Source of the DNA: Chloroflexota bacterium
GTDB taxonomy: Bacteria; Chloroflexota; Anaerolineae; Anaerolineales; Villigracilaceae
Assembly (NCBI GenBank): GCA_024434165.1
Contig: QMIW01000021.1
Location: 1 to 64,000 of the forward strand
Length of the DNA stretch: 64,000 nucleotides
Reading direction: 5' to 3'
The first letter of the stretch is position 1. Each line of letters starts with the position of its first letter. A model generated the notes under the pieces. The model ran no database searches. It was not told the origin of the DNA and saw nothing but the letters and a program-made list of their open reading frames with translations. Shown in pieces: positions 1-64,000 of this stretch. A program made the position numbers and the translations under genes.

Positions 1-1
1 C

Positions 2-283
2 ATGGAATCAGGGAGTTGCTCCAAAAATACGCCGGCAAGCCGGCTGACTCCAGAGTTATATGGAATCAGGGAGTGCTCCAAAAATACGCCGGCAAGCCGG
101 CTGACTCCAGAGTTATATGGAATCAGGGAGTGCTCCAAAAATACGCCGGCAAGCCGGCTGACTCAGGGTTATATGGAATCAGGGAGTTGCTCCAAAAATA
201 CGCCGGCAAGCCGGCTGACTCCAGAGTTATATGGAATCAGGGGGTTGTTCCAAAAATACGCCGGCAAGCCGGCTGACTCCAGA
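2..283. repeat. Tandem array of five 56-58 bp units
   Basis: Five consecutive units begin at positions 2, 60, 117, 173 and 231. Each carries the palindrome GCCGGC-AA-GCCGGC inside a wider inverted repeat (GGAGT ... GACTCC), so each copy can fold as a hairpin. Units differ by one or two bases or a small indel. The array lies just downstream of the 3' end of pyrD and may continue past the window edge. Open frames read across it are artefacts of the repeat. No gene is seen in 1-299. Confidence 0.9.
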
Positions 284-299
284 ATGATTCGGATTGGTT

Positions 300-1355
300 C
301 TAAAGCGACTTCACGATCTCCTTCACCAACGCAGGTCCGCGATAGATCAAACCGGTATACACCTGCACCAGCGCCGCCCCGGCATCGAGGCGGCGTTTTG
401 CATCGTCGGGATTCATGATCCCGCCTGCGCTCACCACCGGGATTTTCCCGTTCACGCGCTTCACGGTTTGACGAAGAACCGCCTCGCTTCGGACCCGCAG
501 CGGGGCGCCGCTCAACCCGCCTGATTCTCCCCTTGAGCCCGACCTCAATCCCTCGCGCGCAAGGGTCGTGTTGGTGACGATGATGCCGTCCATCATGGCA
601 TGGAGGATGACCTCGATGGCGTCGTCCAATTCGGAGTCCATCAGGTCCGGCGCGAGTTTGACCAGCACCGGCAGCCGCTTCTGCAAACTCTCCTCCTCCA
701 ATTTGCGCTGTGCATGGATTTGGAACAGCAGTCCTTCCAGCGCCGCCCGTCCCTGCAATTGACGCAGTCCGACCGTGTTGGGCGAACTGACGTTGATGGT
801 CAGGTAATCGGCATAGGGCGAGAAGTTCTGCACGAGCGCGAGATAATCCAGCACCGCCTCCTCGTTGGGCGTGGATTTGTTCCTGCCGAGGTTGACTCCC
901 AGAATCGTGCTCCTGCGGGCAAGCCAGCGCACGGCAGGAGAATTTTCCTCGCGCGCCCGATACGCCCGCAGCTGCCTTTCGACGTAGGCTGCGCCTTTGC
1001 CGGGAAACCCCATCCGGTTGATGACCGCCTCATCCTCCGGCAGGCGGAAGACGCGCGGTTTGGGGCTGCCCTCCTGCGCCAGCGGCGTGACCGTGCCAAC
1101 CTCCACGTGACCGAAGCCCAGCGCCGCGAGTCCGCGCACGGCGACGCCGTCCTTGTCGTATCCCGCCGCGAGCCCAACCGGATTTTTGAACGTCAGCCCG
1201 AAGGCTTTCACCGGCTTGGGTCTGGCATAATACAAAAGCGATAACAACCAGCGCGCGGGCGGAACATACCCCGCCAGGCGCAAAGCATTAAGCGTGAGGG
1301 CATGAGCCCGTTCGGGTTCGAGTCGGAAGAGCAGCGGGCGGAGGAGGTTATACAA
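300..1355 (-). CDS. pyrD: Dihydroorotate dehydrogenase, class 2 (quinone)
   Basis: This 351-aa protein oxidises dihydroorotate to orotate, the fourth step of pyrimidine synthesis, passing electrons to quinone at the membrane. The N-terminal helical part (residues 1-45) and overall length fit class 2 enzymes. NVSSPNT at 188-194 holds the catalytic serine typical of this class, where class 1 has Cys. FMN-binding segments VLVKLAPDL and SAGGI are present. The start is TTG, chosen because AAGGAAAGG lies just upstream and the N-terminus matches the family. It overlaps the preceding gene's 3' end by 8 bases, suggesting co-transcription. pyrE, pyrF and pyrC lie elsewhere in the window. Confidence 0.96.
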   Translation of the reverse strand: MYNLLRPLLFRLEPERAHALTLNALRLAGYVPPARWLLSLLYYARPKPVKAFGLTFKNPVGLAAGYDKDGVAVRGLAALGFGHVEVGTVTPLAQEGSPKPRVFRLPEDEAVINRMGFPGKGAAYVERQLRAYRAREENSPAVRWLARRSTILGVNLGRNKSTPNEEAVLDYLALVQNFSPYADYLTINVSSPNTVGLRQLQGRAALEGLLFQIHAQRKLEEESLQKRLPVLVKLAPDLMDSELDDAIEVILHAMMDGIIVTNTTLAREGLRSGSRGESGGLSGAPLRVRSEAVLRQTVKRVNGKIPVVSAGGIMNPDDAKRRLDAGAALVQVYTGLIYRGPALVKEIVKSL

Positions 1356-1824
1356 CAGGCTGCCTTTCCTTTTTTCCCTTCTTCAGCATCGCAACGGTTC
1401 GAGCCGCCCGGCGCTCGCGGGTCTCCGGTTTCTTCGCCTCAGTGATGTACCCGACATACTCCCTTTGGTGAGAATATGGGAGTTTTTCGAAGAACGCCTT
1501 CGCCTCCTTCTCGCCTTTGAACGCTTTCTTCAACTCGTCCGGGATTTCCACCACACGCGGTTCGGCATCCAATTCCACCGTGACCCGGATCTCATCGCCG
1601 AACGACTTCCCGATCTGTTCACGGATGCTTTTCAGGACGATGAGGATGTGCCGTTCGCCGCCCATGCGCGTCAAAATCCCGCGATAAGCCGCGCCTTCGA
1701 TATCCGCCCTGATCCTGGGGCGCTTCGAGCCGAGCGCCTCTTCCACATCGAAGGGAACTTCCACGAACGCCCCGCCCCCGCCCGCGTTCTGGATAACGGC
1801 TTTGAAGGTGTGCTTGTTTTTCAT
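1348..1824 (-). CDS. DUF1905 / YdeI-OmdA family protein
   Basis: The 158-aa product has an N-terminal DUF1905 beta-barrel-like domain (about residues 3-90) and a C-terminal YdeI/OmpD-associated segment (about 95-150) with the usual FxxLPYSHQREYV motif and an Arg/Lys-rich end. Such proteins are annotated bacteriocin-protection or OmpD-associated, but the biochemical role is unknown. It overlaps pyrD, probably by chance of compact packing. No signal peptide is seen, so a cytoplasmic location is likely. Confidence 0.85.
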   Translation of the reverse strand: MKNKHTFKAVIQNAGGGGAFVEVPFDVEEALGSKRPRIRADIEGAAYRGILTRMGGERHILIVLKSIREQIGKSFGDEIRVTVELDAEPRVVEIPDELKKAFKGEKEAKAFFEKLPYSHQREYVGYITEAKKPETRERRAARTVAMLKKGKKERQPVV

Positions 1825-1869
1825 AAGAACCTCGAATCGAATTTTAGCATGCGGGCGGGGCAGACGCTC

Positions 1870-3849
1870 CTACTCGCTCAAATCAACCGGCTCGCCGCCG
1901 TATTCGCCGGTGACGCGCAGGGAGCCGTCGCCGCTGCGGGTGTAGGTGAGCGTGCCGTCCCTATCTCCCGTCACCGTTACATCGAGGGTGAAGGTGTCTT
2001 CGTCGAAGTTTTGGGAACCGCTGCCGGTGAGGACAAAGCCCTCTATGAAGGAGCAGTTGTCGAGTTGGAAGGAAGCGCCGGGCTCCGTCCCCTCGAAGGC
2101 GATGGAACCGCCGAAGGCGCATCCGACAGCGAGGGATTCCACTCCATCCCAATAATAATATTCCGGCAGGTAGTAAATTTCATTATCGAGCGCGTAGAAG
2201 ACCTCCAACAGGTTCGCAGACTCGGAGACACTCAACGGCAGGAGCGGGACGAATTCACTGACCACCGCCCCCTCGCAGGCGGTTTCGCGCCGGGGCGGAA
2301 GTTCGCCATCCACGAGGAAGTTCGTCACGAGGTCGTCAATACACGAAACGCCGCGCCCAAAGATGACATGCGGACCGCCCGCCTGTGTGATGAGGTAGGC
2401 GTTGGGCAGACGGCTGAACACAGTTTGCCCGTTTGAAACCGGCGTGGCGGGGTCGGCTTCGGCGGCAAGGACCAGGGTCGGGATATCCGCCGTCAGCGGA
2501 GCGGGACGCGCGGTATCGGTATTTTCGGAGCGCCAAAATACGCAGGGCAGGTCGCCGTAGAAAATGGAGGAGAAGTGAGGCAGGCTGGCGTCCAGTTCAT
2601 CGCCCGCGCGCAGGTAGGCTTCGGCGCGCTCCTCCGGCGTGCCGCTGAAGTAGGTATAGTCCTGACATTCCACACCGTAATAGACCGCGTCGGAATAGGA
2701 GGGATCGGGAATTGCCGCAAGGGTTTCGGGGTCGAGCGAGAAGGCGTTGTACAAAATGCGCGCCATGGGGACGATGTCTTTACTGCGTGAGTACGCTGCC
2801 AGCGCGCGCAGAAAGATCATGCGGGAATCTTCCGAATACAAATAGGACGCGGCGCTGCTTTCGAGGTCGGAGAAGGTAAACATGCGCTCCTCGAACCGCC
2901 CGCTTGGGCGCGGGAAGTCGAAGGCGATGGGCGCCTGTTTCAGCGTCTGCGCCAGTTGGTCGTATGCGGCAACGGCATCGCCGCCGCCCATGCTTTCGGC
3001 GCAGAGATCGTCGTCGTTGCAGGCTTGCAGGGTTGCGGCAAGCACGTCGCTGAACGCCTGCGCCTGCACGGCAAGGAACTCCGTGCCTGAAAGCGTGAGG
3101 TCCACCGTGCCGTCGAGGATCAAACCGGCGAGCCGGTCGGGATGCGCGGCGGCGTAGGTCTGCGCGTATTGCGTGCCGTAACTTTCGCCGTACAGCCAGA
3201 TTTTTTCATCGCCGAACAAAACGCGCAGGGCTTCGAGGTCCTCCACCGCCTGCGCCGTGCCGAGATACGGGAGCATTTCGGGGTTCCCCATCTCCGCCGC
3301 ACAATCGGATGCAAAACGGCGCGCGGCATCCACAGCGGCGCGCTCGCCTTCGGGCGTGGCAGCGTCTATTTCGGTGAGGTAAAACTCAGCCGCCGCCTCG
3401 GCGCACTGCAGGTTTCCAGACATCCCCACGCCGCGCTGGTCGAAGAACACGATATCGAAATGCTCGGGAATCGCGGGGTCGAAGGATGCGGTGTACGCAT
3501 CCGCGCTGGCGAGTCCCGCCGAGCCGGGTCCGCCTGTGGCGGTAACGAACATGCCCTTGCGTTCGCCCGAAGCGGGGAGGACGGCAAAGACGACGTCCAT
3601 CGTGCGGGAATCATTGGAATCGAAATGATTCAGCGGCACGGTGATGGTGACGCAGGTAAAGTCGCTCTCCGGGCAGGGAGCCCCGCCGAGTCTTTCCAGA
3701 CGGGTAACTGTATCCTCGACCCCAGCCTCCGTTTCGCCGACGGTTGGTTCGACCGCGTCTGTGGGCGCTTCTGGAGTGGTTAGGGTCACTGCCGCGCACG
3801 CCTGCAGGATGAACGAAAGAATCGCAATGCCGGTAAAGATCTTTTTCAT
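1870..3849 (-). CDS. Secreted alpha/beta-hydrolase lipoprotein, TAP-like
   Basis: This 659-aa protein begins with a lipoprotein signal (lipobox LQAC, Cys18), so it is probably anchored outside the cytoplasmic membrane. The fold is an alpha/beta hydrolase of the tripeptidyl/prolyl aminopeptidase type: oxyanion motif GGPG at 106-109, DQRG at 137-140, nucleophile elbow GESYG with Ser223, then the C-terminal TAP-like segment with the acid (EADPATP) and histidine (GPHVIF) regions. About 120 residues beyond the hydrolase domain form an unrecognised extension. It likely trims N-terminal residues from extracellular peptides; the substrate is inferred from family only. GGAGAG precedes the ATG. Confidence 0.88.
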   Translation of the reverse strand: MKKIFTGIAILSFILQACAAVTLTTPEAPTDAVEPTVGETEAGVEDTVTRLERLGGAPCPESDFTCVTITVPLNHFDSNDSRTMDVVFAVLPASGERKGMFVTATGGPGSAGLASADAYTASFDPAIPEHFDIVFFDQRGVGMSGNLQCAEAAAEFYLTEIDAATPEGERAAVDAARRFASDCAAEMGNPEMLPYLGTAQAVEDLEALRVLFGDEKIWLYGESYGTQYAQTYAAAHPDRLAGLILDGTVDLTLSGTEFLAVQAQAFSDVLAATLQACNDDDLCAESMGGGDAVAAYDQLAQTLKQAPIAFDFPRPSGRFEERMFTFSDLESSAASYLYSEDSRMIFLRALAAYSRSKDIVPMARILYNAFSLDPETLAAIPDPSYSDAVYYGVECQDYTYFSGTPEERAEAYLRAGDELDASLPHFSSIFYGDLPCVFWRSENTDTARPAPLTADIPTLVLAAEADPATPVSNGQTVFSRLPNAYLITQAGGPHVIFGRGVSCIDDLVTNFLVDGELPPRRETACEGAVVSEFVPLLPLSVSESANLLEVFYALDNEIYYLPEYYYWDGVESLAVGCAFGGSIAFEGTEPGASFQLDNCSFIEGFVLTGSGSQNFDEDTFTLDVTVTGDRDGTLTYTRSGDGSLRVTGEYGGEPVDLSE

Positions 3850-3891
3850 TTTCTCTCCATGGATAACTTGCTGCCAGTTTATGAGGACGGC

Positions 3892-4938
3892 TCACGCAGG
3901 AAACACCGCCTCGAGCGCGCGCGGAAGTTCATCCCGCCAGAAGGTGTAGTTGTGACCCGCCGGCGCCTCGCGGAAGATAACATTGTATCCGTTATTTTGA
4001 AGCAGCGGCTGGATGCGGCGGTTGTCTTCCAGCAGCCAGTCGAAGTGACCGATGTCCATCCAGATTTTGATTTCACGCGATATCTTCGCGCGAATCAAAT
4101 CCACCGCCACGAAATCCCGCCCTTCCAACCCGAACACGGACGATTGAGCAATCACCTTGCCGAATACTTCCGGCATCCGCAAGCCCGTGTACACGGACAT
4201 CAATCCGCTGAAGGATGCGCCCAGCACGCCATACGCGCCGCGCCTGGTTTTGATGTCAATCAGGTTCAATTTTTTCGCCGCAAACGGCAGGATGGAATGT
4301 TCCAGCGTCATCAGTGTCGCATCGGAACAGGCATATTCCACAGCGCGGCGGTCGCCGCCGTTTTGCAGGAATGCCATTGCAATCGGCTGGATGCGCTTCT
4401 CGTGGATGAGGTTATCCACGATGATGTTGAGGCTGGCGCGCTTGAGATAATCCGTGCCGTCGTAGACGAGCAGGAGCGGAACCGGTTGTTTGACCGGCGG
4501 TTGGTAGAGATGCAATTCACGTTTGCCGTTATCCTGAAGCAGCCACGCATCCACGAGGTGACGTGTCACCCGTCCGCTGGGGATGCCTTTACGCTTGACC
4601 GCATACGGGGTCGGCGACGCCCCGGGCATGTAGAAAAAGTGATTGTATGCATTCACGCCGTTGAAGACCGACTGTTTGCTCAACGGGTCTTTGAGGCGCT
4701 TCTTCGTGCGCGGGTCGAGGAAGGCGTATTCGAGATAGGCGGCGGAATCCAGTTCGAGGGTGAAGGTCCACAGGTCGGGGGCAGCGCGCTTCATTTTTTG
4801 CGGGTTGTTCTCCCACTGGTGGATATCGTCAATGAAATACGGCGCGGATTTCCCCTTCCATACGAAGGTGACGCGGTTGCCTTCGATGACGGGATTTCCG
4901 TTTGTGCGGGCGATTTGGAGGAGGGGATGGGTGGGCAT
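3892..4938 (-). CDS. Esterase of the enterochelin-esterase (Fes/EsteraseD) family
   Basis: The 348-aa product has an N-terminal carbohydrate-binding-like beta domain (about residues 15-105) and a C-terminal esterase domain. The nucleophile elbow reads GASFSG at 240-245 (Ser242; family form G-x-S-F-G-G), and the catalytic histidine sits in AGHNYTFW near the end. No signal peptide is visible, so it is probably cytoplasmic. Fes-like proteins hydrolyse siderophore or other esters; no iron genes are nearby, so the substrate is unknown. It sits directly upstream of the TAP-like lipoprotein on the same strand, with a 42-bp gap. Confidence 0.85.
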   Translation of the reverse strand: MPTHPLLQIARTNGNPVIEGNRVTFVWKGKSAPYFIDDIHQWENNPQKMKRAAPDLWTFTLELDSAAYLEYAFLDPRTKKRLKDPLSKQSVFNGVNAYNHFFYMPGASPTPYAVKRKGIPSGRVTRHLVDAWLLQDNGKRELHLYQPPVKQPVPLLLVYDGTDYLKRASLNIIVDNLIHEKRIQPIAMAFLQNGGDRRAVEYACSDATLMTLEHSILPFAAKKLNLIDIKTRRGAYGVLGASFSGLMSVYTGLRMPEVFGKVIAQSSVFGLEGRDFVAVDLIRAKISREIKIWMDIGHFDWLLEDNRRIQPLLQNNGYNVIFREAPAGHNYTFWRDELPRALEAVFPA

Positions 4939-5030
4939 GCCCCCATTTTACGACTCTCCGCGCATTGCTGGCAGTGAAAACAAGCCGCGCCAATTTCCGA
5001 AACTTCGAGACCCGCCCGGTTTGTGAACGG

Positions 5031-8000
5031 CTACTGAAACGTAATCTCTTCCACGCGCCAGGTCTCTTCACCCATGAGCTTCTTCAGGCGTTCGAGCAGT
5101 TCGGGGCAGATGCGCGTGGTGTCGTTGGGGAAGTCAATCAGGTGTCCCTTGCCGTTCTCGAAGATCTGAAAGCTGAACTTGTCGCGTCCGTGATACGAGA
5201 TGAGCGTGCCATAAAGGGTCTTGATGCGGCGCTTGTCGCGTTCCTTGTCGCCGGTGGGACGCAGGATGATGGTGATCTGCCTGGGCGGGTGATCCTTGTC
5301 CTTGTTCTCCCGGGCAAGCGGAACATACAGCGACGGAATGACCGCTTCATCCCGATCTTCGAGTGGGTTCACCACCCCAGCCTGAGTCAACGCCTCGACG
5401 GCGCGAGCCACCAGCGGGGGAGTCACCGGTTCATCTTTCTTGAACTTCGGCGCAGGTTTCGCGGCGATGGCGGCATCTTCGAACGAGGGCTGCCACTCGG
5501 TCTCCCAGCCTTCGGGGAAGTTTTCGGGCGGCGGGGGCATGTCGTCACCCCTCTCTGTCTCCTCAAATTCCCCTGAAATTTGGGGGGATGCAAGGGGGGT
5601 ATAAGATGGCACGGGTTCAGCCGTTTGGTAGGTCACGCTTGCTGCGTGACTTTCTTGCTTGGGGGTGTCTGTCACGCTCAAAGCGTGACCTACGGGATTC
5701 GCTTTCGGCGTGGGATTCTGTCTGGGTATTGCGGCAGGCTTCGGCTGAGTCTGAGGCGACTCCGGGCGGCGGGGGGATTGAGATTCGCTGCGAGCGAGGA
5801 GCGGCTTGGGTGCCGCATCCGCTTTGAGCGTTGAATCCTCCGCCGCTGTCGTCACTTTGATTTCGGTTCTGACCGTATCCACCAAAATCTTGGGCGGGGT
5901 CGAGCCCTGGTCCACTTTGCCTTCGACGATGATGATCTGCCCGACGATCATTTTGTCTTTGGATTGCTCCCAGGTCCTGGGGAAGAGCACGAGTTCGACC
6001 GTGCCCTGGATGTCTTCGATCTGGACGAAGCCCATGGGCTTGCCCGTTTTGGTGGTGTAGGGGCGCACGCCGGTGATGAGACCCGCGACGCGGACTTTTT
6101 CTTCGTGACCGGCTTCGGCAAGTTGACCCGTGAAGTAACTGACGATCTGCGCGAGTGTGGCTTGGTATTCGTTGAGCGGATGGTCGGAGATGTAGAGACC
6201 GATGAGTTCGCGCTCCCAGTTGAGCGTTTCGCGTTTGTCCACGTCTTTGACTTCGGGCAGGTGGATTTCTTCGACCACACCGGTGGTCGTGCCGAAGAGG
6301 CTCATTTGCCCGACATCGGCGGCGCGGAAGTGGTTGCTGGAGATGGCGACGATGCGGTCGAGCGCGGCGAGGAGCGAAGCGCGGTTGCCAAACGAATCGA
6401 GGGCGCCAACCTTGATGAGACATTCGAGCGAGCGCTTGCCGACGGAACGCAGGTCTACGCGGCGGGCGAAATCGTTGAGGTCGGTGAATTTGCCGTTGGC
6501 GAGGCGTTCGTCAATGATGGGCTGGACGGCGTTCTGACCGACGTTCTTGATGGCGCCCAAACCGAAGCGGATGTGGGGCTTGCCGTCAATATCTTCGATG
6601 CTGAAGTCCCATTCGGAGGCGTTGATGTCTGGCTGCAATACGGGTACGCCCATGCTGCGGGCATCGGCAACATAGAAGGCGACCTTTTCGGTCTGCCCAG
6701 CCGAAGCGGACATGAGCGCGGTCATATATTCGGCGGGGTAGTGGGCTTTGAGGTAGGCGGTCTGGACGGCGATCACACCGTAATCGGCGGCGTGAGATTT
6801 GTTGAAGCCATACCTTGCGAATTCTTCCCAATCGGCGTAGATGGCTTCGGCGGTTTCCTGCGTCATGCCTTTTTCCACCGCGCCTTTGACGAACTTGTTG
6901 CGGTGCTTTTCGATGTCTTCTTTTTTCTTCTTCGAGATCGCCTTGCGCAGTTCATCCGACTCGGAGGGCGTGTACCCGGCGAGTTCCACCGCGGCGCGCA
7001 TCAGTTGTTCCTGGTAGACGGGAATGCCGAAGGTGTCTTTGAAGATCGGCTCCATGGCGGGGTGGAGATAGGAGACCTCCGCTTCGCCGTGCATGCGTGC
7101 GATGTAATCGGGGATGAATTGCATGGGTCCCGGGCGGTACAGCGCGACCATCGCAATGATGTTATCGAGGTTCTTCGGCTTCATCTGGACGAGCCAGCGC
7201 GTCATGCCGCCGCCTTCCACCTGGAATACGCCGGCGGTTTGCCCTGCGCCCATCAACTCGAATGATTTCGGGTCATCAATGGGGATATTGGTTAAATCAA
7301 ATTTGATTCCATGCCGTTTGTAGATCAGGTCACAGGCACGCGCCATCACGGTCAGCGTGATGAGACCGAGGAAGTCCACCTTCAACATGCCGAGCGAGTC
7401 AAGAATGCCCATTTCGAACTGGGTCACCGACTTGATGGGCGTTTCCTCCGAGCCGGAGGTCGGGCGGTGAAGCGGCAGGTATTCGATGATGGGCTTGTCT
7501 GAGATGACCACACCCGCCGCGTGCGTGCCTGCGTTGCGCACCGTCCCCTCCATTTTGGCGGCAAGGTCAATCACTTCGCGCATCTGCGGGTTTTTGTTGT
7601 AGATTTCCTTGAACTCGGGCACCGCCATCGCGTCTTCCATGGTGGTGTTGCGCCCCGAAACGAACGGGACCAGTTTGGTGACCCGATCCACTTCGGAGAG
7701 GGGCACTTCCATCACGCGCGCCACATCGCGGATGGCGGCTTTCGCCCCCATGGTGCCAAAGGTGATGATCTGCGCGACCTTGTCCGAGCCGTATTTGCGC
7801 GCGCAGTATTCGAGCATTTCGTGGCGGCGGTCGTCGCGGAAATCGAGGTCAATATCGGGCATGGAGATGCGCCCGGGATTGAGGAAGCGCTCGAAGATGA
7901 GCGAATGTTCGAGCGGGTCCACCATCGTGATTTCGAGCGTGTACGCGATGATCGAACCAGCCGCCGAGCCGCGGGCGTTGTACCAGATTCCGTTGTCGCG

Positions 8001-9044
8001 GGCGAAGCGGCACAAATCCCACACGATGAGGAAGTAGGCGTCGAATCCCATTTCGTGGACGACTTTAAGTTCGTAATCGAGTCTTTCGCGGACCTTGGGG
8101 CTGGCTGCGTCGTCCCCGTAGCGTTTCCCCGCTCCAGCCTCGCACAGCGAGCGCAGGTAACTTTCCGCGGTGTAGCCTTCCGGGACCGGGAATTCGGGCA
8201 GGTGATAGCCCTTGAAGCCGAGGTCCACATTGCAGCGTTCGGCGATCAGCAGCGTGTTCGACAGCGCCTCAGGCACTTCGGCAAAGAGGCGGCTCATCTC
8301 CGCGGGCGAACGCAGGAAGTAGGAGTCATCGGTCATGCGCATGCGTTCGGGGTCGTTGAACGTGGAGTTGGTTTGAATCGCAAGCAGGATGTCCTGCAAG
8401 CGCGCGTCTTCCTGATTGATGTAATGCACGTCGTTGGTGGCGATGTAACGGGACGAATACCGCGCGCCCAGTTCCAGCAGTTTTTTGTTCAGGTCGGTGA
8501 TCTCTTTGATGTTGTGGTGCTGGAGTTCGACGAAGAAACGGTCGGGACCGAAAACATCGTAATACCAGTTCCAGCGGCGGACGGCTTTTTCGGGGTTTTC
8601 TTCGAGCAGGGCGCGCGGAATCTCCGCCGACATACAGCCCGAAGTACAGATCAGCCCTTCGGAGTGAGCCGCCAAAAACTCGTGGTCAATGCGGGGGTAA
8701 TAATAGAAGCCCTCCATCTGGGCAGCGGACGCGATTTTCAGGAGGTTTTTGTATCCCGTTTCATTTTCCGCCAGCAGGAGCAGGTGCGAAGAGGTGCGGT
8801 CGAGTTTGGAGTCCCTGTCCTTCATGCCGCGCGCTGCCATGTAGGCTTCCAAGCCGATGATGGGCTTGACGCCAGCCTCCTTTGCGGCTTTGTAGAAATC
8901 AATCACGCCGAACATCGTGCCGTGGTCGGTGATGGCGACGGCGGGCATGTCCATTTCCTTGACGCGCCTGACCAGCTTTCTGATGTTCGAGAAGCCGTCG
9001 AGCAGGGAATATTCAGTGTGGACGTGGAGGTGGGCGAAGGACAT
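5031..9044 (-). CDS. dnaE: DNA polymerase III alpha subunit
   Basis: The 1337-aa replicative polymerase has an N-terminal PHP domain (HLHVHTEYS at 5-13 and further His/Asp residues), the C-family palm with the catalytic PDIDLDF motif, fingers with the helix-hairpin-helix region, and an OB-fold (VRVAGLITGVRPYTTKTGK). After the OB-fold comes a long low-complexity Pro/Ser/Gln linker (about residues 1060-1220) and a conserved-looking C-terminal domain of about 110 residues. The linker contains an in-frame repeat insertion (separate entry). A TATAAT-like -10 on this strand lies at 9141-9146. No clear Shine-Dalgarno precedes the ATG. Confidence 0.98.
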   Translation of the reverse strand: MSFAHLHVHTEYSLLDGFSNIRKLVRRVKEMDMPAVAITDHGTMFGVIDFYKAAKEAGVKPIIGLEAYMAARGMKDRDSKLDRTSSHLLLLAENETGYKNLLKIASAAQMEGFYYYPRIDHEFLAAHSEGLICTSGCMSAEIPRALLEENPEKAVRRWNWYYDVFGPDRFFVELQHHNIKEITDLNKKLLELGARYSSRYIATNDVHYINQEDARLQDILLAIQTNSTFNDPERMRMTDDSYFLRSPAEMSRLFAEVPEALSNTLLIAERCNVDLGFKGYHLPEFPVPEGYTAESYLRSLCEAGAGKRYGDDAASPKVRERLDYELKVVHEMGFDAYFLIVWDLCRFARDNGIWYNARGSAAGSIIAYTLEITMVDPLEHSLIFERFLNPGRISMPDIDLDFRDDRRHEMLEYCARKYGSDKVAQIITFGTMGAKAAIRDVARVMEVPLSEVDRVTKLVPFVSGRNTTMEDAMAVPEFKEIYNKNPQMREVIDLAAKMEGTVRNAGTHAAGVVISDKPIIEYLPLHRPTSGSEETPIKSVTQFEMGILDSLGMLKVDFLGLITLTVMARACDLIYKRHGIKFDLTNIPIDDPKSFELMGAGQTAGVFQVEGGGMTRWLVQMKPKNLDNIIAMVALYRPGPMQFIPDYIARMHGEAEVSYLHPAMEPIFKDTFGIPVYQEQLMRAAVELAGYTPSESDELRKAISKKKKEDIEKHRNKFVKGAVEKGMTQETAEAIYADWEEFARYGFNKSHAADYGVIAVQTAYLKAHYPAEYMTALMSASAGQTEKVAFYVADARSMGVPVLQPDINASEWDFSIEDIDGKPHIRFGLGAIKNVGQNAVQPIIDERLANGKFTDLNDFARRVDLRSVGKRSLECLIKVGALDSFGNRASLLAALDRIVAISSNHFRAADVGQMSLFGTTTGVVEEIHLPEVKDVDKRETLNWERELIGLYISDHPLNEYQATLAQIVSYFTGQLAEAGHEEKVRVAGLITGVRPYTTKTGKPMGFVQIEDIQGTVELVLFPRTWEQSKDKMIVGQIIIVEGKVDQGSTPPKILVDTVRTEIKVTTAAEDSTLKADAAPKPLLARSESQSPRRPESPQTQPKPAAIPRQNPTPKANPVGHALSVTDTPKQESHAASVTYQTAEPVPSYTPLASPQISGEFEETERGDDMPPPPENFPEGWETEWQPSFEDAAIAAKPAPKFKKDEPVTPPLVARAVEALTQAGVVNPLEDRDEAVIPSLYVPLARENKDKDHPPRQITIILRPTGDKERDKRRIKTLYGTLISYHGRDKFSFQIFENGKGHLIDFPNDTTRICPELLERLKKLMGEETWRVEEITFQ
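5628..5693. repeat. Palindromic repeat inside dnaE
   Basis: Outer arms GTAGGTCACGC (5628-5638) and GCGTGACCTAC (5683-5693) enclose two smaller hairpins built on GTCACGC/GCGTGAC. The same palindrome stands alone at 39962-39988 between dnaN and the next gene. Here it is read in frame as part of the DnaE linker, giving residues around GHALSVT and HAASVTY. Confidence 0.88.
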
Positions 9045-9080
9045 GGTCTGTTTGTCGAGTAGTTAGTTGGTCGCCTGGTC

Positions 9081-9146
9081 ACATAGTCTACTGGTTTGAC
9101 TAAACGACTATCAGACTATGTAACTACAAGACTAAACGGCATTATA
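9081..9146. promoter_or_regulatory. dnaE upstream region: inverted repeat and -10-like box
   Basis: The region between dnaE and the GT-C gene (9045-9259) has an inverted repeat ACATAGTCT (9081-9089) / AGACTATGT (9113-9121), a direct repeat ACTAAACG (9099-9106, 9131-9138) and, reading toward dnaE, TATAAT (9141-9146 on the minus strand). No convincing -35 is seen. The repeats look like intergenic filler of the kind seen at 31646-31715. No gene is seen here. Confidence 0.45.
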
Positions 9147-9259
9147 GCACGCATGTTCAGGTTATTCCCCTACGGGCGGCTTAAAGTTTTGCAGCAAAAA
9201 AACGGGCTTGATGTGTAACGCCGGGATGCCGCCGCCCAACTCCCGAAGTGTGAATGCAG

Positions 9260-10843
9260 CTACGGAGCCGACGTTCCGTGCCGGCGATATACGAGTTTGC
9301 CCTTGATCACGGCTTCAAGATAGTAGTTTGCTTCGATGTATGCCAGAACTTCATCGAGGTTGCCGGGGGGATTTGCAGGATAGACCCCCATGGCTTTTTG
9401 CTCTTCGCGTTTGGCGGGGTCGAGCGATGGGATGGTCAGCCGTCCCATGTCAACGATGAGGACGGGGCGATTGCGTTGGATGTCTTCGAAGAAATCGTCG
9501 TTGAGGCGGTCGGAGATTTCCGAATCCACAAGGTTGGGATAGAACAGGGTCGAGTGGGGCGCGTCGCGGTGCGACATGAGATTTTCTCCAGGGTGGGTCG
9601 CCCAGAATAAAACCGTCTCGTTCGGGCGGGTGTGATTCTCCACGTAAATGGAGATGGGCGAGCGCAGTTCCCTTTCGGAGGAAGTGAAAAGACGGTCGAA
9701 GGCTTTGAAGTAGGCAGAGGCGCGCCCGGAAAGGGTGAAGAAGAGAATGGCGAAAAATAACGAGGCGACGGTAAGAAGTGATGAATAACGGACACCCAGT
9801 GACTTGTACTTTGTAACCTGCAGCACGGAATGGAGGAAGCAGCCGGCAAGCAATGCGATGTATGGCAGCCAGTTCATGAAGTAGTGACTGTAGCTGCGCC
9901 TGGCGGGGTCGCTGAGGAGAACGGCGGCGGGCGTTCCGACGAGGAGAACGATGTACAAGGGAAGATACGGGCTTTTGATCACCTCCCTGATCTTTGCAAG
10001 GATAAGAAGGTATCCGGCGAGCCCGACCCACGCTGCAAGGTTAAGGAATTCGAATCCGACCTTCAGCGGAGAAGCGGCGGAAAGTTCCGTTTCGCTGTAA
10101 GTCAGGTTATAGATGATTGACGCTTCGAGCATGGGTCGAAACAGGCCGTGATAGGCAAAATAAGCCGAGGTGACCGCGAGGGGAATGAGCATCCCAAACG
10201 TGACCCAGAAAATCGCCGTGAAGAACGACTGAAAGTCGCGCTTCCATAAAAAAAGGAAAGCGCCGAAGATGAGGATGGTCACCGCTTCGACAACGGCGTT
10301 GTTCGGGCGGAAGAGAAGGCTGATGGAGAAGAGCAGGCCCAGGGTCAGGTTGAAGAGGCGGTGTTTGGGGGTTTGAATCAGATTAAGGAGAAGAGTCAGC
10401 GCGAGGAAGTGAAAGACCAGCGGATATTCTTCCGTAAAATTGCCGCCTTGCAGGGTGAAATCCAAGCCCCAAAGCCAGGTGAAGATTCCGAAGATTGCGG
10501 GCGCGGTTCCCCAAAGTTTTTTCAACAAATGATACGAAGCGGCGACGGCGGAAAAAAGAAAGGCGAATTCGACGAGCCAGATTCCCCAGCGCAACCCACG
10601 CCCGAGGCGCAGGGCGAAGGCGTTTAGATAGAAGATACCCGGCGGTTTGCTCTCCCAAACGTCCTGGTAGGGCAGGTATCCTTTTGCGATCTGTTTGCCG
10701 ATGTAGGCATAGAATCCATAATCGCGCGTCGGGATCTCGACCCCAGGATTGGCTTGTGTGAGGACGGTCAGCGCGAGAATGGCAAAGAGAAGCAGCGATA
10801 AAAACAACTGCAAAGCGGGACGAACAGCGGCATCTCTTGTCAT
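9260..10843 (-). CDS. Polytopic membrane protein, GT-C/ArnT-like glycosyltransferase
   Basis: The 527-aa protein has an N-terminal transmembrane helix, a first periplasmic loop with the acidic motif PTRDYGFYAYIGKQI and QDVWESKPPG, about ten more membrane segments, and a soluble C-terminal domain of roughly 140 residues (ENHTRPNETVLFWATHP onward). This is the layout of GT-C transferases of the PMT/ArnT type, which use polyprenyl-phosphate sugars; the Asp/Glu in loop 1 would be catalytic. Donor and acceptor are unknown. The nearest genes are dnaE and the divergent MalT/BTAD regulator, with no glycan pathway nearby. Confidence 0.75.
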   Translation of the reverse strand: MTRDAAVRPALQLFLSLLLFAILALTVLTQANPGVEIPTRDYGFYAYIGKQIAKGYLPYQDVWESKPPGIFYLNAFALRLGRGLRWGIWLVEFAFLFSAVAASYHLLKKLWGTAPAIFGIFTWLWGLDFTLQGGNFTEEYPLVFHFLALTLLLNLIQTPKHRLFNLTLGLLFSISLLFRPNNAVVEAVTILIFGAFLFLWKRDFQSFFTAIFWVTFGMLIPLAVTSAYFAYHGLFRPMLEASIIYNLTYSETELSAASPLKVGFEFLNLAAWVGLAGYLLILAKIREVIKSPYLPLYIVLLVGTPAAVLLSDPARRSYSHYFMNWLPYIALLAGCFLHSVLQVTKYKSLGVRYSSLLTVASLFFAILFFTLSGRASAYFKAFDRLFTSSERELRSPISIYVENHTRPNETVLFWATHPGENLMSHRDAPHSTLFYPNLVDSEISDRLNDDFFEDIQRNRPVLIVDMGRLTIPSLDPAKREEQKAMGVYPANPPGNLDEVLAYIEANYYLEAVIKGKLVYRRHGTSAP

Positions 10844-10902
10844 TTTGCCTTTTTGGGGTGAGTGGAATTATACATTGAGCTTTTACATCCCTGCAACGAT
10901 TA

Positions 10903-10946
10903 AACGGACATTTACGGGATAAAATATAAGTTGTTTTTCGTCCGTT
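10903..10946 (+). promoter_or_regulatory. Candidate promoter/operator before the MalT-BTAD gene
   Basis: An inverted repeat AACGGAC (10903-10909) / GTCCGTT (10940-10946) flanks an AT-rich stretch with TAAAAT (10920-10925) and TATAAG (10925-10930), either of which could be a -10 box. The arms are placed as an operator around a promoter would be. The ATG of the regulator is 26 bp further on. Confidence 0.4.
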
Positions 10947-10972
10947 CCCTAGTTGGATAAGCACGGATATCC

Positions 10973-13900
10973 ATGTCCCCAATTCCCGTAAGCAAAACCA
11001 AGATCGTCCCGCCCCGCCGCCGCGAGGAACTGATCACCCGTCAGCGGCTGCTGGATATGCTGTTCGAGGCGCTGGATAAAAAACTGACGCTCGTCTCCGC
11101 CCCCGCCGGATACGGGAAGACCTCCCTGTTGATTGACCTGGCTGCTCAAAGCGACCTGCCCTGCTGCTGGCTGGCGCTGGATGAACTCGACCGCGAACCC
11201 CAGCGTTTTGCCGCGTATTTTATCGCCGCGCTGGCGGAGCGCTTCCCGACGTTCGGCAGCCGGTCGAACAGCGTGCTGGAGGGGATGAACTCGTTCGAGC
11301 AGGATATGGAACGTCTGCTGGTCACGCTCGTGAACGAACTGTACGAGCGCGTCAAAGAACATTTCATTTTTGTTTTGGACGATTTCCACCTGCTTGAGGG
11401 GGTCTCGTCCATCAGTTCCTTTGTGAATCGTTTCGTGCAGCTGATGGACGACAACTGTCACCTCGTCATTTCCTCGCGCATGCTGGCAACCCTGACCGAC
11501 CTGCCCCTGCTTGTGGCGCGTGAGCAGGTGAGCGGCTTGGGATTTTCCGACCTCGCCTTCCGTGCGGATGAGCTCCAGGCGCTGGTATTGCAGAACAGCG
11601 GAAAACACATCTCCGACGAAGAGGCGAACAGGCTCATCGAGGAATCCGAAGGGTGGATCACGGGCTTGCAGTTCTCCGGCGCGGGCATCCTGCGAAAGAA
11701 ACCGGCGTCTGTGTTTGAAGACGGCGCGGGGTTGTTCGATTACCTGGGTCAGCAGGTGCTCGACCGCCAGCCGCCCGAATTGAGGGAATTCATCCTGCGC
11801 ACCTCGCTGTTGGGCGAATTCGACGCGCAGCTTTGCGAATCTGTGCTTGCCCCGTTCTACCCGGAACCGCAAAACTGGCAGAACTGGATCAGGATGGTCA
11901 CGCGCAACAACCTTTTTGCGCTGCCCGTCGGCGAGGATGGAAGATGGCTGCGGTATCACCACCTGTTTCTGAATTTTATCCGTCAGCGCTTCGAGATCGA
12001 ACGCCCCGCTGAAGTAAAGCCGATCCTCTCCCGGCTGCAACTGGCGTACGAAAAAATGGGGGAATGGGGCAGGGCGCATCAGATCTGCCGGCAGCTGAAC
12101 GATACCCAGGCGCTTGCAGGGTTGATCGAGCGCGCAGGCACCTCCATGCTGCAAAGCGCGCACCTGACCATTGAATCCTGGCTGAATGAATTGCCGCCGT
12201 CCATGCTGAGGACGAAACCCGGATTGCTCTCCATCCGCGGGACCATTGCCTATACCAAAGGAGACCTGCAGGAAGGGCTGGATCTGCTGGCAAAGGCGGA
12301 GAAAATCTATCGGAAGGAAAAGGATGTTCCCGGTCTGATTCTGACGTTGATCCGGCGGGGGTCGGCGCTGCGTTTTGCCGGGGAGTATGAAGCGTCGCTG
12401 CGCGACGCGGAGGAGGTCATCGAACTTACGAAAGACAACGACGACGTGCAGGTGTTGTATGCCGACGCCCTGCGCATCAAGGGACTGGCTTTATACCGGC
12501 TGGGAAGGACCAACCAGGCTGTTCCGGTATTGGAGCGCGCGCTGGAGTTGTGTCGTTTGTACGACAAAGCCAACCTGCCGCTTCTTCTGATGGAAACGGG
12601 GATGGTGTATCGCGGGGTTGGCAATTTTGCAGACGCTCAGAAATCCTACGAGCAGGCATTGACTATCTGGCGGCAGGAGGGGAATCTATACTTCCAGGCG
12701 AGTTTGTTGAACAATCTCGGGGTTTTTTATCAATTCCTGGGCGAATACGAAAAGTCTGCGCTGGCGTACGAGGAGGGATTGCTTTGCGCCCAACGCATCC
12801 ATGATGCGCGCCTGAACGTCCTGATCTCCATCGGCTTTGGAGATTTGTATGCAGAGTTGGAAGACTTCGAAATGGCGCGTCACAACTACCAACATGCGGA
12901 AAGTGCCCTGCAGGGCATGGACAATCGCTTTCTCATCCATTCGCTTGCACTCGCGCGGGCGAATCTGGCGTTCCTGCAAAGGGATTCCGCCCTTGCAAAT
13001 GAGATCGTCGGCGAGGTAGGAGATTCGATCAATTCAAGCAATTCAAAATATGAAAAAAGCCTGCTCGACCTGCTGTGTGGGCGGCTGTATTTACTGGATG
13101 GGAATTGCAAAGAGGCGCTGGATAAGTTCACCGAATCCGAAAACCGGTTTTCCGAGGACGGCAGGGTCGCGGAGGCGTGCGCGGCGCGGATTTGGCGCGC
13201 AGCAGCCTGTTTTCAAGCAGGGGATTCCGGGGCGGCGTTGCAGATTTTGAGCGAACTCACCACAAGTCGTGGAAAGATCCTCCACCCGGCGCTGGTCGCC
13301 GCGCACCAAGCGCACGAATGGCTGGCGGGATTGCAGTCCGCTCCGGGAGTCGGGCGCGCGGTTCGCGATCTGCTGTCACAGGCTGAACGGTTCGGGGGCA
13401 GTAGTATCCCAACCATCCGTCGGCAGTTGAGGCGCCAGGTGCGGGTGATTTCCAGCCCCACACCCCGGCTGGTCATCCAGGCGTTTGGGCAGGCTGTGGT
13501 GAGCATGGATGGCAGACCGCTGACGCTCTCCGACTGGCAAACCCAATCGGTGCGGGAGTTATTTTTCTTTTTCCTCGCATCCACCAAGCCGCTCACCCGC
13601 GAGCAGGTTGGGGAGGCGCTTTGGAGGGAAATGTACGAGCCATCGAAATTGAAATTGCGGTTCAAGAACGAAGTCTACCGCCTGCGGCGTGCCGTTGGGC
13701 AGGATGTCATCCAGTTCAAGGACGTTTACTATTCGTTCAACCGCAATTTGGACTATGAATACGATGTGGAAGCGTTCGAGTCGTTTCTCTCCCGGGCGAA
13801 AGCCGCAAAGGAATCGGGCGAAAAGATGGATTTTTACCAGCGCGCAGTGGACCTGGTGCGCGGTCCCTACCTCAACGACCTGTACGCAGATTGGGCAACC

Positions 13901-14191
13901 CAGGACCGCGAACGCCTGCGGCTGGCTCATCTTGACGCGCTTTTGGCTCTCGCGGAATTGTATCTGAAACAAGCCCAGCCTCAAACCGCCATTGCCATTT
14001 GCCAGCGTATGTTGGAGATTGACCCCGGGAATGAAACCGCCTACCGAATATCCATGCAAGCCTCCCACCGGCAGGGAGACCGGGCTTCGATCACCCGTTT
14101 CTATCAGGCTTGCAGCGAAGCGCTGCGGCAGATGTTCAACCTGCCGCCCTCCAAAGAGACCGAGGAATTGTATCGGCAGCTGACAAAATAA
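10973..14191 (+). CDS. MalT-type ATPase with C-terminal BTAD (SARP-like) activator
   Basis: This 1072-aa regulator starts with a signal-transduction ATPase module (P-loop APAGYGKTS at 43-51, Walker B-like FIFVLDDFH near 131), followed by a winged-helix linker and a long TPR array (about residues 330-800). The last 250 residues are a winged-helix DNA-binding domain (from about 835, FGQAVVSMDG) and a bacterial transcriptional activator domain with TPRs. Such proteins bind DNA as inducer-dependent multimers; the inducer is unknown. It differs from LuxR/MalT in using BTAD-type DNA binding at the C-terminus. A strong terminator follows, then the small-peptide/DUF5317 set, which it may control. Confidence 0.92.
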   Translation: MSPIPVSKTKIVPPRRREELITRQRLLDMLFEALDKKLTLVSAPAGYGKTSLLIDLAAQSDLPCCWLALDELDREPQRFAAYFIAALAERFPTFGSRSNSVLEGMNSFEQDMERLLVTLVNELYERVKEHFIFVLDDFHLLEGVSSISSFVNRFVQLMDDNCHLVISSRMLATLTDLPLLVAREQVSGLGFSDLAFRADELQALVLQNSGKHISDEEANRLIEESEGWITGLQFSGAGILRKKPASVFEDGAGLFDYLGQQVLDRQPPELREFILRTSLLGEFDAQLCESVLAPFYPEPQNWQNWIRMVTRNNLFALPVGEDGRWLRYHHLFLNFIRQRFEIERPAEVKPILSRLQLAYEKMGEWGRAHQICRQLNDTQALAGLIERAGTSMLQSAHLTIESWLNELPPSMLRTKPGLLSIRGTIAYTKGDLQEGLDLLAKAEKIYRKEKDVPGLILTLIRRGSALRFAGEYEASLRDAEEVIELTKDNDDVQVLYADALRIKGLALYRLGRTNQAVPVLERALELCRLYDKANLPLLLMETGMVYRGVGNFADAQKSYEQALTIWRQEGNLYFQASLLNNLGVFYQFLGEYEKSALAYEEGLLCAQRIHDARLNVLISIGFGDLYAELEDFEMARHNYQHAESALQGMDNRFLIHSLALARANLAFLQRDSALANEIVGEVGDSINSSNSKYEKSLLDLLCGRLYLLDGNCKEALDKFTESENRFSEDGRVAEACAARIWRAAACFQAGDSGAALQILSELTTSRGKILHPALVAAHQAHEWLAGLQSAPGVGRAVRDLLSQAERFGGSSIPTIRRQLRRQVRVISSPTPRLVIQAFGQAVVSMDGRPLTLSDWQTQSVRELFFFFLASTKPLTREQVGEALWREMYEPSKLKLRFKNEVYRLRRAVGQDVIQFKDVYYSFNRNLDYEYDVEAFESFLSRAKAAKESGEKMDFYQRAVDLVRGPYLNDLYADWATQDRERLRLAHLDALLALAELYLKQAQPQTAIAICQRMLEIDPGNETAYRISMQASHRQGDRASITRFYQACSEALRQMFNLPPSKETEELYRQLTK

Positions 14192-14220
14192 TCTCCCGCA
14201 GACATCCCGTCCACAAAGTG

Positions 14221-14248
14221 AAAATCAGCCCAAAAAGGCTGATTTTTT
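14221..14248 (+). terminator. Rho-independent terminator
   Basis: Stem AAAATCAGCC (14221-14230) and GGCTGATTTT (14237-14246) with loop CAAAAA, followed by a long T-rich tract. It ends the MalT/BTAD transcript, so the small genes downstream need their own promoter. Confidence 0.9.
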
Positions 14249-14326
14249 GTTTTTTTGAAGCCTGTTTTGAAGCCTGGCGGCTGATATTCTGATTTTATCA
14301 AAACCAGATAGAAAGGAAAATTTGCC

Positions 14327-14470
14327 ATGAAAAACAAACTGAATCTCCTTGTCCTGTCCGCTTCAAAGATCAACCGCCAGCACATCCAGCTCTTTTTTGT
14401 ACTACTCTCCCTGACCATGCTGGTCCTCGGCGCAGGCGCGCCGGAAGATGGCGGTGGGACCAGCCGATAG
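14327..14470 (+). CDS. Small membrane/secreted peptide, 47 aa, Gly-rich C-terminus
   Basis: ATG with GAAAGGAAAA about 7 bases upstream. The peptide has a positively charged N-terminus, one hydrophobic helix (about residues 21-37) and a short hydrophilic tail GAGAPEDGGGTSR. It looks like a signal peptide or single membrane anchor with an external Gly-rich tail. The stop TAG shares its last base with the GTG start of the next gene (TAGTG), a classic translational-coupling arrangement. I do not recognise a named family. It could be a secreted signal, a membrane microprotein or a leader peptide. Confidence 0.6.
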   Translation: MKNKLNLLVLSASKINRQHIQLFFVLLSLTMLVLGAGAPEDGGGTSR

Positions 14471-15057
14471 TGATTCTCCTGGTTGCCGTTTTGGCTGGTC
14501 TCCTGGTTGGAATGGGCAGGGCGCGGTTGAATGGACAACTCTATCAGACGCCCGCGTTGCAGCACCTCTGGTTGGTTTTTGTCGCCTTCCTGCCCCAGTT
14601 CGTCATACTCTACATTCCAGCCGCCCGGCAACAAACGCCCGATTTGTGGGCAGCAGTCTTTCTGACGGCTTCACAACTGCTCCTGCTAACATTTGCCTGG
14701 CTCAACCGGGCACTGCCCGGAATGAAAATCCTGCTCATCGGCGCGGCGCTCAATTTTGCGGTCATGGCGGCGAACGGCGGGTTCATGCCCATCAGCCCGC
14801 AAACAGCCAGCCGTCTCATCCCGGAAGAGGCGGTTGCGGATATTCCCACCGGGGAGCGTTTCGGCACAAAGGACATCCTCCTCCCGCCGGAAGATACCCT
14901 CTTCGAGGGGCTTGCGGATCGTTTCCTGCCCCCAGCCTGGTTCCCGTATCAGGTGGCTTTCAGTCTTGGCGATGTTTTTCTGGCGATCGGTGTCTTCTGG
15001 TTATTAGCCAGTCAGCCGGCAAAATCAATACCATTAGCGAAAAGGATCACGACATGA
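14470..15057 (+). CDS. DUF5317 family membrane protein
   Basis: The 195-aa protein has about five to six membrane helices, with a conserved-looking ANGGFMPISP segment and an acidic RLIPEEAVADIPTGERFG region between helices. This matches DUF5317, a membrane family of unknown function. The GTG start overlaps the upstream stop, and the TGA stop overlaps the next ATG (ATGA), so translation of three genes is probably coupled. A longer frame starting at 14448 that runs through the next gene is not the real one here. Confidence 0.8.
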   Translation: MILLVAVLAGLLVGMGRARLNGQLYQTPALQHLWLVFVAFLPQFVILYIPAARQQTPDLWAAVFLTASQLLLLTFAWLNRALPGMKILLIGAALNFAVMAANGGFMPISPQTASRLIPEEAVADIPTGERFGTKDILLPPEDTLFEGLADRFLPPAWFPYQVAFSLGDVFLAIGVFWLLASQPAKSIPLAKRITT

Positions 15058-15335
15058 TCACCTCATTTACCTACCAGACGAATTTACAACAAATGAAAGT
15101 GACCCCGGTCACGGACCCGAACGGGTTGAGCCGGGTCTTTGCTGCGGCGGTCGTCAACCGCCAATTCTGCGATATGTTGTTGAAAAACCCCCTGGAGGCG
15201 CTCCAGAACGGCTATCTGGGCGAGACGTTCACGCTCACCAAGGAAGAAAAAGACCTGATCGCCTCCATCCGCGCCGAGTCCCTGCCGGACCTCGCCAGGC
15301 AGGTGTATCAATCGCTTTCGAGTCAGTATCAATAA
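15054..15335 (+). CDS. NHLP-clan (Os1348-like) small protein, 93 aa
   Basis: The middle and C-terminal part carries the pattern of nitrile-hydratase-leader-peptide clan proteins: a short helix with NRQFCDMLLKNPLEALQNGY, then FTLTKEEKDLIASIRAESLPDLA. In RiPP systems such sequences are leader regions for modified peptides, but here the protein ends within about 10 residues of the leader-like part and there is no Cys/Ser/Thr/Gly-rich core. It may therefore be a stand-alone regulator or partner protein. The ATG overlaps the DUF5317 stop, and the next gene begins 4 bases after its stop. Confidence 0.68.
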   Translation: MITSFTYQTNLQQMKVTPVTDPNGLSRVFAAAVVNRQFCDMLLKNPLEALQNGYLGETFTLTKEEKDLIASIRAESLPDLARQVYQSLSSQYQ

Positions 15336-15338
15336 GAG

Positions 15339-16376
15339 ATGCAGTTTTATTCTTCGGCTTCCCCGGATATGAATTCACAGAGTCCTGAAGGCTTGGGGGT
15401 ACAGAACGACATGAAACTTCAGATTTTCCTGCCTTCCGCTCCCAACCCCCCGATTTTCAACCTCGGGCTGGCAGACATGCTGGATGAGGTCGAAGATCTT
15501 CTTTTTACGGTGGACGTGCAAGGGAGGGTGCTTTCCTTCAAAGCAAGGAACGGCGTCAATTTGAGCCATTTCAAGCCATCCAGCCTGATGGTTCGGGATA
15601 TGGTGCCCGCCCGCACACGCCTGAAATATGAACACGCTTTCAGCCAGGTTACAGACGGCAGCCGGTTTGCCATGTTTGAGGTCATGCTCTCCCTGCCGGA
15701 AAAAGGCGCAGCCTGGTTCGAGTTCCGTTTTCTTCCAATCATGGATCAGAACCTGGCATTGTTCGTTTGGAATGTCAGCGGGTATAAAGCGCTCTCCAAA
15801 ACCGTTGCCAACGCCCCCATTTTCATCAACAAGATGATCGAGGGCTGGTCACGCGCGCTCTATCTGCGAGACTTTGAAACGGAAGATCATACCCGGCGCG
15901 TGGTTGCGACAACCATGCAGCTCGCCAGGCGGCTCGGCGTTCCCGAATATGAAATGGTACACATCCGCCGCGGCGGGGAACTGCACGATATCGGGAAGAT
16001 CGCCATTCCCGACCATATCCTGCTGAAAAATGGGGCGCTCTCGAAGGAAGAAAGAGAGATCATGCAGAAACATCCCATGATCGCCGCCGAGATCATGAAA
16101 GGAATTCCTCAAATCGAGCGTGCTATGGTCATTCCGCGCTCGCACCACGAGAAATGGGATGGAAGCGGATACCCGGAAGGGCTCAAAGGCGAAAGCATTC
16201 CCCTGTTCGCGCGAATCTTTGCTCTTGCAGATGTCTACGACGCCCTGACTTCCGACAGACCCTATCGCCGCGCATGGTCCAAGGCGGATGCGCTTGCTTA
16301 TATTCACACGGAATCGGGCAGGTATTTCGATCCGTCCATTACGCCCGTGTTTCTGGATATGCTCTCGGAAGGATGA
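15339..16376 (+). CDS. PAS-like sensor with HD-GYP phosphodiesterase domain
   Basis: The 345-aa protein has a PAS-like region (about residues 45-150) and an HD-GYP domain (about 165-340) with HD at 216-217, HHEKWDGSGYP at 269-279 and the GYP signature at 277-279, plus DVYDALTSDRPYR. HD-GYP proteins hydrolyse cyclic di-GMP; the metal ligands look intact, so activity is likely. The start is uncertain: ATGs at 15339, 15369 and 15411 are all possible. It follows the NHLP-like gene by 3 bases, placing second-messenger turnover in this operon. No transmembrane helix is seen. Confidence 0.9.
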   Translation: MQFYSSASPDMNSQSPEGLGVQNDMKLQIFLPSAPNPPIFNLGLADMLDEVEDLLFTVDVQGRVLSFKARNGVNLSHFKPSSLMVRDMVPARTRLKYEHAFSQVTDGSRFAMFEVMLSLPEKGAAWFEFRFLPIMDQNLALFVWNVSGYKALSKTVANAPIFINKMIEGWSRALYLRDFETEDHTRRVVATTMQLARRLGVPEYEMVHIRRGGELHDIGKIAIPDHILLKNGALSKEEREIMQKHPMIAAEIMKGIPQIERAMVIPRSHHEKWDGSGYPEGLKGESIPLFARIFALADVYDALTSDRPYRRAWSKADALAYIHTESGRYFDPSITPVFLDMLSEG

Positions 16377-16445
16377 TTTTGATTCGCTTTTCGGCGCATC
16401 GGGGATTCGGAGGGGAAGCCTGATGCGAAAGGGGTCTTATGGGGT

Positions 16446-16471
16446 ACGCGCCGGTCTTTACACCGGCGCGT
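16446..16471. terminator. Palindrome between convergent genes, probable terminator
   Basis: ACGCGCCGGT (16446-16455) pairs with ACCGGCGCGT (16462-16471) around a 6-base loop. It lies between the 3' ends of the HD-GYP gene and the minus-strand XRE gene. T-tracts are weak on both sides, so termination efficiency is uncertain. Confidence 0.55.
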
Positions 16472-16476
16472 AATCT

Positions 16477-17607
16477 TTAATTCCGCGTGCGCCCAAGCCT
16501 TCGTTGTTTTTCCGCTTCGTTTACCACCAGGAGGGTCATAGCTGCCAGGAGGAGAACAGCGCCCATAACCGGAGACGTGAGCGTGGAATGAAACTCAATA
16601 AAGAACCACGCCCATAAGGGTCCGAGCAGGGCAAACACGAAAAAGATACCGCCATCCTTGAAGCGAAGGCGGCCGTACGCAAGCCAGAGATTGTAGGGAA
16701 TGAGATGCGCGCCCGCATAACCGACTGCAATGGGAAGGGCGATTTTCATAAACTCGACCCATGCCGCCTGCGCGCCAATCAGGTTCTGCACAGACGTAAG
16801 CACAAAGATCACGAAATACCCAACATGGAAACCCACATACGCCCCCTGGTGGACGTAAAGATGAAGGACGGGGGAACGCGATAACCCTTTCTCCTTCCAA
16901 AATTCCTTTCCACCCGCGCCGGTCATCGCGCCGATGAGCAGCGGCAGGATAAGACTCCCAATCGTGTATAAGACCATAGATTGCACGACAGTCCCGTTCG
17001 TGGGCGGCCGCTGCAAAGACGGCGCAACCAGCCAATAGGCAATGACCCAAATCCAGACCCACAGGATCGCACGCAGCACATCGAAAACCGAGAGGCGGTC
17101 TGTAAATTTTCTTATCAACGCCACAGTCATCCGCGGCCAAACCGGCGAAGGTCCCTTGCGCGCCTTATCCATGATCTCCTCGAATTCCGAGGCGGAGATA
17201 AAGAAAATATCCCTGAGCAAGGACTGCAGATACGAATAAGACTCCTTTGAAGCGGATTCGGGCGCCGGGGGATCATCCGCTTCAAACGGACCCGGAAACA
17301 GTTCCTCCTTTTCGAGCTGGTTCAAGGCCCGATAGTTTCCCGCTTCCAGTAACCGGTCGGCATCCGCAGGCGATTGGACGCCCCCATGTTGTTTCAAAAT
17401 TTTCACCAGGCTGAGCAAAAGCAGGCGCTCATCGGCATTGATCCTGCTTTCGTTTCGTTCCCAATCGCTGACCGCCGCGCCGCTGTAATGAACGCCCATT
17501 TCATCGAACAAAAAATCCCCCAGTTTTTCCTGGGTCAGCCGTCTTCCGGTGGAGGAGTCTTTGCATTGCTCTCGAAAAGAACGGAGCAGGCTTCCGAAAT
17601 CGCTCAT
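16477..17607 (-). CDS. XRE-type HTH protein with C-terminal membrane domain
   Basis: The preferred start is the ATG at 17607 (376 aa), because the HTH domain begins there; an upstream extension in the same frame looks non-coding. Residues 1-75 form a cro/C1-type HTH (LTQEKLGDFLF ... SGAAVSDWERNESRI). A charged linker follows, then about five to six transmembrane helices in the C-terminal half. This is a membrane-tethered DNA-binding protein layout; ligand and targets are unknown. It lies between the HD-GYP operon and the ComQXPA-like locus. A motif CTAACGAAC about 130 bp upstream recurs before two genes of that locus. Confidence 0.8.
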   Translation of the reverse strand: MSDFGSLLRSFREQCKDSSTGRRLTQEKLGDFLFDEMGVHYSGAAVSDWERNESRINADERLLLLSLVKILKQHGGVQSPADADRLLEAGNYRALNQLEKEELFPGPFEADDPPAPESASKESYSYLQSLLRDIFFISASEFEEIMDKARKGPSPVWPRMTVALIRKFTDRLSVFDVLRAILWVWIWVIAYWLVAPSLQRPPTNGTVVQSMVLYTIGSLILPLLIGAMTGAGGKEFWKEKGLSRSPVLHLYVHQGAYVGFHVGYFVIFVLTSVQNLIGAQAAWVEFMKIALPIAVGYAGAHLIPYNLWLAYGRLRFKDGGIFFVFALLGPLWAWFFIEFHSTLTSPVMGAVLLLAAMTLLVVNEAEKQRRLGRTRN

Positions 17608-17761
17608 GGGCTGGACCTCAAATTCAAGCAACGCTTGAGCGTTCTCAAGCGATTCCCGATGGTATTCTCGTCTTTGCAGGGCTATAAAACAAGGGAGAAA
17701 TGAACAACCCTGCACTTTAACAGTTTATGGCTCTTCCCTAACGAACGGGAAAACGTCTCAC

Positions 17762-17843
17762 CACAAAGGACACCAAGCACACAAAGGGGAAAAGAGTGCC
17801 GTTTTTTCAGGATTTCTCCTTCGTGACCGTCGTGTCCTTTGTG
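17762..17843. repeat. Inverted repeat in intergenic region
   Basis: CACAAAGGACAC (17762-17773) and GTGTCCTTTGTG (17832-17843) form a perfect 12-bp inverted repeat about 58 bp apart, with further similar sequence inside. It resembles common intergenic repeat filler. No gene is seen between 17608 and 17883. Confidence 0.75.
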
Positions 17844-17883
17844 TTTAATAATGGCTTTCCTGTTAAAAACGGTAGAGCCCAGT

Positions 17884-20133
17884 TTATGTTTCAGAATGCC
17901 AGGCGATGCGAACCCTCACTCCGCGTTCGGGTCCTGGCTGGATTTGGATATCCGCGCCGATCAGGCGCGCCCGCTCGACCATGTTGGCAAGCCCAAAGTG
18001 GTTGTTGCTCAATAAGGCGTCGAGGTCGAGCTGGACGTTTGAGCCGAAACCCCTGCCGTCGTCTTCGATGCAAAGGTCCAACGCCCGCGAAGTCATATTC
18101 CCGTAAATATTGATGGTCTTCGCCCCGGCGTGGCGCAGGGCGTTTTCACAGGCTTCCTGCGCGATACGGAAAATGTGCAGTTCCATGTGTTCCGGGATTC
18201 GGTCTCTGCCGTCGTTCAGGTCCACCTTAACCTTTACCCTGTCGCTGTTGCGTTCCATGAGATTCTCTGCCAGCGACTCAATGGCAGGTTTGAGACCGTA
18301 GGTCAGCATGGGCGGACGCAGGTCGCTGACGATCTCGCGCAGGCGCCGGGTCAATTCCTCGTAGGCGGGCTGGAAGTTGGGCGAGAGGCTGCTTTCGTCA
18401 AGGTTGCGGCGCAGGTATCCAAGCTGGTTGAGGATGCTGTCATGCAGTTCCAGCGCGAGGTGCATGCGTTCCTGTTCGGTGCGCTCGATGTCAATCTGGT
18501 ACATCTTCCTCAGTTGTTCGGCGTGCAGAATGTTGCTCAGGGCGATGGCGGTCTGGTTGGCGATGGCTTGCAGGATGGAAATTTCCTCGGAGGGATACAG
18601 GTCGTCGGGGTCGCGCTGTCCGAGCAGCCAAAAGCCGAGGTGGGCGCTGCCAACTTTGAGCGGGAGAATGAGGCGAATCCATTCCTCTGGAGTGGACGGG
18701 CTGGGGATGTATTTCCCCGCGCGGGCGATCAATCCGTCGAATCCGTTTTCGTCGGGCAGCTGGTTGTCTGGCGCGTTTTTGGCAAGGAGCGGCTTGAGGC
18801 TTCCATCCCGAACCTGCATGAAGGCGTATTGGCGAATGAGCAGGCTGGGGAAGACCTCCTCTTCCAGAAGTTGAAGCAGGTGGGGAATGGACGTGCTGGT
18901 GGTGATGCGGCTGGAGTAGGTCTCGGTCAGATTTTGGTAGGGGAGTTTGATGCCAAGAAAGCGTTTTTCCACGAAGGCTTGGAACCTGGGGAAAAAGGCG
19001 ACCGCCACGTACATGGAAGCAACGACGACCAGTGCGCCGATAAAAATCGAAATTTCGACCGTGATTTCCAGGCTGGTGATGGGAACGACAAGGACGAACA
19101 GGGCTGTGCCAAAAAAGATCAGGAATGCGTAAAGCGAGATGGAGCGTGTGAGTCGGACCTCCATCCCGCCCGGACGGCGGCGGTAGATCACATAGAAGTA
19201 CACCAGCGGCATGAAGGGAAGGGCAAAGAGGGCAGCCGGACCCAGCTGCGGGACCGCGCCGGCGATGACCAAAATCCCTAAAACAAAGGAGGGGAAAAAC
19301 GCCACGAAGATGGAAATTCCCAGCAGCCTCACGTCGCGGCGCTGCTCCGGGTGTCGTTTATAGCGAACCACCTGGAAAATGACGCTCCCCATCACCGCGA
19401 TCAGAAAGGCGGCGGCATACAGGCTTTTCGGCAGGAATTGGAAGATTTCCGCCGCCGCAAGGAGGAGCCCCATCAGGTAGGTGAAAGCCCATGCGGCTTT
19501 GGGCAATTCCTTCAACGGATGGGGAAATACCCAATGCAAATGCAGGTACACAGGCAAAAGCAGCCAGGTGACGGCGTGTAACAGGATCGAACTTTCCCAA
19601 AGATGGCGGGAGGATAAGGAGCCAAAGATCAGCCAAAGCGCCGTGAGGTAATTGACGGCGGCGAACAGCCTGAGGCGCTGGTCTTTTGGGCGAATCAACA
19701 ATTGTGCCGCCGCGCCAAAAACCCAGAAAAAGAAAGCCAGCCACCAGATGTTGATGAAGCGGGCGTTGAACTCAGTTTGACTGAACCCCGGAAATTTCCA
19801 CGGAACAACCATCTCCACGCCGTTCCGCACGATGGCGATCTCCACGCTCTCGCCCGGTTGGACGCCTTCAAACAACACCACCCTGGCATCCTTTTTGTAA
19901 TCTTCCCAGGAAACATCCCCAATTTGCACCAGGATATCGTCTCTCTGGAGGGAAGGCGTCTGTCCGGGCTGGGGATACACATCCATCACACGAGCCGTGT
20001 TGTTGTTGAAAGTGAAGCCCGCATAGGGGGCGGCAAACAGGATGCCGTAGGTGTACCAAGCCAATATCAACAGCACGGAAACAGGGATGAAGAGTTCACT
20101 AATTTGCCAGCGTGGAAGCGAATTTCGGCGCAT
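17884..20133 (-). CDS. ComP-like sensor histidine kinase
   Basis: The 749-aa kinase has a membrane helix (12-34), an extracytoplasmic PDZ-like segment (about 45-115, SLQRDDILVQIGDVSW), about eight membrane helices (125-385), a GAF-like region (405-540), a HisKA_3 dimerisation domain with His564 in ALELHDSILNQLG, and a HATPase domain (N-box ENALRHAG, DDGRGFG). Length and order match Bacillus ComP, including the PDZ-like loop and multi-helix sensor. It is divergent from a 56-aa peptide gene and a prenyl synthase, and a NarL-type regulator lies on the far side. GAGGAA precedes the ATG and TATAAT (minus strand, 20184-20189) is a candidate -10. It could instead be an unrelated NarX-type kinase, but the context argues for peptide sensing. 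Confidence 0.85.
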   Translation of the reverse strand: MRRNSLPRWQISELFIPVSVLLILAWYTYGILFAAPYAGFTFNNNTARVMDVYPQPGQTPSLQRDDILVQIGDVSWEDYKKDARVVLFEGVQPGESVEIAIVRNGVEMVVPWKFPGFSQTEFNARFINIWWLAFFFWVFGAAAQLLIRPKDQRLRLFAAVNYLTALWLIFGSLSSRHLWESSILLHAVTWLLLPVYLHLHWVFPHPLKELPKAAWAFTYLMGLLLAAAEIFQFLPKSLYAAAFLIAVMGSVIFQVVRYKRHPEQRRDVRLLGISIFVAFFPSFVLGILVIAGAVPQLGPAALFALPFMPLVYFYVIYRRRPGGMEVRLTRSISLYAFLIFFGTALFVLVVPITSLEITVEISIFIGALVVVASMYVAVAFFPRFQAFVEKRFLGIKLPYQNLTETYSSRITTSTSIPHLLQLLEEEVFPSLLIRQYAFMQVRDGSLKPLLAKNAPDNQLPDENGFDGLIARAGKYIPSPSTPEEWIRLILPLKVGSAHLGFWLLGQRDPDDLYPSEEISILQAIANQTAIALSNILHAEQLRKMYQIDIERTEQERMHLALELHDSILNQLGYLRRNLDESSLSPNFQPAYEELTRRLREIVSDLRPPMLTYGLKPAIESLAENLMERNSDRVKVKVDLNDGRDRIPEHMELHIFRIAQEACENALRHAGAKTINIYGNMTSRALDLCIEDDGRGFGSNVQLDLDALLSNNHFGLANMVERARLIGADIQIQPGPERGVRVRIAWHSET

Positions 20134-20183
20134 GGTTTCCTCTTTGTTGTGTAAATTGTAAAGGAAAGAAAGGAGGTGGTCCC

Positions 20184-20257
20184 ATTATAGCCCAAGAAAC
20201 CGGCTGACCCCGATATGACGTGTTCGTTAGCCCAATCCGATGAAAGGAGAATTTCAA
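20184..20257. promoter_or_regulatory. Divergent control region of the kinase and peptide genes
   Basis: This interval carries TATAAT on the minus strand (20184-20189) for the kinase, the motif GTTCGTTAG (20222-20230) 27 bases before the peptide ATG, and AAAGGAGA (20242-20249) as the peptide's ribosome binding site. No convincing -35/-10 pair is seen for the peptide gene, which fits an activator-dependent promoter. An isolated AGGAGGT at 20170-20178 has no usable start after it. Confidence 0.5.
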
Positions 20258-20428
20258 ATGAAAAATATGCAGGAGTTTCACAGGTGGTTGTCATCCAACG
20301 GGGACGCGAACGATCTCCCCAGGCGTCGTCTCGCCGCCATTGCCCATCTCGACCGCAGCCGGTTGGTGAAAGCCACGGGCGAATTATCGTGGTTCATTTG
20401 GGAGGCGGAGCAGGTTCCCGCCGCGTAG
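20258..20428 (+). CDS. ComX-like peptide precursor, 56 aa (candidate)
   Basis: ATG with AAAGGAGA 8 bases upstream. The 56-aa product has an N-terminal part with MQEFHRWL, a basic middle (DLPRRRLAAIAHLDRSR) and a C-terminus ATGELSWFIWEAEQVPAA with Trp45 and Trp48, eight residues from the end. It has no signal peptide. ComX precursors are 50-60 aa, lack a signal peptide and carry a near-C-terminal Trp that ComQ prenylates. The next gene, 49 bp on, is a prenyl synthase, and the divergent gene is a ComP-like kinase. Sequence similarity to known ComX is not visible, which is expected because ComX is hypervariable. Function is inferred from position and features. Confidence 0.62.
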   Translation: MKNMQEFHRWLSSNGDANDLPRRRLAAIAHLDRSRLVKATGELSWFIWEAEQVPAA

Positions 20429-20436
20429 TTTCAATT

Positions 20437-20464
20437 GCAGCGCGGGGGAACTTCTCCGCGCTGC
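20437..20464 (+). promoter_or_regulatory. Intercistronic stem-loop between peptide and prenyl synthase genes
   Basis: GCAGCGCGG (20437-20445) pairs with CCGCGCTGC (20456-20464), and G-U/G-C pairs extend the stem to about 12 bp with an AACT loop. No T-tract follows; GCAGGAG comes next as the synthase's ribosome binding site. It may set the peptide:enzyme ratio through partial termination or mRNA processing. Confidence 0.7.
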
Positions 20465-20477
20465 AAGCAGGAGTTGG

Positions 20478-21449
20478 ATGATGGATATATACACTCAGGT
20501 CATTGGGGAATTCTCGCGCATCCCGCATGTGAAGGAGTGGGAGGAGGTGCAGGCATTGTTCCGCCGCGCTGCCGCAGGCAAGCCGCATCACTGGCTGCTG
20601 CCGCTGCGCGCCTGCGAAGCGGTTGGCGGGGCTTGGGAGCGGGCGATCCCGGCGGTTGTGGCTGTGGCGTGCGGTCACATCGGGATCGTGCTGGTGGACG
20701 ATATGCTGGATGCCGACCCGCGCGGCGAGCATGTGAAAGCGGGCGAAGGCGCGGCGGCAAACATGGCATCTGCCTTTCAGTCGGCGGCGGTGGCGGCGGT
20801 TGCCAATTGCGATTTGAATCCGAACACAAAACTGCTGGCGATGGAAAGCGTCAACGAGATGTTTCTTGCCACCACCATCGGTCAGTATTGGGATGTAAAT
20901 TCAATCGTCCGGGATGAGGATTCGTATTGGAAGATCGCGCGGGGAAAGAGTTCGCCGTTCTTTGGCGCGGCGTTTCAGATCGGCGCATGGATGGGCGGCG
21001 CCTCGGCGGAGACTGCTGGTCGGGTAAGGGAGTTGGGGCAGTTATACGGGGAGATGATTCAAATCCACGACGATGTGAACGATACGCTGACCATCCCTGC
21101 GAAGCCCGATTGGGACGAAGGGCGTGCGCCGCTGCCCATTCTTTTCGCGCGGCTTGTGGACCATCCAATGCGCCGCCGGTTCGAGGAACTCCGTCCGCAT
21201 GTCGGGAACAGTTCACAGGTCCTGGAAGAGGCGCAGGAGATTCTCATCCGCTGCGGGGCGGTGAGTTACTGTATCCATCAGTTATTGAAACGGTATGAAA
21301 CGGTGAAGGGGATTTTGAGCGGGCTGGCGCTTGCGCGGGGCGACGTATTGGAGAAGGTCTTCGACGATGTCGTTCAACCGGTCTTTCAACTTTTCCGCGA
21401 GGTGGATGCAGCGTTTATTGGGAGAACGCTTCCGGCGAATACGGTGTGA
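20478..21449 (+). CDS. Polyprenyl synthase family protein, ComQ-like candidate
   Basis: The 323-aa protein is an all-helical trans-prenyltransferase: first Asp-rich motif DDMLD (74-78), GQYWD (135-139), Lys157 in ARGKSS, and second Asp motif DDVND (198-202). These bind Mg-diphosphate, so chain-forming chemistry is possible. ComQ proteins belong to the same superfamily and prenylate a Trp of ComX. Length is close to ComQ and to short-chain synthases. It is the second gene after the peptide, with GCAGGAG before ATG (a second ATG is at 20481), and its 3' end overlaps the regulator gene by 35 bases, tail to tail. The alternative is a housekeeping isoprenoid synthase; no other isoprenoid genes are nearby. 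Confidence 0.75.
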   Translation: MMDIYTQVIGEFSRIPHVKEWEEVQALFRRAAAGKPHHWLLPLRACEAVGGAWERAIPAVVAVACGHIGIVLVDDMLDADPRGEHVKAGEGAAANMASAFQSAAVAAVANCDLNPNTKLLAMESVNEMFLATTIGQYWDVNSIVRDEDSYWKIARGKSSPFFGAAFQIGAWMGGASAETAGRVRELGQLYGEMIQIHDDVNDTLTIPAKPDWDEGRAPLPILFARLVDHPMRRRFEELRPHVGNSSQVLEEAQEILIRCGAVSYCIHQLLKRYETVKGILSGLALARGDVLEKVFDDVVQPVFQLFREVDAAFIGRTLPANTV

Positions 21450-22101
21450 TGATCCCCAGTTGGCGCGCCTTGGCAATGGCGGCGGCGCGGCTGTTTACAT
21501 TGAGTTTTACATACGCTTTGGAAAGTAAATTCCGCGCGGTGGAATGTTTGACCTTGAGTTTGCGCGCCAGGTCGGAGGTGGTGTCGTTGGGATATGCGGC
21601 GCTGAGGGAGAGGGCTTCCCGTTCGCGGGGGGTGAGTTCGCTGGCTTCGCTGGATAAATGTTTGAGATAGATGTCGTGGGTGATTCGGCTGAGTTGGATG
21701 CCGTCGCCGGCTATCGTTTTGACCACGCTCGCCAGGTTTTTGAGAACGGTTTGATCGTCCTTCAGGATGTACCCGCTCGCTCCCGCCTCCATCACGGCGC
21801 GAATCAAGCCCCGGTCGGCGTGCATGCTGATGACGAGAACCTTGAGCTGGGGGTGTGCCTCCAGCAGGTTGGGAATGACGTGCAAAATGGGATAGGGGTT
21901 GCGGTTGTCGCTCGAAGTTGGCACATTGACATCCAAAATCACTACGTCGGCAGGCTGGGTATCGAGCGTGTTCTCCAGTTCATTTCCATAACTCATCCGT
22001 GCCACCACCTGGATTTGCGGATCTTTTTCGAGCATGGCAACATATCCTTCCACCGTTACAAGGTGGTCGTCCAAAATTGCCACACGCAGCTTTTTGTTCA
22101 T
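21415..22101 (-). CDS. NarL/LuxR-type response regulator, ComA-like
   Basis: The start at 22101 gives 228 aa and is preceded by GAGGGAG; an upstream extension lacks domain content. The receiver domain (1-125) has Asp11/Asp12 and phospho-acceptor Asp57 in VVILDVNVP. The C-terminal HTH (about 155-220) contains LTPREREALSLSAA and ARNLLSKAYVKL, a GerE/LuxR-type domain. HisKA_3 kinases pair with this class, so the ComP-like kinase 1.3 kb away is the likely partner. In Bacillus, ComA is the matching regulator. Its coding end overlaps the prenyl synthase end, and a TGTCTA-N7-TAGACA operator-like site lies upstream. Confidence 0.86.
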   Translation of the reverse strand: MNKKLRVAILDDHLVTVEGYVAMLEKDPQIQVVARMSYGNELENTLDTQPADVVILDVNVPTSSDNRNPYPILHVIPNLLEAHPQLKVLVISMHADRGLIRAVMEAGASGYILKDDQTVLKNLASVVKTIAGDGIQLSRITHDIYLKHLSSEASELTPREREALSLSAAYPNDTTSDLARKLKVKHSTARNLLSKAYVKLNVNSRAAAIAKARQLGIITPYSPEAFSQ

Positions 22102-22174
22102 AAGGGCGCTCCCTCTTCGGTCTGCATTCAGGGTAACAGAAAGGATTCCCGGTTTCAAGCCCATTCAGTACAAA

Positions 22175-22214
22175 TGTCTACGCCGAATAGACACCTGCCG
22201 ATTGCCTAACGGGC
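22175..22214 (-). promoter_or_regulatory. Operator-like inverted repeat and CGTTAG motif upstream of response regulator
   Basis: A perfect TGTCTA (22175-22180) / TAGACA (22188-22193) inverted repeat with 7-bp spacer sits 74-92 bp before the regulator ATG. Next to it, reading toward the gene, is GCCCGTTAG (22206-22214), related to GTTCGTTAG before the peptide gene and before the XRE gene. Confidence 0.4.
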
Positions 22215-22315
22215 GGGAATATCCTACAATGCAAAAGCATAATGGATATTGCAGAAAGCGGAATGACCCATTGGTTCATTCCATGGAAAAAGGGGGGAAT
22301 GGGGGACGGGGTTCG

Positions 22316-22377
22316 GTACGCTTCAACCTCTGGGCGGCTCGAACGTCAGTGGACTGACGGAGGAGGTTGAAGCGTAC
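22316..22377. repeat. Long palindromic element
   Basis: GTACGCTTCAACCTC (22316-22330) and its exact complement (22363-22377) enclose an inner hairpin CGTCAGT-GG-ACTGACG (22344-22359). This is a compact REP-like element after the enoyl-CoA hydratase gene. The 324-bp stretch 22102-22425 holds this, the operator-like repeat above, and no gene. Confidence 0.85.
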
Positions 22378-22425
22378 GCGGGGGCGCCGGCGGTATTCAT
22401 GCCGCCTGTTCAAAAAGGGGGTGTA

Positions 22426-23199
22426 TTACTTTCCCTTCCAATTCGGTTTCCGTTTTTCGATGAAGGCGCGCATGCCTTCCTTTTGGTCTTCAGTGGCAAA
22501 GAGGGGATAGAAATTGCGCTTCTCGACCTTCAACCCTTCGGCGAGTGTGGTCTCGAACGCGGCGTTGACGGCGTCCTTCGCCATGCGGACCGCCATCGGC
22601 GCGCGCGAGGCGACTTCCTCCGCAAACGCGATGGCGGCGTCGAGATAGCCTTCGACGGGCACGACACGGTTGGCAAGCCCGAATTGCAGCGCTTCGGCGG
22701 CGGTCAGCGTGCGATTGTTGACGACCATTTCCATTGCAAGGTGTTTGCCGACCAGCCGCGCCAGCCGCTGTGTGCCGCCCGCGCCGGGAATGACGCCGAT
22801 GGTGATCTCCGGCTGACCGAACCTGGCGGTCTCGCTGGCAATGACCATGTCGCACGAAAGCACGAATTCGCACCCGCCGCCCAACGCCCAGCCCGAAACC
22901 GCCGCAATGACCGGCTTCCTGATATTGCGGATGCGGTCCCAAACCTCCACACGTTCCTCGACGACCATTTGCACATACGATGCTTCCGCCATTTCTTTGA
23001 TGTCGGCCCCGGCGGCGAAGGCTTTTTCATTGCCGGTGACGACCATCGCGCCGACGGCTTCGTCTTTGTCGAAGGCTTCCAGCGCGTCGAAGACTTCGCC
23101 CAGCATGGTCAGGTTGAAGGCGTTCATCGCCTGCGGACGGTTCAATTGCACAATGCCCACGCGCCCGCGCGTTTCGGTCAGGATGGTGGTATAGGTCAT
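22426..23199 (-). CDS. Enoyl-CoA hydratase (crotonase)
   Basis: The 257-aa crotonase-fold enzyme hydrates trans-2-enoyl-CoA in fatty-acid or short-chain acyl-CoA metabolism. Oxyanion-hole segments AAGADIKEM (62-70) and ALGGGCEF (105-112) are present, and both catalytic glutamates are in place (Glu111 and Glu131 in QPEITIG), as in true hydratases. Length is typical. It is a single gene, divergent from the 5-alpha-reductase-like gene, with no operon partner. A second, diverged crotonase lies at 48.4 kb. Confidence 0.93.
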   Translation of the reverse strand: MTYTTILTETRGRVGIVQLNRPQAMNAFNLTMLGEVFDALEAFDKDEAVGAMVVTGNEKAFAAGADIKEMAEASYVQMVVEERVEVWDRIRNIRKPVIAAVSGWALGGGCEFVLSCDMVIASETARFGQPEITIGVIPGAGGTQRLARLVGKHLAMEMVVNNRTLTAAEALQFGLANRVVPVEGYLDAAIAFAEEVASRAPMAVRMAKDAVNAAFETTLAEGLKVEKRNFYPLFATEDQKEGMRAFIEKRKPNWKGK

Positions 23200-23284
23200 G
23201 GATTCCTCCGGTGGTTTTCAGGTACGTGTGGATTATAAACTCACCTTCCCCTTGCTGTATAATTCGCGCACCGGAGGAACTTTA

Positions 23285-24028
23285 ATGATTTTCCCTGAAT
23301 GGACGACAACCAACCAAATCCTTTATGCTGCGCTGGCGGTTCTGGCAATCGGCGTGGGACCCGCCGAGTATTACGGGCAGTCCATGATGTTTTACAGCAA
23401 ATTCCGTTCAGCGAGCGGAATTCCCTCGCGGGTGAGCATGGTCATTTTGTACTCCGCGCCGATTGTCGCGTTGTTCGCTTCTGCACGGGGATACCTGCCA
23501 AACGCCAGCCTCATCCAATGGGCTGTCTTCGGTGCGGTTTTCATTCATTTCACCAAACGGGTGCTGGAGTCGCTCTTCCTGCACAAATATTCGAGTCATG
23601 CCGGTCTGTTCACCACCATTCTCATCGCCTCGTTCTATTCGACGGCAGCCTATCTCATCGGCTGGATGAACAGGAATCCGATCTCCGCAATGGACGCCTG
23701 GTTCGCGCTCGGCATCGCGCTGTTCGCCGCCGGTATGGCGGGCAACTTTTACCATCACAAACTGCTGGCGGATCTGCGCAAAGGCTCGTTCGACTACTTC
23801 ATTCCAGAAGGCGGGTTGTTCGAGTTCGCCGTCTGTCCGCATTACCTGTTCGAGATTCTCACCTGGCTGGGCATAGCCCTGCTCTCGCGTCATCTTGCCG
23901 CGTGGCTGATTCTGCTCTTCATCGCCGCCTATCTCACCGCGCGCAGTCTCCGCACGCTCAAGTGGTATCACGATAAATTCCCCGATTTTCCAAAGGATCG
24001 AAAGGCGATCTTGCCGTTCATTTTGTAA
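23285..24028 (+). CDS. Steroid 5-alpha-reductase-like (DUF1295/isoprenylcysteine methyltransferase-type) membrane protein
   Basis: The start at 23285 is chosen for the GGAGGA just upstream; a longer frame has no domain content. The 247-aa protein has about six to seven membrane helices and a C-terminal part YFIPEGGLFEFAVCPHYLFEILTWLG, followed by KWYHDKFPDFPKDRKAILPFI. This is the pattern of steroid 5-alpha-reductase, trans-enoyl-CoA reductase and related NADPH-dependent membrane reductases. The substrate is unknown. It leads a plus-strand group of three membrane-protein genes. Confidence 0.8.
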   Translation: MIFPEWTTTNQILYAALAVLAIGVGPAEYYGQSMMFYSKFRSASGIPSRVSMVILYSAPIVALFASARGYLPNASLIQWAVFGAVFIHFTKRVLESLFLHKYSSHAGLFTTILIASFYSTAAYLIGWMNRNPISAMDAWFALGIALFAAGMAGNFYHHKLLADLRKGSFDYFIPEGGLFEFAVCPHYLFEILTWLGIALLSRHLAAWLILLFIAAYLTARSLRTLKWYHDKFPDFPKDRKAILPFIL

Positions 24029-24049
24029 ACCTCGAATTGGAGACAAACC

Positions 24050-24451
24050 ATGTTGTACATTCTGCTTCCCTTCCATTCCTACCTGCGCTGGCTGATCGTG
24101 CTCGTGGCTGTCACCGCCGCCGTCAAGTTTACGCTCGGCTGGCTGCGCGGCGGCGCCTTCAAAGGCATGGACCGCGGTCTCACCGCGGGCTTCAGCGGCT
24201 TGATGGATTTACAAGCCGTCATCGGCATTATCATGCTGGTCGGTCTTGGCACTGGCGGCGAAGGTTTCCCGATGATTCGCATCGAACACGCCGTCACCAT
24301 GCTCATCGCCGTGGTGCTTGGTCACCTGCCTGCACGCTGGAAGAACGCCGCCGATACCATCCGCTTCCGCAATGCGTTGTTCTGCATCCTCGGCGCCATG
24401 CTGTTCGTCTTCGTCGGCGTGATGCGCCTGCCCGGCGGGTGGAGCAGGTAA
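24050..24451 (+). CDS. Four-helix membrane protein, unknown function
   Basis: The 133-aa protein has four predicted membrane helices and conserved-looking His residues (PFHSYLRW near the N-terminus, IEHAVTMLI and LGHLPARWK in the middle). Similar small proteins are sometimes labelled cytochrome B-like without proof. It begins 21 bases after the reductase-like gene and is followed by a terminator, so the two are probably one transcript. I do not recognise a named family. Confidence 0.7.
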   Translation: MLYILLPFHSYLRWLIVLVAVTAAVKFTLGWLRGGAFKGMDRGLTAGFSGLMDLQAVIGIIMLVGLGTGGEGFPMIRIEHAVTMLIAVVLGHLPARWKNAADTIRFRNALFCILGAMLFVFVGVMRLPGGWSR

Positions 24452-24470
24452 CGGGTCCGGGTGGAAGCGC

Positions 24471-24498
24471 AACAGCCCCGCAAACGCGGGGCTGTTCT
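24471..24498 (+). terminator. Hairpin terminator
   Basis: AACAGCCCCGC (24471-24481) pairs exactly with GCGGGGCTGTT (24486-24496) over an AAAC loop; only a short T-run follows. It separates the first two membrane-protein genes from the DUF998 gene. Confidence 0.75.
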
Positions 24499-24505
24499 TG
24501 AATCC

Positions 24506-25105
24506 ATGAAACGCATCATTCTGCTCGGTCCCGTTTTGTTCGGCGTTGTGCTTCTCGTGCTGACTGCCGCCGAATACGATTTCTTATTGAGCCTCGGCTG
24601 GCATCCGATTCACGACCCGACCTTCGACTGGCCCAGCGGACTCGCGCTCGGCAGATACGGATGGGTCATGACCGCGGCCTTCATCGCCAGCGGTCTCATC
24701 ATGTCCCTTTTTGGCGTCCGCCTCTATCTGGACCTCAAACCGGGCGCCGCTTCCAAAGCCGGTTCCACGCTGATGGCGATTGCCGGTCTGTTTCTCGCCG
24801 CCCTGGCATTCACCACCGACCCGACGATTCGCGATTACCCCGCCACCTGGCATGGACGACTGCACGATCTCTCGTTCGTTTTGCTTGGGCTGACGTTGTT
24901 CCCCGCGATGATTCTGCTCGGTTTTGCGTTTTGGAACGACGCGCGCTGGAAAAACCTCGCCATTTATACCTGGGGGACTCTCGCCCTTGCCGCTCCTGCG
25001 TTCTTTCTCAAGGGCGCGGCGTTCTATGTGTTTCTGTTTGCGATCCTGTTGTGGAATGAAGTTGCAGCAATCCGCTTGAACAAAACAAGCGCCCAAACAA
25101 CTTGA
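24506..25105 (+). CDS. DUF998 family membrane protein
   Basis: The 199-aa protein has six membrane helices. DUF998 features are visible: an acidic external segment with HDPTFDWPSG, then DPTIRDYPATWHGRLHDLSFV between helices 3 and 4. The function is unknown. ATG at 24506 sits only 7 bp after the hairpin, so it may depend on read-through or on the hairpin as part of its leader. Confidence 0.78.
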   Translation: MKRIILLGPVLFGVVLLVLTAAEYDFLLSLGWHPIHDPTFDWPSGLALGRYGWVMTAAFIASGLIMSLFGVRLYLDLKPGAASKAGSTLMAIAGLFLAALAFTTDPTIRDYPATWHGRLHDLSFVLLGLTLFPAMILLGFAFWNDARWKNLAIYTWGTLALAAPAFFLKGAAFYVFLFAILLWNEVAAIRLNKTSAQTT

Positions 25106-25219
25106 AACTTATGGTACAACGCGCCTTCTTCATTGAACCGCCGGGAATGCCCGGCAAGGTTGAATTGACAAAAAACCTGGCGTTTATGAGAGTTTCCTTT
25201 GTATAAGGTGAGTTAAAAA

Positions 25220-26443
25220 CTACTTATCCCCAACCAGCGCCTGATATTCCAAATACGCCGTCAAGCCGTTGATCCAGCGCTGCACCCCATCCACGCGGAT
25301 GGAAGGGTCTTCGCAGGAGGCGAAGACGCCGCCTTTGTAGCGCCGTTTCATTTCCCCTGTAATATCGAAGTTGCAGTCGCTGGCGGGCAGCTGCCGTGCC
25401 TGCACAAACGTAATGAACGTGCGGATTTCACGCTCGAGCCGCGCATGGTCGGCATCTGCAAGCGCAAACGCCTGGGCGAGCGCGGAAAGCGCCTCCAGTT
25501 TGGAAGCCGTTGAAATGCTGGAATTGACCGGGTTTAGCGAGCGCACCTGCCCGGCAATGACAAGATCGGCAATCTGCCTGGCATACGTGTAGTCGGCTTT
25601 CGTCAGTTCATCGAGGCGGGCAAGCATGGCAAAGGCGTAACTGTGACCGTAGTCTTCGGTCGCCGGCTGGGCAAGCAGGGAATCATTGACATCGCGCGCC
25701 TGCTCCAGCCAGAATTCGTTATCGGTCATTTCGTACAACTGCAACAGCGCGTACAAACTCTCGCCGTTGAATGTGGGGGAAACATAATCGGGGTCCACGG
25801 TCCCTTCAAAATGCGGGTCGAACGAATGATAAAAACCGCCGTCCGGGCGGCGCATGGAGACGATGAAATATCCCATATCCACGGCGGCGGCAAGCAGGTC
25901 GCGTTCCGCCAGCATCACGCTTCCCGTCGCCTGCCAGCGCTTGTAGATGGCGTCAATCATCGCCGCCGCCCCGCCCAGCGGACAAATCCCGTTGGTATAC
26001 AAACAGGCGCCCTTGAAGCGCTCCGGGTCGGTCAAGAGCATGATGAGATAATGCCCCAGCGCACGGTCGCCCGCCCGGCAGTACGATGAGTCGCCTGATA
26101 CGCGGCAGACGGTGTACAGCGAGCCGGTCCCGCCCGCCAGCCGGATATAGGAGGGTGTGGATGAACGGTCATCGGTCAGAACGTTGACTTGATACGGCAG
26201 TTCCCCGTTTGCCAGTTGCTGGCGGACGAGATAATCGCCCGCGCTGATCACCGCATTCTTAAGAGAGTTATTCCCAATAGGGATGATCGCAGGGGCATGT
26301 GCGGGCACAGCGGTTTGAGTCGGTAGAGCAATTTCAATCGTGGGTTGAACTTCCGGCGATGTTTCCTCCCCATTTCGCAGGAAAAACGCTGCAAACACCA
26401 GCGTCAGCAGACTTATCACGATAAGCACGAATCTTTTTTGCAT
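25220..26443 (-). CDS. Secreted alpha-alpha-barrel protein, glycosidase-like
   Basis: The start at 26443 gives 407 aa with an N-terminal hydrophobic segment (signal or anchor) followed by a Thr/Pro/Ala spacer. The rest is helical, with motifs of six-hairpin or prenyl-like alpha-alpha barrels (DGGFYHSFDP, PTFNGESLYALLQLYEMT, DYGHSYAFAMLARLDEL). Paired cysteines in CRVSGDSSYCRAGD and CLYTNGICPLGG suggest an exported, disulfide-bonded protein. A poly-sugar processing role is possible but unproven. It lies directly downstream of the restriction-modification gene on the same strand. Confidence 0.65.
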   Translation of the reverse strand: MQKRFVLIVISLLTLVFAAFFLRNGEETSPEVQPTIEIALPTQTAVPAHAPAIIPIGNNSLKNAVISAGDYLVRQQLANGELPYQVNVLTDDRSSTPSYIRLAGGTGSLYTVCRVSGDSSYCRAGDRALGHYLIMLLTDPERFKGACLYTNGICPLGGAAAMIDAIYKRWQATGSVMLAERDLLAAAVDMGYFIVSMRRPDGGFYHSFDPHFEGTVDPDYVSPTFNGESLYALLQLYEMTDNEFWLEQARDVNDSLLAQPATEDYGHSYAFAMLARLDELTKADYTYARQIADLVIAGQVRSLNPVNSSISTASKLEALSALAQAFALADADHARLEREIRTFITFVQARQLPASDCNFDITGEMKRRYKGGVFASCEDPSIRVDGVQRWINGLTAYLEYQALVGDK

Positions 26444-26462
26444 GGATTTCCCGCGCCGATTG

Positions 26463-28991
26463 CTATCGGGGGCCAAAGAATTTATCGCCATTGAAATGAA
26501 TCAAGTGGGAGGGCATGTCGGCAATCCAGACTTCTGTTTCCCAGGCAATCTCATTGGCAAATTTCTTGTATGCGGCAAAATTCAAAAAAGCAGTGACGTA
26601 GATCTTCCCCACCCTGCACTTTGCCAGCATCTTCTCCAATTCCAGGTGGCGTTTGGGCGAGATCGGCCCGTGCGAAGTCACAGCCTCGATCAGGAAGAGC
26701 CATTTCTTTTTTGGGTCATACAAAACGACGTCGGGGAACTTCCCATGAGCGGAAACAGGTATCCCAAGTTTTGCGAACATGGGCTCATCAAGAACCAGCG
26801 TCTTTTTCGCTGTATCGCCGAGATAGATCAATTTCGCCCCCGGCGCAAACCGCGGACCGAACTCCTCCACAATGGCGGCTTGAAGTTTATTGTGTTTGCC
26901 CGGCGACAGGCGATAGACCTTTCCCTCTGAGACCCGCAAAGGGATTTTATTTTGCTCCCTTGTTTTCTGATAGACATCCAGCAGTCGTCCCTGCCGGGTT
27001 GTGAACTCCCTGCTTTTCGACTTCCATCGGGGCGAGCCATAGGAACGAATCACGTCCAGCGCCAAATCGGACAAAACATAATTAGTCAGTCCGCTGTTGG
27101 TGGGACGGGCAGGATCGTCCACGTTGCGAACGACAAGTCCGGCCTGTTCAAACTGGTGCAGCACCTTGCGGCGAATCGTTTCCCGGCTGTTTTCCGCATA
27201 TTCACGCCCATAGCGCTCCTTGATCTCCGCCAAAATATCATGCACGCGCAAACGTTTGCCTGCCGCCTGCTTCCATTTTATGTCTTCTGAGAGCTGGGCA
27301 AGAACCAGCAGAGTCAAGGCTGAAATCTCGTTTTGCTGGGCAGATGGCAAACCGAGCGCCTCCAAAACTTCCTGTGCCTGTTCGATTTTTCCCATGGTGA
27401 TCCTGGTCTCCTGTATCATCGGAAATTCTTCGGGGAGCAGTTTCATCTGCCAGAGTGTTGAAAAAATGACGGCATCCACCTTTTCCGCGGTTGGTTCATC
27501 CATTCGCCGCACTTTTTCCCCGATCATGCAAATGGCTTCCATGGGCGGCAGCGGCAAAGCGCGTAATTCCGCCGCATTAACCTGGGTATTGCCGTTCAGA
27601 ATTCTGAAATACCGATCCACAATGGCGCTGTTCAAAACGGCGGAAAGTCCAACCGCCTCGGGAACTTGCAGGGTATCCTTCTTCTTGAAAATCACGTTCA
27701 GGTGGTTTTCAAACCCGATTTGACGGAAGTCGAATTCGCTTTCCAGAAACGGGGCTGAGATCAAACGGCGCCTGTCCTCCTTTGCGCTGAAGCGGCGCAA
27801 CAAAACATAATTGGAATTGGGCATCAGCAGGGAGGGGTCGTTTGGGGCAATTGCCTGAGGCTTGTTGAATTTTTCCAGCGGGTATTCGACTTTGTAGGGC
27901 TTGACGTTTTGCATCCAAAATAAAGGCGCAGCGCCGTTTCCGTTTCTCCCCGCCTTCAATAATGCCTTTGCCCGAAAAGGCACAACCCGCCCGGTGGAAA
28001 CCTGCAGCCCGTACCGTTCCAGCGAGCCCTCCCAGGCATCCATTGCGTCGAGAATTTGTTCATCCAAAACCCCGGTGGGAAGGCGAAAGAGCAGCGATCC
28101 CTGGCGATCATCCAAAAAATGCCGAAAGGACACCTTGCGGGAAATGATTCCATCGGTCAATGCCGTGTCGTTATTGGAAGAGGAGATGGTAATGTGTCCG
28201 GCCCAATAATGATTCGACCGGGGTGGAGACTGCTTTTCAAAGGTAAAAATTACATTCTCCTGCAGCACATCGTCATTTTTGAAAACATCGCCGCGAGATT
28301 GAAATACATGCACCGCAAGCGGATCAACCTCCCTCAGCAGATCGCGGCGGAATTCAGAAAAATACACTCCCGAACAAAAACTGCGCGGCACAATGAAGCA
28401 GGCTTTTCCCTGCGGCGCGAGCAACTTTGCAGATAAAGCCATGAACAGCGTGTAAATATTGGTGTGTCCGTTCAACGCTCCAGAAACGGCTTTTACCCGT
28501 TTGTCATCCACATTGAGTTTGAAATAAGGGGGATTGCTTAAGACAAAGGCAAACTTTGTTTTTTCCGAATTGACAGGATCGAAAAACGAAGGCTGACTTC
28601 CCGGCGCGCATGTGGTTATGAAATCCTCCTGAAACACCTGCCAATAAATTTTTATCCCGCGTTTTTTCGCTTTTCCAGCGGCAAATTCCAACACGTTGCG
28701 GCTTAGGGTGCACAATTCCCCGTCGGTTTCGTAAGCAGTGATCGAAATTTCAAGCGGGTTATTTTCCTCCATTAACCTTTCAATCACAGCGCACGCCAAA
28801 ACCCCGGAACCGATGGCCGGTTCAAGCACTGACGCGCCGGTTTGAATGGGTCCCAATTGGTTTGCCATGTAGCGCGCCACAGTCGGAGGCGTGAGAAATT
28901 GACCGTGTTCCTTCAAAACGCTCGCGCCCCGCTTTTCCAGAACACGTTTTCCCTGTTCGTATGCGTAGGAGATCAGGTCTGGAATTTGCAT
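26463..28991 (-). CDS. Fused adenine methyltransferase and BsuBI/PstI-type endonuclease
   Basis: The 842-aa protein combines two halves. The N-terminal half is a gamma-type N6-adenine methyltransferase: AdoMet motif EPAIGSG (57-63), catalytic NPPY (153-156), then a target-recognition region to about 500. The C-terminal half matches BsuBI/PstI endonucleases: a helical/winged segment (about 525-690) and a PD-(D/E)xK-like core with PD (753-754) and Glu769 in FLIEAVTSHGP. Classical BsuBI and PstI have separate M and R proteins, so this is a single-chain system. The recognition site cannot be read from sequence. No methylase or control gene is adjacent; an HAD phosphatase gene lies upstream. Confidence 0.86.
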   Translation of the reverse strand: MQIPDLISYAYEQGKRVLEKRGASVLKEHGQFLTPPTVARYMANQLGPIQTGASVLEPAIGSGVLACAVIERLMEENNPLEISITAYETDGELCTLSRNVLEFAAGKAKKRGIKIYWQVFQEDFITTCAPGSQPSFFDPVNSEKTKFAFVLSNPPYFKLNVDDKRVKAVSGALNGHTNIYTLFMALSAKLLAPQGKACFIVPRSFCSGVYFSEFRRDLLREVDPLAVHVFQSRGDVFKNDDVLQENVIFTFEKQSPPRSNHYWAGHITISSSNNDTALTDGIISRKVSFRHFLDDRQGSLLFRLPTGVLDEQILDAMDAWEGSLERYGLQVSTGRVVPFRAKALLKAGRNGNGAAPLFWMQNVKPYKVEYPLEKFNKPQAIAPNDPSLLMPNSNYVLLRRFSAKEDRRRLISAPFLESEFDFRQIGFENHLNVIFKKKDTLQVPEAVGLSAVLNSAIVDRYFRILNGNTQVNAAELRALPLPPMEAICMIGEKVRRMDEPTAEKVDAVIFSTLWQMKLLPEEFPMIQETRITMGKIEQAQEVLEALGLPSAQQNEISALTLLVLAQLSEDIKWKQAAGKRLRVHDILAEIKERYGREYAENSRETIRRKVLHQFEQAGLVVRNVDDPARPTNSGLTNYVLSDLALDVIRSYGSPRWKSKSREFTTRQGRLLDVYQKTREQNKIPLRVSEGKVYRLSPGKHNKLQAAIVEEFGPRFAPGAKLIYLGDTAKKTLVLDEPMFAKLGIPVSAHGKFPDVVLYDPKKKWLFLIEAVTSHGPISPKRHLELEKMLAKCRVGKIYVTAFLNFAAYKKFANEIAWETEVWIADMPSHLIHFNGDKFFGPR

Positions 28992-29033
28992 TGCAGGAAT
29001 TATACCGCCCCCGTCATCCGCCCAATCACAGCG

Positions 29034-29702
29034 TCAACGAATTTGGAGAATACTCATCAAATCCCGCAGGGATAATTCCGCCAGCGACGAAACCGTCATA
29101 TCGCCGGAGGCGTTCATCTTCGCAGTGAGCGGATTGGGAACCCAAACCACAAAGATACCCGCCCGTTTTGCCGCCAGCACCCCGTTGGGCGAATCCTCGA
29201 AAACCACCGCCTCGGAATTCCCGACCTGCAGTTTCTCCAACGCCTTCAGGAAAATATCGGGGTGGGGTTTTGTCCTGCCGGGCGGCACGTCGTCCTGGCA
29301 GACGATGTGGTCGAACCAATGGAAGATGCCAAGCCGTTGAGCGTGCGCATCCACCCAGGAGTGCGGGGAACTGGAGCCGATTGCCACTTTGAGCCCCTGC
29401 GCCTTCGCCGCATGGATCATCTCCTTCACGCCGGGCATCACCGGGCTGGCGTGGATGAGCGCATCCGCCTCCTTCCGGTAGCGAAGCCTCGAGGAAACAG
29501 GATCCAGCCGTCCCTGGGAAAGATGCGCAAGGTGCTCGGCGGCGTCGAAGGTCGAGATGCCGTATCCGCCGATGGTCTTTTCCCATTCATGCACGGGCAG
29601 TTCAAACCCGTGATCGCGGTAGATGGACTGCCAAACCAAAACTTCGGGCGTCTCGGTATCGAGAATCAGCCCGTCGAAATCGAATATCAACGCTCTAAGC
29701 AT
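29034..29702 (-). CDS. HAD-superfamily phosphatase/phosphomutase
   Basis: The 222-aa protein has HAD motif I DFDGLILDTE (8-17, nucleophile Asp8), motif II GSSSPHSW, motif III KPHPDIF and motif IV EDSPNG, with a helical cap. This is the beta-phosphoglucomutase/phosphoglycolate phosphatase subgroup; the exact substrate is not predictable. It is followed without a gap by no gene on its 3' side and preceded by a 108-aa hypothetical gene whose stop touches it. Confidence 0.9.
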   Translation of the reverse strand: MLRALIFDFDGLILDTETPEVLVWQSIYRDHGFELPVHEWEKTIGGYGISTFDAAEHLAHLSQGRLDPVSSRLRYRKEADALIHASPVMPGVKEMIHAAKAQGLKVAIGSSSPHSWVDAHAQRLGIFHWFDHIVCQDDVPPGRTKPHPDIFLKALEKLQVGNSEAVVFEDSPNGVLAAKRAGIFVVWVPNPLTAKMNASGDMTVSSLAELSLRDLMSILQIR

Positions 29703-30029
29703 TTAAGGAAACCGCCTTACAAAGTCCGAAATTGCTTCCCATATCTTCAGGTCGCTTACGCCTTCCTTGTTGATGATCTCCATCATTTCGTGAACGGCTT
29801 TTCTCATCGTTCGGTATTCGCGCTGGGCGTCGGCATCCGAATTGAAGAAGCGCGTGTGGTCGAACCAGCCGTATACGTTCAGCGAAACCGAAATGTATCC
29901 GTTGCCGCGTTTGAACGTGATGCGCGCGCCGCCCTCGTGTTCCTCGTCGTACAAAATCTTTCCGCCCTCGGGGCTCACCGTGCCAATGCTCTGCCCGTGA
30001 TTGAATGAAGTCCAGCTACTCATCAACAT
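29703..30029 (-). CDS. Conserved hypothetical protein, about 108 aa
   Basis: The small acidic protein has beta-strand-like N-terminal half (GGARITFKRGNGYISVSLNVYGW) and a helical C-terminal half (EYRTMRKAVHEMMEII). No family is recognised. Its stop is adjacent to the HAD start, and its N-terminus overlaps the GNAT-like gene by 8-14 bases depending on whether ATG at 30029 or 30023 is used, so the three genes look co-transcribed. Confidence 0.65.
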   Translation of the reverse strand: MLMSSWTSFNHGQSIGTVSPEGGKILYDEEHEGGARITFKRGNGYISVSLNVYGWFDHTRFFNSDADAQREYRTMRKAVHEMMEIINKEGVSDLKIWEAISDFVRRFP

Positions 30030-30933
30030 CTATTCTACTCATTTGGGTCGGTTGGACGCCCGCTCTTGCAGGGATCACGCGCGCGGGCTGTTCGTCCTTC
30101 ACCAGCCGCGCCAGATGTTTCACCATCACCGCCTGCCGCGCCGAAGCCTTTGCGCCCAGGTCGGCAAGCGCCGGTTCCAGCCATGCCTGGTACGAACGAA
30201 CATTCAGATACACGGGACGCCTGTTGCGGTCCGGCAGGCTGGCAACCAGCGAAACGATCTTCCCGCTCACGTCGCTTTCGTCGGGGAGCATCAGCGGAGT
30301 CAACATGATGCCGTACACGCCGTGCGTGACGTTCGCAAAACAGCGCGCCTCCGTATGGATGTATCCCTGCGGGCGCTTTGGAGCCGGTTCGACGGGATGG
30401 AGCAGCTGCGGCACGATCTGATAATGCAGACTCTGCGCCGCCGGCAGGTCTGCGGAATGGATGCGCCTCCAACCGGACCCTGTGCCTGCTTCTGTTTTCT
30501 CGAGCAGACTCACATCCCACACCCTTTGCCACGCATAGACGGAGAAACCCGCCATGCGCAGCGCCGGGAAGACGTTGCTAGTCTCTTCCACTTCGGCGAT
30601 CACGTGCGCGGCTTGCCAGGTTCCCGCCTGCGCGGCGAGATGTTCGATCAGGGCGGGCAGGTGCGGGCTGTTCAAATTGGACGACGGCGCAAGGTAAAGC
30701 AATTTTGCAAACGTTTCCCCGCGCGTGTGGATGACTCCGCCAAGGATGGGACTGCCATCTGTATTGCGAATCGCCGCATACAAATGACGCGCCGGGTTGA
30801 TGTACGCCAGCAGCCCCATTGCGCCCAGTGGATGACCGCGCGTCAACGCCCGCGCGCTGTCGAGAGTCAATATATCGTTTCGATAACGGGCGATGGTGGG
30901 GAGGTCGAGCAGGTCGAGAGGACGAATGGTCAT
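30016..30933 (-). CDS. GNAT-like acetyltransferase (tentative)
   Basis: The 305-aa protein opens with MTIRPLDLLDLPTIARYR, a typical GNAT N-terminus, and has a second region (about 150-280) that could be another GNAT-like half, including PVYLNVRSYQAWLEPALADLGAK. A tandem GNAT fold is suggested but the acetyl-CoA loop is not clear. It heads the small minus-strand group with the 108-aa and HAD genes. Confidence 0.55.
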   Translation of the reverse strand: MTIRPLDLLDLPTIARYRNDILTLDSARALTRGHPLGAMGLLAYINPARHLYAAIRNTDGSPILGGVIHTRGETFAKLLYLAPSSNLNSPHLPALIEHLAAQAGTWQAAHVIAEVEETSNVFPALRMAGFSVYAWQRVWDVSLLEKTEAGTGSGWRRIHSADLPAAQSLHYQIVPQLLHPVEPAPKRPQGYIHTEARCFANVTHGVYGIMLTPLMLPDESDVSGKIVSLVASLPDRNRRPVYLNVRSYQAWLEPALADLGAKASARQAVMVKHLARLVKDEQPARVIPARAGVQPTQMSRIDVDE

Positions 30934-30944
30934 TGGATGTTTAT

Positions 30945-31032
30945 GTCATTGCGAGGGTGGTCTTCCCGAAGCAATCCCCTGTGATGAGGAAGCTGCTTCG
31001 TCACGGCGCTTTGCGCCGCTCCTCGCAACGAC
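30945..31032. repeat. Dispersed GTCATTGCGA intergenic repeat, copy 1
   Basis: Ends GTCATTGCGAGG and CCTCGCAACGAC are near-complementary. The interior shares CCGAAGCAATCCCC with the copy at 41922-42003. It fills the space between the GNAT-like gene and pdxT. Confidence 0.8.
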
Positions 31033-31040
31033 AGTTAATG

Positions 31041-31619
31041 CTAACTCGCCAGCGAAATAAAATACTCGTGGAAGCGCGTGTCGTTTGTCAGCTCGGGGTG
31101 GAACGAAGTTGCCAACAGGTGTCCTTCCTGCGCGGCGACGATGCGTCCGTCTTCCAGTGCGCTCAATACTTTTGCGTTTCCGCCCACCGATTCGATGATC
31201 GGCGCGCGGATGAAAACGGCATGATATGGATGCTCCGTGCCGGTGGCTTTGAAGAGCTCGTCAATCTCCAGGTCGGTCTCGAAGGAATCAACCTGCCGCC
31301 CAAACGCATTCCGCCGCACCTTGATGTTCATCAGACCCAGCAGGGGTTGGTCGCGTCCGATATCGTTGGAGAGGAAGATCGCGCCGGCGCACGTCCCCCA
31401 AACGGCGTGAGTTCGTCCGAACTCGCGCAGCGGCTCCATCAGGTTGTATGCCATTGCCAGTTTGCCAATCGTCGTGGATTCGCCGCCGGGGATGATGAGA
31501 CCATCCAGTCCTTTCAACTGTTCGGGCAAACGTACTTCCGCTGTCTCCACGCCGATTTTTTTCAGCATGGAAATATGTTCTGAAAAGTCGCCCTGCAGGG
31601 CGAGGACACCGATCTTCAT
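31041..31619 (-). CDS. pdxT: Pyridoxal 5'-phosphate synthase, glutaminase subunit
   Basis: The 192-aa glutamine amidotransferase supplies ammonia to PdxS for vitamin B6 synthesis. Catalytic Cys77 lies in WGTCAGAI, the GGES motif is at 45-48, and the His/Glu pair is in SFHPEL near the end. pdxS is 100 bp upstream on the same strand, separated by a repeat rather than tightly coupled. Confidence 0.97.
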   Translation of the reverse strand: MKIGVLALQGDFSEHISMLKKIGVETAEVRLPEQLKGLDGLIIPGGESTTIGKLAMAYNLMEPLREFGRTHAVWGTCAGAIFLSNDIGRDQPLLGLMNIKVRRNAFGRQVDSFETDLEIDELFKATGTEHPYHAVFIRAPIIESVGGNAKVLSALEDGRIVAAQEGHLLATSFHPELTNDTRFHEYFISLAS

Positions 31620-31645
31620 ACTGTATAACCGTGGAAATAGTGATC

Positions 31646-31715
31646 AGTTATCAGTAATCAGTCATCCGTGTCGCTCCATCAACTGCTGATCACTGAATAC
31701 TGGTTACTGATAACT
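31646..31715. repeat. Inverted repeat between pdxS and pdxT
   Basis: AGTTATCAGTAA (31646-31657) and TTACTGATAACT (31704-31715) are exact complements. The unit family (ATCAGTTATCAG...) is common intergenic filler. It splits the pdxS-pdxT pair. Confidence 0.75.
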
Positions 31716-31720
31716 GGCTT

Positions 31721-32608
31721 TCACCAACCGCGCCCTGCGATCTTTTCCGCTTCGGGCATCTGCGAGACGTTGCGTCCCACCATCGCTTCGCCGAGGTTCT
31801 TGCTCACCTCCGCGAGGATGGAGGCATCCTGGTAATGCGTCACCGCTTTGACGATGGCTTGCGCGCGCCGGGCGGGGTCGCCGCTCTTGAAAATACCCGA
31901 TCCAACGAACACGCCGTCCACGCCAAGCTGCATCATCAACGCCGCATCCGCCGGGGTCGCCACGCCACCCGCCGCAAAGTTCACCACCGGCAGGCGTCCG
32001 AGTTCCTTCGTTTCCTTCACCAGTTCATAGGGCGCGCCGTTGTTCTTGGCAAAGGCCATCAACTCTTCATCGCTCATCGTCGTCAACTGGCGGATCGCGC
32101 CGATCACGGTGCGGGCATGACGCACGGCTTCCACTACGTCGCCCGTCCCCGCTTCGCCCTTGGTGCGAATCATCGCTGCGCCTTCGCCAATGCGCCGCAG
32201 CGCCTCACCTAAGTTACGGCAACCACACACAAATGGCACTTTGAAGTTGTGCTTCAAAATGTGATGTTCTTCATCCGCCGGTGTCAGCACCTCGGACTCG
32301 TCAATGTAGTCCACACCAATCGCTTCGAGAATTTGCGCTTCCACAAAGTGACCGATGCGGCACTTCGCCATTACAGGAATCGTCACCGCATCCATGATCT
32401 TCAGGATCATATCGGGGTCGGACATGCGCGCCACACCGCCGTTCGCGCGGATGTCGGCAGGCACACGCTCCAATGCCATCACGGCGCAGGCGCCTGCGTC
32501 TTCCGCAATTCTGGCTTGCTCGGCGTTCACCACATCCATGATGACGCCGCCTTTCAACATTTGCGCTAAACCTTTTTTCTCAGTCCAGGTACCGGTCTTT
32601 GCTTCCAT
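31721..32608 (-). CDS. pdxS: Pyridoxal 5'-phosphate synthase, synthase subunit
   Basis: The 295-aa TIM-barrel enzyme makes PLP from ribose 5-phosphate, glyceraldehyde 3-phosphate and ammonia. Lys82 in [10 protein letters not shown] is the Schiff-base lysine; Asp25 in GVIMDVV and the phosphate loop KGEAGTGDV are present. Length is typical. It lies upstream of pdxT. Confidence 0.98.
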
Positions 32609-32763
32609 ATTTTATTTACTCCTTTATTGATCGCAAACACATTCTACCATGTGGACTATTTGCAAATCATAAGAAGACCATAAACGCGCTGCGCCTCATC
32701 CCGGACCTGGAACCGGTCCGGCGCTGCGGGCAGAATCCACTCTGGAGGAGGGTGCGTGCCTGC

Positions 32764-32816
32764 TTGACAAATCCGGCTTGTATGCTACAATGTATACAAT
32801 GATACAATTAGTACAA
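32764..32816 (+). promoter_or_regulatory. GntR-gene promoter with ACAAT repeats
   Basis: TTGACA (32764-32769), 16-bp spacer, and TACAAT (32786-32791) preceded by TG form a strong sigma-70-type promoter. Over and after the -10, ACAAT recurs four times at roughly 9-10 bp intervals, with ATACAATGATACAAT as the clearest unit. These are good candidates for the autoregulatory operator of the GntR/YtrA repressor that starts at 32830. Confidence 0.75.
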
Positions 32817-32829
32817 TCAAAGTGAAACC

Positions 32830-33249
32830 ATGGCTGAACAGAAACTGACCCTGCAACTCGATTTTCATTCCGGCTTGCCCATTTACACCCAAATCGTCAA
32901 CCAGATTCAAAGCCAGCTGGCGAACGGCATTCTTAAACCCGGCAGCCAACTGCCCACCGTGCGCGCGCTGGCATCGGAGTTGAGAGTGAACTTCAACACG
33001 GTGGCGCGCGCTTATCGCATGTTGGATGAAGCACGAATCATTTCCACGCAACAGGGACGCGGCACATTCATCACCGAAATCCCGCCGCCGGAAGTGACCG
33101 AAAAACTGCGGAGCGAATCCCTGCTCGCATTGACCGATCGTTTCATTGGCGAAGCGCTGCGGCTGGGCTTTTCCAGGCGGGAAGTGGGCCAGATGGTCAG
33201 AGACAGGCTGAAAGTCAAGAAAGAAGCGAATGACGAAGATGAAGAATGA
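32830..33249 (+). CDS. GntR-family repressor, YtrA type
   Basis: The 139-aa protein has a GntR winged HTH (residues 11-80: GLPIYTQIVNQIQ, SQLPTVRALASELRV, NFNTVARAYRML) and a short helical tail, the size of the YtrA subfamily that usually represses its own operon with transport or membrane-stress genes. It is followed by SPFH, SdpI-like and DUF4177 genes, which are likely its regulon. ACAAT repeats overlap its promoter. Confidence 0.92.
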   Translation: MAEQKLTLQLDFHSGLPIYTQIVNQIQSQLANGILKPGSQLPTVRALASELRVNFNTVARAYRMLDEARIISTQQGRGTFITEIPPPEVTEKLRSESLLALTDRFIGEALRLGFSRREVGQMVRDRLKVKKEANDEDEE

Positions 33250-33271
33250 TTTCGAAGAAGGAGAATTTCAA

Positions 33272-34207
33272 ATGAATCCAAAATTTCTTAAGACCATGAT
33301 CCAAAGCAAGAAGAATGATCAGCGTATTCCGCCCATTGCAGGGTTTGTATTCGGCATCATTCTGATTGGCGCCATCAAAGCAGCGCTGTTGTTGGAAGCC
33401 GTGAACGTGTCCGACTGGGTAATCGGCGGGACTGTGCTTGCGCTGAGCGGTATCGCCACATATTTTTTATTTGCGATCAAAGTGGCTTCTCAATGGGAAA
33501 AAGCGATCGTGCTGCGGCTGGGTAAGTTCCGGGGCTTGAAGGGACCGGGCTTGTTCTGGATCATTCCCATCGTGGATACCGTGCCGATGTGGATTGATCA
33601 TCGGGTGATGGTCACGCCGTTCGCCGCGCAGAAAACATTGACGAAGGATACCGTGCCTGTAGATGTGGATGCCGTGCTGTTCTGGGTTGTGTGGGACGCC
33701 GAGAAAGCCGCGCTGGAAGTGGAAGATTATCGCGCCGCGGTGGACTGGGCGGCACAGACCGCCTTGCGCGACATCATCGGCAAGAAGATGCTGGCGGATA
33801 TCCTCGTCGGGCGCAGCGCGATTGACAAGGAGTTGCAGGCGGTGATTGACGAGCGCACCACGCCCTGGGGTGTCACCGTGCAATCGGTCGAAATCCGTGA
33901 CATCGTCATCCCGCAGGATTTGGAGGATGCCATGTCCCGCCAGGCGCAGGCAGAGCGCGAACGTCAGGCGCGCGTGATTTTGGGCGAATCCGAAAAGCAG
34001 ATTGCGGCTTCGTTTGCCGAGGCTTCGCAGGCGTACATCAGCAATCCCACCGCTTTGCACCTGCGCGCGATGAACATGCTCTTTGAAGGCTTGAAGGAAA
34101 AGGGCGCGCTGGTCATCGTGCCATCCTCTGCGATTGATACGATGAACCTCGGCGGGTTGAGCGGCATGGTGTCGCTGGCGCAGGTGAATGCGCCGAAGGA
34201 AAAATAA
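33272..34207 (+). CDS. SPFH/stomatin-family membrane protein
   Basis: The start at 33272 has AAGAAGGAGAA upstream and gives 311 aa. Two N-terminal hydrophobic helices (about 20-75) are followed by an SPFH domain (about 80-245: KAIVLRLGKFRGLKGPGLFWIIP, RVMVTPFAAQKTLTKD) and a coiled-coil C-terminus (MSRQAQAERERQAR). It is a slipin-type membrane scaffold that forms oligomers in lipid microdomains. It lies in the GntR-led group, so a role in membrane stress is plausible. Confidence 0.92.
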   Translation: MNPKFLKTMIQSKKNDQRIPPIAGFVFGIILIGAIKAALLLEAVNVSDWVIGGTVLALSGIATYFLFAIKVASQWEKAIVLRLGKFRGLKGPGLFWIIPIVDTVPMWIDHRVMVTPFAAQKTLTKDTVPVDVDAVLFWVVWDAEKAALEVEDYRAAVDWAAQTALRDIIGKKMLADILVGRSAIDKELQAVIDERTTPWGVTVQSVEIRDIVIPQDLEDAMSRQAQAERERQARVILGESEKQIAASFAEASQAYISNPTALHLRAMNMLFEGLKEKGALVIVPSSAIDTMNLGGLSGMVSLAQVNAPKEK

Positions 34208-34244
34208 ATGGAGGGGTGATCCTCGGGTTGCCCCATAACCATGC

Positions 34245-34260
34245 CGTTTCACGTGAAACG
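34245..34260. other. parS-like site 1
   Basis: A perfect 16-bp palindrome CGTTTCACGTGAAACG. The widely conserved ParB-binding consensus is TGTTTCACGTGAAACA; the central 14 bases match exactly. It lies between the SPFH and SdpI-like genes. Confidence 0.82.
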
Positions 34261-34306
34261 TGGCGCAGGACGCTATCTTGCGCCACCAAAATGAAAAGGA
34301 AAAAGA

Positions 34307-34957
34307 ATGACAACCAAATTTACCTCCATGATTGTTTTGATTTTGATCGCAGCTGCCGTGATCGCAGGCGCAGCGTTGTGGGATCAACTGCCGGAGCAGA
34401 TGGCATCACACTGGAATGTCAACGATCAAGTGGACGGGTACATGCCCAAATTCTGGGGGGTGTGGATGATGCCGCTGGTCACTCTGGGGATGTTCGGACT
34501 CTTCCTGCTCGTGCCAGCCATTGACCCGCTGAAGGCAAACATCGCCAAGTTTCGCGGCGTGTTCAACCTATTCATCCTGCTCATCATCGCCTTCATGCTC
34601 TACATGCACGGGCTGACCCTTGCCTGGAATCTCGGCTACCATAATTTCCGCATCAGCGCCGCCATGCTGCCATTCCTCGGCATCCTGTTCATTTTCATCG
34701 GATACATGCTGAGGCAGGCAAAGCGCAACTGGTTCATCGGGATCCGCACCCCCTGGACTCTCTCCAGCGATACCGTTTGGGACAAAACGCATCGCCTTGG
34801 CTCGGTGCTGTTCATTGCATCGGGAGTCTTAGCCTTCGCTGGGAGTTTCTTCGGCGGGATGACCGCCTTCTGGCTGATGTTCATTCCGCTGATGGGATCG
34901 GCGTTATTCCTGGTGGTGTATTCGTACATGTTGTATCAACGTGAAACAAAGGCTTGA
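34307..34957 (+). CDS. SdpI-family membrane protein (DUF1648 + SdpI)
   Basis: The 216-aa protein has about six membrane helices. The N-terminal DUF1648-like part has PEQMASHWNVNDQVDGY, and the C-terminal SdpI part has IGIRTPWTLSSDTVWDKTHRLG, the diagnostic motif. In Bacillus, SdpI protects against the SdpC toxin and holds its repressor at the membrane. Here no toxin gene is recognised nearby; the GntR gene could be the partner repressor. Confidence 0.9.
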   Translation: MTTKFTSMIVLILIAAAVIAGAALWDQLPEQMASHWNVNDQVDGYMPKFWGVWMMPLVTLGMFGLFLLVPAIDPLKANIAKFRGVFNLFILLIIAFMLYMHGLTLAWNLGYHNFRISAAMLPFLGILFIFIGYMLRQAKRNWFIGIRTPWTLSSDTVWDKTHRLGSVLFIASGVLAFAGSFFGGMTAFWLMFIPLMGSALFLVVYSYMLYQRETKA

Positions 34958-34970
34958 CGCGCAAAACGCG

Positions 34971-34986
34971 CGTTTCATGTGAAACA
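34971..34986. other. parS-like site 2
   Basis: CGTTTCATGTGAAACA matches 14 of 16 bases of the parS consensus. It is 726 bp from site 1. The sequence between the SdpI-like and DUF4177 genes is short, so the site lies close to the downstream ribosome binding site. Confidence 0.65.
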
Positions 34987-35000
34987 AAAAGGAGGCAGCC

Positions 35001-35231
35001 ATGGCGGATGAACTTCAAAAATGGGAATACCGCGTGCAGACCGTCGGTGGATTTTTCAGCGGCGTGAAGGCGGAGGTGCTGGAGCAACTTCTCAATGAAT
35101 GGGGCGAAGAAGGCTGGGAAGTTGTTTCCACACACATTCTGGAAAACCAGAACAAGATCAATGTGATCGCCAAACGCCCGCTCACACGCGAAACGATACG
35201 GCGGCGCTCGATGCCGCAATATAAAATTTAG
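35001..35231 (+). CDS. DUF4177 family protein
   Basis: The 76-aa protein has the DUF4177 core WEYRVQTVGG ... LLNEWGEEGWEVVSTHILE. Function is unknown; members are often found near membrane and stress genes. AAAGGAGGC precedes ATG. It is the fourth gene of the GntR-led group. Confidence 0.85.
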   Translation: MADELQKWEYRVQTVGGFFSGVKAEVLEQLLNEWGEEGWEVVSTHILENQNKINVIAKRPLTRETIRRRSMPQYKI

Positions 35232-35279
35232 GTGAAAAGCCTTGTCTGATTACCCTCGTTTATAGAGTTGTCGTGAAAA

Positions 35280-35298
35280 CGTCAGCAAACTGCTGACG
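35280..35298. repeat. Short palindrome CGTCAGCA-AAC-TGCTGACG
   Basis: An 8-bp stem with a 3-base loop between the DUF4177 and CPBP genes. It resembles the inner hairpin at 22344-22359 and is probably REP-like; no T-run follows. Confidence 0.6.
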
Positions 35299-35325
35299 CT
35301 AAAGTAATTCGTATGGAGAGAAAAC

Positions 35326-36243
35326 ATGCTTGAAAGAAAATCCCTCACCTGGTTTTTGGTCATCACATTTCTGTTTTCGTGGACGTTGTTTCTCGCCCCG
35401 CTTACGCTGGGTGAGATGGATGCCGCGACAAAACAACTGGCAATAACGGGATTATGGTCGCTGGGCATGTGGGGACCGGGCATTGCCGCCATTCTCGTCA
35501 CCTTGCTTGTGGCAAAGAAGCCTTTTGGCAGTTTGCGGTTGAACACCCTGGGACCAAAACGTTTCTATCTTTGGGCGTGGCTGTTGCCGATTGTGTTAAC
35601 CCTCATTGGCGGACTGTTCACCCTGTTGTTTGGCATCGCAAAACTGGATTTGAATTTCACAATGATTCGCACAGCAATGGAATCCGCGCCGGGCGGAAGC
35701 GAAGTTCCCGCAAATATCGTTGTGGCGCTCCAGGTACTGTTTGCGATCACGCTGGCGCCGTTGATCAACATGTTGTTCACAATGGGAGAAGAATTGGGCT
35801 GGCGCGGTTTTTTACTCCCGCTGTTGATGCCGCTCGGTCAATGGAAAGCCATTTTGTGGAGTGGATTCATTTGGGGTGTGTGGCACGCGCCTGTCATCGT
35901 GCAGGGACATAACTATCCGGGCTATCCCATCCTCGGAGTGTTCATGATGATCATATTCTGCATTTTACTCGGCACGATCATTTCATGGATGTATTTGAAC
36001 ACGAAGAGTCCCTGGGTGGCGGCGTTGGCGCACGGGTCGGTCAATGCGGTTGCGGGATTGCCAATCATGTTCTTTGAGCCGGGATTCGATATGGCGTTTG
36101 GCGGAACACTCGCTGCGCCAACAGCATGGATTGGTATGGCAGTGTTTATTGCATGGCTTGTTTGGACGAAGCGGCTCCCCGTGCAGAATCAAGCCGGGGA
36201 GCAGGAGCAGGCATCCCCGAAGGATGAGGCGAAGATAAATTAG
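35326..36243 (+). CDS. CPBP intramembrane metalloprotease
   Basis: The 305-aa polytopic protein has the CPBP/Abi motifs: Glu155-Glu156 with Arg160 in MGEELGWRGF, His187 in WGVWHAP, and a later His in AHGSVNA. These residues form the intramembrane active site. Substrates are unknown; relatives process prenylated proteins or act in bacteriocin self-immunity. It ends at a bidirectional terminator. Confidence 0.92.
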   Translation: MLERKSLTWFLVITFLFSWTLFLAPLTLGEMDAATKQLAITGLWSLGMWGPGIAAILVTLLVAKKPFGSLRLNTLGPKRFYLWAWLLPIVLTLIGGLFTLLFGIAKLDLNFTMIRTAMESAPGGSEVPANIVVALQVLFAITLAPLINMLFTMGEELGWRGFLLPLLMPLGQWKAILWSGFIWGVWHAPVIVQGHNYPGYPILGVFMMIIFCILLGTIISWMYLNTKSPWVAALAHGSVNAVAGLPIMFFEPGFDMAFGGTLAAPTAWIGMAVFIAWLVWTKRLPVQNQAGEQEQASPKDEAKIN

Positions 36244-36269
36244 AACATTTGTTCTGTTTGGCAAATCAA

Positions 36270-36302
36270 AAAATTGGGCGATTCACCATCGCCCAATTTT
36301 TA
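36270..36302. terminator. Bidirectional terminator
   Basis: AAATTGGGCGAT (36271-36282) pairs with ATCGCCCAATTT (36288-36299) with A-run before and T-run after. It serves both the CPBP gene and the convergent PEP/pyruvate-binding gene, whose stop codon lies in its right edge. Confidence 0.9.
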
Positions 36303-38681
36303 TTCCAACCCCGTCGGCGCGGTGCCAGGGACTGAATCCTCTTCCTGCGGTTGCGGCAGCTCCCCAACCAGAAAAGCGGCGGCACGGCTCTTGTTCGCAT
36401 CCATGAATAAATTCATATGCGCGCCGGGACGATAATCCTGCACGGCGATCAACTTCAACGCCGCAGAGACACGCGGGTTTTCCACGCGGATGAATTCAGC
36501 CAGCCGGTTTGGCGTATCGTAGAAAAAATCACGCCTGAAGATGGTGTTGGCGTCATCGAGAAAGACCGCCAGCGGATAGATGTTCGCTTCCATCAGGTCT
36601 TGAAAGAAGTGCGTGCCAAAGGAAGGTTCCGGCGAAGCGCCCACCTCTGCGCCGGCGAGCTCGACCAATGCGCGCGCATTGTAAATATCGCTGTAGGCGA
36701 CGTGAACGCCAAGGTCCGGTGTGGATGTGCCCCAACGTCCCGGACCAACTGCGATAAAGGTTACATCCTTGAGCGCGGAGTTGAGTTGACTGATGGCGCG
36801 TTCCAATCGAGCGCGCTCCTCCTGCGATTCAAGACGAAAATATCCCTCGGACGGGACAAAGAGAACGTAACGAATTCCTTCCACTGCGCCATGCGGAACC
36901 ATGGTCTGCGAAGAAAAGATGATATTCCCCTCGTGCAGTTCAGCAGGGATTTGCACTTCATTCGCTTCCTGAATGTGACTTTGCGGGCGGCACTGAAGGA
37001 GAGTGATCTCCACATCGGGCTGGTCGTCGGGATTTGTGATGCGCACGGTGAACTCGGTATCCACCGGGGAGCCGTAATGCGTTTCGAGCAGGGATAGCGC
37101 CATGCGCATGGAAGCGGCAAACGGCGTTCGGGCAAGCAGACCGTCGAAGGTGATGACCATCTTTTCCAGCGGCGCGAGGCGGGACCGAATCGGCGTCAGA
37201 CTGCCTTCATCTTCCACCTGGGCAATGTACCGCAGGGGCGCGTAATCCGCATCCAAAATCCCGCGTACGGGGACCGTGACAAAGGCATTCCCTTCGAGGT
37301 CAATTGCATCCACGTATTGCTGGGAGTAGCGCTTGATGGTGCGGACATCCGACGAGGAATGAACGCGCGGGTGACTGAGCGCCACGAGACGCGGATAATC
37401 GTCTGCAAGCATGTCCACGGCGCGCGTGCCCAACCCCCAGACGAGACGCAGAAAGCCTTCGTCCTGTTTGATCTGCGGCGACCAGCGGTATAGATTGCGG
37501 CTGAACGCGACTCCCGCCGCGTGGGGGAAGTAATACCGCCCAACGGGCTCGCCCTCCACAATCTGGATGAGAATGCCGATTCGTTCGTCGTAATCCGCCA
37601 GGTCTTTGTGATGACGGTACATCAGCGCATCGGGATGCAGGACGCTGGCGTAGATTTTCGAAATGGCTTGGGTCAGCGCGGAAAGGCGCTGGTCGTGTTC
37701 TCCCCGATTGGGCAAAAAGACGCTTTCGTATTTCCCGGCAAAGGAGGTTCCAAAATTATCCTCGAGCAAACTCGATGAGCGGACGATCAGCGGCTGGCTG
37801 CCCGCCTCCATGAGAACACGGTCGAGGTTTTCGATGATTTCAGCGGGGAATTGCCCTTTGGAAAAATCCCTGCACAACCCGGGATAATCCGCACGCATCT
37901 GGTCTTCGGTCTTGTACTTCTGATCGTTCCAATGCACCAGTTCGTTGAACGTGAGGAAGTTATAGAACACATCCGAGCCGAGGTAATAGGAAACCGGCAA
38001 ACGGAAGCGGTCACGAATTTCCGGCGGAGCGGTCTCCTTGAGCACGCGCATGGCGAGCAGCATACCCGCCGCCTTGCCGCCGATCTTCCCGCCGCCGATC
38101 TTGCGCATGCGGATGTCGCGCAAATCCTCCACTTTGAACCACTGGCGCGCGATCTTGATGTATTTCAACTGGTCGCTGATCATGGTGCGGATGAGCACGG
38201 CTTTCAATTCCTGCAAACGCGCCTCGTACTTTTCGCGCTCCTGCGGGGGCATGGCTTCGATCATCGCCGCCTGCTCGAAGAGCATATCCTGCGGTGCGAG
38301 TTCGGGGTTGAACCAGATGAACTCCAGGTCGGCTTCCGCCCTGCCGCGTTCCGTCAGCATCCTGCGGACGATGTTCTCGAACTCGGAATAAGGCAGGTTG
38401 TACGCGAAATAAAAATCTGTCAACGAATCGCGCACGCGCAACAACCGCTCCTCCCATACATCCGACCTTTCCTCCTCGTACGGGTTGTGCAGCCCCTCGC
38501 GCGCCTGCGACTCGATGGCTTTCTGGCGGGCTTCCGCATCGAAAGCGGACTTTGTGATGATGCCGCGCGCGAACAACGCTTTGCGCATGTAGTGACGGAT
38601 GCGCCTGCTCAAAATGGGATATTGACTCAGGGCAAGCAGAATCTTGATGGCGTTGTCGGCGGAATTACTGGGGAAGGTCAT
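36300..38681 (-). CDS. PEP/pyruvate-binding domain protein (PPDK N-terminal type)
   Basis: The 793-aa protein carries a PPDK/PEP-synthase ATP-grasp domain (about 195-560): KIGGGKIGGKAAGM at the start, LIVRSSSLLEDNFGTSFAGKYESVF, and GIPFSRNL-like segments. The swivelling phospho-His domain and the PEP-utilising barrel of full PPDK are not apparent. An N-terminal helical region (1-190) and C-terminal region (590-793, with FIAVGPGRWGTSTPDLG) are extra. It probably binds ATP and phosphorylates an unknown acceptor. It lies downstream of dnaN, separated by a terminator. Confidence 0.82.
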   Translation of the reverse strand: MTFPSNSADNAIKILLALSQYPILSRRIRHYMRKALFARGIITKSAFDAEARQKAIESQAREGLHNPYEEERSDVWEERLLRVRDSLTDFYFAYNLPYSEFENIVRRMLTERGRAEADLEFIWFNPELAPQDMLFEQAAMIEAMPPQEREKYEARLQELKAVLIRTMISDQLKYIKIARQWFKVEDLRDIRMRKIGGGKIGGKAAGMLLAMRVLKETAPPEIRDRFRLPVSYYLGSDVFYNFLTFNELVHWNDQKYKTEDQMRADYPGLCRDFSKGQFPAEIIENLDRVLMEAGSQPLIVRSSSLLEDNFGTSFAGKYESVFLPNRGEHDQRLSALTQAISKIYASVLHPDALMYRHHKDLADYDERIGILIQIVEGEPVGRYYFPHAAGVAFSRNLYRWSPQIKQDEGFLRLVWGLGTRAVDMLADDYPRLVALSHPRVHSSSDVRTIKRYSQQYVDAIDLEGNAFVTVPVRGILDADYAPLRYIAQVEDEGSLTPIRSRLAPLEKMVITFDGLLARTPFAASMRMALSLLETHYGSPVDTEFTVRITNPDDQPDVEITLLQCRPQSHIQEANEVQIPAELHEGNIIFSSQTMVPHGAVEGIRYVLFVPSEGYFRLESQEERARLERAISQLNSALKDVTFIAVGPGRWGTSTPDLGVHVAYSDIYNARALVELAGAEVGASPEPSFGTHFFQDLMEANIYPLAVFLDDANTIFRRDFFYDTPNRLAEFIRVENPRVSAALKLIAVQDYRPGAHMNLFMDANKSRAAAFLVGELPQPQEEDSVPGTAPTGLE

Positions 38682-38741
38682 GGGAGGCTCGCTTTTACAT
38701 GCCAGACGACCAGGGAGATCATGTTGTGATTCTATAACAAA

Positions 38742-38771
38742 AATCCGCCAGAGGCATGGCTCTGGCGGATT
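38742..38771 (-). terminator. dnaN terminator
   Basis: AATCCGCCAGAG (38742-38753) pairs exactly with CTCTGGCGGATT (38760-38771). On the minus strand a TTTTTGTT tract follows, so it ends the dnaN transcript. Confidence 0.9.
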
Positions 38772-38784
38772 CGTTCATTTCAGT

Positions 38785-39918
38785 TTACCCCAGGTGCATC
38801 GGCATGATGACGTGCAGGAAGTTGTCATCGCCCACCGGTTTGACCACGCCAGGCGCGTTGGGAGCGGTCGTTTCCAGCGCCACGTTCGGCGTCTTGATGA
38901 CCTCCAGCGCCTCGCGCAGGAATTTGACGTTGAAGGCAATCAACACGCCGCTGCCGTCCACAGTCGCTTCCACGATGGTCTCATTCTTGCCAGTCTCTTC
39001 GGAGGTCGCGGAGATTTCCACTTCGCTGGGCTGCATCTCGCCGTTGGATTGCTTGATGTCCAGCCGCGCCACGTTCGAGCCTTCGCGCGCGAAGATCTCC
39101 GCCTGTTTACAGGCTTTAAGCAGCGCCGCTGTGGAAACCAGCGTGCGTGATTTGTAACTGCGCGGGATGATCTGGTGGTAATCCGGGAACGTGCCTTCGA
39201 TCAACTGCGAGACGACCTCCACATCCTTCACGCGGAAGAGCACCTGTCCGCGCTGCTTGGGCACCACCATGTAGATCGGCTCTTCCGGGTCGTGGGCGAC
39301 GCGCGCCAGTTCATTTAACGCCCGGGCGGGGATGATGATATTGATCGGCTGGGGGACCGCCTGCGCCAGCTGAGCCTTGCGCACCGAAAGGCGGAACCCG
39401 TCCGCCGCCGCCATCGTGACCTTGTCCTTTTCCACGTTCATCAGAACGCCCATCAGCACCGGGCGGGCTTCATCGGTGGAGGCGGCAAACGCCACCTGAT
39501 GAATCATCTCCTTGAAATCCGCCACGTTCAATTGCACCGCGTCCTTCATTTCGGGGGTCGGCAGGGGCGGAAATTCCTGCGAGTCAATACACTTGATGTC
39601 GTTGTTCGATGAACCGCTTTTTACATGCAGGGTCTGAGTCTTCACATCGAGCGCCAGCTGCACCTGGTCGCCGGGCAGCGTATTGACCAGGTCGGAAAAC
39701 GTCCGCGAAGGAACTGTCGTCGAGCCATTCTCATCAATGCGCGCGGGAATCCAGCACGTGATTCCCAATTCGAGATTCGTGGCGGAAAGACGCAAACGCC
39801 CCTCATCGGTGGCGATCAGGATGTTCGACAAAACCGGCAAAGTACTGCGCGGCGACACGGCGCGCGAGACGATGCTCAATCCGCGCGCAAGGTTTTCTTG
39901 AAGGACAGTCACTTTCAT
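38785..39918 (-). CDS. dnaN: DNA polymerase III sliding clamp (beta subunit)
   Basis: The 377-aa protein has the three repeated clamp domains (about 1-120, 128-250, 252-377) and the C-terminal MPMHLG in place of the usual MPMR(L/V). N-terminal MKVTVLQENLARGLSIVSRAV and AADGFRLSVRKA are diagnostic. It tethers polymerase III, encoded by dnaE in this window. In many bacteria dnaN is next to dnaA at the origin; here dnaA is absent and the candidate oriC is 17-18 kb away. Confidence 0.98.
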   Translation of the reverse strand: MKVTVLQENLARGLSIVSRAVSPRSTLPVLSNILIATDEGRLRLSATNLELGITCWIPARIDENGSTTVPSRTFSDLVNTLPGDQVQLALDVKTQTLHVKSGSSNNDIKCIDSQEFPPLPTPEMKDAVQLNVADFKEMIHQVAFAASTDEARPVLMGVLMNVEKDKVTMAAADGFRLSVRKAQLAQAVPQPINIIIPARALNELARVAHDPEEPIYMVVPKQRGQVLFRVKDVEVVSQLIEGTFPDYHQIIPRSYKSRTLVSTAALLKACKQAEIFAREGSNVARLDIKQSNGEMQPSEVEISATSEETGKNETIVEATVDGSGVLIAFNVKFLREALEVIKTPNVALETTAPNAPGVVKPVGDDNFLHVIMPMHLG

Positions 39919-39961
39919 GGTTCATCGCCTCGGGTAAGATTTTTTGTGAGTATATCATTAA

Positions 39962-39988
39962 GTAGGTCACGCTTGAAGCGTGACCTAC
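39962..39988. repeat. Palindrome GTAGGTCACGCT-TGA-AGCGTGACCTAC
   Basis: A perfect 12-bp stem with a 3-base loop upstream of dnaN. The same sequence forms the outer arms of the in-frame insertion in dnaE at 5628-5693. Confidence 0.88.
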
Positions 39989-39992
39989 AAAG

Positions 39993-41909
39993 TTAGAATC
40001 CCGTCACCAGCGAAACCCCAAACATGATCAACATGAACAACAATTGACATGCGAACAACACCGCGAACGCGTATGCCACGTACGTCCAAACCGATGTCAT
40101 TCTCCGGGAGGATTGCGGGCGGATGTCCTGCCCTTCTGCCATTGCCTTCGCGGAATCGGCTGCCTGCCCAAAGTCGTTCATCCAAAATACGCCCGCCGCC
40201 TCGTCGTTGACCACGAGCCTGTTCCCGCGAAACGAGTGAATCCACGCCCGGACCTTTTCCGGCGTATTCACCGCCAGCGACCCGGGTAACACGATTGCAT
40301 CGGCTTGCGCGTCGGCAGGGATGCCATCCTCCACGTTCACCACTCGTAACTGCACTTTGGGCGCGCGCCTGGCAAACGCGGCTTTCATGGACTCGCCGAA
40401 CTTGCCGTCATGGTCAAAGATCAAAACGCGGAACTGCGCCTGCTTTTCCGCCAGCACATCGGCGCGCGCGGTGCTGTCCTTCCGCAAAGCGGAGAGGTGA
40501 TACAAGAGCAGCAACACGAACAGAATCAAAATTTGCAGGGTGTCGAGGATGGCGTCCGTGAAGTCGCCCGTCTCGCCGCCGAGCGCGGCATTGATCAGGG
40601 TGAAGATCAAACCGCCCGCCGAGACCATCCCGCCGATGACCGAGGCGAAGAGAACCAGGTACAAATAGAATTTTCGAATCACCGAACGGCGGGCGTGATC
40701 GCCGATTGTGCCTTCTTCCAATGCCTGCGCCTGCATCGGGCGCCACGTCATCAACCAGAGCGGGAGTCCCACCGCAAGCGCCGCCAGCGCGCCCGAAACA
40801 GGCGAACGGAATCCGCCGCTGCCCAGGTACGCCGAACCCGCGGCAAGGTCAATCACCACCGAAACCAGCGTGGCGACCGCTGTAAACGTCCCCGCCAGAC
40901 CCAGCAGGGAAAGGATGTAAAAATACAATCTTTGTTTGCCTGCGCGGCGCGGAGCGTTTTCATCGAAGGTGAATTGCTGGCTGAGCCATTTGCCGTAATA
41001 TGCCCAGATCACGCCGAACGGCACGCCAATCGAAATCGGACCGCCGATGTCCTGCACAAATTCCGCCCAGGTTCGATCTTCACCAAATACCTGCATGAGG
41101 ATCATGTAGATCAGGTTGCCGCCCGCGGTCAGGACGATGATCACGCCGCCCAGCGAAAGCAGGTAGAGAATGCCCAGGCGCAGATAAGACTCCCGCTCGG
41201 CAGAATCAGCCAGCCCGTCCTGCAAGATGCGCCAGGAGAAGAACCAGATCGGCGCGCCGATCACAAGCAGCGCAATCGCATTGACGATGGTCTCACGTCC
41301 AATCGCTCCCAGCACATCACCGGTGGATAAAGTAAAAGCGAAGCTCAACGCCTGCTGCGCGCCGTACACGGTCATCAACAAACCGTAGAGCATCCACACG
41401 AAGCGATAGAGGCGGCGGATCTCGGCGAAGTTCTCGGTCTCGGCGAGCGCGCGCCATTCGCCTTTGAGGATGTTCCAGAAGTAGGCGGCGATGAGCAGGT
41501 TGATGACGATGGCAATGAGGTTGTCCACCCACGTTTGCGAGCCGCCGACGATGGCGCGATAGGTGTAGAGATTCGCGGCGGAAAGGAAGGTGCGGTCTAT
41601 CAGCGCCAGGGTGTTTTGCACGACGGGGATGAGCGTGCCAAGCAGGATGCCGTACAAGAAAACAGCGCGCACCGTGGATGATCGTTCTTCATCATCTTTC
41701 GCGGAGGCGCGCTGCGCCCACAGCCAGTGGAAGAGAAAGATCGGCACACCAACGAGAATCAACGACAATGCCTGCGCCAGCGTGGAGGCGCTGTCCACGA
41801 CCTGGCTGGCGTCGAAGATCGAACGCAGCAAGCCGATGACGCCCCACAGCACCACTTCGATGCTGATGAAGGCGACGGCGTAAAAATAGAGTCGGCGGAT
41901 GGTTTTCAT
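39993..41909 (-). CDS. Large DUF5671 membrane protein
   Basis: The start at 41909 follows GGAGGT, giving 638 aa. About 14 membrane helices are arranged as repeated DUF5671-like units, each beginning with RRLYFYAVAFIS, YRFVWMLYG, QRLYFYILSLLG or RKFYLYLVLFAS. Between helices near the end a soluble segment (about 500-590: FRVLIFDHDGKFGESM ... LRVVNVEDGIPADAQADAIVLPG) looks like a divergent receiver- or Rossmann-like domain. Function is unknown. Confidence 0.8.
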   Translation of the reverse strand: MKTIRRLYFYAVAFISIEVVLWGVIGLLRSIFDASQVVDSASTLAQALSLILVGVPIFLFHWLWAQRASAKDDEERSSTVRAVFLYGILLGTLIPVVQNTLALIDRTFLSAANLYTYRAIVGGSQTWVDNLIAIVINLLIAAYFWNILKGEWRALAETENFAEIRRLYRFVWMLYGLLMTVYGAQQALSFAFTLSTGDVLGAIGRETIVNAIALLVIGAPIWFFSWRILQDGLADSAERESYLRLGILYLLSLGGVIIVLTAGGNLIYMILMQVFGEDRTWAEFVQDIGGPISIGVPFGVIWAYYGKWLSQQFTFDENAPRRAGKQRLYFYILSLLGLAGTFTAVATLVSVVIDLAAGSAYLGSGGFRSPVSGALAALAVGLPLWLMTWRPMQAQALEEGTIGDHARRSVIRKFYLYLVLFASVIGGMVSAGGLIFTLINAALGGETGDFTDAILDTLQILILFVLLLLYHLSALRKDSTARADVLAEKQAQFRVLIFDHDGKFGESMKAAFARRAPKVQLRVVNVEDGIPADAQADAIVLPGSLAVNTPEKVRAWIHSFRGNRLVVNDEAAGVFWMNDFGQAADSAKAMAEGQDIRPQSSRRMTSVWTYVAYAFAVLFACQLLFMLIMFGVSLVTGF

Positions 41910-41921
41910 GGATTTACCTCC

Positions 41922-42003
41922 GTCATTGCGAATGGCGTTTTGCGCCATGAAGCAACCCCCAGATTATGAAGGGGATTGCTTCGGGCTTCGCCCTCGCAAT
42001 GAC
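41922..42003. repeat. Dispersed GTCATTGCGA intergenic repeat, copy 2
   Basis: Ends GTCATTGCGA (41922-41931) and TCGCAATGAC (41994-42003) are complementary, and the interior (minus strand) shares CCGAAGCAATCCCC with copy 1. Confidence 0.85.
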
Positions 42004-42010
42004 AAGATGA

Positions 42011-42484
42011 CTACGGCTTATACGGCTCCTGATACCAGTTGAAATCCCAGAAATTGTACGGCATGGAGTTCAACTTCCATGCGCCGTTTTGCTTCACCAG
42101 CAGGGCGCGGTCGGCGTTCCCATAGCGGCTGGAGAAGGGGTCGGTCTGGGAATAATAGACGGTCAGCGAAACGATCGCTTCCGTGTCATGGATTTCCACC
42201 GAGCCAATCTCCAGCCCCACGTCGCCGGGGTTGACCATGCCGTTGAAAAACGAACGGCGGAACTCCTCATAGGTGGGCTTGTGTTCCAGGTCGGCAAGAT
42301 AACCGTACGCCTTTTGAAAATCCTTGTTCAACACGGCCAGCACGTAGTTATGCACCACACCATCGGGGGTCGTGTCGGCGACATAATCGCGCTGCTCCTG
42401 CCGCGTGAAGAACAACCCCAGCGCGAGCAGGATGAGCGCGCCGATGCCGATCAATATGCCTGTCAAAAAACGGTCTTGTTTCAT
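42011..42484 (-). CDS. Membrane-anchored NTF2-like protein, unknown function
   Basis: GGAGGTGATTTCC precedes ATG at 42484, giving 157 aa. One N-terminal membrane helix (about 8-27) is followed by an extracytoplasmic domain of about 120 residues with a pattern like NTF2-like folds (VVHNYVLAVLNKDFQKAYGYLADL ... WKLNSMPYNFWDFNW). Function is unknown. Confidence 0.68.
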   Translation of the reverse strand: MKQDRFLTGILIGIGALILLALGLFFTRQEQRDYVADTTPDGVVHNYVLAVLNKDFQKAYGYLADLEHKPTYEEFRRSFFNGMVNPGDVGLEIGSVEIHDTEAIVSLTVYYSQTDPFSSRYGNADRALLVKQNGAWKLNSMPYNFWDFNWYQEPYKP

Positions 42485-42635
42485 GGAAATCACCTCCGGT
42501 TGTCCGGTTTAACTTTACTCCAAATCCGCTCAATTCTCTACGTGCTTTTCACCGCACGTGTTGCCATGACGCCATACAGCACCCGCAAAGAAAACGGTAT
42601 ACTTGCCCCAATCTTTCCAGAAAAGGAGAACCTCC

Positions 42636-44438
42636 ATGACCGCATCCGCACCCCGCTGGGACCTGACCAACGTCTATCCCGCCCTCGATTCAAAGCAATT
42701 CAAAAACGCCGTCAAAAAGTACAAGTCCATGCTGGACGATTTCGACGCCTACTTCAGGAAGATCGCCAAAGCCGGCAGCAAGACCGATCCGAAGAAACTC
42801 GGCAAAATCCTGGGTGAATCCGTGGACCGCTTCAACGCCCTCCTCGAACTCTCCGGCACCCTCGAACCGTACATCTACTCGTTCGTCTCCACCGACTCGC
42901 GGAACAAGGAAGCCATGCGCGCCCTCTCGGAGTTCGAGCAGATGAGCGTGCAGGCAAACGTGCTGCAAACCAGGTTCACCGCGTGGGCGGGCAAACTCGG
43001 CAAGCCCGCCATCAAGAAGGCGGTCAAGACCAACGCTTCGGCAAAGGCGCATGAGTTCATCCTGCTCGAGGCGGCGGAACAATCCAAATACCTGATGAGC
43101 GAAGCCGAGGAAATGCTCGCCGCAGAACTGACCCTGAGCGGCGGCAACGCCTTCGGCAAACTGCAAGGGACGGTGACCTCGCAGATGACCGTGGACTTCG
43201 AACTCGACGGCAAAGTCCAGAAGATGCCCATGCCCGCGCTCATCAACCTGCGCTCGCATCCCGATGAATCCGTCCGCCGCCGCGCCTACGAAGCGGAGAA
43301 CCAGGCTTGGGAAGGCGCGAAGGAAACGCTTGCGGCTTGCTTGAACGGGGTCAAGGGTGAGGCGCTCACCCTCAACAAAAAGCGCGGCCGCGAAGACGCC
43401 CTCCACGCCTCGATTGACGCCGCCCGCATGGACCGCGAGACCCTTAACGCCATGCTCGGCGCGATGAAGGATTCCTTCCCGATGTTTCGCCGCTATTTCA
43501 GGCACAAGGCGAAACTGCTCGGCAAGGAGAAACTCGCCTGGTGGGACCTCTTTGCCCCGATGGGTAAAACCGATAAAGTCTATTCCTGGGGTGAAGCGCG
43601 TGATTTCATCGTGGAAAACTTCAACAAGTTCTCGCCCGACCTCGGCGGGTTCGCCAAACGCGCCTTCGATAAAAACTGGATTGATGGCGAACAGCGCGAA
43701 GGCAAACGCGGCGGCGCGTTCTGTATGGGCGTTGCCGCGGTGAGGGAAAGCCGCATCCTCAGCAACTACGACGGTTCATTCGACCAGGTCAGCACGCTGG
43801 CGCATGAACTGGGTCACGCTTTCCACAACGAATGCGCCTACGCGGCGGGCAAAACCCAGCTTCAGCAGAGCACCCCGATGACCCTTGCCGAGACCGCCTC
43901 CATCATGTGCGAGACCATCGTCACCGAAGCCGCGCTGGCGCAGACGAACGACCCGCAGGAAGTGCTCGCCATCCTCGAAGCGCAGATGAACAACGCCTCG
44001 CAGGTCGTCGTGGACATCTACTCGCGCTACCTGTTCGAGAAGGAGGTCTTCGAACGCCGCGCCAAAGCCGAACTTTCCTCCGACGAGATCAACGACATCA
44101 TGGAGCGCGCGCAGAAAGCCACCTACGGCGACGGGCTGGATGAGCGCTACCTGCAAAAGTTCATGTGGACGTGGAAGCCCCACTATTACTCCAGCGGTTT
44201 CTCGTTCTACAACTATCCCTACGCCTTCGGCTTGCTCTTTGCCACCGGCTTGTATGCCATCTACCAGAAGCGCGGCGCGGACTTCGTGCCCGATTACAGG
44301 AATCTGCTCGCCTCCACCGGCGAAGCGCCCGCCGCGGAACTCGCCGAACGTTTCGGCATCAACATCCGCACCAAAAAGTTCTGGGCAGACAGCCTCGCCA
44401 TCATCGGCAGGCGCGTGGACCGATACTGCCAGTTGTAG
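42636..44438 (+). CDS. M3-family oligoendopeptidase (PepF type)
   Basis: The start at 42636 follows AAAAGGAGAA; a few upstream codons in frame are not used. The 600-aa zinc peptidase has HELGH at 390-394 with the downstream Glu in MTLAETASIMCETIV, as in M3B PepF/oligoendopeptidases, which cleave short peptides in the cytoplasm. The C-terminal WKPHYYSSGFSFYNYPYAFG is typical. It is a single gene with the rhodanese gene following. Confidence 0.95.
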   Translation: MTASAPRWDLTNVYPALDSKQFKNAVKKYKSMLDDFDAYFRKIAKAGSKTDPKKLGKILGESVDRFNALLELSGTLEPYIYSFVSTDSRNKEAMRALSEFEQMSVQANVLQTRFTAWAGKLGKPAIKKAVKTNASAKAHEFILLEAAEQSKYLMSEAEEMLAAELTLSGGNAFGKLQGTVTSQMTVDFELDGKVQKMPMPALINLRSHPDESVRRRAYEAENQAWEGAKETLAACLNGVKGEALTLNKKRGREDALHASIDAARMDRETLNAMLGAMKDSFPMFRRYFRHKAKLLGKEKLAWWDLFAPMGKTDKVYSWGEARDFIVENFNKFSPDLGGFAKRAFDKNWIDGEQREGKRGGAFCMGVAAVRESRILSNYDGSFDQVSTLAHELGHAFHNECAYAAGKTQLQQSTPMTLAETASIMCETIVTEAALAQTNDPQEVLAILEAQMNNASQVVVDIYSRYLFEKEVFERRAKAELSSDEINDIMERAQKATYGDGLDERYLQKFMWTWKPHYYSSGFSFYNYPYAFGLLFATGLYAIYQKRGADFVPDYRNLLASTGEAPAAELAERFGINIRTKKFWADSLAIIGRRVDRYCQL

Positions 44439-44447
44439 AAGACGACA

Positions 44448-44485
44448 GATGGAAGACGGCGGACGACGGTCTGCCGTCTTCCATC
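44448..44485. repeat. 13-bp inverted repeat before the rhodanese gene
   Basis: GATGGAAGACGGC (44448-44460) and its complement (44473-44485) flank a 12-bp loop; the right arm touches the AAGGAG that serves the next gene, so folding could affect translation start. It is otherwise a typical intergenic palindrome. Confidence 0.65.
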
Positions 44486-44498
44486 CAAGGAGTGTGTG

Positions 44499-44960
44499 AT
44501 GAAACAACGAAACATTCTTATCGGCGCGGCACTCCTGCTGGGCATCGCGCTTGCATGCAACTTCGCCGCGCCGCAGGCTGAACCGGCTGCGATTCAGCCG
44601 CTCCCCGGTAACAGCAGCATCCCGCAGACCGAAGACCAGGTCCCGCGCATCACCGTCAGCGATGCAAAAGCCGCACTGGACTCGGGTCAAGCCATTCTCG
44701 TTGACGTGAGAAGCGCGGAATCGTACGCCAGCCGTCATGCGGCGGGCGCCGTTTCCATTCCGCTGGCAAACTTCGAAAACAACATCGGCAGTCTCTCGCT
44801 CGAAAAAGACCAGTGGATCATTACCTACTGCACCTGACCGAACGAACACACGAGCGCCCGTGCGGCGTTCCTCCTGCTGCAAAACGGATACGAAAAAGCG
44901 GAAGCTCTGCTCGGCGGCTTGGAAGCCTGGATCAACGCAGGGTATCCCGTTGAACCGTAA
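44499..44960 (+). CDS. Rhodanese-like lipoprotein with in-frame TGA at codon 113
   Basis: ATG follows AAGGAG. A lipobox (LACN, Cys20) marks an exported lipoprotein. A rhodanese domain follows: DVRSAESYASRHAAGAVSIPL, then catalytic-loop Cys111 in ITYCT. The next codon is TGA (44835-44837), and the same frame continues PNEHTSARAAFLLLQNGYEKAEALLGGLEAWINAGYP to TAA at 44958-44960, giving a normal-length domain of 153 residues. The TGA sits where related proteins usually have Cys (CTCPNE). It may be selenocysteine, a nonsense mutation or a base error; without read-through the protein lacks half the domain. Confidence 0.7.
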
Positions 44961-45004
44961 CGCAAAATTTATTTTGCGCCGCTTGCAGTGACAGAATAAT
45001 CTCA

Positions 45005-45322
45005 ATGACAAAAACGCCTCGAGTCACCCCCTGGGCTGGTTCCACACCCCCGACCGAATCCACCCTTCGACAGTTGATGACGAACGAAGGCCTCGACCCC
45101 TATTCCTGGTCGAACGGACCCGGCGATGTTTACTCCGCGCATTCGCACAGTTACGACAAGGTAATTTATGTCGTGCAGGGCAGCATCACCTTTGGACTGC
45201 CTGAATTGAATCAATCGCTGACCTTGAAAGCAGGCGACAGATTGGATTTACCTGCCGGGGTTGTGCACAACGCCAAGGTGGGAAGCGAAGGGGTGGTGTG
45301 TTTGGAAGGGCATAAACGATAA
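45005..45322 (+). CDS. Cupin-domain protein
   Basis: The 105-aa protein has a single cupin barrel: motif 1 with HSHSYDKVIYVVQGSI (metal-binding His pair) and motif 2 with GDRLDLPAGVVHNAKVG. It probably binds a metal ion and a small ligand, or acts as a sensor; substrate unknown. It is 44 bp after the rhodanese gene. Confidence 0.85.
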   Translation: MTKTPRVTPWAGSTPPTESTLRQLMTNEGLDPYSWSNGPGDVYSAHSHSYDKVIYVVQGSITFGLPELNQSLTLKAGDRLDLPAGVVHNAKVGSEGVVCLEGHKR

Positions 45323-45323
45323 T

Positions 45324-45362
45324 GTCATTGCGAGAGCGGAAAAACACCGCTCTCGCAATGAC
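45324..45362. repeat. GTCATTGCGA repeat, short form, copy 3
   Basis: A perfect 16-bp stem GTCATTGCGAGAGCGG / complement around a 7-base loop lies between the convergent cupin and acyl-CoA dehydrogenase genes and could also act as a weak terminator. Confidence 0.85.
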
Positions 45363-45369
45363 ATTTATT

Positions 45370-46632
45370 TTACGAAAACGCCTGAATCCCCGTCTGCGCC
45401 CGACCCAGAATCAGCGCATGAATGTCGTGTGTCCCTTCGTAGGTGTTGACCGCCTCCAAGTTCATCACATGGCGGATGACGTGATACTCATCCGAGACGC
45501 CGTTGCCGCCGTGCATATCGCGGGCGTGACGCGCAATTTCCAGCGCCTTGCCGCATGAATTGCGCTTGACGAGCGAGATCATTTCCGGGGTGGCTTTGTC
45601 TTCGTCAATCAAACGCCCCACGCGCAAAACGCTCTGCAAGCCGATCGTGATTTCGGTCATCATGTTCGCCAGTTTCAATTGAATCAACTGGTTCGCCGCC
45701 AGCGGACGCCCAAACTGCGGACGGTCGAGTGTGTATTGACGAGCCGCGTGCCAGCAGAACTCCGCCGCGCCGAGCGCGCCCCATGCGATTCCATAACGCG
45801 CCTTGTTCAAGCACCCGAACGGACCTTTCAAGCCTTTGACCTCCGGGAAGATGTTTTCTTCGGGAACAAAGACCTCATCCATCACGATCTCGCCGGTGGA
45901 ACTGGCGCGCAGGCTGAACTTGCCTTCGATCTTCGGCGCGGAGAGTCCCTTCATCCCTTTTTCCAAAATGAACCCGCGAATCTCACCCTCGCTCCTTTCG
46001 CCGTCATTTTCATATTTGCTCCTTCCGCCGTCCCCGGCGGAAGATTCGGCGGCTGGGACGCCGCCTTGAGCAGGGATGAGTTTTGCCCAGACGATGAACA
46101 CATCCGCGATGGGCGAGTTGGTGATCCACATCTTGCTGCCGTGCAGGATGTAGCCGCCGTCCACTTTTTTGGCGCGGGTTTCCATGCTGGCAGGGTCGCT
46201 GCCGTGGTTCGGCTCAGTCAAGCCAAAACAACCGATTAACTCCCCGCTGGCGAGTTTGGGCAGGTATTTTTTGCGCTGTTCCTCCGTGCCGTAGGTGTAA
46301 ATCGGGTACATCACCAGTGAACTTTGCACGCTCATCGCGGAACGGTAGCCGCTGTCCACGCGCTCGACTTCGCGGGCGATGAGTCCATAGGCGACGTGGT
46401 TCAAGCCTGCGCCGCCATATTCTTCCGGGATGGTCGAGCCGAGGAAGCCCATCGCGCCCATTTCGGTCATGATCTCGCGGTGAAAGATTTCCTGCCGGTT
46501 CGCTTCAAGGATGCGCGGCATGAGTTTATCCTGGCAGTAGCGGCGCGCCGTATCGCGGATCATGCGTTCTTCGTCGGTCAATTGGTCGTTGAACAGAAGA
46601 GGGTCGTCCCATTTGAAGGTTGGTTTCGTCAT
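45370..46632 (-). CDS. Acyl-CoA dehydrogenase, glutaryl-CoA type, with in-frame insertion
   Basis: The 420-aa flavoprotein resembles glutaryl-CoA dehydrogenase: [15 protein letters not shown] (FAD/substrate site), [18 protein letters not shown], and catalytic Glu in [13 protein letters not shown] near the end. It oxidises acyl-CoA and, in the glutaryl group, also decarboxylates. About 28 extra residues ([11 protein letters not shown] ... NDGERSE) lie between VWAK and [11 protein letters not shown], encoded by a repeat (separate entry). The insertion is in a surface loop in family structures, so the enzyme may still work. Confidence 0.93.
46018..46071. repeat. GC-rich palindromic repeat within acyl-CoA dehydrogenase gene
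   Basis: A cluster of GGCGG/CCGCC palindromes. Twenty-three bases (46049-46071, minus strand) are identical to 57511-57533 next to the candidate origin, and the core resembles the centre of the MITE at 51428-51540. It is read in frame as the insertion loop of the enzyme. Confidence 0.85.
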
Positions 46633-46779
46633 GAGTGCCTCGTGGAATTAGTAATAGTGAATAGGTTACAAGGTGATTGTATCAAAAGCTAAAGGGAGAA
46701 AAGGTTTCAGAAAACGGGAGCAGGGATCGGCTAAGAAAGAAGCGAATAAAAAAATAGTGGACTCGCCTTTCGACAGGTC

Positions 46780-46849
46780 CACTATTCTCCATTATCTATT
46801 CACTATTCTCTATTTACTATTTACTATTTACTATTCACTATTCACTATC
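46780..46849. repeat. Low-complexity ACTATT(C/T) heptamer array
   Basis: Degenerate 7-bp units (TTCACTA, TTTACTA) fill the space after the glutamate dehydrogenase gene. The 217-bp gap 46633-46849 contains this and no gene. Confidence 0.8.
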
Positions 46850-48148
46850 TTACGCCGCACCCGTCAACCAGCCGCGCAGTTCCATCGCTTTCACCACGCG
46901 GTCAATGGCAACCATGTACGCCGCGTCGCGCATGTAAACCTTTTCTTTTTCACTGCGTTCAAGCACGGCATGGAAGGCGGAGGTCATCTTCTGGTCGAGG
47001 CGCTGGAGGACCTCATCCTTGCTCCAGTAGAAGTTCATGTCGTTCTGCACCTGCTCGAAGTACGAGGTGGTCACGCCGCCCGCGTTGCAGAGGAAGTCGG
47101 GGATGTTGAAGACCTTGTTCTTCTTGAAGACTTCGTCGGCTTCGGGCGTGGTGGGACCGTTCGCGCCTTCTGCGACGATCTTCACGCTCTTGGAAACTTT
47201 GTTGACCGTCTCGGCGTTGATCTGCCCTTCGAGCGCGGCAGGGATGAGAACGTCGGCTTCGAACTCGATCCACTTGTCGCCGTCGCTCACTTCATAGCCG
47301 GAGTCCATCGCTTTCTTCTTGTCAATGGTTCCGTACTCGTCCACGATGGAAAGCAGGAAGCGCGGGTCAATGCCGCCTTTTTTGCTGTAAGTGTACGCCT
47401 TCTTGTCGTGCCGGTCATAGCAGGAGACGCACGCCACCGTGCCGCCGAGCATTTCCACGAATCCGACCGCTGCATATTGCGAGACGTTGCCGAAGCCCTG
47501 CAGCGCCGCAACGGATTTCTTCGAGTCCATGCCGAGGTGATTCATCGCTTCGCGCACGGTGTAGATGACGCCAAAGCCGGTGGCTTCGGTGCGCCCGAGC
47601 GAACCGCCGCCGCCGACCGGCTTGCCGGTGAACACGCCCGGGGTGTATTGACCGACCAGGCGCGAATATTCGTCCATCATCCAGCCCATCATTTGCGGGG
47701 TGGTGCCGACATCGGGCGCAGGCACATCGTTGCGCGGACCGATGTTCTTCCACATGGCGCGCACCCAGCCGCGGCACAGTTCCTCTTTTTCGCGCACCGA
47801 AAGTGTGGATGGGTCCACGACGATGCCGCCTTTGCCGCCGCCGAGCGGGATGTCTGCCACGGCGCATTTCCAGGTCATCCACGTGGCGAGCGCACGCACG
47901 GTGTCGAGCGTCTCCGCCGGGTGGAAACGAATGCCGCCCTTGTTGGGTCCGCGCGCATCATTGTGCTGCACGCGGAAGCCTTGAAAGACCTTCAGCGAAC
48001 CATCGTCCATGCGCACAGGGATGCGGAAGGAATATTCGCGCATGGGCCAGCGAAGCACTTCCGCCACACCGGAATCGAGTTTGAGCATTTTGGCTACACC
48101 ATCGAACTGTTTTTGTGCCATTTCAAATGCATTGATTGGTCCTGACAT
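46850..48148 (-). CDS. gdhA: Glutamate (Glu/Leu/Phe/Val-family) dehydrogenase
   Basis: The 432-aa enzyme interconverts glutamate and 2-oxoglutarate plus ammonia. The substrate domain has PLGGGKGGI with the catalytic Lys region, the Rossmann domain has ALQGFGNVSQYAAVG, and NADPH/NADH choice cannot be read with certainty. Length fits the hexameric 'small' form. GGAGATTAAC precedes ATG. A rho-independent terminator lies in its 5' leader (next entry). Confidence 0.95.
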   Translation of the reverse strand: MSGPINAFEMAQKQFDGVAKMLKLDSGVAEVLRWPMREYSFRIPVRMDDGSLKVFQGFRVQHNDARGPNKGGIRFHPAETLDTVRALATWMTWKCAVADIPLGGGKGGIVVDPSTLSVREKEELCRGWVRAMWKNIGPRNDVPAPDVGTTPQMMGWMMDEYSRLVGQYTPGVFTGKPVGGGGSLGRTEATGFGVIYTVREAMNHLGMDSKKSVAALQGFGNVSQYAAVGFVEMLGGTVACVSCYDRHDKKAYTYSKKGGIDPRFLLSIVDEYGTIDKKKAMDSGYEVSDGDKWIEFEADVLIPAALEGQINAETVNKVSKSVKIVAEGANGPTTPEADEVFKKNKVFNIPDFLCNAGGVTTSYFEQVQNDMNFYWSKDEVLQRLDQKMTSAFHAVLERSEKEKVYMRDAAYMVAIDRVVKAMELRGWLTGAA

Positions 48149-48170
48149 GTTAATCTCCTGGAAGATTTGG

Positions 48171-48209
48171 AAAAAAATAAGCGGGCACCCCGGACGGGGC
48201 TGCCCGCTT
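48171..48209 (-). terminator. Terminator or attenuator upstream of gdhA
   Basis: AAGCGGGCA (48179-48187) pairs with TGCCCGCTT (48201-48209), with inner CCCC/GGGG. On the minus strand an A-TTTTTTT tract follows. It lies 23 bp before the gdhA ATG. It could end the upstream enoyl-CoA hydratase transcript or act as a leader attenuator of gdhA. Confidence 0.8.
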
Positions 48210-48321
48210 TATGCACGATTTATGTACAATTGCAGGGTCATAGGCTTATCCATTAAATCACAACTGCCCTGAAACTTTACACGAGAATCAAATTGGCGTC
48301 AATATGACAAAAATCTGCTAA

Positions 48322-48355
48322 TTTTCGGTAAAAAATGACGGCTTTTCGGTAAAAA
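48322..48355. promoter_or_regulatory. Two identical TTTTCGGTAAAAA boxes, 21 bp apart
   Basis: Exact 13-bp copies at 48322-48334 and 48343-48355, centre-to-centre 21 bp, which places them on the same face of the helix. They lie upstream of gdhA on its strand and just after the crotonase stop. This looks like a tandem operator; the regulator is unknown. Confidence 0.5.
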
Positions 48356-48388
48356 CCCGCCAACTCGTGAAAGGATACGCAAACCCGC

Positions 48389-49150
48389 TCAAGGCTTTCC
48401 GCGGCGGCTGAAAAACTCATCCACACGGTGGCGGTGTTCTTCATGCCTGCCCGCCTGCTCCTGCAGGATGCCTTCCCGGTTCAGGACTTCCTCCAGATTG
48501 GGAAGGTACGCCTTGTTGAACGCTTCCTTCGCCAACGCAAACGCCTCACGCGGACCTCGAGCCAGGTCTGCCGCCATCTGGCTGACCAGCCGCTGATAGT
48601 TGAATCCGCCCACGCGGTTGGCGATGCCCCACTCAAACGCGAGCGCGGCGGGAATTGGCTTGTTGGTATAGAAATACTCCTGCGCGCGCCCCAAGCCGAT
48701 GTATTTCGGCAGGAAGAGCGAAACGCCCGAATCGGGCGCGAGCGCGATGCCGCCAAAACCGACGACAAAATACGCACTGGATTTGACGATTCGCAGGTCA
48801 CACGCCAGGGCAATGCCAAACGCCGCGCCCGCGCACGGACCATTCACCGCGGCGATGACCGGCTTGCCCATCCGCCGGATTTGCAGGATGAGCGGGTTGT
48901 AGGTCTTGTCCAAATGCTCGCGGTAGGAGATGTTCCCGCCCTGCTTCATTTCGGTCAGATCCTGTCCGGCGCTGAAGACCTTCCCCGCGCCGGTGATGAC
49001 CACGCACCGCACCTGTGGGTTGTTTTCCGCTTCGGCGAGGGCTTGCTGCAATGCCTGGGTCAACTCAAAGTTGAAGGCGTTGGCGCGTTCGGGGCGGTTT
49101 AAGGTCAGGGTGAGAGAACCAGCCGTAAACGAGGAAAGAAGCGTTGTCAT
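48389..49150 (-). CDS. Enoyl-CoA hydratase/isomerase, PaaG-like
   Basis: The 253-254-aa crotonase starts at ATG 49150 or 49153; a longer upstream frame is unlikely. The oxyanion segments are SAGQDLTEM and PCAGAAFG. The first catalytic Glu of true hydratases is absent, while LAPDSGVS supplies an Asp as in PaaG-type isomerases. An isomerase role is therefore more likely than hydration. It lies upstream of gdhA, separated by about 240 bp. Confidence 0.85.
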   Translation of the reverse strand: MTTLLSSFTAGSLTLTLNRPERANAFNFELTQALQQALAEAENNPQVRCVVITGAGKVFSAGQDLTEMKQGGNISYREHLDKTYNPLILQIRRMGKPVIAAVNGPCAGAAFGIALACDLRIVKSSAYFVVGFGGIALAPDSGVSLFLPKYIGLGRAQEYFYTNKPIPAALAFEWGIANRVGGFNYQRLVSQMAADLARGPREAFALAKEAFNKAYLPNLEEVLNREGILQEQAGRHEEHRHRVDEFFSRRGKP

Positions 49151-49158
49151 CATTAAAC

Positions 49159-49189
49159 AAAAAGTGACAGCCACCTAAAGGTGACTGTC
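49159..49189 (-). terminator. Terminator after the acidic hypothetical gene
   Basis: Stem GACAG-C-CACCT (49166-49176) with AGGTG-A-CTGTC (49179-49189), one mismatch, overlaps the stop codon of the 123-aa gene. A TTTTT run (minus strand) at 49159-49163 follows. Confidence 0.75.
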
Positions 49190-49546
49190 GCCTTCGTCGT
49201 CCATCTGGTCGTCATCGCCCGAATCCGTCTCGTATTCGACGGTTTCGCCGTCGAGATAGACCCACAGAAGCAATACCTGACCTTCCTGGGTGTCTACGTT
49301 GCGGGCGGCAAGGATGGGAGCGGTCTGTTCGAGTCCCATCTCATTGCGGTAATGCAAATGAATGGAGTTCCTGTTATGCCAGGCGTTGTAACAGCGCTGC
49401 ACCAGGGCGGGTCCGTTGAACGTGCGCAGGCGCGTCAGTGCGGGAACGGAGAGTGAGGGGCTTTCGTTCAAACCCATTGCCCAGCCATCGTTGACCTGCT
49501 CAAAGATGGGGGGCGGTCCTTCAATGATCGTGATTCTGTCGTCCAT
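49175..49546 (-). CDS. Conserved hypothetical acidic protein, 123 aa
   Basis: The start at 49546 gives 123 aa (MDDRITIIEGPPPIFE). It has a compact N-terminal core with a Pro-rich opening, IHLHYRNEMG and LLLWVYLDGE, and a very acidic tail (SGDDDQMDDEGD). No signal or membrane helix. No family with known function is recognised. It is flanked by the 155-bp repeat on its 5' side. Confidence 0.7.
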   Translation of the reverse strand: MDDRITIIEGPPPIFEQVNDGWAMGLNESPSLSVPALTRLRTFNGPALVQRCYNAWHNRNSIHLHYRNEMGLEQTAPILAARNVDTQEGQVLLLWVYLDGETVEYETDSGDDDQMDDEGDSHL

Positions 49547-49614
49547 AAGTTTACCTTTATGGTGGGAATATACCACAACTGTCCCGGGGATTCATTTCAG
49601 AAAATTATCAGAAT

Positions 49615-49769
49615 TAACCCGAGTTGCTGCCTTGGTTTCAAGAGGCTTCCCTCACCCCAAACAAGGTTATATCTTCTGGGATGACTTTCCCCTCTCCCGA
49701 TGGGAGAGGGCAGGGTGAGGGCTTTGGGCGGGGAACCTAGAAAATCTATTGGAAGGTGGCAACTTGAGT
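49615..49769. repeat. Full-length 155-bp MITE-like repeat, copy A
   Basis: Imperfect terminal inverted repeats (CGAGTTGCTGCCTT at the left, AAGGTGGCAACTTG at the right) flank a CCCTCTCCCGATGGGAGAGGG palindrome. The left 96 bp are almost identical (one mismatch) to 56552-56647, and the right part to 62527-62620. Near-identity suggests recent spread. Confidence 0.85.
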
Positions 49770-49772
49770 GAA

Positions 49773-49901
49773 TTATTAACTCACCCTACGCAGTACCGCG
49801 AGATGAATCTCGCCTTTGCGGAACAGCACGAATCCTCTGCGAGGACAAGTTATCACGGTACGAGTAAACTGCGTAACATCAGTTATTAACTCACCTTACG
49901 C
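49773..49901. repeat. Direct repeats flanking a 90-bp spacer before pyrE
   Basis: TTATTAACTCACCYTACGC occurs at 49773-49791 and 49883-49901. Between them is GCGAGAT-GA-ATCTCGC (49798-49813). The 390-bp stretch 49547-49936 consists of this and the 155-bp repeat; no gene is seen. Confidence 0.75.
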
Positions 49902-49936
49902 GAAACGCCCAAACCTTCGGGACGGTGTGTAATGCG

Positions 49937-50548
49937 TTATTTGTTCTGTCTCAAAAATTCGCGCGTCGCCTCGATCCTGGATTTCTCCACCCTGCCTGCG
50001 GCTTCCCAATGGTCGAGTAACTGCGTGATGGTCAACACGGCGTGGAGGTTGAAGCCCGCCTGCTCCAGCGTCTCCTTTGCGCCGGACTGCCTGTCCACCA
50101 GTACGACGACATCTTTCACAACCAGGCCCGCGCCCGTCAATTTTTCGATGGCTTCGAATTTGCTCCCACCGGTGGTGGCGAGGTCGTCAATGATGACCGC
50201 CGTCTCGCCCGCCTGATACTCGCCTTCGATCTCGGCTTTCGTGCCGTAGGTCTTCACTTCCTTGCGCGGGTAGATCATGGGATAGTTCCCCGCGAGGCTG
50301 ATGGCGGTGGCGATTGGAATCGCCGCGTAAGGCAGTCCCGCAATTCGGGAAAAGTGGAGGGTCGAGAGAATTGGCAGGTACGCCTGCGCCACCTCAGCCA
50401 GTAATTTGGGATGGGAAATGATCTGCCGCAAGTCAATATAGATGGGGGATGTCAGCCCCGATTTGAGGATGAATTCCCCAAACTTGATGCAGCCCGCTTC
50501 GAGAAGACCATCGGCGAGGGCGGAGAGATGCGCATTGGATTGAGTCAT
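49937..50548 (-). CDS. pyrE: Orotate phosphoribosyltransferase
   Basis: The 203-aa enzyme converts orotate and PRPP to OMP. The PRPP loop AVIIDDLATTGGS and the KAEIEGEYQAGE region are diagnostic. It is 3 bp after the deoxyribosyltransferase-like gene and in line with the broken Fic gene. OMP decarboxylase (pyrF) is two genes upstream on the same strand. Confidence 0.97.
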   Translation of the reverse strand: MTQSNAHLSALADGLLEAGCIKFGEFILKSGLTSPIYIDLRQIISHPKLLAEVAQAYLPILSTLHFSRIAGLPYAAIPIATAISLAGNYPMIYPRKEVKTYGTKAEIEGEYQAGETAVIIDDLATTGGSKFEAIEKLTGAGLVVKDVVVLVDRQSGAKETLEQAGFNLHAVLTITQLLDHWEAAGRVEKSRIEATREFLRQNK

Positions 50549-50551
50549 GGG

Positions 50552-51007
50552 TTATTTCCTGCCTGTTTTCGAATATCGGGTGAGAATGCCGGAGGCAAGT
50601 TCGTCGAGCGTGCCAACCTGCTCGATGCCGAACCGGATGCAAAGCGCATCCACATGGGCTTTATGTTTGTATTCTTTCGGACAGCGTACGATCAACCTGC
50701 CGCTGCGGGCGAACAAACCGAATTCCAGCAGCGTGATGGGCGCGGCAGAGTCGTGATTGAAATACATGGCAATGAGGCTGGCTTGCTCCAGTCCGTTTAC
50801 CTCCCATTCCACCTGTTCGCGGAACGTTGGGTCGTCCGCGGTCATTTTCAACGAGGAATAATCGTCGCTGCGGGGGTCGAGGAAAATGATATCGTGCTCC
50901 TTCAAGCGATTCACCAGTCCGGCGCGCCAGTCATCGCCCGCCACACTGCCGGAAAGGAAAACAGAAAATCCCTCCTCGAACGGTCCGCGCGCTTTGATGA
51001 TTTTCAT
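50552..51007 (-). CDS. Nucleoside 2-deoxyribosyltransferase-like protein
   Basis: The 151-aa protein has the NDT fold signs: FLSGSVAGDDWR at the start, FLDPRSDDY, and LLEFGLF with the catalytic Glu region. These enzymes swap bases on deoxynucleosides in salvage. It overlaps the Fic pseudogene end by 4 bases (ATGA) and lies 3 bp before pyrE, so the set looks like one transcript. Confidence 0.85.
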   Translation of the reverse strand: MKIIKARGPFEEGFSVFLSGSVAGDDWRAGLVNRLKEHDIIFLDPRSDDYSSLKMTADDPTFREQVEWEVNGLEQASLIAMYFNHDSAAPITLLEFGLFARSGRLIVRCPKEYKHKAHVDALCIRFGIEQVGTLDELASGILTRYSKTGRK

Positions 51008-52017
51008 CTTTTTTTCCGTTTAATGGTATCCATGTATTGTCGAACTGCCTTGCGGGTTGTAAACCAGTTCCGTCCGCGTTTGGCTGCTTCGATGCGCCCC
51101 AGGCGCGCCAAAAGGCTGAGGTACTCCTGCGAATACGGAGTCGCTTGCGCAGCCTCGGCAAGCGAAAGCCATGTTTCCTCCTTCTTCGGCTTCTCCACCT
51201 GCGTGCCGGCAGCCTCAAGATAAAACATCAGACTCCGTTCCGCCGCCCTGCCGACAAAATTAACAAGCGGTTTTTCCCTGCCGTTATCGGCAAGGGAAAG
51301 TACGCGGTAATAGGCTTGACGGTCTGTCCGCAAAATAATGGCGGGAGGATATCCATGCTGCATAAGCAGCAGGTTCATCACAAGCCGTGCAGTACGTCCG
51401 TTCCCATCCACAAACGGGTGGATGCTAAGTAGTCGGTCATAAGTTTTTAGAAAACAAATTCCTGCTCATGCCGCCGTCCTCGGCGGCGGGGACGCCGCCG
51501 GGAGCGTATTTTTGTAAAATTTTTATTTCGACCGACTACTTAACAAGGCGGTGATGAGCCAGCGCCGCGAGAATCACAGGATGCGTATTTTTTCCCGCCC
51601 GGGCAAGCCATTTTCCCCATTCATCCATGCGGCCCGGCACATCCCATGCTTCCGGCGGGGTATGTGCGGCTCCAACGATCCGTACCTGAGAGGTTCGATA
51701 ACTTCCCGCGCTGGCATCGTCAATTTTCGAAAGCACCAATTTGTGAACCTGGCGGACATGAAACGGAGTTATGGTCTCTTCCTGGTCGGCAAGTTTCTCC
51801 ACATATTGAATTGCGTCGCGGTGATTGGTAACTTCAAAATGTTCCCGTAGTGTTTTGCCGCCTATGGTCAAGCCTGTCTCCAATATGAGGCGGGTCTCCT
51901 GAAGCGTAATGGTACTGCCCTCGATGGCGTTGGAGTTGTAAATCCACTCCACCTGGATATGCTCCCGCAGACGGTGCACCACTTTTCAATACGGTCGAGC
52001 AGGCGGGCTTCAAGCAT
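51004..52017 (-). pseudogene. Fic-domain protein, disrupted by a MITE and a frameshift
   Basis: Joined reading gives a Fic protein of about 300 residues: N-terminal EWIYNSNAIEGSTITL (inhibitory-type motif region and Fic helix alpha), then HHRLV | SIHPFVDGNGRTARL, and a C-terminal winged-helix-like part. The Fic core HPFxDGNGR is split: after HHRLV the frame meets a 113-bp insertion and stops at K-stop, and the HPFVDGNGR half has no start of its own. A second lesion is one missing base in the AAAA run near 51983-51986, which shifts MLEARLLDRIEK out of frame. Fic proteins AMPylate targets; this copy cannot. Confidence 0.9.
51428..51540. mobile_element. 113-bp MITE with 11-bp TIRs and TA duplication
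   Basis: Ends AGTAGTCGGTC (51428-51438) and GACCGACTACT (51530-51540) are perfect inverted repeats. TA at 51426-51427 and 51541-51542 is a target duplication; removing one copy rebuilds the Fic reading frame (CTT GTT AGC ATC CAC). TA targeting points to an IS630/Tc1-mariner-type transposase supplied elsewhere. The interior holds a GC-rich GGCGG palindrome like those at 46018-46071 and 57511-57553. Confidence 0.9.
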
Positions 52018-52024
52018 GATGCAC

Positions 52025-52071
52025 CAGTTAATATCGGATAGATGAAGTATTATACCATCCGATATTAACTG
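52025..52071 (-). promoter_or_regulatory. Palindromic promoter/operator of the Fic gene
   Basis: CAGTTAATATCGGAT (52025-52039) and ATCCGATATTAACTG (52057-52071) are exact complements enclosing TATAAT (minus strand, 52049-52054), so a bound repressor would cover the -10. The right arm also includes the pyrF stop codon and could fold as a terminator hairpin after pyrF. Confidence 0.7.
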
Positions 52072-52889
52072 TTTTTTTCCAAATCTCGTTTGACGTGCAG
52101 GATCTGATCGCGTATCTCCGCCGCGGCTTTGCCGGGGTGATCGGCGCGCGAGATGGCGCGGGAAATCGGCAGCAACAGTCCCTTGCCATCGGCGCGCAAA
52201 CCGGATTTCAACGTGATTTCCAGTTCGCCGCCCTGCGCGCCGACGCCGGGCGCAAGGAACCATAAATTGGGCGCGGCGGCGCGGATGTTTGCAACAACTT
52301 GCGGGTGAGTCGCACCGGCTACCAGCCCGATGTTATTTCTGACATTCCACGTTTGGGCAAGCCGCGCAACATGGATGTGCAGCGGCTCGCCGGATGCCAG
52401 CGTCAGGTCCTGCAAATCGCCAGACCCCGGGTTGGACGTTTTGCACAGCAGGAACACGCCTTTCTCCTGATTTTTGATGAACGGGTCAATGGAATCTCTT
52501 CCGAGATACGGATTCAACGTGATGCAGTCCACGCCGAGCGATTCGAACGCGGATTGGGCGTACGCCTCCGCTGTTGACGAAATATCCCCGCGCTTCGCAT
52601 CCAGGACGATGGGGATGCGCGAGCCCATTCGGTCTGATTCTTCTCTGATGGCTTCGATGACCTGCTTCAACGCCGACCATCCCTCCGCGCCGAAGACCTC
52701 GAAGAACGCAGCGTTGGGTTTGAAGGCTGCGGCGTAGCGCGCGGTTTGATGGACGAGATTCAGGCAAAAGGTCCGGGCGGAGGCGGCGGTGGGGCTTGGG
52801 AGGTCGGAGAGGTGCGGGTCGAGTCCCACGCAGAGCAGGGAGGAACAGTCATCCACACGTTTTTCCAAAAAGGAGAAGAAGGTTTCCAT
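52065..52889 (-). CDS. pyrF: Orotidine 5'-phosphate decarboxylase, type 2
   Basis: The 274-aa enzyme converts OMP to UMP. The catalytic motif VLDAKRGDI and the substrate loop FKPNAAFFEVFG are in the arrangement of the type 2 (actinobacterial/archaeal-style) branch. Its stop codon sits in the palindrome that controls the Fic gene. pyrE lies 1.5 kb downstream on the same strand. Confidence 0.96.
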   Translation of the reverse strand: METFFSFLEKRVDDCSSLLCVGLDPHLSDLPSPTAASARTFCLNLVHQTARYAAAFKPNAAFFEVFGAEGWSALKQVIEAIREESDRMGSRIPIVLDAKRGDISSTAEAYAQSAFESLGVDCITLNPYLGRDSIDPFIKNQEKGVFLLCKTSNPGSGDLQDLTLASGEPLHIHVARLAQTWNVRNNIGLVAGATHPQVVANIRAAAPNLWFLAPGVGAQGGELEITLKSGLRADGKGLLLPISRAISRADHPGKAAAEIRDQILHVKRDLEKNS

Positions 52890-52911
52890 AAGGCGTCTCT
52901 GGTTTCAAGAA

Positions 52912-52946
52912 AAGACCCCAAAGGTCTCGAAGACCTTCAGGGTCTT
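52912..52946 (-). terminator. Terminator after the LTD-protein gene
   Basis: AAGACCC (52912-52918) and GGGTCTT (52940-52946) with inner AAGGTCT/AGACCTT form a long stem; on the minus strand TTCTT follows. It ends the LTD transcript just before pyrF. Confidence 0.75.
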
Positions 52947-52950
52947 GGGG

Positions 52951-55416
52951 CTATTCGACAAACGATTTCCATTTGGCGTCCGCGTCGGGGATGAACAGTT
53001 TATCCAGCCAGCCGGTTTTGTCCCAATAAAGCGGATTCCAAATTCCCGCCCCGTAGCCGCGGCATTCAGCGAAGAAGAAATCGGCGGGGATGGTATCGGG
53101 CAGGTCGCAGACGGGCGATTCGGCGTTCCCGCCCGGCGAGGCTGGGACGCTGCCTTCGCGCGTGTTGGTCAGGTTCGGCGTGGGGATGCAGTCGTCGAAC
53201 CAGCCGTCGTCGAAGACGTTGCCGTCGGGCAGGCGGCAGATGGAACGGTCTTCGGCTTTGGCGACAGTGTAGGTGTAGGCGTCGTAGATTTTCCCGTTCG
53301 GAGCGATGAGGCGCACGGTATCGCCGCCGTCGGAGAGCAGGATGTTGGTATCCAAGGCATAGAAGACGATGCGTTCATCCGGTTTCAGGGTGATACTGGG
53401 CAGGGTGTACGGACTGGAACCGCCGTTGGGGTCGTCATCCAGTTTCCAGCCGCTCAGGTTGAGATCAATGGCGGCGAGGTTTTTGATCTCGATGAATTCG
53501 TCGTAGACATCCGTGCGGCCGTCTCCGTTCCAGTCGTAGCCGGGGCGCGGGAGGATTTCGTTGATGATGGGACGCGGGTCAATCCTGATGGTGGGCGGCG
53601 GGAGCGTGCGCGTGGGTGTGCGCGTCTTGGAGGGTGTGGCGGTGGGTGCCGGGGTGTTGCTGCGTTTGGGCGTGCCCATGATGTCGCCGCCGTTCGCGTT
53701 CTTCCCGTTCTTCTTCGTGCCGTTGTTGGTGAACCAGGTACTGTCGTTCTCCGGCGAGACGCCGATCCTTTCCATGGAGCCGTAGGTGGAGGAACTGCCC
53801 TTGGGCCACGAGCCGCCGCTGCCGTTGGCGGTATCTATCACCCGGTTCGAGTTGTCGCGCAGGTACAGGATTTCGCCGCTGTTGGAAAGCGTCCCCGTGT
53901 AGATCTGGTCTGCGGCAATATCGGAGACCGTCCGGTTATCGTCGCGTTCGAGCAGGAAGTATCCGCCGGCGGGGATGACGCCGCTCAATGTGATGCTTGG
54001 CGTTCCATCGTAGGCTCTTAACGTCCAGCCGGTGAGGTTGACATCCCGGTTGCCGGGGTTGTACAACTCGATCCACTCATCGTCGGGGAGGCTGCTGGCT
54101 GTGCCAGCCCAGGCAACCTCATTGATGACGATGGAGCGCATCGGGAAGGTTGTGGGCGTGACGGTGCGGGAGGGCGTGCGGGTGGGCGTGAGCGTGAGGG
54201 TGGCAGTGAATGTGGGCGTGAGCGTGGAAACGAGATTGAAGTTGGGCAAGCCCGGCGTGCCGTGCACGAAATTTCCCGCCGCGTCGTGCGCGGTCCATGA
54301 GGAAGGCTGGTTGTTGGAAACCCAGCCGGAGGCGGTATCCGCCGCGGCGGTCGAGCCGTTGACCAGCCGTTCCATGCTGTAAAAATTCGGGGAGCCGCTC
54401 CCGGCGGGCCAGGCGCCGCCGTCGCTGTTGGCGGTATCCATGACCGTGCCGTCCGGCTTGCTCAGGCGGAGGACATCGCCCGCATCGGAAAGCGTGCCGG
54501 TGTAAATCTGATTTGCAGTGACGTCGCTGACGGTCAGGTCGCGCGCGCGTTCGAGCAGGAAAAACCCTTTGCCGGGGATGACGCCGTTGAGGACGATATC
54601 CACCGAGCCGTTATCGCTGACCAGCCGCCAGCCTGAAATGTCAATCGGCGTGGAGCGGGTGTTATACAACTCGATCCATTCGTCGTTGGCGGTGGCTAAG
54701 GTGCCCGACCATGCTACCTCGCTGATGATGACTTCTCTGGGAACTGGTGTAAACGTGAATGTAGGTGTACTTGTCGGCGATGGAGTAAGTGAAGGAGTGA
54801 ATGTCGGCGTGACATTCAACATGGCATTCTCACTTCTAGGTGTTCCATTAATCAGGTTGCCAGTTGCATCTAATGCGACTCCCGCACCTTGAAAGGTAGT
54901 CCAAGATAAATTGCCATCTGGAACAACTCCAACTCTCTCCATACTACTGGCAGGTGATGTAATCCCAGCTGGCCATGTACCACCATCAGAATTCGCAGTA
55001 TCTACAACGGTACTGTCGGCAGCCAATAGGCTCAGGACTTCGTTAGTGTCATCAAGATTTCCAGTGAATATAAGATCTTCTGTTACATTCGTGACATTGC
55101 TTGGACTACTTACATCATTTTCAAGTAAAAAGTAACCTCCCGCCAAAATTGTTCCCGACAAAATGACATTAGGAGTTCCATCAGCAGCTACGAGGCGCCA
55201 ACCCGTTAAGTCAATGTCAGTTATACCTGGGTTATATAGTTCAATCCATTCATCATCAGGCGATGCAATCGTACCAGACCAGGCGACTTCGTTAATTACG
55301 ATATCTAACGGAGCAGCATAAACTACACTATTTAGCGGACTTACTATTCCGACAAATAAAGTTACGATTGAAAAGATTATAGCGTGCCTAATGAGTAGTT
55401 TTTTCTGCATTTTCAC
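52951..55416 (-). CDS. Secreted protein with four lamin-tail domains
   Basis: The 821-aa protein has an N-terminal signal peptide (about residues 1-35, ending VVYAAP). Three similar units follow, each with an LTD domain (INEVAWSGT ... WIELYNP ... LTGWRL ... GGYFLLERD) at about 38-150, 228-340 and 425-540, joined by Thr/Pro/Ser linkers such as TPTFTPSLTPSPTSTP. A fourth LTD domain (about 625-740: FIEIKNLAAIDLNLSGWKLDD) has a different spacing. Start is GTG at 55416 or ATG at 55410. The first unit is visibly more AT-rich than the rest (see findings). It is likely a cell-surface or secreted protein, often found with nucleases; a thermonuclease gene is adjacent. Confidence 0.9.
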   Translation of the reverse strand: MKMQKKLLIRHAIIFSIVTLFVGIVSPLNSVVYAAPLDIVINEVAWSGTIASPDDEWIELYNPGITDIDLTGWRLVAADGTPNVILSGTILAGGYFLLENDVSSPSNVTNVTEDLIFTGNLDDTNEVLSLLAADSTVVDTANSDGGTWPAGITSPASSMERVGVVPDGNLSWTTFQGAGVALDATGNLINGTPRSENAMLNVTPTFTPSLTPSPTSTPTFTFTPVPREVIISEVAWSGTLATANDEWIELYNTRSTPIDISGWRLVSDNGSVDIVLNGVIPGKGFFLLERARDLTVSDVTANQIYTGTLSDAGDVLRLSKPDGTVMDTANSDGGAWPAGSGSPNFYSMERLVNGSTAAADTASGWVSNNQPSSWTAHDAAGNFVHGTPGLPNFNLVSTLTPTFTATLTLTPTRTPSRTVTPTTFPMRSIVINEVAWAGTASSLPDDEWIELYNPGNRDVNLTGWTLRAYDGTPSITLSGVIPAGGYFLLERDDNRTVSDIAADQIYTGTLSNSGEILYLRDNSNRVIDTANGSGGSWPKGSSSTYGSMERIGVSPENDSTWFTNNGTKKNGKNANGGDIMGTPKRSNTPAPTATPSKTRTPTRTLPPPTIRIDPRPIINEILPRPGYDWNGDGRTDVYDEFIEIKNLAAIDLNLSGWKLDDDPNGGSSPYTLPSITLKPDERIVFYALDTNILLSDGGDTVRLIAPNGKIYDAYTYTVAKAEDRSICRLPDGNVFDDGWFDDCIPTPNLTNTREGSVPASPGGNAESPVCDLPDTIPADFFFAECRGYGAGIWNPLYWDKTGWLDKLFIPDADAKWKSFVE

Positions 55417-55419
55417 CAG

Positions 55420-56355
55420 CTAGCCTTCACAGCCGATACCATCCCCGTCCCTATCAAATCTATGGGGGTCAGGCGGTAAAACCTGAAATTGTCTATAAGG
55501 AATGTCTGGACAATCCAAATCTGGAGGTGGAGGTGGAATACAAACTCCTGGATATGACGGATGACAATTGGAACCTGTAGAACCACTGCCAGCAGGGGTA
55601 TTAAGAACTGGAGCAGGGGTCGGTGGTTGCCAAATACCAATTGAGGAATTTTTGGCAGAACTCTCAGCCATTCTTAAACTTTCTTCGCAAGCAATATCAG
55701 GTGGGTAAGCAATAGCCTTTGCGTATCCTTTTTCAACCAATTCATAATTAACAAATGTATTGTCTACAATTATGTATCTGAGGAGTCGTCCATATTGATC
55801 AGTTTCCGAAATGTCTTTGATAAGCATTACTTCTTTTTGAAGAACAAGCTCAGAGTTTTTGGCTTTTGCCTCTGAACTATAAAATTGACCACTTATTTCT
55901 GGCGTATCAATACCTATATATCTAACACTAAAAACCTTTTCATCAAAATAAACTTTTATTGTATCTCCATCTACTACTTCTACTACTTTCGCTACTTCGA
56001 CCTCGTTTAACGGAATACAATCTGCACCCTCAATGTTTTTTGTAACACTAGTTGGCTCTGGTGATAATGTAATGGTGGGTTCTGCGGTGAAGGTTGAGGT
56101 GGGAATTTCCGTTGACGTCGGCAGCGCATTAGCTGTGGATGTGTACGACAAAAAGATACCTGCCTCGGCTGTTAGATATGCGTGAGTATAAATAAGATTT
56201 ACATCCTGTGTTGGTACCGCAGACGACGGGCTAAGAGCAAGCAGACTACAACACGCAGTCGGAAGTAGGCACACCAAGAATACAAGAGAAAGCATCAATA
56301 TCTTGTTAATACCACTTCGTTGCCAAGCAATTTTTATATCATTAATGAACTTCAT
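55420..56355 (-). CDS. Thermonuclease-family lipoprotein with excalibur domain
   Basis: The 311-aa protein has a lipobox-like N-terminus (LLPTAC), a Ser/Thr-rich spacer, an SNase domain (about 120-235: VVDGDTIKVYF, VRYIGIDTPE, DQYGRLLRYI carrying the catalytic Arg/Glu/Arg set) and a C-terminal excalibur calcium-binding motif (FDRDGDGIGCEG). It probably cleaves extracellular nucleic acid. It is 3 bp upstream of the LTD gene, so the two are likely co-transcribed. Base composition is AT-rich compared with the neighbourhood. GAGGATATT precedes ATG. Confidence 0.9.
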   Translation of the reverse strand: MKFINDIKIAWQRSGINKILMLSLVFLVCLLPTACCSLLALSPSSAVPTQDVNLIYTHAYLTAEAGIFLSYTSTANALPTSTEIPTSTFTAEPTITLSPEPTSVTKNIEGADCIPLNEVEVAKVVEVVDGDTIKVYFDEKVFSVRYIGIDTPEISGQFYSSEAKAKNSELVLQKEVMLIKDISETDQYGRLLRYIIVDNTFVNYELVEKGYAKAIAYPPDIACEESLRMAESSAKNSSIGIWQPPTPAPVLNTPAGSGSTGSNCHPSYPGVCIPPPPPDLDCPDIPYRQFQVLPPDPHRFDRDGDGIGCEG

Positions 56356-56551
56356 AATATCCTCCGCTATTATTCGTTGTTAAATGTATCTCCTCACGAG
56401 ATTATATATCGAACTTTTCATGGAAAAGGCACAGGCGTGAATCCGCTCCACACGTGGAACCAGCCGCGGGCGCAGCGTGAAGCGGAGTCTGCACGTGAAA
56501 TTATACCCTTGTCGGGTACGGGTACGCCACCCTGTCATCGGGGAAATAAAA

Positions 56552-56647
56552 TAACCCGAGTTGCTGCCTTGGTTTCAAGAGGCTTCCCTCACCCCAAACA
56601 AGGTTATATCTTCTGGGATGACTTCCCCCTCTCCCGATGGGAGAGGG
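56552..56647. repeat. 155-bp repeat, copy B (left 96 bp only)
   Basis: Ninety-five of 96 bases match 49615-49710. The copy ends abruptly at the CCCTCTCCCGATGGGAGAGGG palindrome, so the right half is missing. It lies just downstream of spoVS. Confidence 0.88.
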
Positions 56648-56693
56648 AAATTAAGGCGGCAGTCCTCCCCAAAGATGACCGTCGCCTTTTCAG

Positions 56694-56966
56694 TTACGAA
56701 CTCGGGTTGCGCGGCTCGATCACCAGTTTGATCGCGGTGCGAACCTTGTCCTCGATTTCCACATCCACAAATTCGGGAACGCAGACCACCTCGATCCCGT
56801 CGTTCTTGAGGTAACTGGAGGCAAGCACCAGCGCTTTTACCGCCTGGTTCACCGCGCCCGCTCCAATGGCTTGCACTTCCGCCCGTTTGTGTTCGCGGAT
56901 GACCCCCGCGATCGCCCCGGCGACTGCAGAGGTACGGGAGTTGGCTGAAACCTTGATCATATCCAT
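56694..56966 (-). CDS. spoVS: Stage V sporulation protein S-type (SpoVS)
   Basis: The 90-aa protein matches SpoVS, a small Alba-like nucleic-acid-binding protein: IKVSANSRTSAVAGAIAGVIR, QAIGAGAVNQAVKALVLAS, and VKALVLASSYL ... KLVIEP. It is found in many non-sporulating bacteria. The start at 56966 has GGGAGG upstream. It lies beside the candidate replication origin. Confidence 0.95.
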   Translation of the reverse strand: MDMIKVSANSRTSAVAGAIAGVIREHKRAEVQAIGAGAVNQAVKALVLASSYLKNDGIEVVCVPEFVDVEIEDKVRTAIKLVIEPRNPSS

Positions 56967-57019
56967 GGCAACCTCCCAAGGTTGGCAAAGTGGGGACAAA
57001 ACTCTCTTGTGGATTCTAC

Positions 57020-57450
57020 AAGATTAATAACCTTGATTCAAGCAGTATATTAGTATGATTATGGATTCGTAATATTAGTAGGGGCTGTGGATAATGTGGA
57101 TAAAACGAATCTGCGCCCAAATATGGGATGACCCGCCCCGCCTCCCGCCAGACTTGCGGTTATCTGCCCGCTTCAAGCCTGGTCCACGCTGTGGGTTTGA
57201 GTTGGATAACTTATCAACATAAAACAGGCAGACCCAAAGCCACTTTTTGAGAATTTTCCATATCTCGGTATGTCGAAAAAGACACCCCCAAATATGGGGG
57301 GATGCTATATTAATTTGTCTGACCGGTTTTCTAAGAAATACCCCTGTTGTCCACAGGGGAGGGGAGTTTTCCACAGTTTATGGGCAGTTATCCACAGAAA
57401 ATGGAATTAGGGAGAGACTGTCATCTAGACAAATGCCCCAAGATATGGGG
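57020..57450. other. Candidate replication origin (oriC): DnaA-box cluster
   Basis: This gene-free stretch has TGTGGATAA twice in tandem (57086-57094, 57095-57103; reverse of TTATCCACA), TTATCAACA (57211-57219), TTGTCCACA (57347-57355), TTTTCCACA (57367-57375) and TTATCCACA (57388-57396). An AT-rich tract at 57021-57085 could be the unwinding region. Three copies of a CCCAA-rATA-TGGG hairpin motif (57116-57127, 57285-57300, 57436-57450) are interspersed. dnaA is not adjacent. The 610-bp gap 56967-57576 contains no gene. Confidence 0.85.
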
Positions 57451-57510
57451 TTGGGATTTGAGATTTCGGATAGCAATAATAGACTTTTTGCAAAAATCAC
57501 TTTTTACCTT

Positions 57511-57553
57511 GCTCAAGGCGGCGTCCCAGCCGCAGTCTGCGGCGGCGGGAGAA
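57511..57553. repeat. GC-rich REP-like repeat before pyrC
   Basis: Twenty-three bases (57511-57533) are identical to part of the insertion in the acyl-CoA dehydrogenase gene (46049-46071), followed by a GGCGGCGGG palindrome. It lies between the candidate origin and pyrC. Confidence 0.85.
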
Positions 57554-57576
57554 CTTATACAAGAGGTCTAATGAAA

Positions 57577-58650
57577 TTAAACGCGGACGTTCCTGCCATA
57601 CCCGGCTTCTGCGAGGATTTTGCCGTCATCGAAGACCGTCCTCCCCCGCAAAACCACCTTGCGGACTTTGCCTTTGACCTTCCAGCCTTCAAAGGGAGTC
57701 CAGCCGCAGCGCGTGAACTGTTCGGCGGCTTTGATTTCGAAGGCGGCGTTCTCGTCCACTTCCACCCAGGTTTCGGGCTGTTCAGGGAGATTGAAGATGC
57801 GGCGCGGGTTGGTGACAGATTTTTGAATAATATCGTCCATCGTCAATCGTCCATCATTCGCAGCGGTGAGTAATAAGGGAAGTAGCGTCTCCAAACCTGG
57901 GAAACCCGGCGGGGGATTTTCGGAATCCTTTTCTTCGAGCGTGTGCGGGGCATGATCGGTGGCGAAGCAGTCAATCACATCGAGGTTTGCCCACAAAGCA
58001 TCCACATCCTTTTGATCTGCCAACCGGGGGCGAACCTCCAAACGCCCCTTCCTCGACCCTCCCCCAATGCCTTTGGAGTTGGGGGAGGGGGAAACGAGGA
58101 ACAGATGCTGGGGACACACCTCGCATGTCACTTTGATTCCCCGTTCCTTCGCGGCTTTGATGAGCAGGATTTCCTCCTTCAACGAAACATGCGCGATGTG
58201 AATGGGACGATCGTAGATGGCGGCAAATAAAATCGCAGCAGCCATCGTGCGGCTTTCGGAGTGCATCACCATCGGCGCGTTCTTCGGGAATTTTTGAAAG
58301 TGCGGGGTCCACAGGGTCATGTCGTCAAGGCGCAGTTCGCCGAAAGTGGAATCAAGATACATCTTCAGCCCGGCAGCCCGGGGGGCGAGCGAAGCGGCGA
58401 TGTCGGCGTTATCCGGTCCTGCGCCGAGGAACTGGGCGTAGTCACAGCGGGCTTTTTGTTTCGCAGCAGCCAGAGCGAGATCGAGCGTTGCGGCGTCGAA
58501 GATGGGCGGTTTGGTGTTGGGCATGGCGAGAATCATGGTCACGCCGCCCGCCAGCGCGGCTTGGGTGGCGGTATCCCAATCCTCTTTGTGGGTTTGTCCG
58601 GGCTCGCGCACATGGACGTGGGGGTCAATTAATCCGGGGAGTTTGAGCAT
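57577..58650 (-). CDS. pyrC: Dihydroorotase
   Basis: The 357-aa amidohydrolase closes carbamoyl-aspartate to dihydroorotate. Metal ligands are in DPHVHVREPG (9-18), a His in MHSES, HIAHVS, and Asp in ATDHAPHT. It is shorter than typical type I enzymes and lacks the segment around the usual carboxylated Lys in places, so it may be a compact variant. The loop FLVSPSPNSKGIGGGSRKG is encoded by a palindromic repeat (next entry); related enzymes have a short GEVRPRLA turn there. Confidence 0.88.
   Translation of the reverse strand: MLKLPGLIDPHVHVREPGQTHKEDWDTATQAALAGGVTMILAMPNTKPPIFDAATLDLALAAAKQKARCDYAQFLGAGPDNADIAASLAPRAAGLKMYLDSTFGELRLDDMTLWTPHFQKFPKNAPMVMHSESRTMAAAILFAAIYDRPIHIAHVSLKEEILLIKAAKERGIKVTCEVCPQHLFLVSPSPNSKGIGGGSRKGRLEVRPRLADQKDVDALWANLDVIDCFATDHAPHTLEEKDSENPPPGFPGLETLLPLLLTAANDGRLTMDDIIQKSVTNPRRIFNLPEQPETWVEVDENAAFEIKAAEQFTRCGWTPFEGWKVKGKVRKVVLRGRTVFDDGKILAEAGYGRNVRV
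58057..58089. repeat. Palindrome inside pyrC
   Basis: CCCTCCCCCAA (58057-58067) and TTGGGGGAGGG (58079-58089) are exact complements around an 11-base loop, read in frame as the PSPNSKGIGGG segment of dihydroorotase. Confidence 0.8.
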
Positions 58651-58833
58651 GAGGCGAGTATAAAATAAAAATGAGAAGAAGAAAACGGAATTGGGGTATG
58701 ATAAGAGCAGCTGACGTATCCAGGAATATCAAACTTTGGGGGAGTTCCGTCCTTACTTGAAGAGTTGGGCCGGAGGACAACACAAACGCAAACCTGGCGA
58801 TTGCTGCCCACATAATCACCCCCGGAGGTTCTC

Positions 58834-59841
58834 ATGAGCATGGGACAAATCAAATGGCAATCCATCGTTGCCAAATACGCCTACCCTGAAACCTGGCGCA
58901 GTTTGTGGCAGGTGTTCAATACGGTCATCCCGTTCTTTGTGCTGTGGTATCTGGCATACCGCAGCCTGGAGATCGGCTACTGGCTGACCCTGCTGCTGAC
59001 CGTGCCCGCGGCCGGCTTCATGGTGCGCATGTTCATCATCTTCCACGACTGCTGTCACGGTTCGTTCTTCAAGACCAAACTGGCGAACGACCGGCTTGGT
59101 CTCCTGCTGGGCGCGGCGGTGTTCACTCCCTACTACAGCTGGAAGCATTCCCACGCCATCCATCATGCCACGGCAGGCGACCTGGACCGGCGCGGCGTGG
59201 GCGACGTGTACACCATGACGGTGGAGGAATATCTCGCCGCCCCGTGGTACAAAAAGGCGGGATACCGCATCATGCGCAGCCCGTTGATCCTCTTCACCAT
59301 CGGCGCGATGATCGTGTTCGTGTTCGCGCATCGCTTCTGGGACCGGGGAGCGGGCACCCGCGAAAAGAACAGCGTCATCTGGACGAATATTGCCCTGTTC
59401 GGTTTCATCGGCTGGACGATCTATCACATCGGCTGGCAGGCATACCTGCTGGTGGAACTTCCCATCCTGCTGATGGCGTGCGGCGCGGGCGTGTGGCTGT
59501 TCTACGTCCAGCATAACTTCGACCCGACCTATTGGGAACGCCACCAGAATTGGAGTTTCTTCAACGCCGGCATGGACGGCAGTTCGTACTATAAACTGCC
59601 GAAGGTGCTGCAGTGGTTCACGGGCAACATCGGTTTCCATCACATCCACCACCTCAGCCCGAAGATCCCCAATTACAAACTGGAACAGTGTCACAAGGAA
59701 AATCCCATCTTCCAGATTCAGCCCTTGACCATCCGCGACAGTTTGAAGTCGTTGTACTTCCGCCTGTGGGACGAGAAGGAAAGGATGCTCGTCGGCTGGA
59801 GGGCTTTGAAGAAGTACAAAATGCAATCGCAGAAGATGTGA
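58834..59841 (+). CDS. Membrane fatty acid desaturase
   Basis: The 335-aa protein has four to six membrane helices and the three histidine boxes of acyl-lipid desaturases: HDCCH (71-75), HSHAIHH (105-111) and HHIHH (about 269-273), which bind the di-iron centre. This is the delta-12/stearoyl-type group. It changes membrane fluidity; the electron donor is not nearby. GGAGG precedes ATG. A strong terminator follows. Confidence 0.92.
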   Translation: MSMGQIKWQSIVAKYAYPETWRSLWQVFNTVIPFFVLWYLAYRSLEIGYWLTLLLTVPAAGFMVRMFIIFHDCCHGSFFKTKLANDRLGLLLGAAVFTPYYSWKHSHAIHHATAGDLDRRGVGDVYTMTVEEYLAAPWYKKAGYRIMRSPLILFTIGAMIVFVFAHRFWDRGAGTREKNSVIWTNIALFGFIGWTIYHIGWQAYLLVELPILLMACGAGVWLFYVQHNFDPTYWERHQNWSFFNAGMDGSSYYKLPKVLQWFTGNIGFHHIHHLSPKIPNYKLEQCHKENPIFQIQPLTIRDSLKSLYFRLWDEKERMLVGWRALKKYKMQSQKM

Positions 59842-59847
59842 GGAGTT

Positions 59848-59884
59848 CCGTCGCTGCCGGGCACCCGGCAGCGACGGCTTTTTT
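59848..59884 (+). terminator. Desaturase terminator
   Basis: CCGTCGCTGCCGG (59848-59860) pairs exactly with CCGGCAGCGACGG (59865-59877) over GCAC, followed by C-TTTTTT. Confidence 0.95.
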
Positions 59885-59979
59885 CGGGGGGCAAAAGGCA
59901 CGAGAAAACCGGAGCAGGCGCGGGCGGGGCGGGATGCGGTTCATGATTATCGTCACTTTTGCCGCCAATATCGCGGGTG

Positions 59980-60044
59980 TATAATCCAGCCGTTATTTTC
60001 AAAAACAGGACTTGCGCGCAATCGGCGTGTGAGCACGCCGATTG
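59980..60044 (+). promoter_or_regulatory. Likely icd promoter and leader hairpin
   Basis: TATAAT (59980-59985) preceded by GTG is a good -10; TTGCCG (59959-59964) is a weak -35. Downstream, CAATCGGCGTG (60019-60029) and its complement (60034-60044) form an 11-bp stem without a T-run in the untranslated leader, 50 bp before the ATG. Confidence 0.6.
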
Positions 60045-60094
60045 TCCATCCCTTTCGTGAGTCCGAAAAAATAAAGGTCAGAAGAGGCTGATAC

Positions 60095-61699
60095 ATGGCA
60101 TACGTTAACGTTAAAGTCCCCGCAGGCGGGGCGAAGATTTCAATTCAGAATGGGAAACTCAACGTTCCCGATAATCCCATCATCCCGTTCGTGGAGGGCG
60201 ACGGCACGGGGCGCGACATCTGGCGCGCGTCGGTGCGCGTGTTCGATGCGGCGGTGCAGAAGGCGTACGGCGGCAAACGCAAGATCCACTGGATGGAAGT
60301 GTACGCAGGCGAGAAGTCGTTCAAGTTGTTCCAGAACTGGCTGCCTGACGAGACTACCGAGGCGTTCAAGGAATTCCTGGTCGGAATCAAAGGTCCATTG
60401 ACCACGCCCATCGGCGGCGGCATCCGCTCGTTGAATGTGGCGCTGCGAAAGCTGCTGGATTTGTACGTGTGCCAGCGCCCGGTGCGCTGGTATAAGGGTG
60501 TGCCTTCGCCGGTAACGCATCCTGAATTCGTGGATATGGTCATCTTCCGCGAGAACACCGAGGATATTTACACCGGCATCGAGTTTGCCAACGGCACGGA
60601 AGAAAACAGGAAGTTCAAGGAATTGTTCAAGGAAGCCTTCCCGAAGGAATACGCCAAGATGCGCTTCCCCGATACGGCGGGCATCGGCTTGAAGCCGGTC
60701 TCTGTGGAAGGCACGGAACGCCTCGTGCGCGCGGCGATCCGCTGGGCGCTGGCGAACCAGCGCAAGAGCGTGAACTTCGTCCATAAGGGCAACATCATGA
60801 AGTTCACCGAAGGCGCGTTCAAGGACTGGGGCTACACGCTCGCCAAACGCGAATTCCGCAGCGAGATCGTGACCGAACGCGAAAGTTGGATTTTGGGCAA
60901 CAAGGAGAAAAACCCCGCCCTGAGCGTGGAAGACAACGCCAAGATGATTGACCCCGGCTTCGACATGATGAGTCCCTCCCAGCAGGACGACATCAAGCGG
61001 GAGGTGGAAGAGGCGTTGAAATTGTGGGATACGCACGGCAACGGCAAGTGGAAGAGCAAACTGCTCATCAAGGATTCCATCGCCGATGTGACGCTGCAGT
61101 TCGTGCTGATCCGCCCGCGCGATTACGATGTGATCGCCACCCTCAACCTGAACGGTGATTATCTCTCTGATGCGCTGGCGGCGCAGGTGGGCGGGATCGG
61201 CATCGCCCCCGGCGCGAACATCAACTATGAGACGGGTCACGCCATCTTCGAGGCGACTCACGGCACCGCGCCCAAATATGCCGACCTCGATAAGGTCAAC
61301 CCCGGTTCGGTCATCCTCTCCGGCGAGATGATGCTGCGCTACATGGGCTGGACCGAAGCCGCGGATTTGATCGTCAAAGGCATGGAAGGCGCGATCGCGG
61401 CAAAGACGGTCACGTATGACTTTGCGCGCCTGATGGATAACCCGACCGAGGTCAAATGCTCCGAGTTTGGGGATGCCATCATTCAGTGGATGGATAAGAC
61501 GCCGCCGGCGGCTGAGGTAAGGGTCGAAAATCGAAAGTCGAAGGTTGCTGCGAAGAAAACCGCTGTGAAGAAGAAACCCGCAAAGAAGCCCGCGAAAAAG
61601 GCTGCGCCGAAGAGGAAAATTGCAGCGAAGAAGGTCGCCGCCAAGAAACCTGCGACAAAGTCCCCGAAAGGGAAGAAGGCGGTCAAGAAAAAGAAGTAG
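60095..61699 (+). CDS. icd: NADP-type isocitrate dehydrogenase with Lys/Ala-rich C-terminal tail
   Basis: The 534-aa enzyme catalyses isocitrate to 2-oxoglutarate in the TCA cycle. Residues 1-470 match bacterial NADP-Icd: [16 protein letters not shown] (substrate loop with the regulatory Ser), [16 protein letters not shown], and [16 protein letters not shown]. The last ~60 residues are a histone-H1-like tail with repeated AKK/KKPAKK units, about 25 Lys in 55 residues, not part of the usual fold. It has no typical secretion or membrane features. The tail may bind nucleic acid or polyphosphate, or simply be a disordered addition. Confidence 0.96.
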
Positions 61700-61711
61700 C
61701 GCCAGAAATTG

Positions 61712-61750
61712 AAGACCTCGGAGATTTCCAAAATCTCCGAGGTCTTTTTT
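61712..61750 (+). terminator. icd terminator
   Basis: AAGACCTCGGAGAT (61712-61725) and ATCTCCGAGGTCTT (61733-61746) form a 14-bp stem with a TTTTTT tract. It lies 12 bp before the end of the convergent DUF2306 gene. Confidence 0.95.
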
Positions 61751-61761
61751 AGCAAAATTTT

Positions 61762-62430
61762 TCATGCATAAGCGATGTTTTTGTTTTGTTTTTTCCCTGG
61801 CTTACGAATGATCCATTCTGCGGCAGCAAGATTGATTACCCAACCAGCGCCCATAAGCAGGGCACGAGTAAGTTCGCTTGGTTCGCCGAAAAATAGAAGC
61901 CAGGGTAAGTGAGTGAATACTTGTGTGCCTGCCCCGAGCCCAATGGCATAAGCACGCATCATCCAGTTGCCATGAGTTTTATAGTCTCGTCTGCGAACTG
62001 CAAAAGCGCCCAGCAAGATGGATAAAAACATGGCGAACCCAAAAAAGATTCTTTGTATGTAAAGGAATTCGCCGTCGGCTTCGGGCAGGTTGTAAAACTG
62101 ATTCATCCATAAACCTGAAAGCGCAACGGCAATTCCAGATGGAACGAGGATCCATTTTCCAATAAAGCGATGCCAGTGGGTTTTTCGTCGTCGCAGGTTG
62201 GGCGCAAACTGAAAAGCTCCTAAAATTGAATAGAAGGCAGCCCCAATAATGTGGATCACCACAGGTAAAGGCGAATCAAAGAAACGAGCATTTGTCGTTG
62301 TAACTTCTGCATCACTGCCCAACTCAACGAGGCGGGCTGCGCCAGCGATTGCCGGCACAAGGCTGAGAATAATTAACGCGGCGGGGATTAACCATTCGAA
62401 GGTGCTGTTTTTCTTTTTGCTTGAATTCAT
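61762..62430 (-). CDS. DUF2306 membrane protein
   Basis: The 222-aa protein has about six membrane helices and the DUF2306 signatures: FHxxG-like HIIGAAFYSILGAFQF, HRFIGKWILVPSG, and HGNWMMRAYAIGLGAGTQ. Function is unknown, possibly a cytochrome-like or redox membrane protein because of the conserved His residues. AAAGGAGAC precedes ATG. Confidence 0.88.
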   Translation of the reverse strand: MNSSKKKNSTFEWLIPAALIILSLVPAIAGAARLVELGSDAEVTTTNARFFDSPLPVVIHIIGAAFYSILGAFQFAPNLRRRKTHWHRFIGKWILVPSGIAVALSGLWMNQFYNLPEADGEFLYIQRIFFGFAMFLSILLGAFAVRRRDYKTHGNWMMRAYAIGLGAGTQVFTHLPWLLFFGEPSELTRALLMGAGWVINLAAAEWIIRKPGKKQNKNIAYA

Positions 62431-62526
62431 TTATGTCTCCTTTTATAAAAACAGGTGTGTTATATAAACCACAAGCGATGAGGGCTTGCGTTTGTTCTTC
62501 TGTTTCTTAAGTTTTTGAATGTTTAA

Positions 62527-62620
62527 CTCAAGTTGCCGCCTTCCAATAGATTTTCCAGGTTCCCCGCCCAAAGCCCTCACCCTGCCCTCTCCCATCGGGA
62601 GAGGGGGAAGTCATCCCAGA
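62527..62620. repeat. 155-bp repeat, copy C (right part, inverted)
   Basis: This is the reverse complement of the right part of copy A (from the GGGATGAC boundary to the terminal CTTGAG), with several mismatches. It supplies the 3' end of the XRE gene. Confidence 0.85.
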
Positions 62621-62845
62621 AGCGGATGCATCTTCAGGCTGATAAGAGAATATTTCTTCTAAAGGCACTCCAAAAACACGGGCGATACGAAATGCAAGCT
62701 CCAATGACGGGGAATATTTGTCCTGCTCCATGGCAATGATGGTCTGACGTGTGACACCGACTTTTTCAGCCAGTTGTTGCTGGGTCATTTCATCATGGAA
62801 AAAGCGTAACTTTCGAATATTGTTGCTGATCTTGCCTTTTCCCAT
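62528..62845 (-). CDS. Small XRE repressor with repeat-derived tail
   Basis: The start at 62845 gives 105 aa, and an upstream frame overlaps the neighbour. Residues 8-68 are a cro/C1 HTH ([44 protein letters not shown]), ending in the usual IFSYQPED. From about residue 75 the sequence ([14 protein letters not shown]...) is translated from the 155-bp repeat and is not part of the YozG/HTH family. Such small XRE proteins pair with a DUF2178-like membrane protein, which is the gene 1 base upstream here. A strong promoter with an operator-like palindrome lies before the pair. Confidence 0.85.
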
Positions 62846-62846
62846 G

Positions 62847-63299
62847 TTAGAAGCCCTTTCGGTACAGGTTAAGCCGCCAGATATCCGCAACGATTTGTGC
62901 GAGTACACCGAAGAAGATCAAAGCGCTGAACATGACCAACGGGGGTTGACCAAAGACAAAGGTCAGCATGGAGAGCGCAACTCCAATCGTGGAGAAGGTA
63001 TAGGCTACACGAGTCCCTTTCAACTCGATCATCTGGTCGCGTTCATCCTGAACATCTTCGATATGCGGGTCTTCATTTGTGCGGATCTTATGAACGATGC
63101 CGCCGGCAATCTGGGTGAGGATGCTTAGGAGAATGGTCCCAGCCACAGCGAGCACTACGATGATGCCCCATAAGCGAAATAAATTTGCATTGTTGAAACT
63201 GTCTGTTTGCACCAATTGCAAAACCCTGACCAAATATATCCCCAGGATAAGGGTGAAGGTGGACAACGAAGCAACGATATTTTTTTCTTGAAACGACAT
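62847..63299 (-). CDS. DUF2178-like membrane protein
   Basis: The 150-aa protein has about four membrane helices and a cytoplasmic acidic segment [23 protein letters not shown]. It is coupled to the XRE gene (one base gap) and shares its promoter. Family function is unknown; the HTH/membrane pair is common and may form a small regulated unit. Confidence 0.8.
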
Positions 63300-63333
63300 T
63301 TTGCCTCACTTTTCTGTATTCTTTGTTTTACTA

Positions 63334-63362
63334 ATAGTAATATAGTTTTTACTAAATGTCAA
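63334..63362 (-). promoter_or_regulatory. Promoter of the membrane-protein/XRE pair
   Basis: TTGACA (minus strand, 63357-63362), a 17-bp spacer and TACTAT (63334-63339). TTACTA-A-TAGTAA overlaps the -10 and is a good operator for the XRE repressor. Confidence 0.85.
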
Positions 63363-63419
63363 GTATTTTTAACATAACTAAATAAACGCCCGGAAGGGCA
63401 GAAAACAAAGATGCGGCCC

Positions 63420-63595
63420 AATAAAATAAAAGGGCAGCCTTTTAGAAAGGTCAATCTGATCCTGTGAGCAAGTTTAGTCCAAAGGACAGGTATTCCGAGG
63501 CGCCGACGGCCGCAGTTGATCGTGGAGTACTACGTGCCGTAACGGTTCCATTTCAAACCCGCCTTCGTCAAAAAATGGAGGCGGGTTTGTTCTTG
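63420..63595 (+). ncRNA. Possible structured RNA ending in a hairpin
   Basis: No coding frame is convincing here. Pairings such as CCTGT/ACAGG, GTCC/GGAC, and ACGGC/GCCGT enclosing CGTGGAGTACTACG are visible, and AAACCCGCCT (63555-63564) pairs with AGGCGGGTTT (63579-63588), with TTCTTG after it. The layout suits a leader RNA or riboswitch with a terminator before the secreted-protein gene, but it does not match any riboswitch I know. Tentative. Confidence 0.3.
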
Positions 63596-63706
63596 TAAAA
63601 ATGAAGGGGAATTGGGTAAAATTTATCTGGAAGTATTCAACGCGCCATTCATGCGAGTACATGGGCGCATGGGTGGTGTGCCTAGTCCAGAAAGGAGGTC
63701 TCGCCC

Positions 63707-64000
63707 ATGTTCTCCTTTTCTCGCAGGTTTTTTCATCTCATTATTCTTGCGGCGCTGACCGCCTCGCTTGCGGGCGGAACAATGAGCGTCACGCCTGCTC
63801 GGGCAGCGGGGACACTATATGCCGCTCCTGCTGATTTGGGCAGCGGCGATTGTTCTTCGTGGGCAAGCGCCTGTGACTTGCAGCAAGCCCTGAGCGCTGC
63901 CACGAGCGGCGATCAGATTTGGGTCATGTCAGGCGTGCATAAGCCCACCAATACAACTGACCGCACCATCAGTTTCTCCCTTGAAAGCGGTGTAGAGATT
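63707..64000 (+). CDS. Secreted beta-helix-like surface protein, 5' part
   Basis: ATG follows AAAGGAGGT. The first 98 codons encode a signal peptide (FFHLIILAALTASLAGG, with TPARAAG at the cleavage region) and the start of a repetitive secreted domain: LYAAPADLGSGDCSSWASACDLQQALSAATSGDQIWVMSGVHKP. This opening is typical of right-handed parallel beta-helix proteins. The gene runs off the window end, so the rest is unknown. Confidence 0.8.
   Translation, partial: MFSFSRRFFHLIILAALTASLAGGTMSVTPARAAGTLYAAPADLGSGDCSSWASACDLQQALSAATSGDQIWVMSGVHKPTNTTDRTISFSLESGVEI

Follow-up and report, generated by a model that had tools for sequence, protein, structure and literature searches.

A ComQXPA-like locus in Chloroflexota and its relatives, with the features expected of prenylated-peptide signalling

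Four adjacent genes at positions 17884-22101 of the window (the whole 64,000-nucleotide stretch of DNA analysed) form a ComQXPA-like locus, with a sensor kinase, P, on the minus strand, a small peptide, X, and a prenyltransferase, Q, on the plus strand, and a response regulator, A, on the minus strand, its reading frame (21415-22101) overlapping the 3' end of Q (which runs to 21449). We interpret the locus as a self-contained quorum-sensing system based on a prenylated tryptophan peptide and working like ComQXPA of Bacillus, a reading to which we give a probability of about 0.8 and for which there is no biochemistry. Judged by its sequence, it is not a strict member of ComQXPA, because X has no ComX similarity, the second Asp-rich motif (SARM) of Q is intact, and the strands differ. 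An earlier note on this DNA had called the locus the exact parts list of ComQXPA; counterparts of Q, X, P, and A do lie side by side, but the phrase must be corrected for these same reasons and because the gene order also departs from the single-stranded Q-X-P-A arrangement. The features are as follows.

16477..17607, minus strand: R, predicted membrane protein with an HTH-like N terminus (by eye), 3' of P
17884..20133, minus strand: P, ComP-like sensor histidine kinase, 749 aa
17887..18939, minus strand: P residues 399-749, GAF-like, HisKA_3-like DHp, and HATPase_c regions (domain and profile searches, AF2)
18958..19758, minus strand: P residues 126-392, multi-TM sensor module (profile comparison, AF2, divergence valley against relative L053)
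19795..20022, minus strand: P residues 38-113, PDZ-like loop separating membrane helices 1 and 2 (AF2; collinear with ComP in the profile alignment)
20169..20191, no strand assigned: conserved P-promoter element, on the P strand GCTATAAT-N3-ACCACCTCCTTT
20258 (ATG) to 20428 (end of stop), plus strand: X, 56-aa precursor peptide with W45-x-x-W48 and 8 residues after the last Trp
20390..20401, plus strand: WFIW motif of X, proposed prenylation site
20478 or 20481 to 21449, plus strand: Q, trans-IDS-like prenyltransferase (PF00348, 64.4 bits)
20697..20711, plus strand: first Asp-rich motif (FARM) of Q, DDMLD, residues 73-77 (D73, D74, and D77 invariant in 24/24 rows)
21069..21083, plus strand: SARM of Q, DDVND, residues 197-201 (D197, D198, and D201 invariant in 24/24 rows)
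21415..22101, minus strand: A, NarL/FixJ-type response regulator, 228 aa

Genome contigs yielded 25 distinct related loci, all in Chloroflexota MAGs; since the relatives belong there, we judge the host, on this evidence alone, to be a member of the Anaerolineae within Chloroflexota, in agreement with the earlier placement in an Anaerolineae-like organism outside Firmicutes. This neighbourhood search, which the earlier note had proposed, recovered an X-like ORF upstream of Q in all 25 loci, a P homologue in 24 (L055 alone lacks one), and A in 23, the exceptions being L054, whose contig ends there, and L059. The order and strands of the window, P (-), X and Q (+), A (-), are retained in 20 of the 25, with broken frames in the P of L049 and the Q of L053.

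The 56-aa peptide ending in a Trp-containing region, as first described, is well supported. A Shine-Dalgarno sequence, AAAGGAG, precedes its ATG, its C-terminal end reads ...SWFIWEAEQVPAA, and WxxW is present in 26/26 rows (the 25 loci and the window), which we designate group 1. With Trp at position 48 of 56, X fits the ComQXPA criterion of a Trp 5-10 residues from the precursor C terminus; its leader is MxxMQxF, and seven group 1 peptides terminate exactly on Trp. A rule applied automatically, which demanded an ATG with an SD-like core, a length of 38-75 aa, and WxxW among the last 24 residues, was satisfied upstream of Q in 25/26 cases, the sole miss being L042, where the ATG lies too close to the edge of the 550-nt slice. 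Because the same rule found almost nothing in controls (1/2600 dinucleotide shuffles, 0/26 reverse strands, and 0/816 other tiles of the same loci), X exceeds chance expectation. X has no Pfam match (including the ComX family, PF05952) and no NCBIfam match, hence no NHLP-type leader by that search, and shows no profile similarity to five ComX sequences (hhalign probability, 0.3); PF05952 matched 0/150 genomes, a count that carries no weight because the 14 control genomes in that search were equally silent. The WFIW motif is proposed as the site of prenylation, and which Trp is used is not determined. A short upstream ORF following the AAAGGAGGTG run on the X strand was rejected for want of a conserved frame (by eye).

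Q is a trans-prenyl synthase homologue with both Asp-rich motifs, as had been noted, and it meets the ComQ criterion of a PF00348 match plus FARM. Q194, preceding DDVND, is likewise invariant (24/24 rows). The 24 Chloroflexota Q proteins form one clade (100/99) and 16 synthases another (98/95). A chosen comparison set contained 21 Q, drawn from three Chloroflexota groups, and 5 ComQ. None of them has GKxxRP, the RR that follows FARM, or the post-SARM loop, all of which are kept by 11/11 canonical synthases. We therefore reject a housekeeping-synthase identity for Q, which stands in a separate clade without the GKxxRP and RR motifs. Q nevertheless differs from ComQ in its intact DDxxD SARM, where 5/5 ComQ references have no DDxxD, a condition known as a pseudo-SARM (PMC10853753). 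The Q and ComQ profiles each score higher against canonical synthases than against one another, and the same holds for group 3 Q (see below); from sequence, whether Q and ComQ share an origin, and how they join, remains unresolved. Structure searches (Foldseek and VIA) return the general trans-IDS fold, which does not discriminate between a Trp prenyltransferase and ordinary synthases: the VIA Z score of the Trp prenyltransferase Ord1 to Q, 26.8, lies within the 26.6-30.4 of the best 50 matches listed. Relatives of Q were absent from viral_contigs, and plasmids yielded only distant synthases, all below 60% identity; the P sensor had no plasmid match. These negatives for Q and the P sensor do not exclude transfer between chromosomes.

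The architecture attributed to P (PDZ-like loop, polytopic sensor, GAF-like, and HisKA_3/HATPase regions) is borne out by an AF2 model (mean pLDDT, 79.1) with a helix at 7-34, a beta-rich PDZ-like loop at about 38-113, membrane helices within 131-392, a GAF-like region at 399-540, and then the kinase core. P thus meets the ComP criterion of TM1-PDZ-multi-TM plus HisKA_3/HATPase, though only HATPase_c exceeds its Pfam cut-off (31.6 versus 26.4 bits); HisKA_3 falls below (15.7 versus 24), and GAF is weak. His564 of the LHD motif in the DHp region is invariant in 21/21 rows. Foldseek with whole P matched kinase cores; the best 50 matches listed include no PDZ chain. The sensor profile aligns with ComP at an E value of 7e-16 over 411 columns (reversed ComP control, 0.24), and on this comparison the sensor half of P is homologous to that of ComP. 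Single ComP sequences score 4e-8, 3e-7, and 3e-4, against 0.066 or worse for 12 HisKA_3 kinases of the same genome, with one exception (L067; 3e-4 over 158 columns) that scores as well as one ComP. Whole-length BLAST places Anoxybacillus ComP (9.6e-25) narrowly ahead of an own-genome kinase (1.2e-23), with Priestia ComP ninth (4e-14).

The earlier note named three outcomes that would speak against its reading; all were examined, none refutes it, and the interpretation is supported. Q stays apart from housekeeping GGPP/FPP synthases, the relatives conserve the peptide ORF, and, as to a grouping of P with unrelated NarX-type kinases, the kinase core generically resembles NarQ/MctS-type kinases but the sensor half matches ComP.

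A, as had been recognized, is a NarL-type regulator (Response_reg, 50.5 bits) and meets the ComA criterion of REC plus a LuxR-type HTH, with GerE marginally below its cut-off (23.4 versus 23.5). The P-promoter element consists of a -10 box, GCTATAAT, followed by an anti-Shine-Dalgarno-like run, ACCACCTCCTTT; its exact form occurs once in the genome, and CACCTCC or CACCACC is found in 21/23 P-X intergenic regions. R has no Pfam or NCBIfam match; tblastn finds homologues in 14/25 other distinct genome-contig loci and in 1/19 further regions, and it is possibly an accessory gene of the locus.

Between the window and the syntenic relative L053, divergence is concentrated in the X core and the P sensor. 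Nucleotide identity is 52.8% for X after residue 15, 65.3% for TM1 plus PDZ, and 69.5% for the TM module, against 90.5% for GAF, 82.8% for the kinase, 81.8% for Q, 85.5% for A, and 92.6% for the next gene. Across 19 loci, X-core and P-sensor identities are uncorrelated with kinase, Q, and A held constant (partial r, -0.03; 607/999 permutations as high), and X-leader identity does track P-sensor identity (partial r, 0.33; 1/999). Of the 26 rows (25 loci plus the window), seven did not enter this comparison. L054 lacks A and L055 lacks P; the other five (L046, L049, L051, L053, and L059) were set aside by choice as long, broken, or differently arranged.

The locus is not a single oddity: as far as sequence comparison can tell, it is one of a family in which at least three architectures occur. 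The same sensor adjoins X-Q on both HisKA_3-type and HisKA kinases, the sensor half staying with X-Q although the kinase core is swapped, and this suggests that what travels with the signal is the receptor sensor module, not the kinase. In a third Chloroflexota group (group 3), precursors with a different type of leader, NHLP (above cut-off in L168 and L170, below in L173), and ending in WG are joined to Q, P, and A; L168 has the order X-Q-P-A on one strand. Four A-P pairs without X-Q were also found. Among 396 Anaerolineae-class genomes, 25 have a strong sensor, 26 have Q, and 23 have both (Fisher, 7e-32, phylogeny uncorrected), noting that the sensor profile was built from Q-linked loci and that the threshold, E < 1e-60, was picked after the list was seen.

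Under our preferred reading, X would be translated as a 56-aa precursor, and Q would bind its leader and attach an isoprenyl group (donor length unspecified) to a Trp in the WxxW near the C terminus; prenylation of X by Q is proposed, being inferred without biochemistry. An unidentified protease and exporter would then release a short, lipidated C-terminal peptide, which neighbouring cells would bind through the PDZ-like/multi-TM sensor of their P. P would then autophosphorylate and pass phosphate to A, and A would change transcription. Processing, secretion, ligand-receptor pairing, P-A phosphotransfer, the targets, and density-dependent activation are all likewise inferences.

X and Q could instead make a prenylated antimicrobial RiPP, with P and A acting as a self-sensing or immunity switch and not as a quorum sensor. 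Trp prenylation is known in RiPPs generally (PMC10853753, PMC13290415) and the group 3 precursors carry RiPP leaders of the NHLP type, but the receptor is a regular partner of Q, and the A-P pairs without X-Q fit a listening role no less well than one in immunity; we regard this alternative as unlikely, although the evidence tests it only weakly. In another alternative the signal is a free prenyl compound made by Q (a terpenoid or a prenylated metabolite), with X a small regulator or an unrelated peptide; the trans-IDS fold and both Asp-rich motifs of Q speak for it, as does Ord1, which has this fold and takes free Trp as the substrate it prenylates (PMC13290415). We give this little credence, as X with WxxW lies upstream of Q in every group 1 row, Q has lost the GKxxRP and RR motifs, and three group 3 loci, despite their other leader type, still place a Trp near the C terminus. 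It is scarcely credible that Q is merely a polyprenyl synthase of the ordinary chain-length kind, placed by chance next to a two-component system: the PF00348 match and DDxxD motifs would fit, but the separate clade, the motif losses, the two further PF00348 proteins in the same genome, and linkage across 25 loci all oppose it.

Beyond quorum sensing by the window locus, we lean, with reservations, toward a class-wide Chloroflexota family of prenyl-tryptophan pheromones, in which a single PDZ-like/multi-TM receptor module was joined through recombination to kinase cores of the HisKA_3, HisKA, and hybrid kinds and to two unrelated precursor leaders (MQxF and NHLP), with some loci left as listeners that make no signal; ComQXPA and PalQXP of Firmicutes would be two outposts, and WxxW may carry two prenyl-Trp sites. 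ComQXPA-like signalling in the distant Chloroflexota would mean that signalling by lipid-tagged peptides may be far wider than thought, and a conserved family with different wiring, in Anaerolineae that are mostly uncultured, offers a testable signalling language for the phylum and, for enzymology, dozens of candidate Trp-prenyltransferase/substrate pairs, many with two-Trp cores.

A 2014 census found ComQXPA-like loci in Firmicutes only, normally on one strand in the order Q-X-P-A, with one unusual group having comX on the opposite strand (PMC4008528). In the available portions of a 2022 KEGG survey, the discussion reports only a ComP-ComA pair in Chloroflexi, and the results section names deinococci, not Chloroflexi (PMC8895600). 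Our literature searches, which mostly did not reach subscription papers and preprints, found nothing on ComX-type or peptide prenylation in Chloroflexota/Chloroflexi and nothing relevant on ComX quorum sensing in Anaerolineae.

Compared with ComQXPA (references L060 Bacillus velezensis, L061 Anoxybacillus, L062 Lysinibacillus, L063 Priestia, and L065), the window has the same four adjacent genes (the X counterpart being judged by position, size, and Trp), a trans-IDS-like Q without GKxxRP/RR, a small precursor with a C-terminal Trp, a NarL-type regulator, and a receptor with a PDZ-like loop, multi-TM, Part-1/GAF-like, and HisKA_3/HATPase regions whose residue layout is close to that of BaComP (PMC9620489). 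It differs in having P and A on the strand opposite X-Q, X upstream of Q, two Trp (WxxW) and an MxxMQxF leader in a precursor without ComX similarity, an intact SARM, and a Chloroflexota host. PalQ-PalX-PalP of Paenibacillus also combines a histidine kinase, a peptide, and a trans-IDS-like Trp prenyltransferase (PMC10853753; compared without alignment), and resembles the Chloroflexota loci in the seven group 1 peptides that end on Trp and the NHLP leaders of group 3; unlike PalQXP, the window has a linked response regulator and an X that is not NHLP. Ord1 (PDB 9v4g-9v4i) shares with Q the fold and a Gln before SARM, also present in the canonical synthases aligned, but it has no peptide partner and its VIA Z score ties with those of ordinary synthases.

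We read the locus as a prenyl-tryptophan peptide quorum-sensing system that works in the manner of ComQXPA; this is the best reading of the evidence, with prenylation, secretion and sensing inferred. The genome holding the window comprises 4.4 Mb in 173 contigs (the window is contig C70), and the window carries the four adjacent counterparts of ComP, ComX, ComQ and ComA described in the earlier note:

17884-22101, four-gene locus, order P(-) X(+) Q(+) A(-)
minus strand, P, sensor histidine kinase, 749 aa
plus strand, X, 56-aa peptide, MKNMQEFHRW...GELSWFIWEAEQVPAA, with a strong Shine-Dalgarno sequence 5' of its start
plus strand, Q, PF00348 protein, 322/323 aa, with motifs DDMLD and DDVND
minus strand, A, NarL-type response regulator
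20169-20191, P's strand, putative P-promoter element, GCTATAAT-N3-ACCACCTCCTTTC, a -10 box and then an anti-Shine-Dalgarno-like run
16477-17607, minus strand, predicted membrane protein with HTH-like N terminus (by eye), 3' of P
10973-16376, plus strand, upstream of the locus: BTAD/TPR regulator, DUF5317 protein, Os1348-type NHLP peptide and HD-GYP protein

A pattern-based scan with Q of contigs from 84,980 species, which detects only close relatives, returned 26 loci, every one titled as a Chloroflexota, Chloroflexi or Anaerolineae MAG; relatives of the window genome are Chloroflexota, Anaerolineae. L037 and L038, identical in length, hits and X, were counted once, leaving 25 distinct loci. 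Within the stretches examined, P homologues occur in 24/25 (absent from L055) and A in 23/25 (absent from L059 and from L054, at a contig end). The neighborhood search proposed in the earlier note recovers the exact window order in 20 of the 25, including L049 (broken P frame) and L053 (broken Q frame); in L054 A alone is missing, and the arrangement differs in L055, L057, L058 and L059. At L178:3935-4810 and L053:6001-6973 Q runs across more than one reading frame (pseudogene or sequencing error). Only 20/152 genomes of the window's family match Q at E<3e-86, so the distribution is patchy.

X matches nothing in Pfam or NCBIfam at E<=1. An X-like open reading frame lies 5' of Q in all 25 distinct loci, and W-x-x-W stands near the end of all 26 aligned X sequences (25 loci plus the window), so that the lack of conservation named earlier as grounds for refutation is not seen. 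MQxF occurs near the start in 21/26, and the last Trp is the final residue in 7/26. Rule-based detection found X upstream of Q in 25/26 cases, against 1/2600 shuffles, 0/26 reverse strands and 0/816 other tiles.

Wider sampling detected Q in 6/400 genomes across the phylum, one of them outside the class. Among 20 further regions (L111 repeats L058), two (L112 and L113) have the window order, and in 14 P follows Q with no change of strand; others deviate (L124, X-Q at a contig end; L128, Q only; L130, P-X-Q plus part of a second P). The rule places a WxxW X 5' of Q in nine of the 14, and by eye L115 and L121 have a frame with WxW or a single Trp; in the remaining three, neither rule nor eye identified X. 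The sensor of this second group is that of the window-like loci, here group 1 (profile E, 1e-86), whereas the kinase core is HisKA in both Pfam-scanned members (L125 and L117), with HELRTPL in 11/13 kinases by script and HELRTPI in L114; the L115 kinase ends, by eye, in a receiver-like domain. Judged by sequence, it is therefore the sensor rather than the kinase that stays with X-Q. A strong sensor (E<1e-60) occurs in 25/396 class genomes and Q in 26/396, with both in 23 (Fisher, 7e-32, uncorrected for relatedness). The cutoff was picked after the list was viewed, the profile derives from Q-linked loci, and both counts are assumed to come from one 396-genome sample, for which the handles agree. 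Exceptions are G047 and G105 (sensor only) and G174, G242 and G504 (Q only; at a contig end in G174 and G504).

That Q might be a housekeeping synthase, listed in the earlier note among the grounds for refutation, was addressed with a tree of 24 Chloroflexota Q, 16 canonical synthases, 4 ComQ and a single protein from Acaryochloris (L038, L053 and L054 were left out). Q (100/99), synthases (98/95) and ComQ (100/99) form separate clades; the Q-ComQ junction is unresolved, and long branches were flagged. The AF2 model of Q has a trans-IDS fold (pLDDT, 93.7). In alignment, GKxxRP and RR after the first Asp motif, residues presumed to bind IPP and diphosphate, are kept by canonical synthases and missing from Q and ComQ, and both lack the loop after the second motif. 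Since these presumed binding residues are missing, chain elongation by Q is, on sequence alone, unlikely. Q, unlike ComQ, keeps DDxxD in the second motif. Recognition of indole by known Trp prenyltransferases is attributed to this region together with a preceding Gln (PMC13290415); this Gln is invariant in Q, yet it is also present in the aligned canonical synthases.

In a BLAST comparison with 12 same-genome HisKA_3 kinases and three ComP sequences, of which one is a fragment, P narrowly matched Anoxybacillus ComP best (9.6e-25; runner-up, 1.2e-23), with Priestia ComP ninth. Its sensor half is more telling: the profile could be aligned to the sensor of ComP across 423 columns (probability, 98.1), matched single ComP sequences at 4e-8, 3e-7 and 3e-4, and matched the 12 own-genome kinases at 0.066 or worse, except L067 (3e-4 over 158 columns). 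With the second group added, the match to ComP reached E 7e-16 (reversed-ComP control, 0.24), which speaks for kinship of the sensor half with ComP over the unrelated kinases raised as an alternative. As predicted, P is laid out as a first helix, a PDZ-like loop at ~38-113, membrane helices to 392, a GAF-like region at 399-540 and the kinase. This mirrors BaComP, described with PDZ 30-108, ten TMs and Part 1 388-543, whose PDZ domain is proposed as ComX binder (PMC9620489). The PDZ-like label for P rests on secondary structure and the ComP alignment, with no structure match behind it.

Synteny between L053 and the window extends across the whole region. Nucleotide identity in this one pair, on which receptor-signal divergence rests, is lowest in X after residue 15 (52.8%), TM1+PDZ (65.3%), the TM module (69.5%) and the P-X spacer (70.2%), and higher in GAF (90.5), kinase (82.8), Q (81.8), A (85.5) and neighbors (79.3-92.6). 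High polymorphism is described for comQXP of Bacillus, where it extends to comQ (PMC4408185). A covariation test over 19 loci was positive for the X leader and gave no signal for the X core.

CACCTCC or CACCACC occurs in 21/23 P-X intergenic regions (absent from L056 and L057), preceded by TATAAT in 16; the run presumably matches the 16S rRNA 3' end (anti-Shine-Dalgarno). With <=3 mismatches the promoter pattern occurs once in this genome, as does its backward control; TATAAT-N3-9-CACCTCCTT occurs once (control, 0). The 16477-17607 membrane protein, without a match in Pfam or NCBIfam, has homologues at 15 other loci among those searched. The genes at 10973-16376 are candidates for the output of the signal. 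Their Os1348-type peptide scores 27.9 bits, under the cutoff of 40; DUF5317 and Os1348 occur together in six other genome-contig loci and L163, and Os1348 also in L045. Four loci (L163-L166) have A-P without X-Q in the stretch examined. L163, from the window's genus, has BTAD, DUF5317, Os1348 and HD-GYP neighbors, keeps a partly changed promoter element and looks as if X-Q had been deleted; such loci are perhaps listeners without a voice.

Among 18 weaker sensor matches (1e-60<E<=1e-20), ten were examined (L167-L176): a Q-like frame adjoins P in seven, and two lack Q. At L171:3169-6381 one frame of 1070 aa runs through a degenerate Q-like domain (first Asp motif, DAVQD) and a PDZ-like sensor kinase, either a genuine fusion of enzyme and receptor or an artifact of assembly. 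In L168 (X-Q-P-A, all on one strand), L170 and L173, an NHLP-type peptide ending in WG lies 5' of Q (NF038399, 46.1, 43.1 and 20.8 bits; cutoff, 40); L172, L175 and L176 have similar-looking leaders with a Trp-bearing tail, by eye only. Sensors of this third group match ComP at E 2e-21, and receptor sensors are clearly homologous across these systems. Its Q matches ComQ at 1.5e-26 but scores better against group 1 Q (7e-36) and against canonical synthases (3e-33 and 3e-30), and a tree sets group 3, ComQ and Acaryochloris apart from groups 1 and 2 and the synthases with only 83/88 support; a single origin of these enzymes therefore remains open.

The locus is not filed as ComQXPA because X tested negative for the ComX family, the second Asp-rich motif is intact in Q and degenerate in ComQ, and the strands are mixed where ComQXPA keeps a single-strand order. 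The "exact parts list" of the earlier note thus stands for four adjacent counterparts and fails on these three features. Its statement that described ComQXPA systems come from Firmicutes agrees with the 2014 census, which records none outside that phylum (PMC4008528); in the literature, as partly accessible, no Chloroflexota report was found beyond a KEGG-based mention of a ComP-ComA pair. Plasmid pREC3 of the cyanobacterium Acaryochloris marina (L064), typed conjugative, carries a ComQ-like polyprenyl synthase gene with no kinase annotated nearby. Plasmids labeled Stenotrophomonas (CP065518, our L065, and CP031730) encode a ComQ that closely resembles the one from Lysinibacillus (L062), followed in L065 by ComX and ComP; label or sample is probably wrong. 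Lysinibacillus fusiformis pMGMM7 (L062) has comQ-comX and no comP-comA among annotated neighbors, perhaps a sender without a receiver. The third group recalls another known system, PalQ-PalX-PalP, in which PalX, a precursor of NHLP type that carries a C-terminal Trp, is partnered by PalQ and the kinase PalP (PMC10853753).
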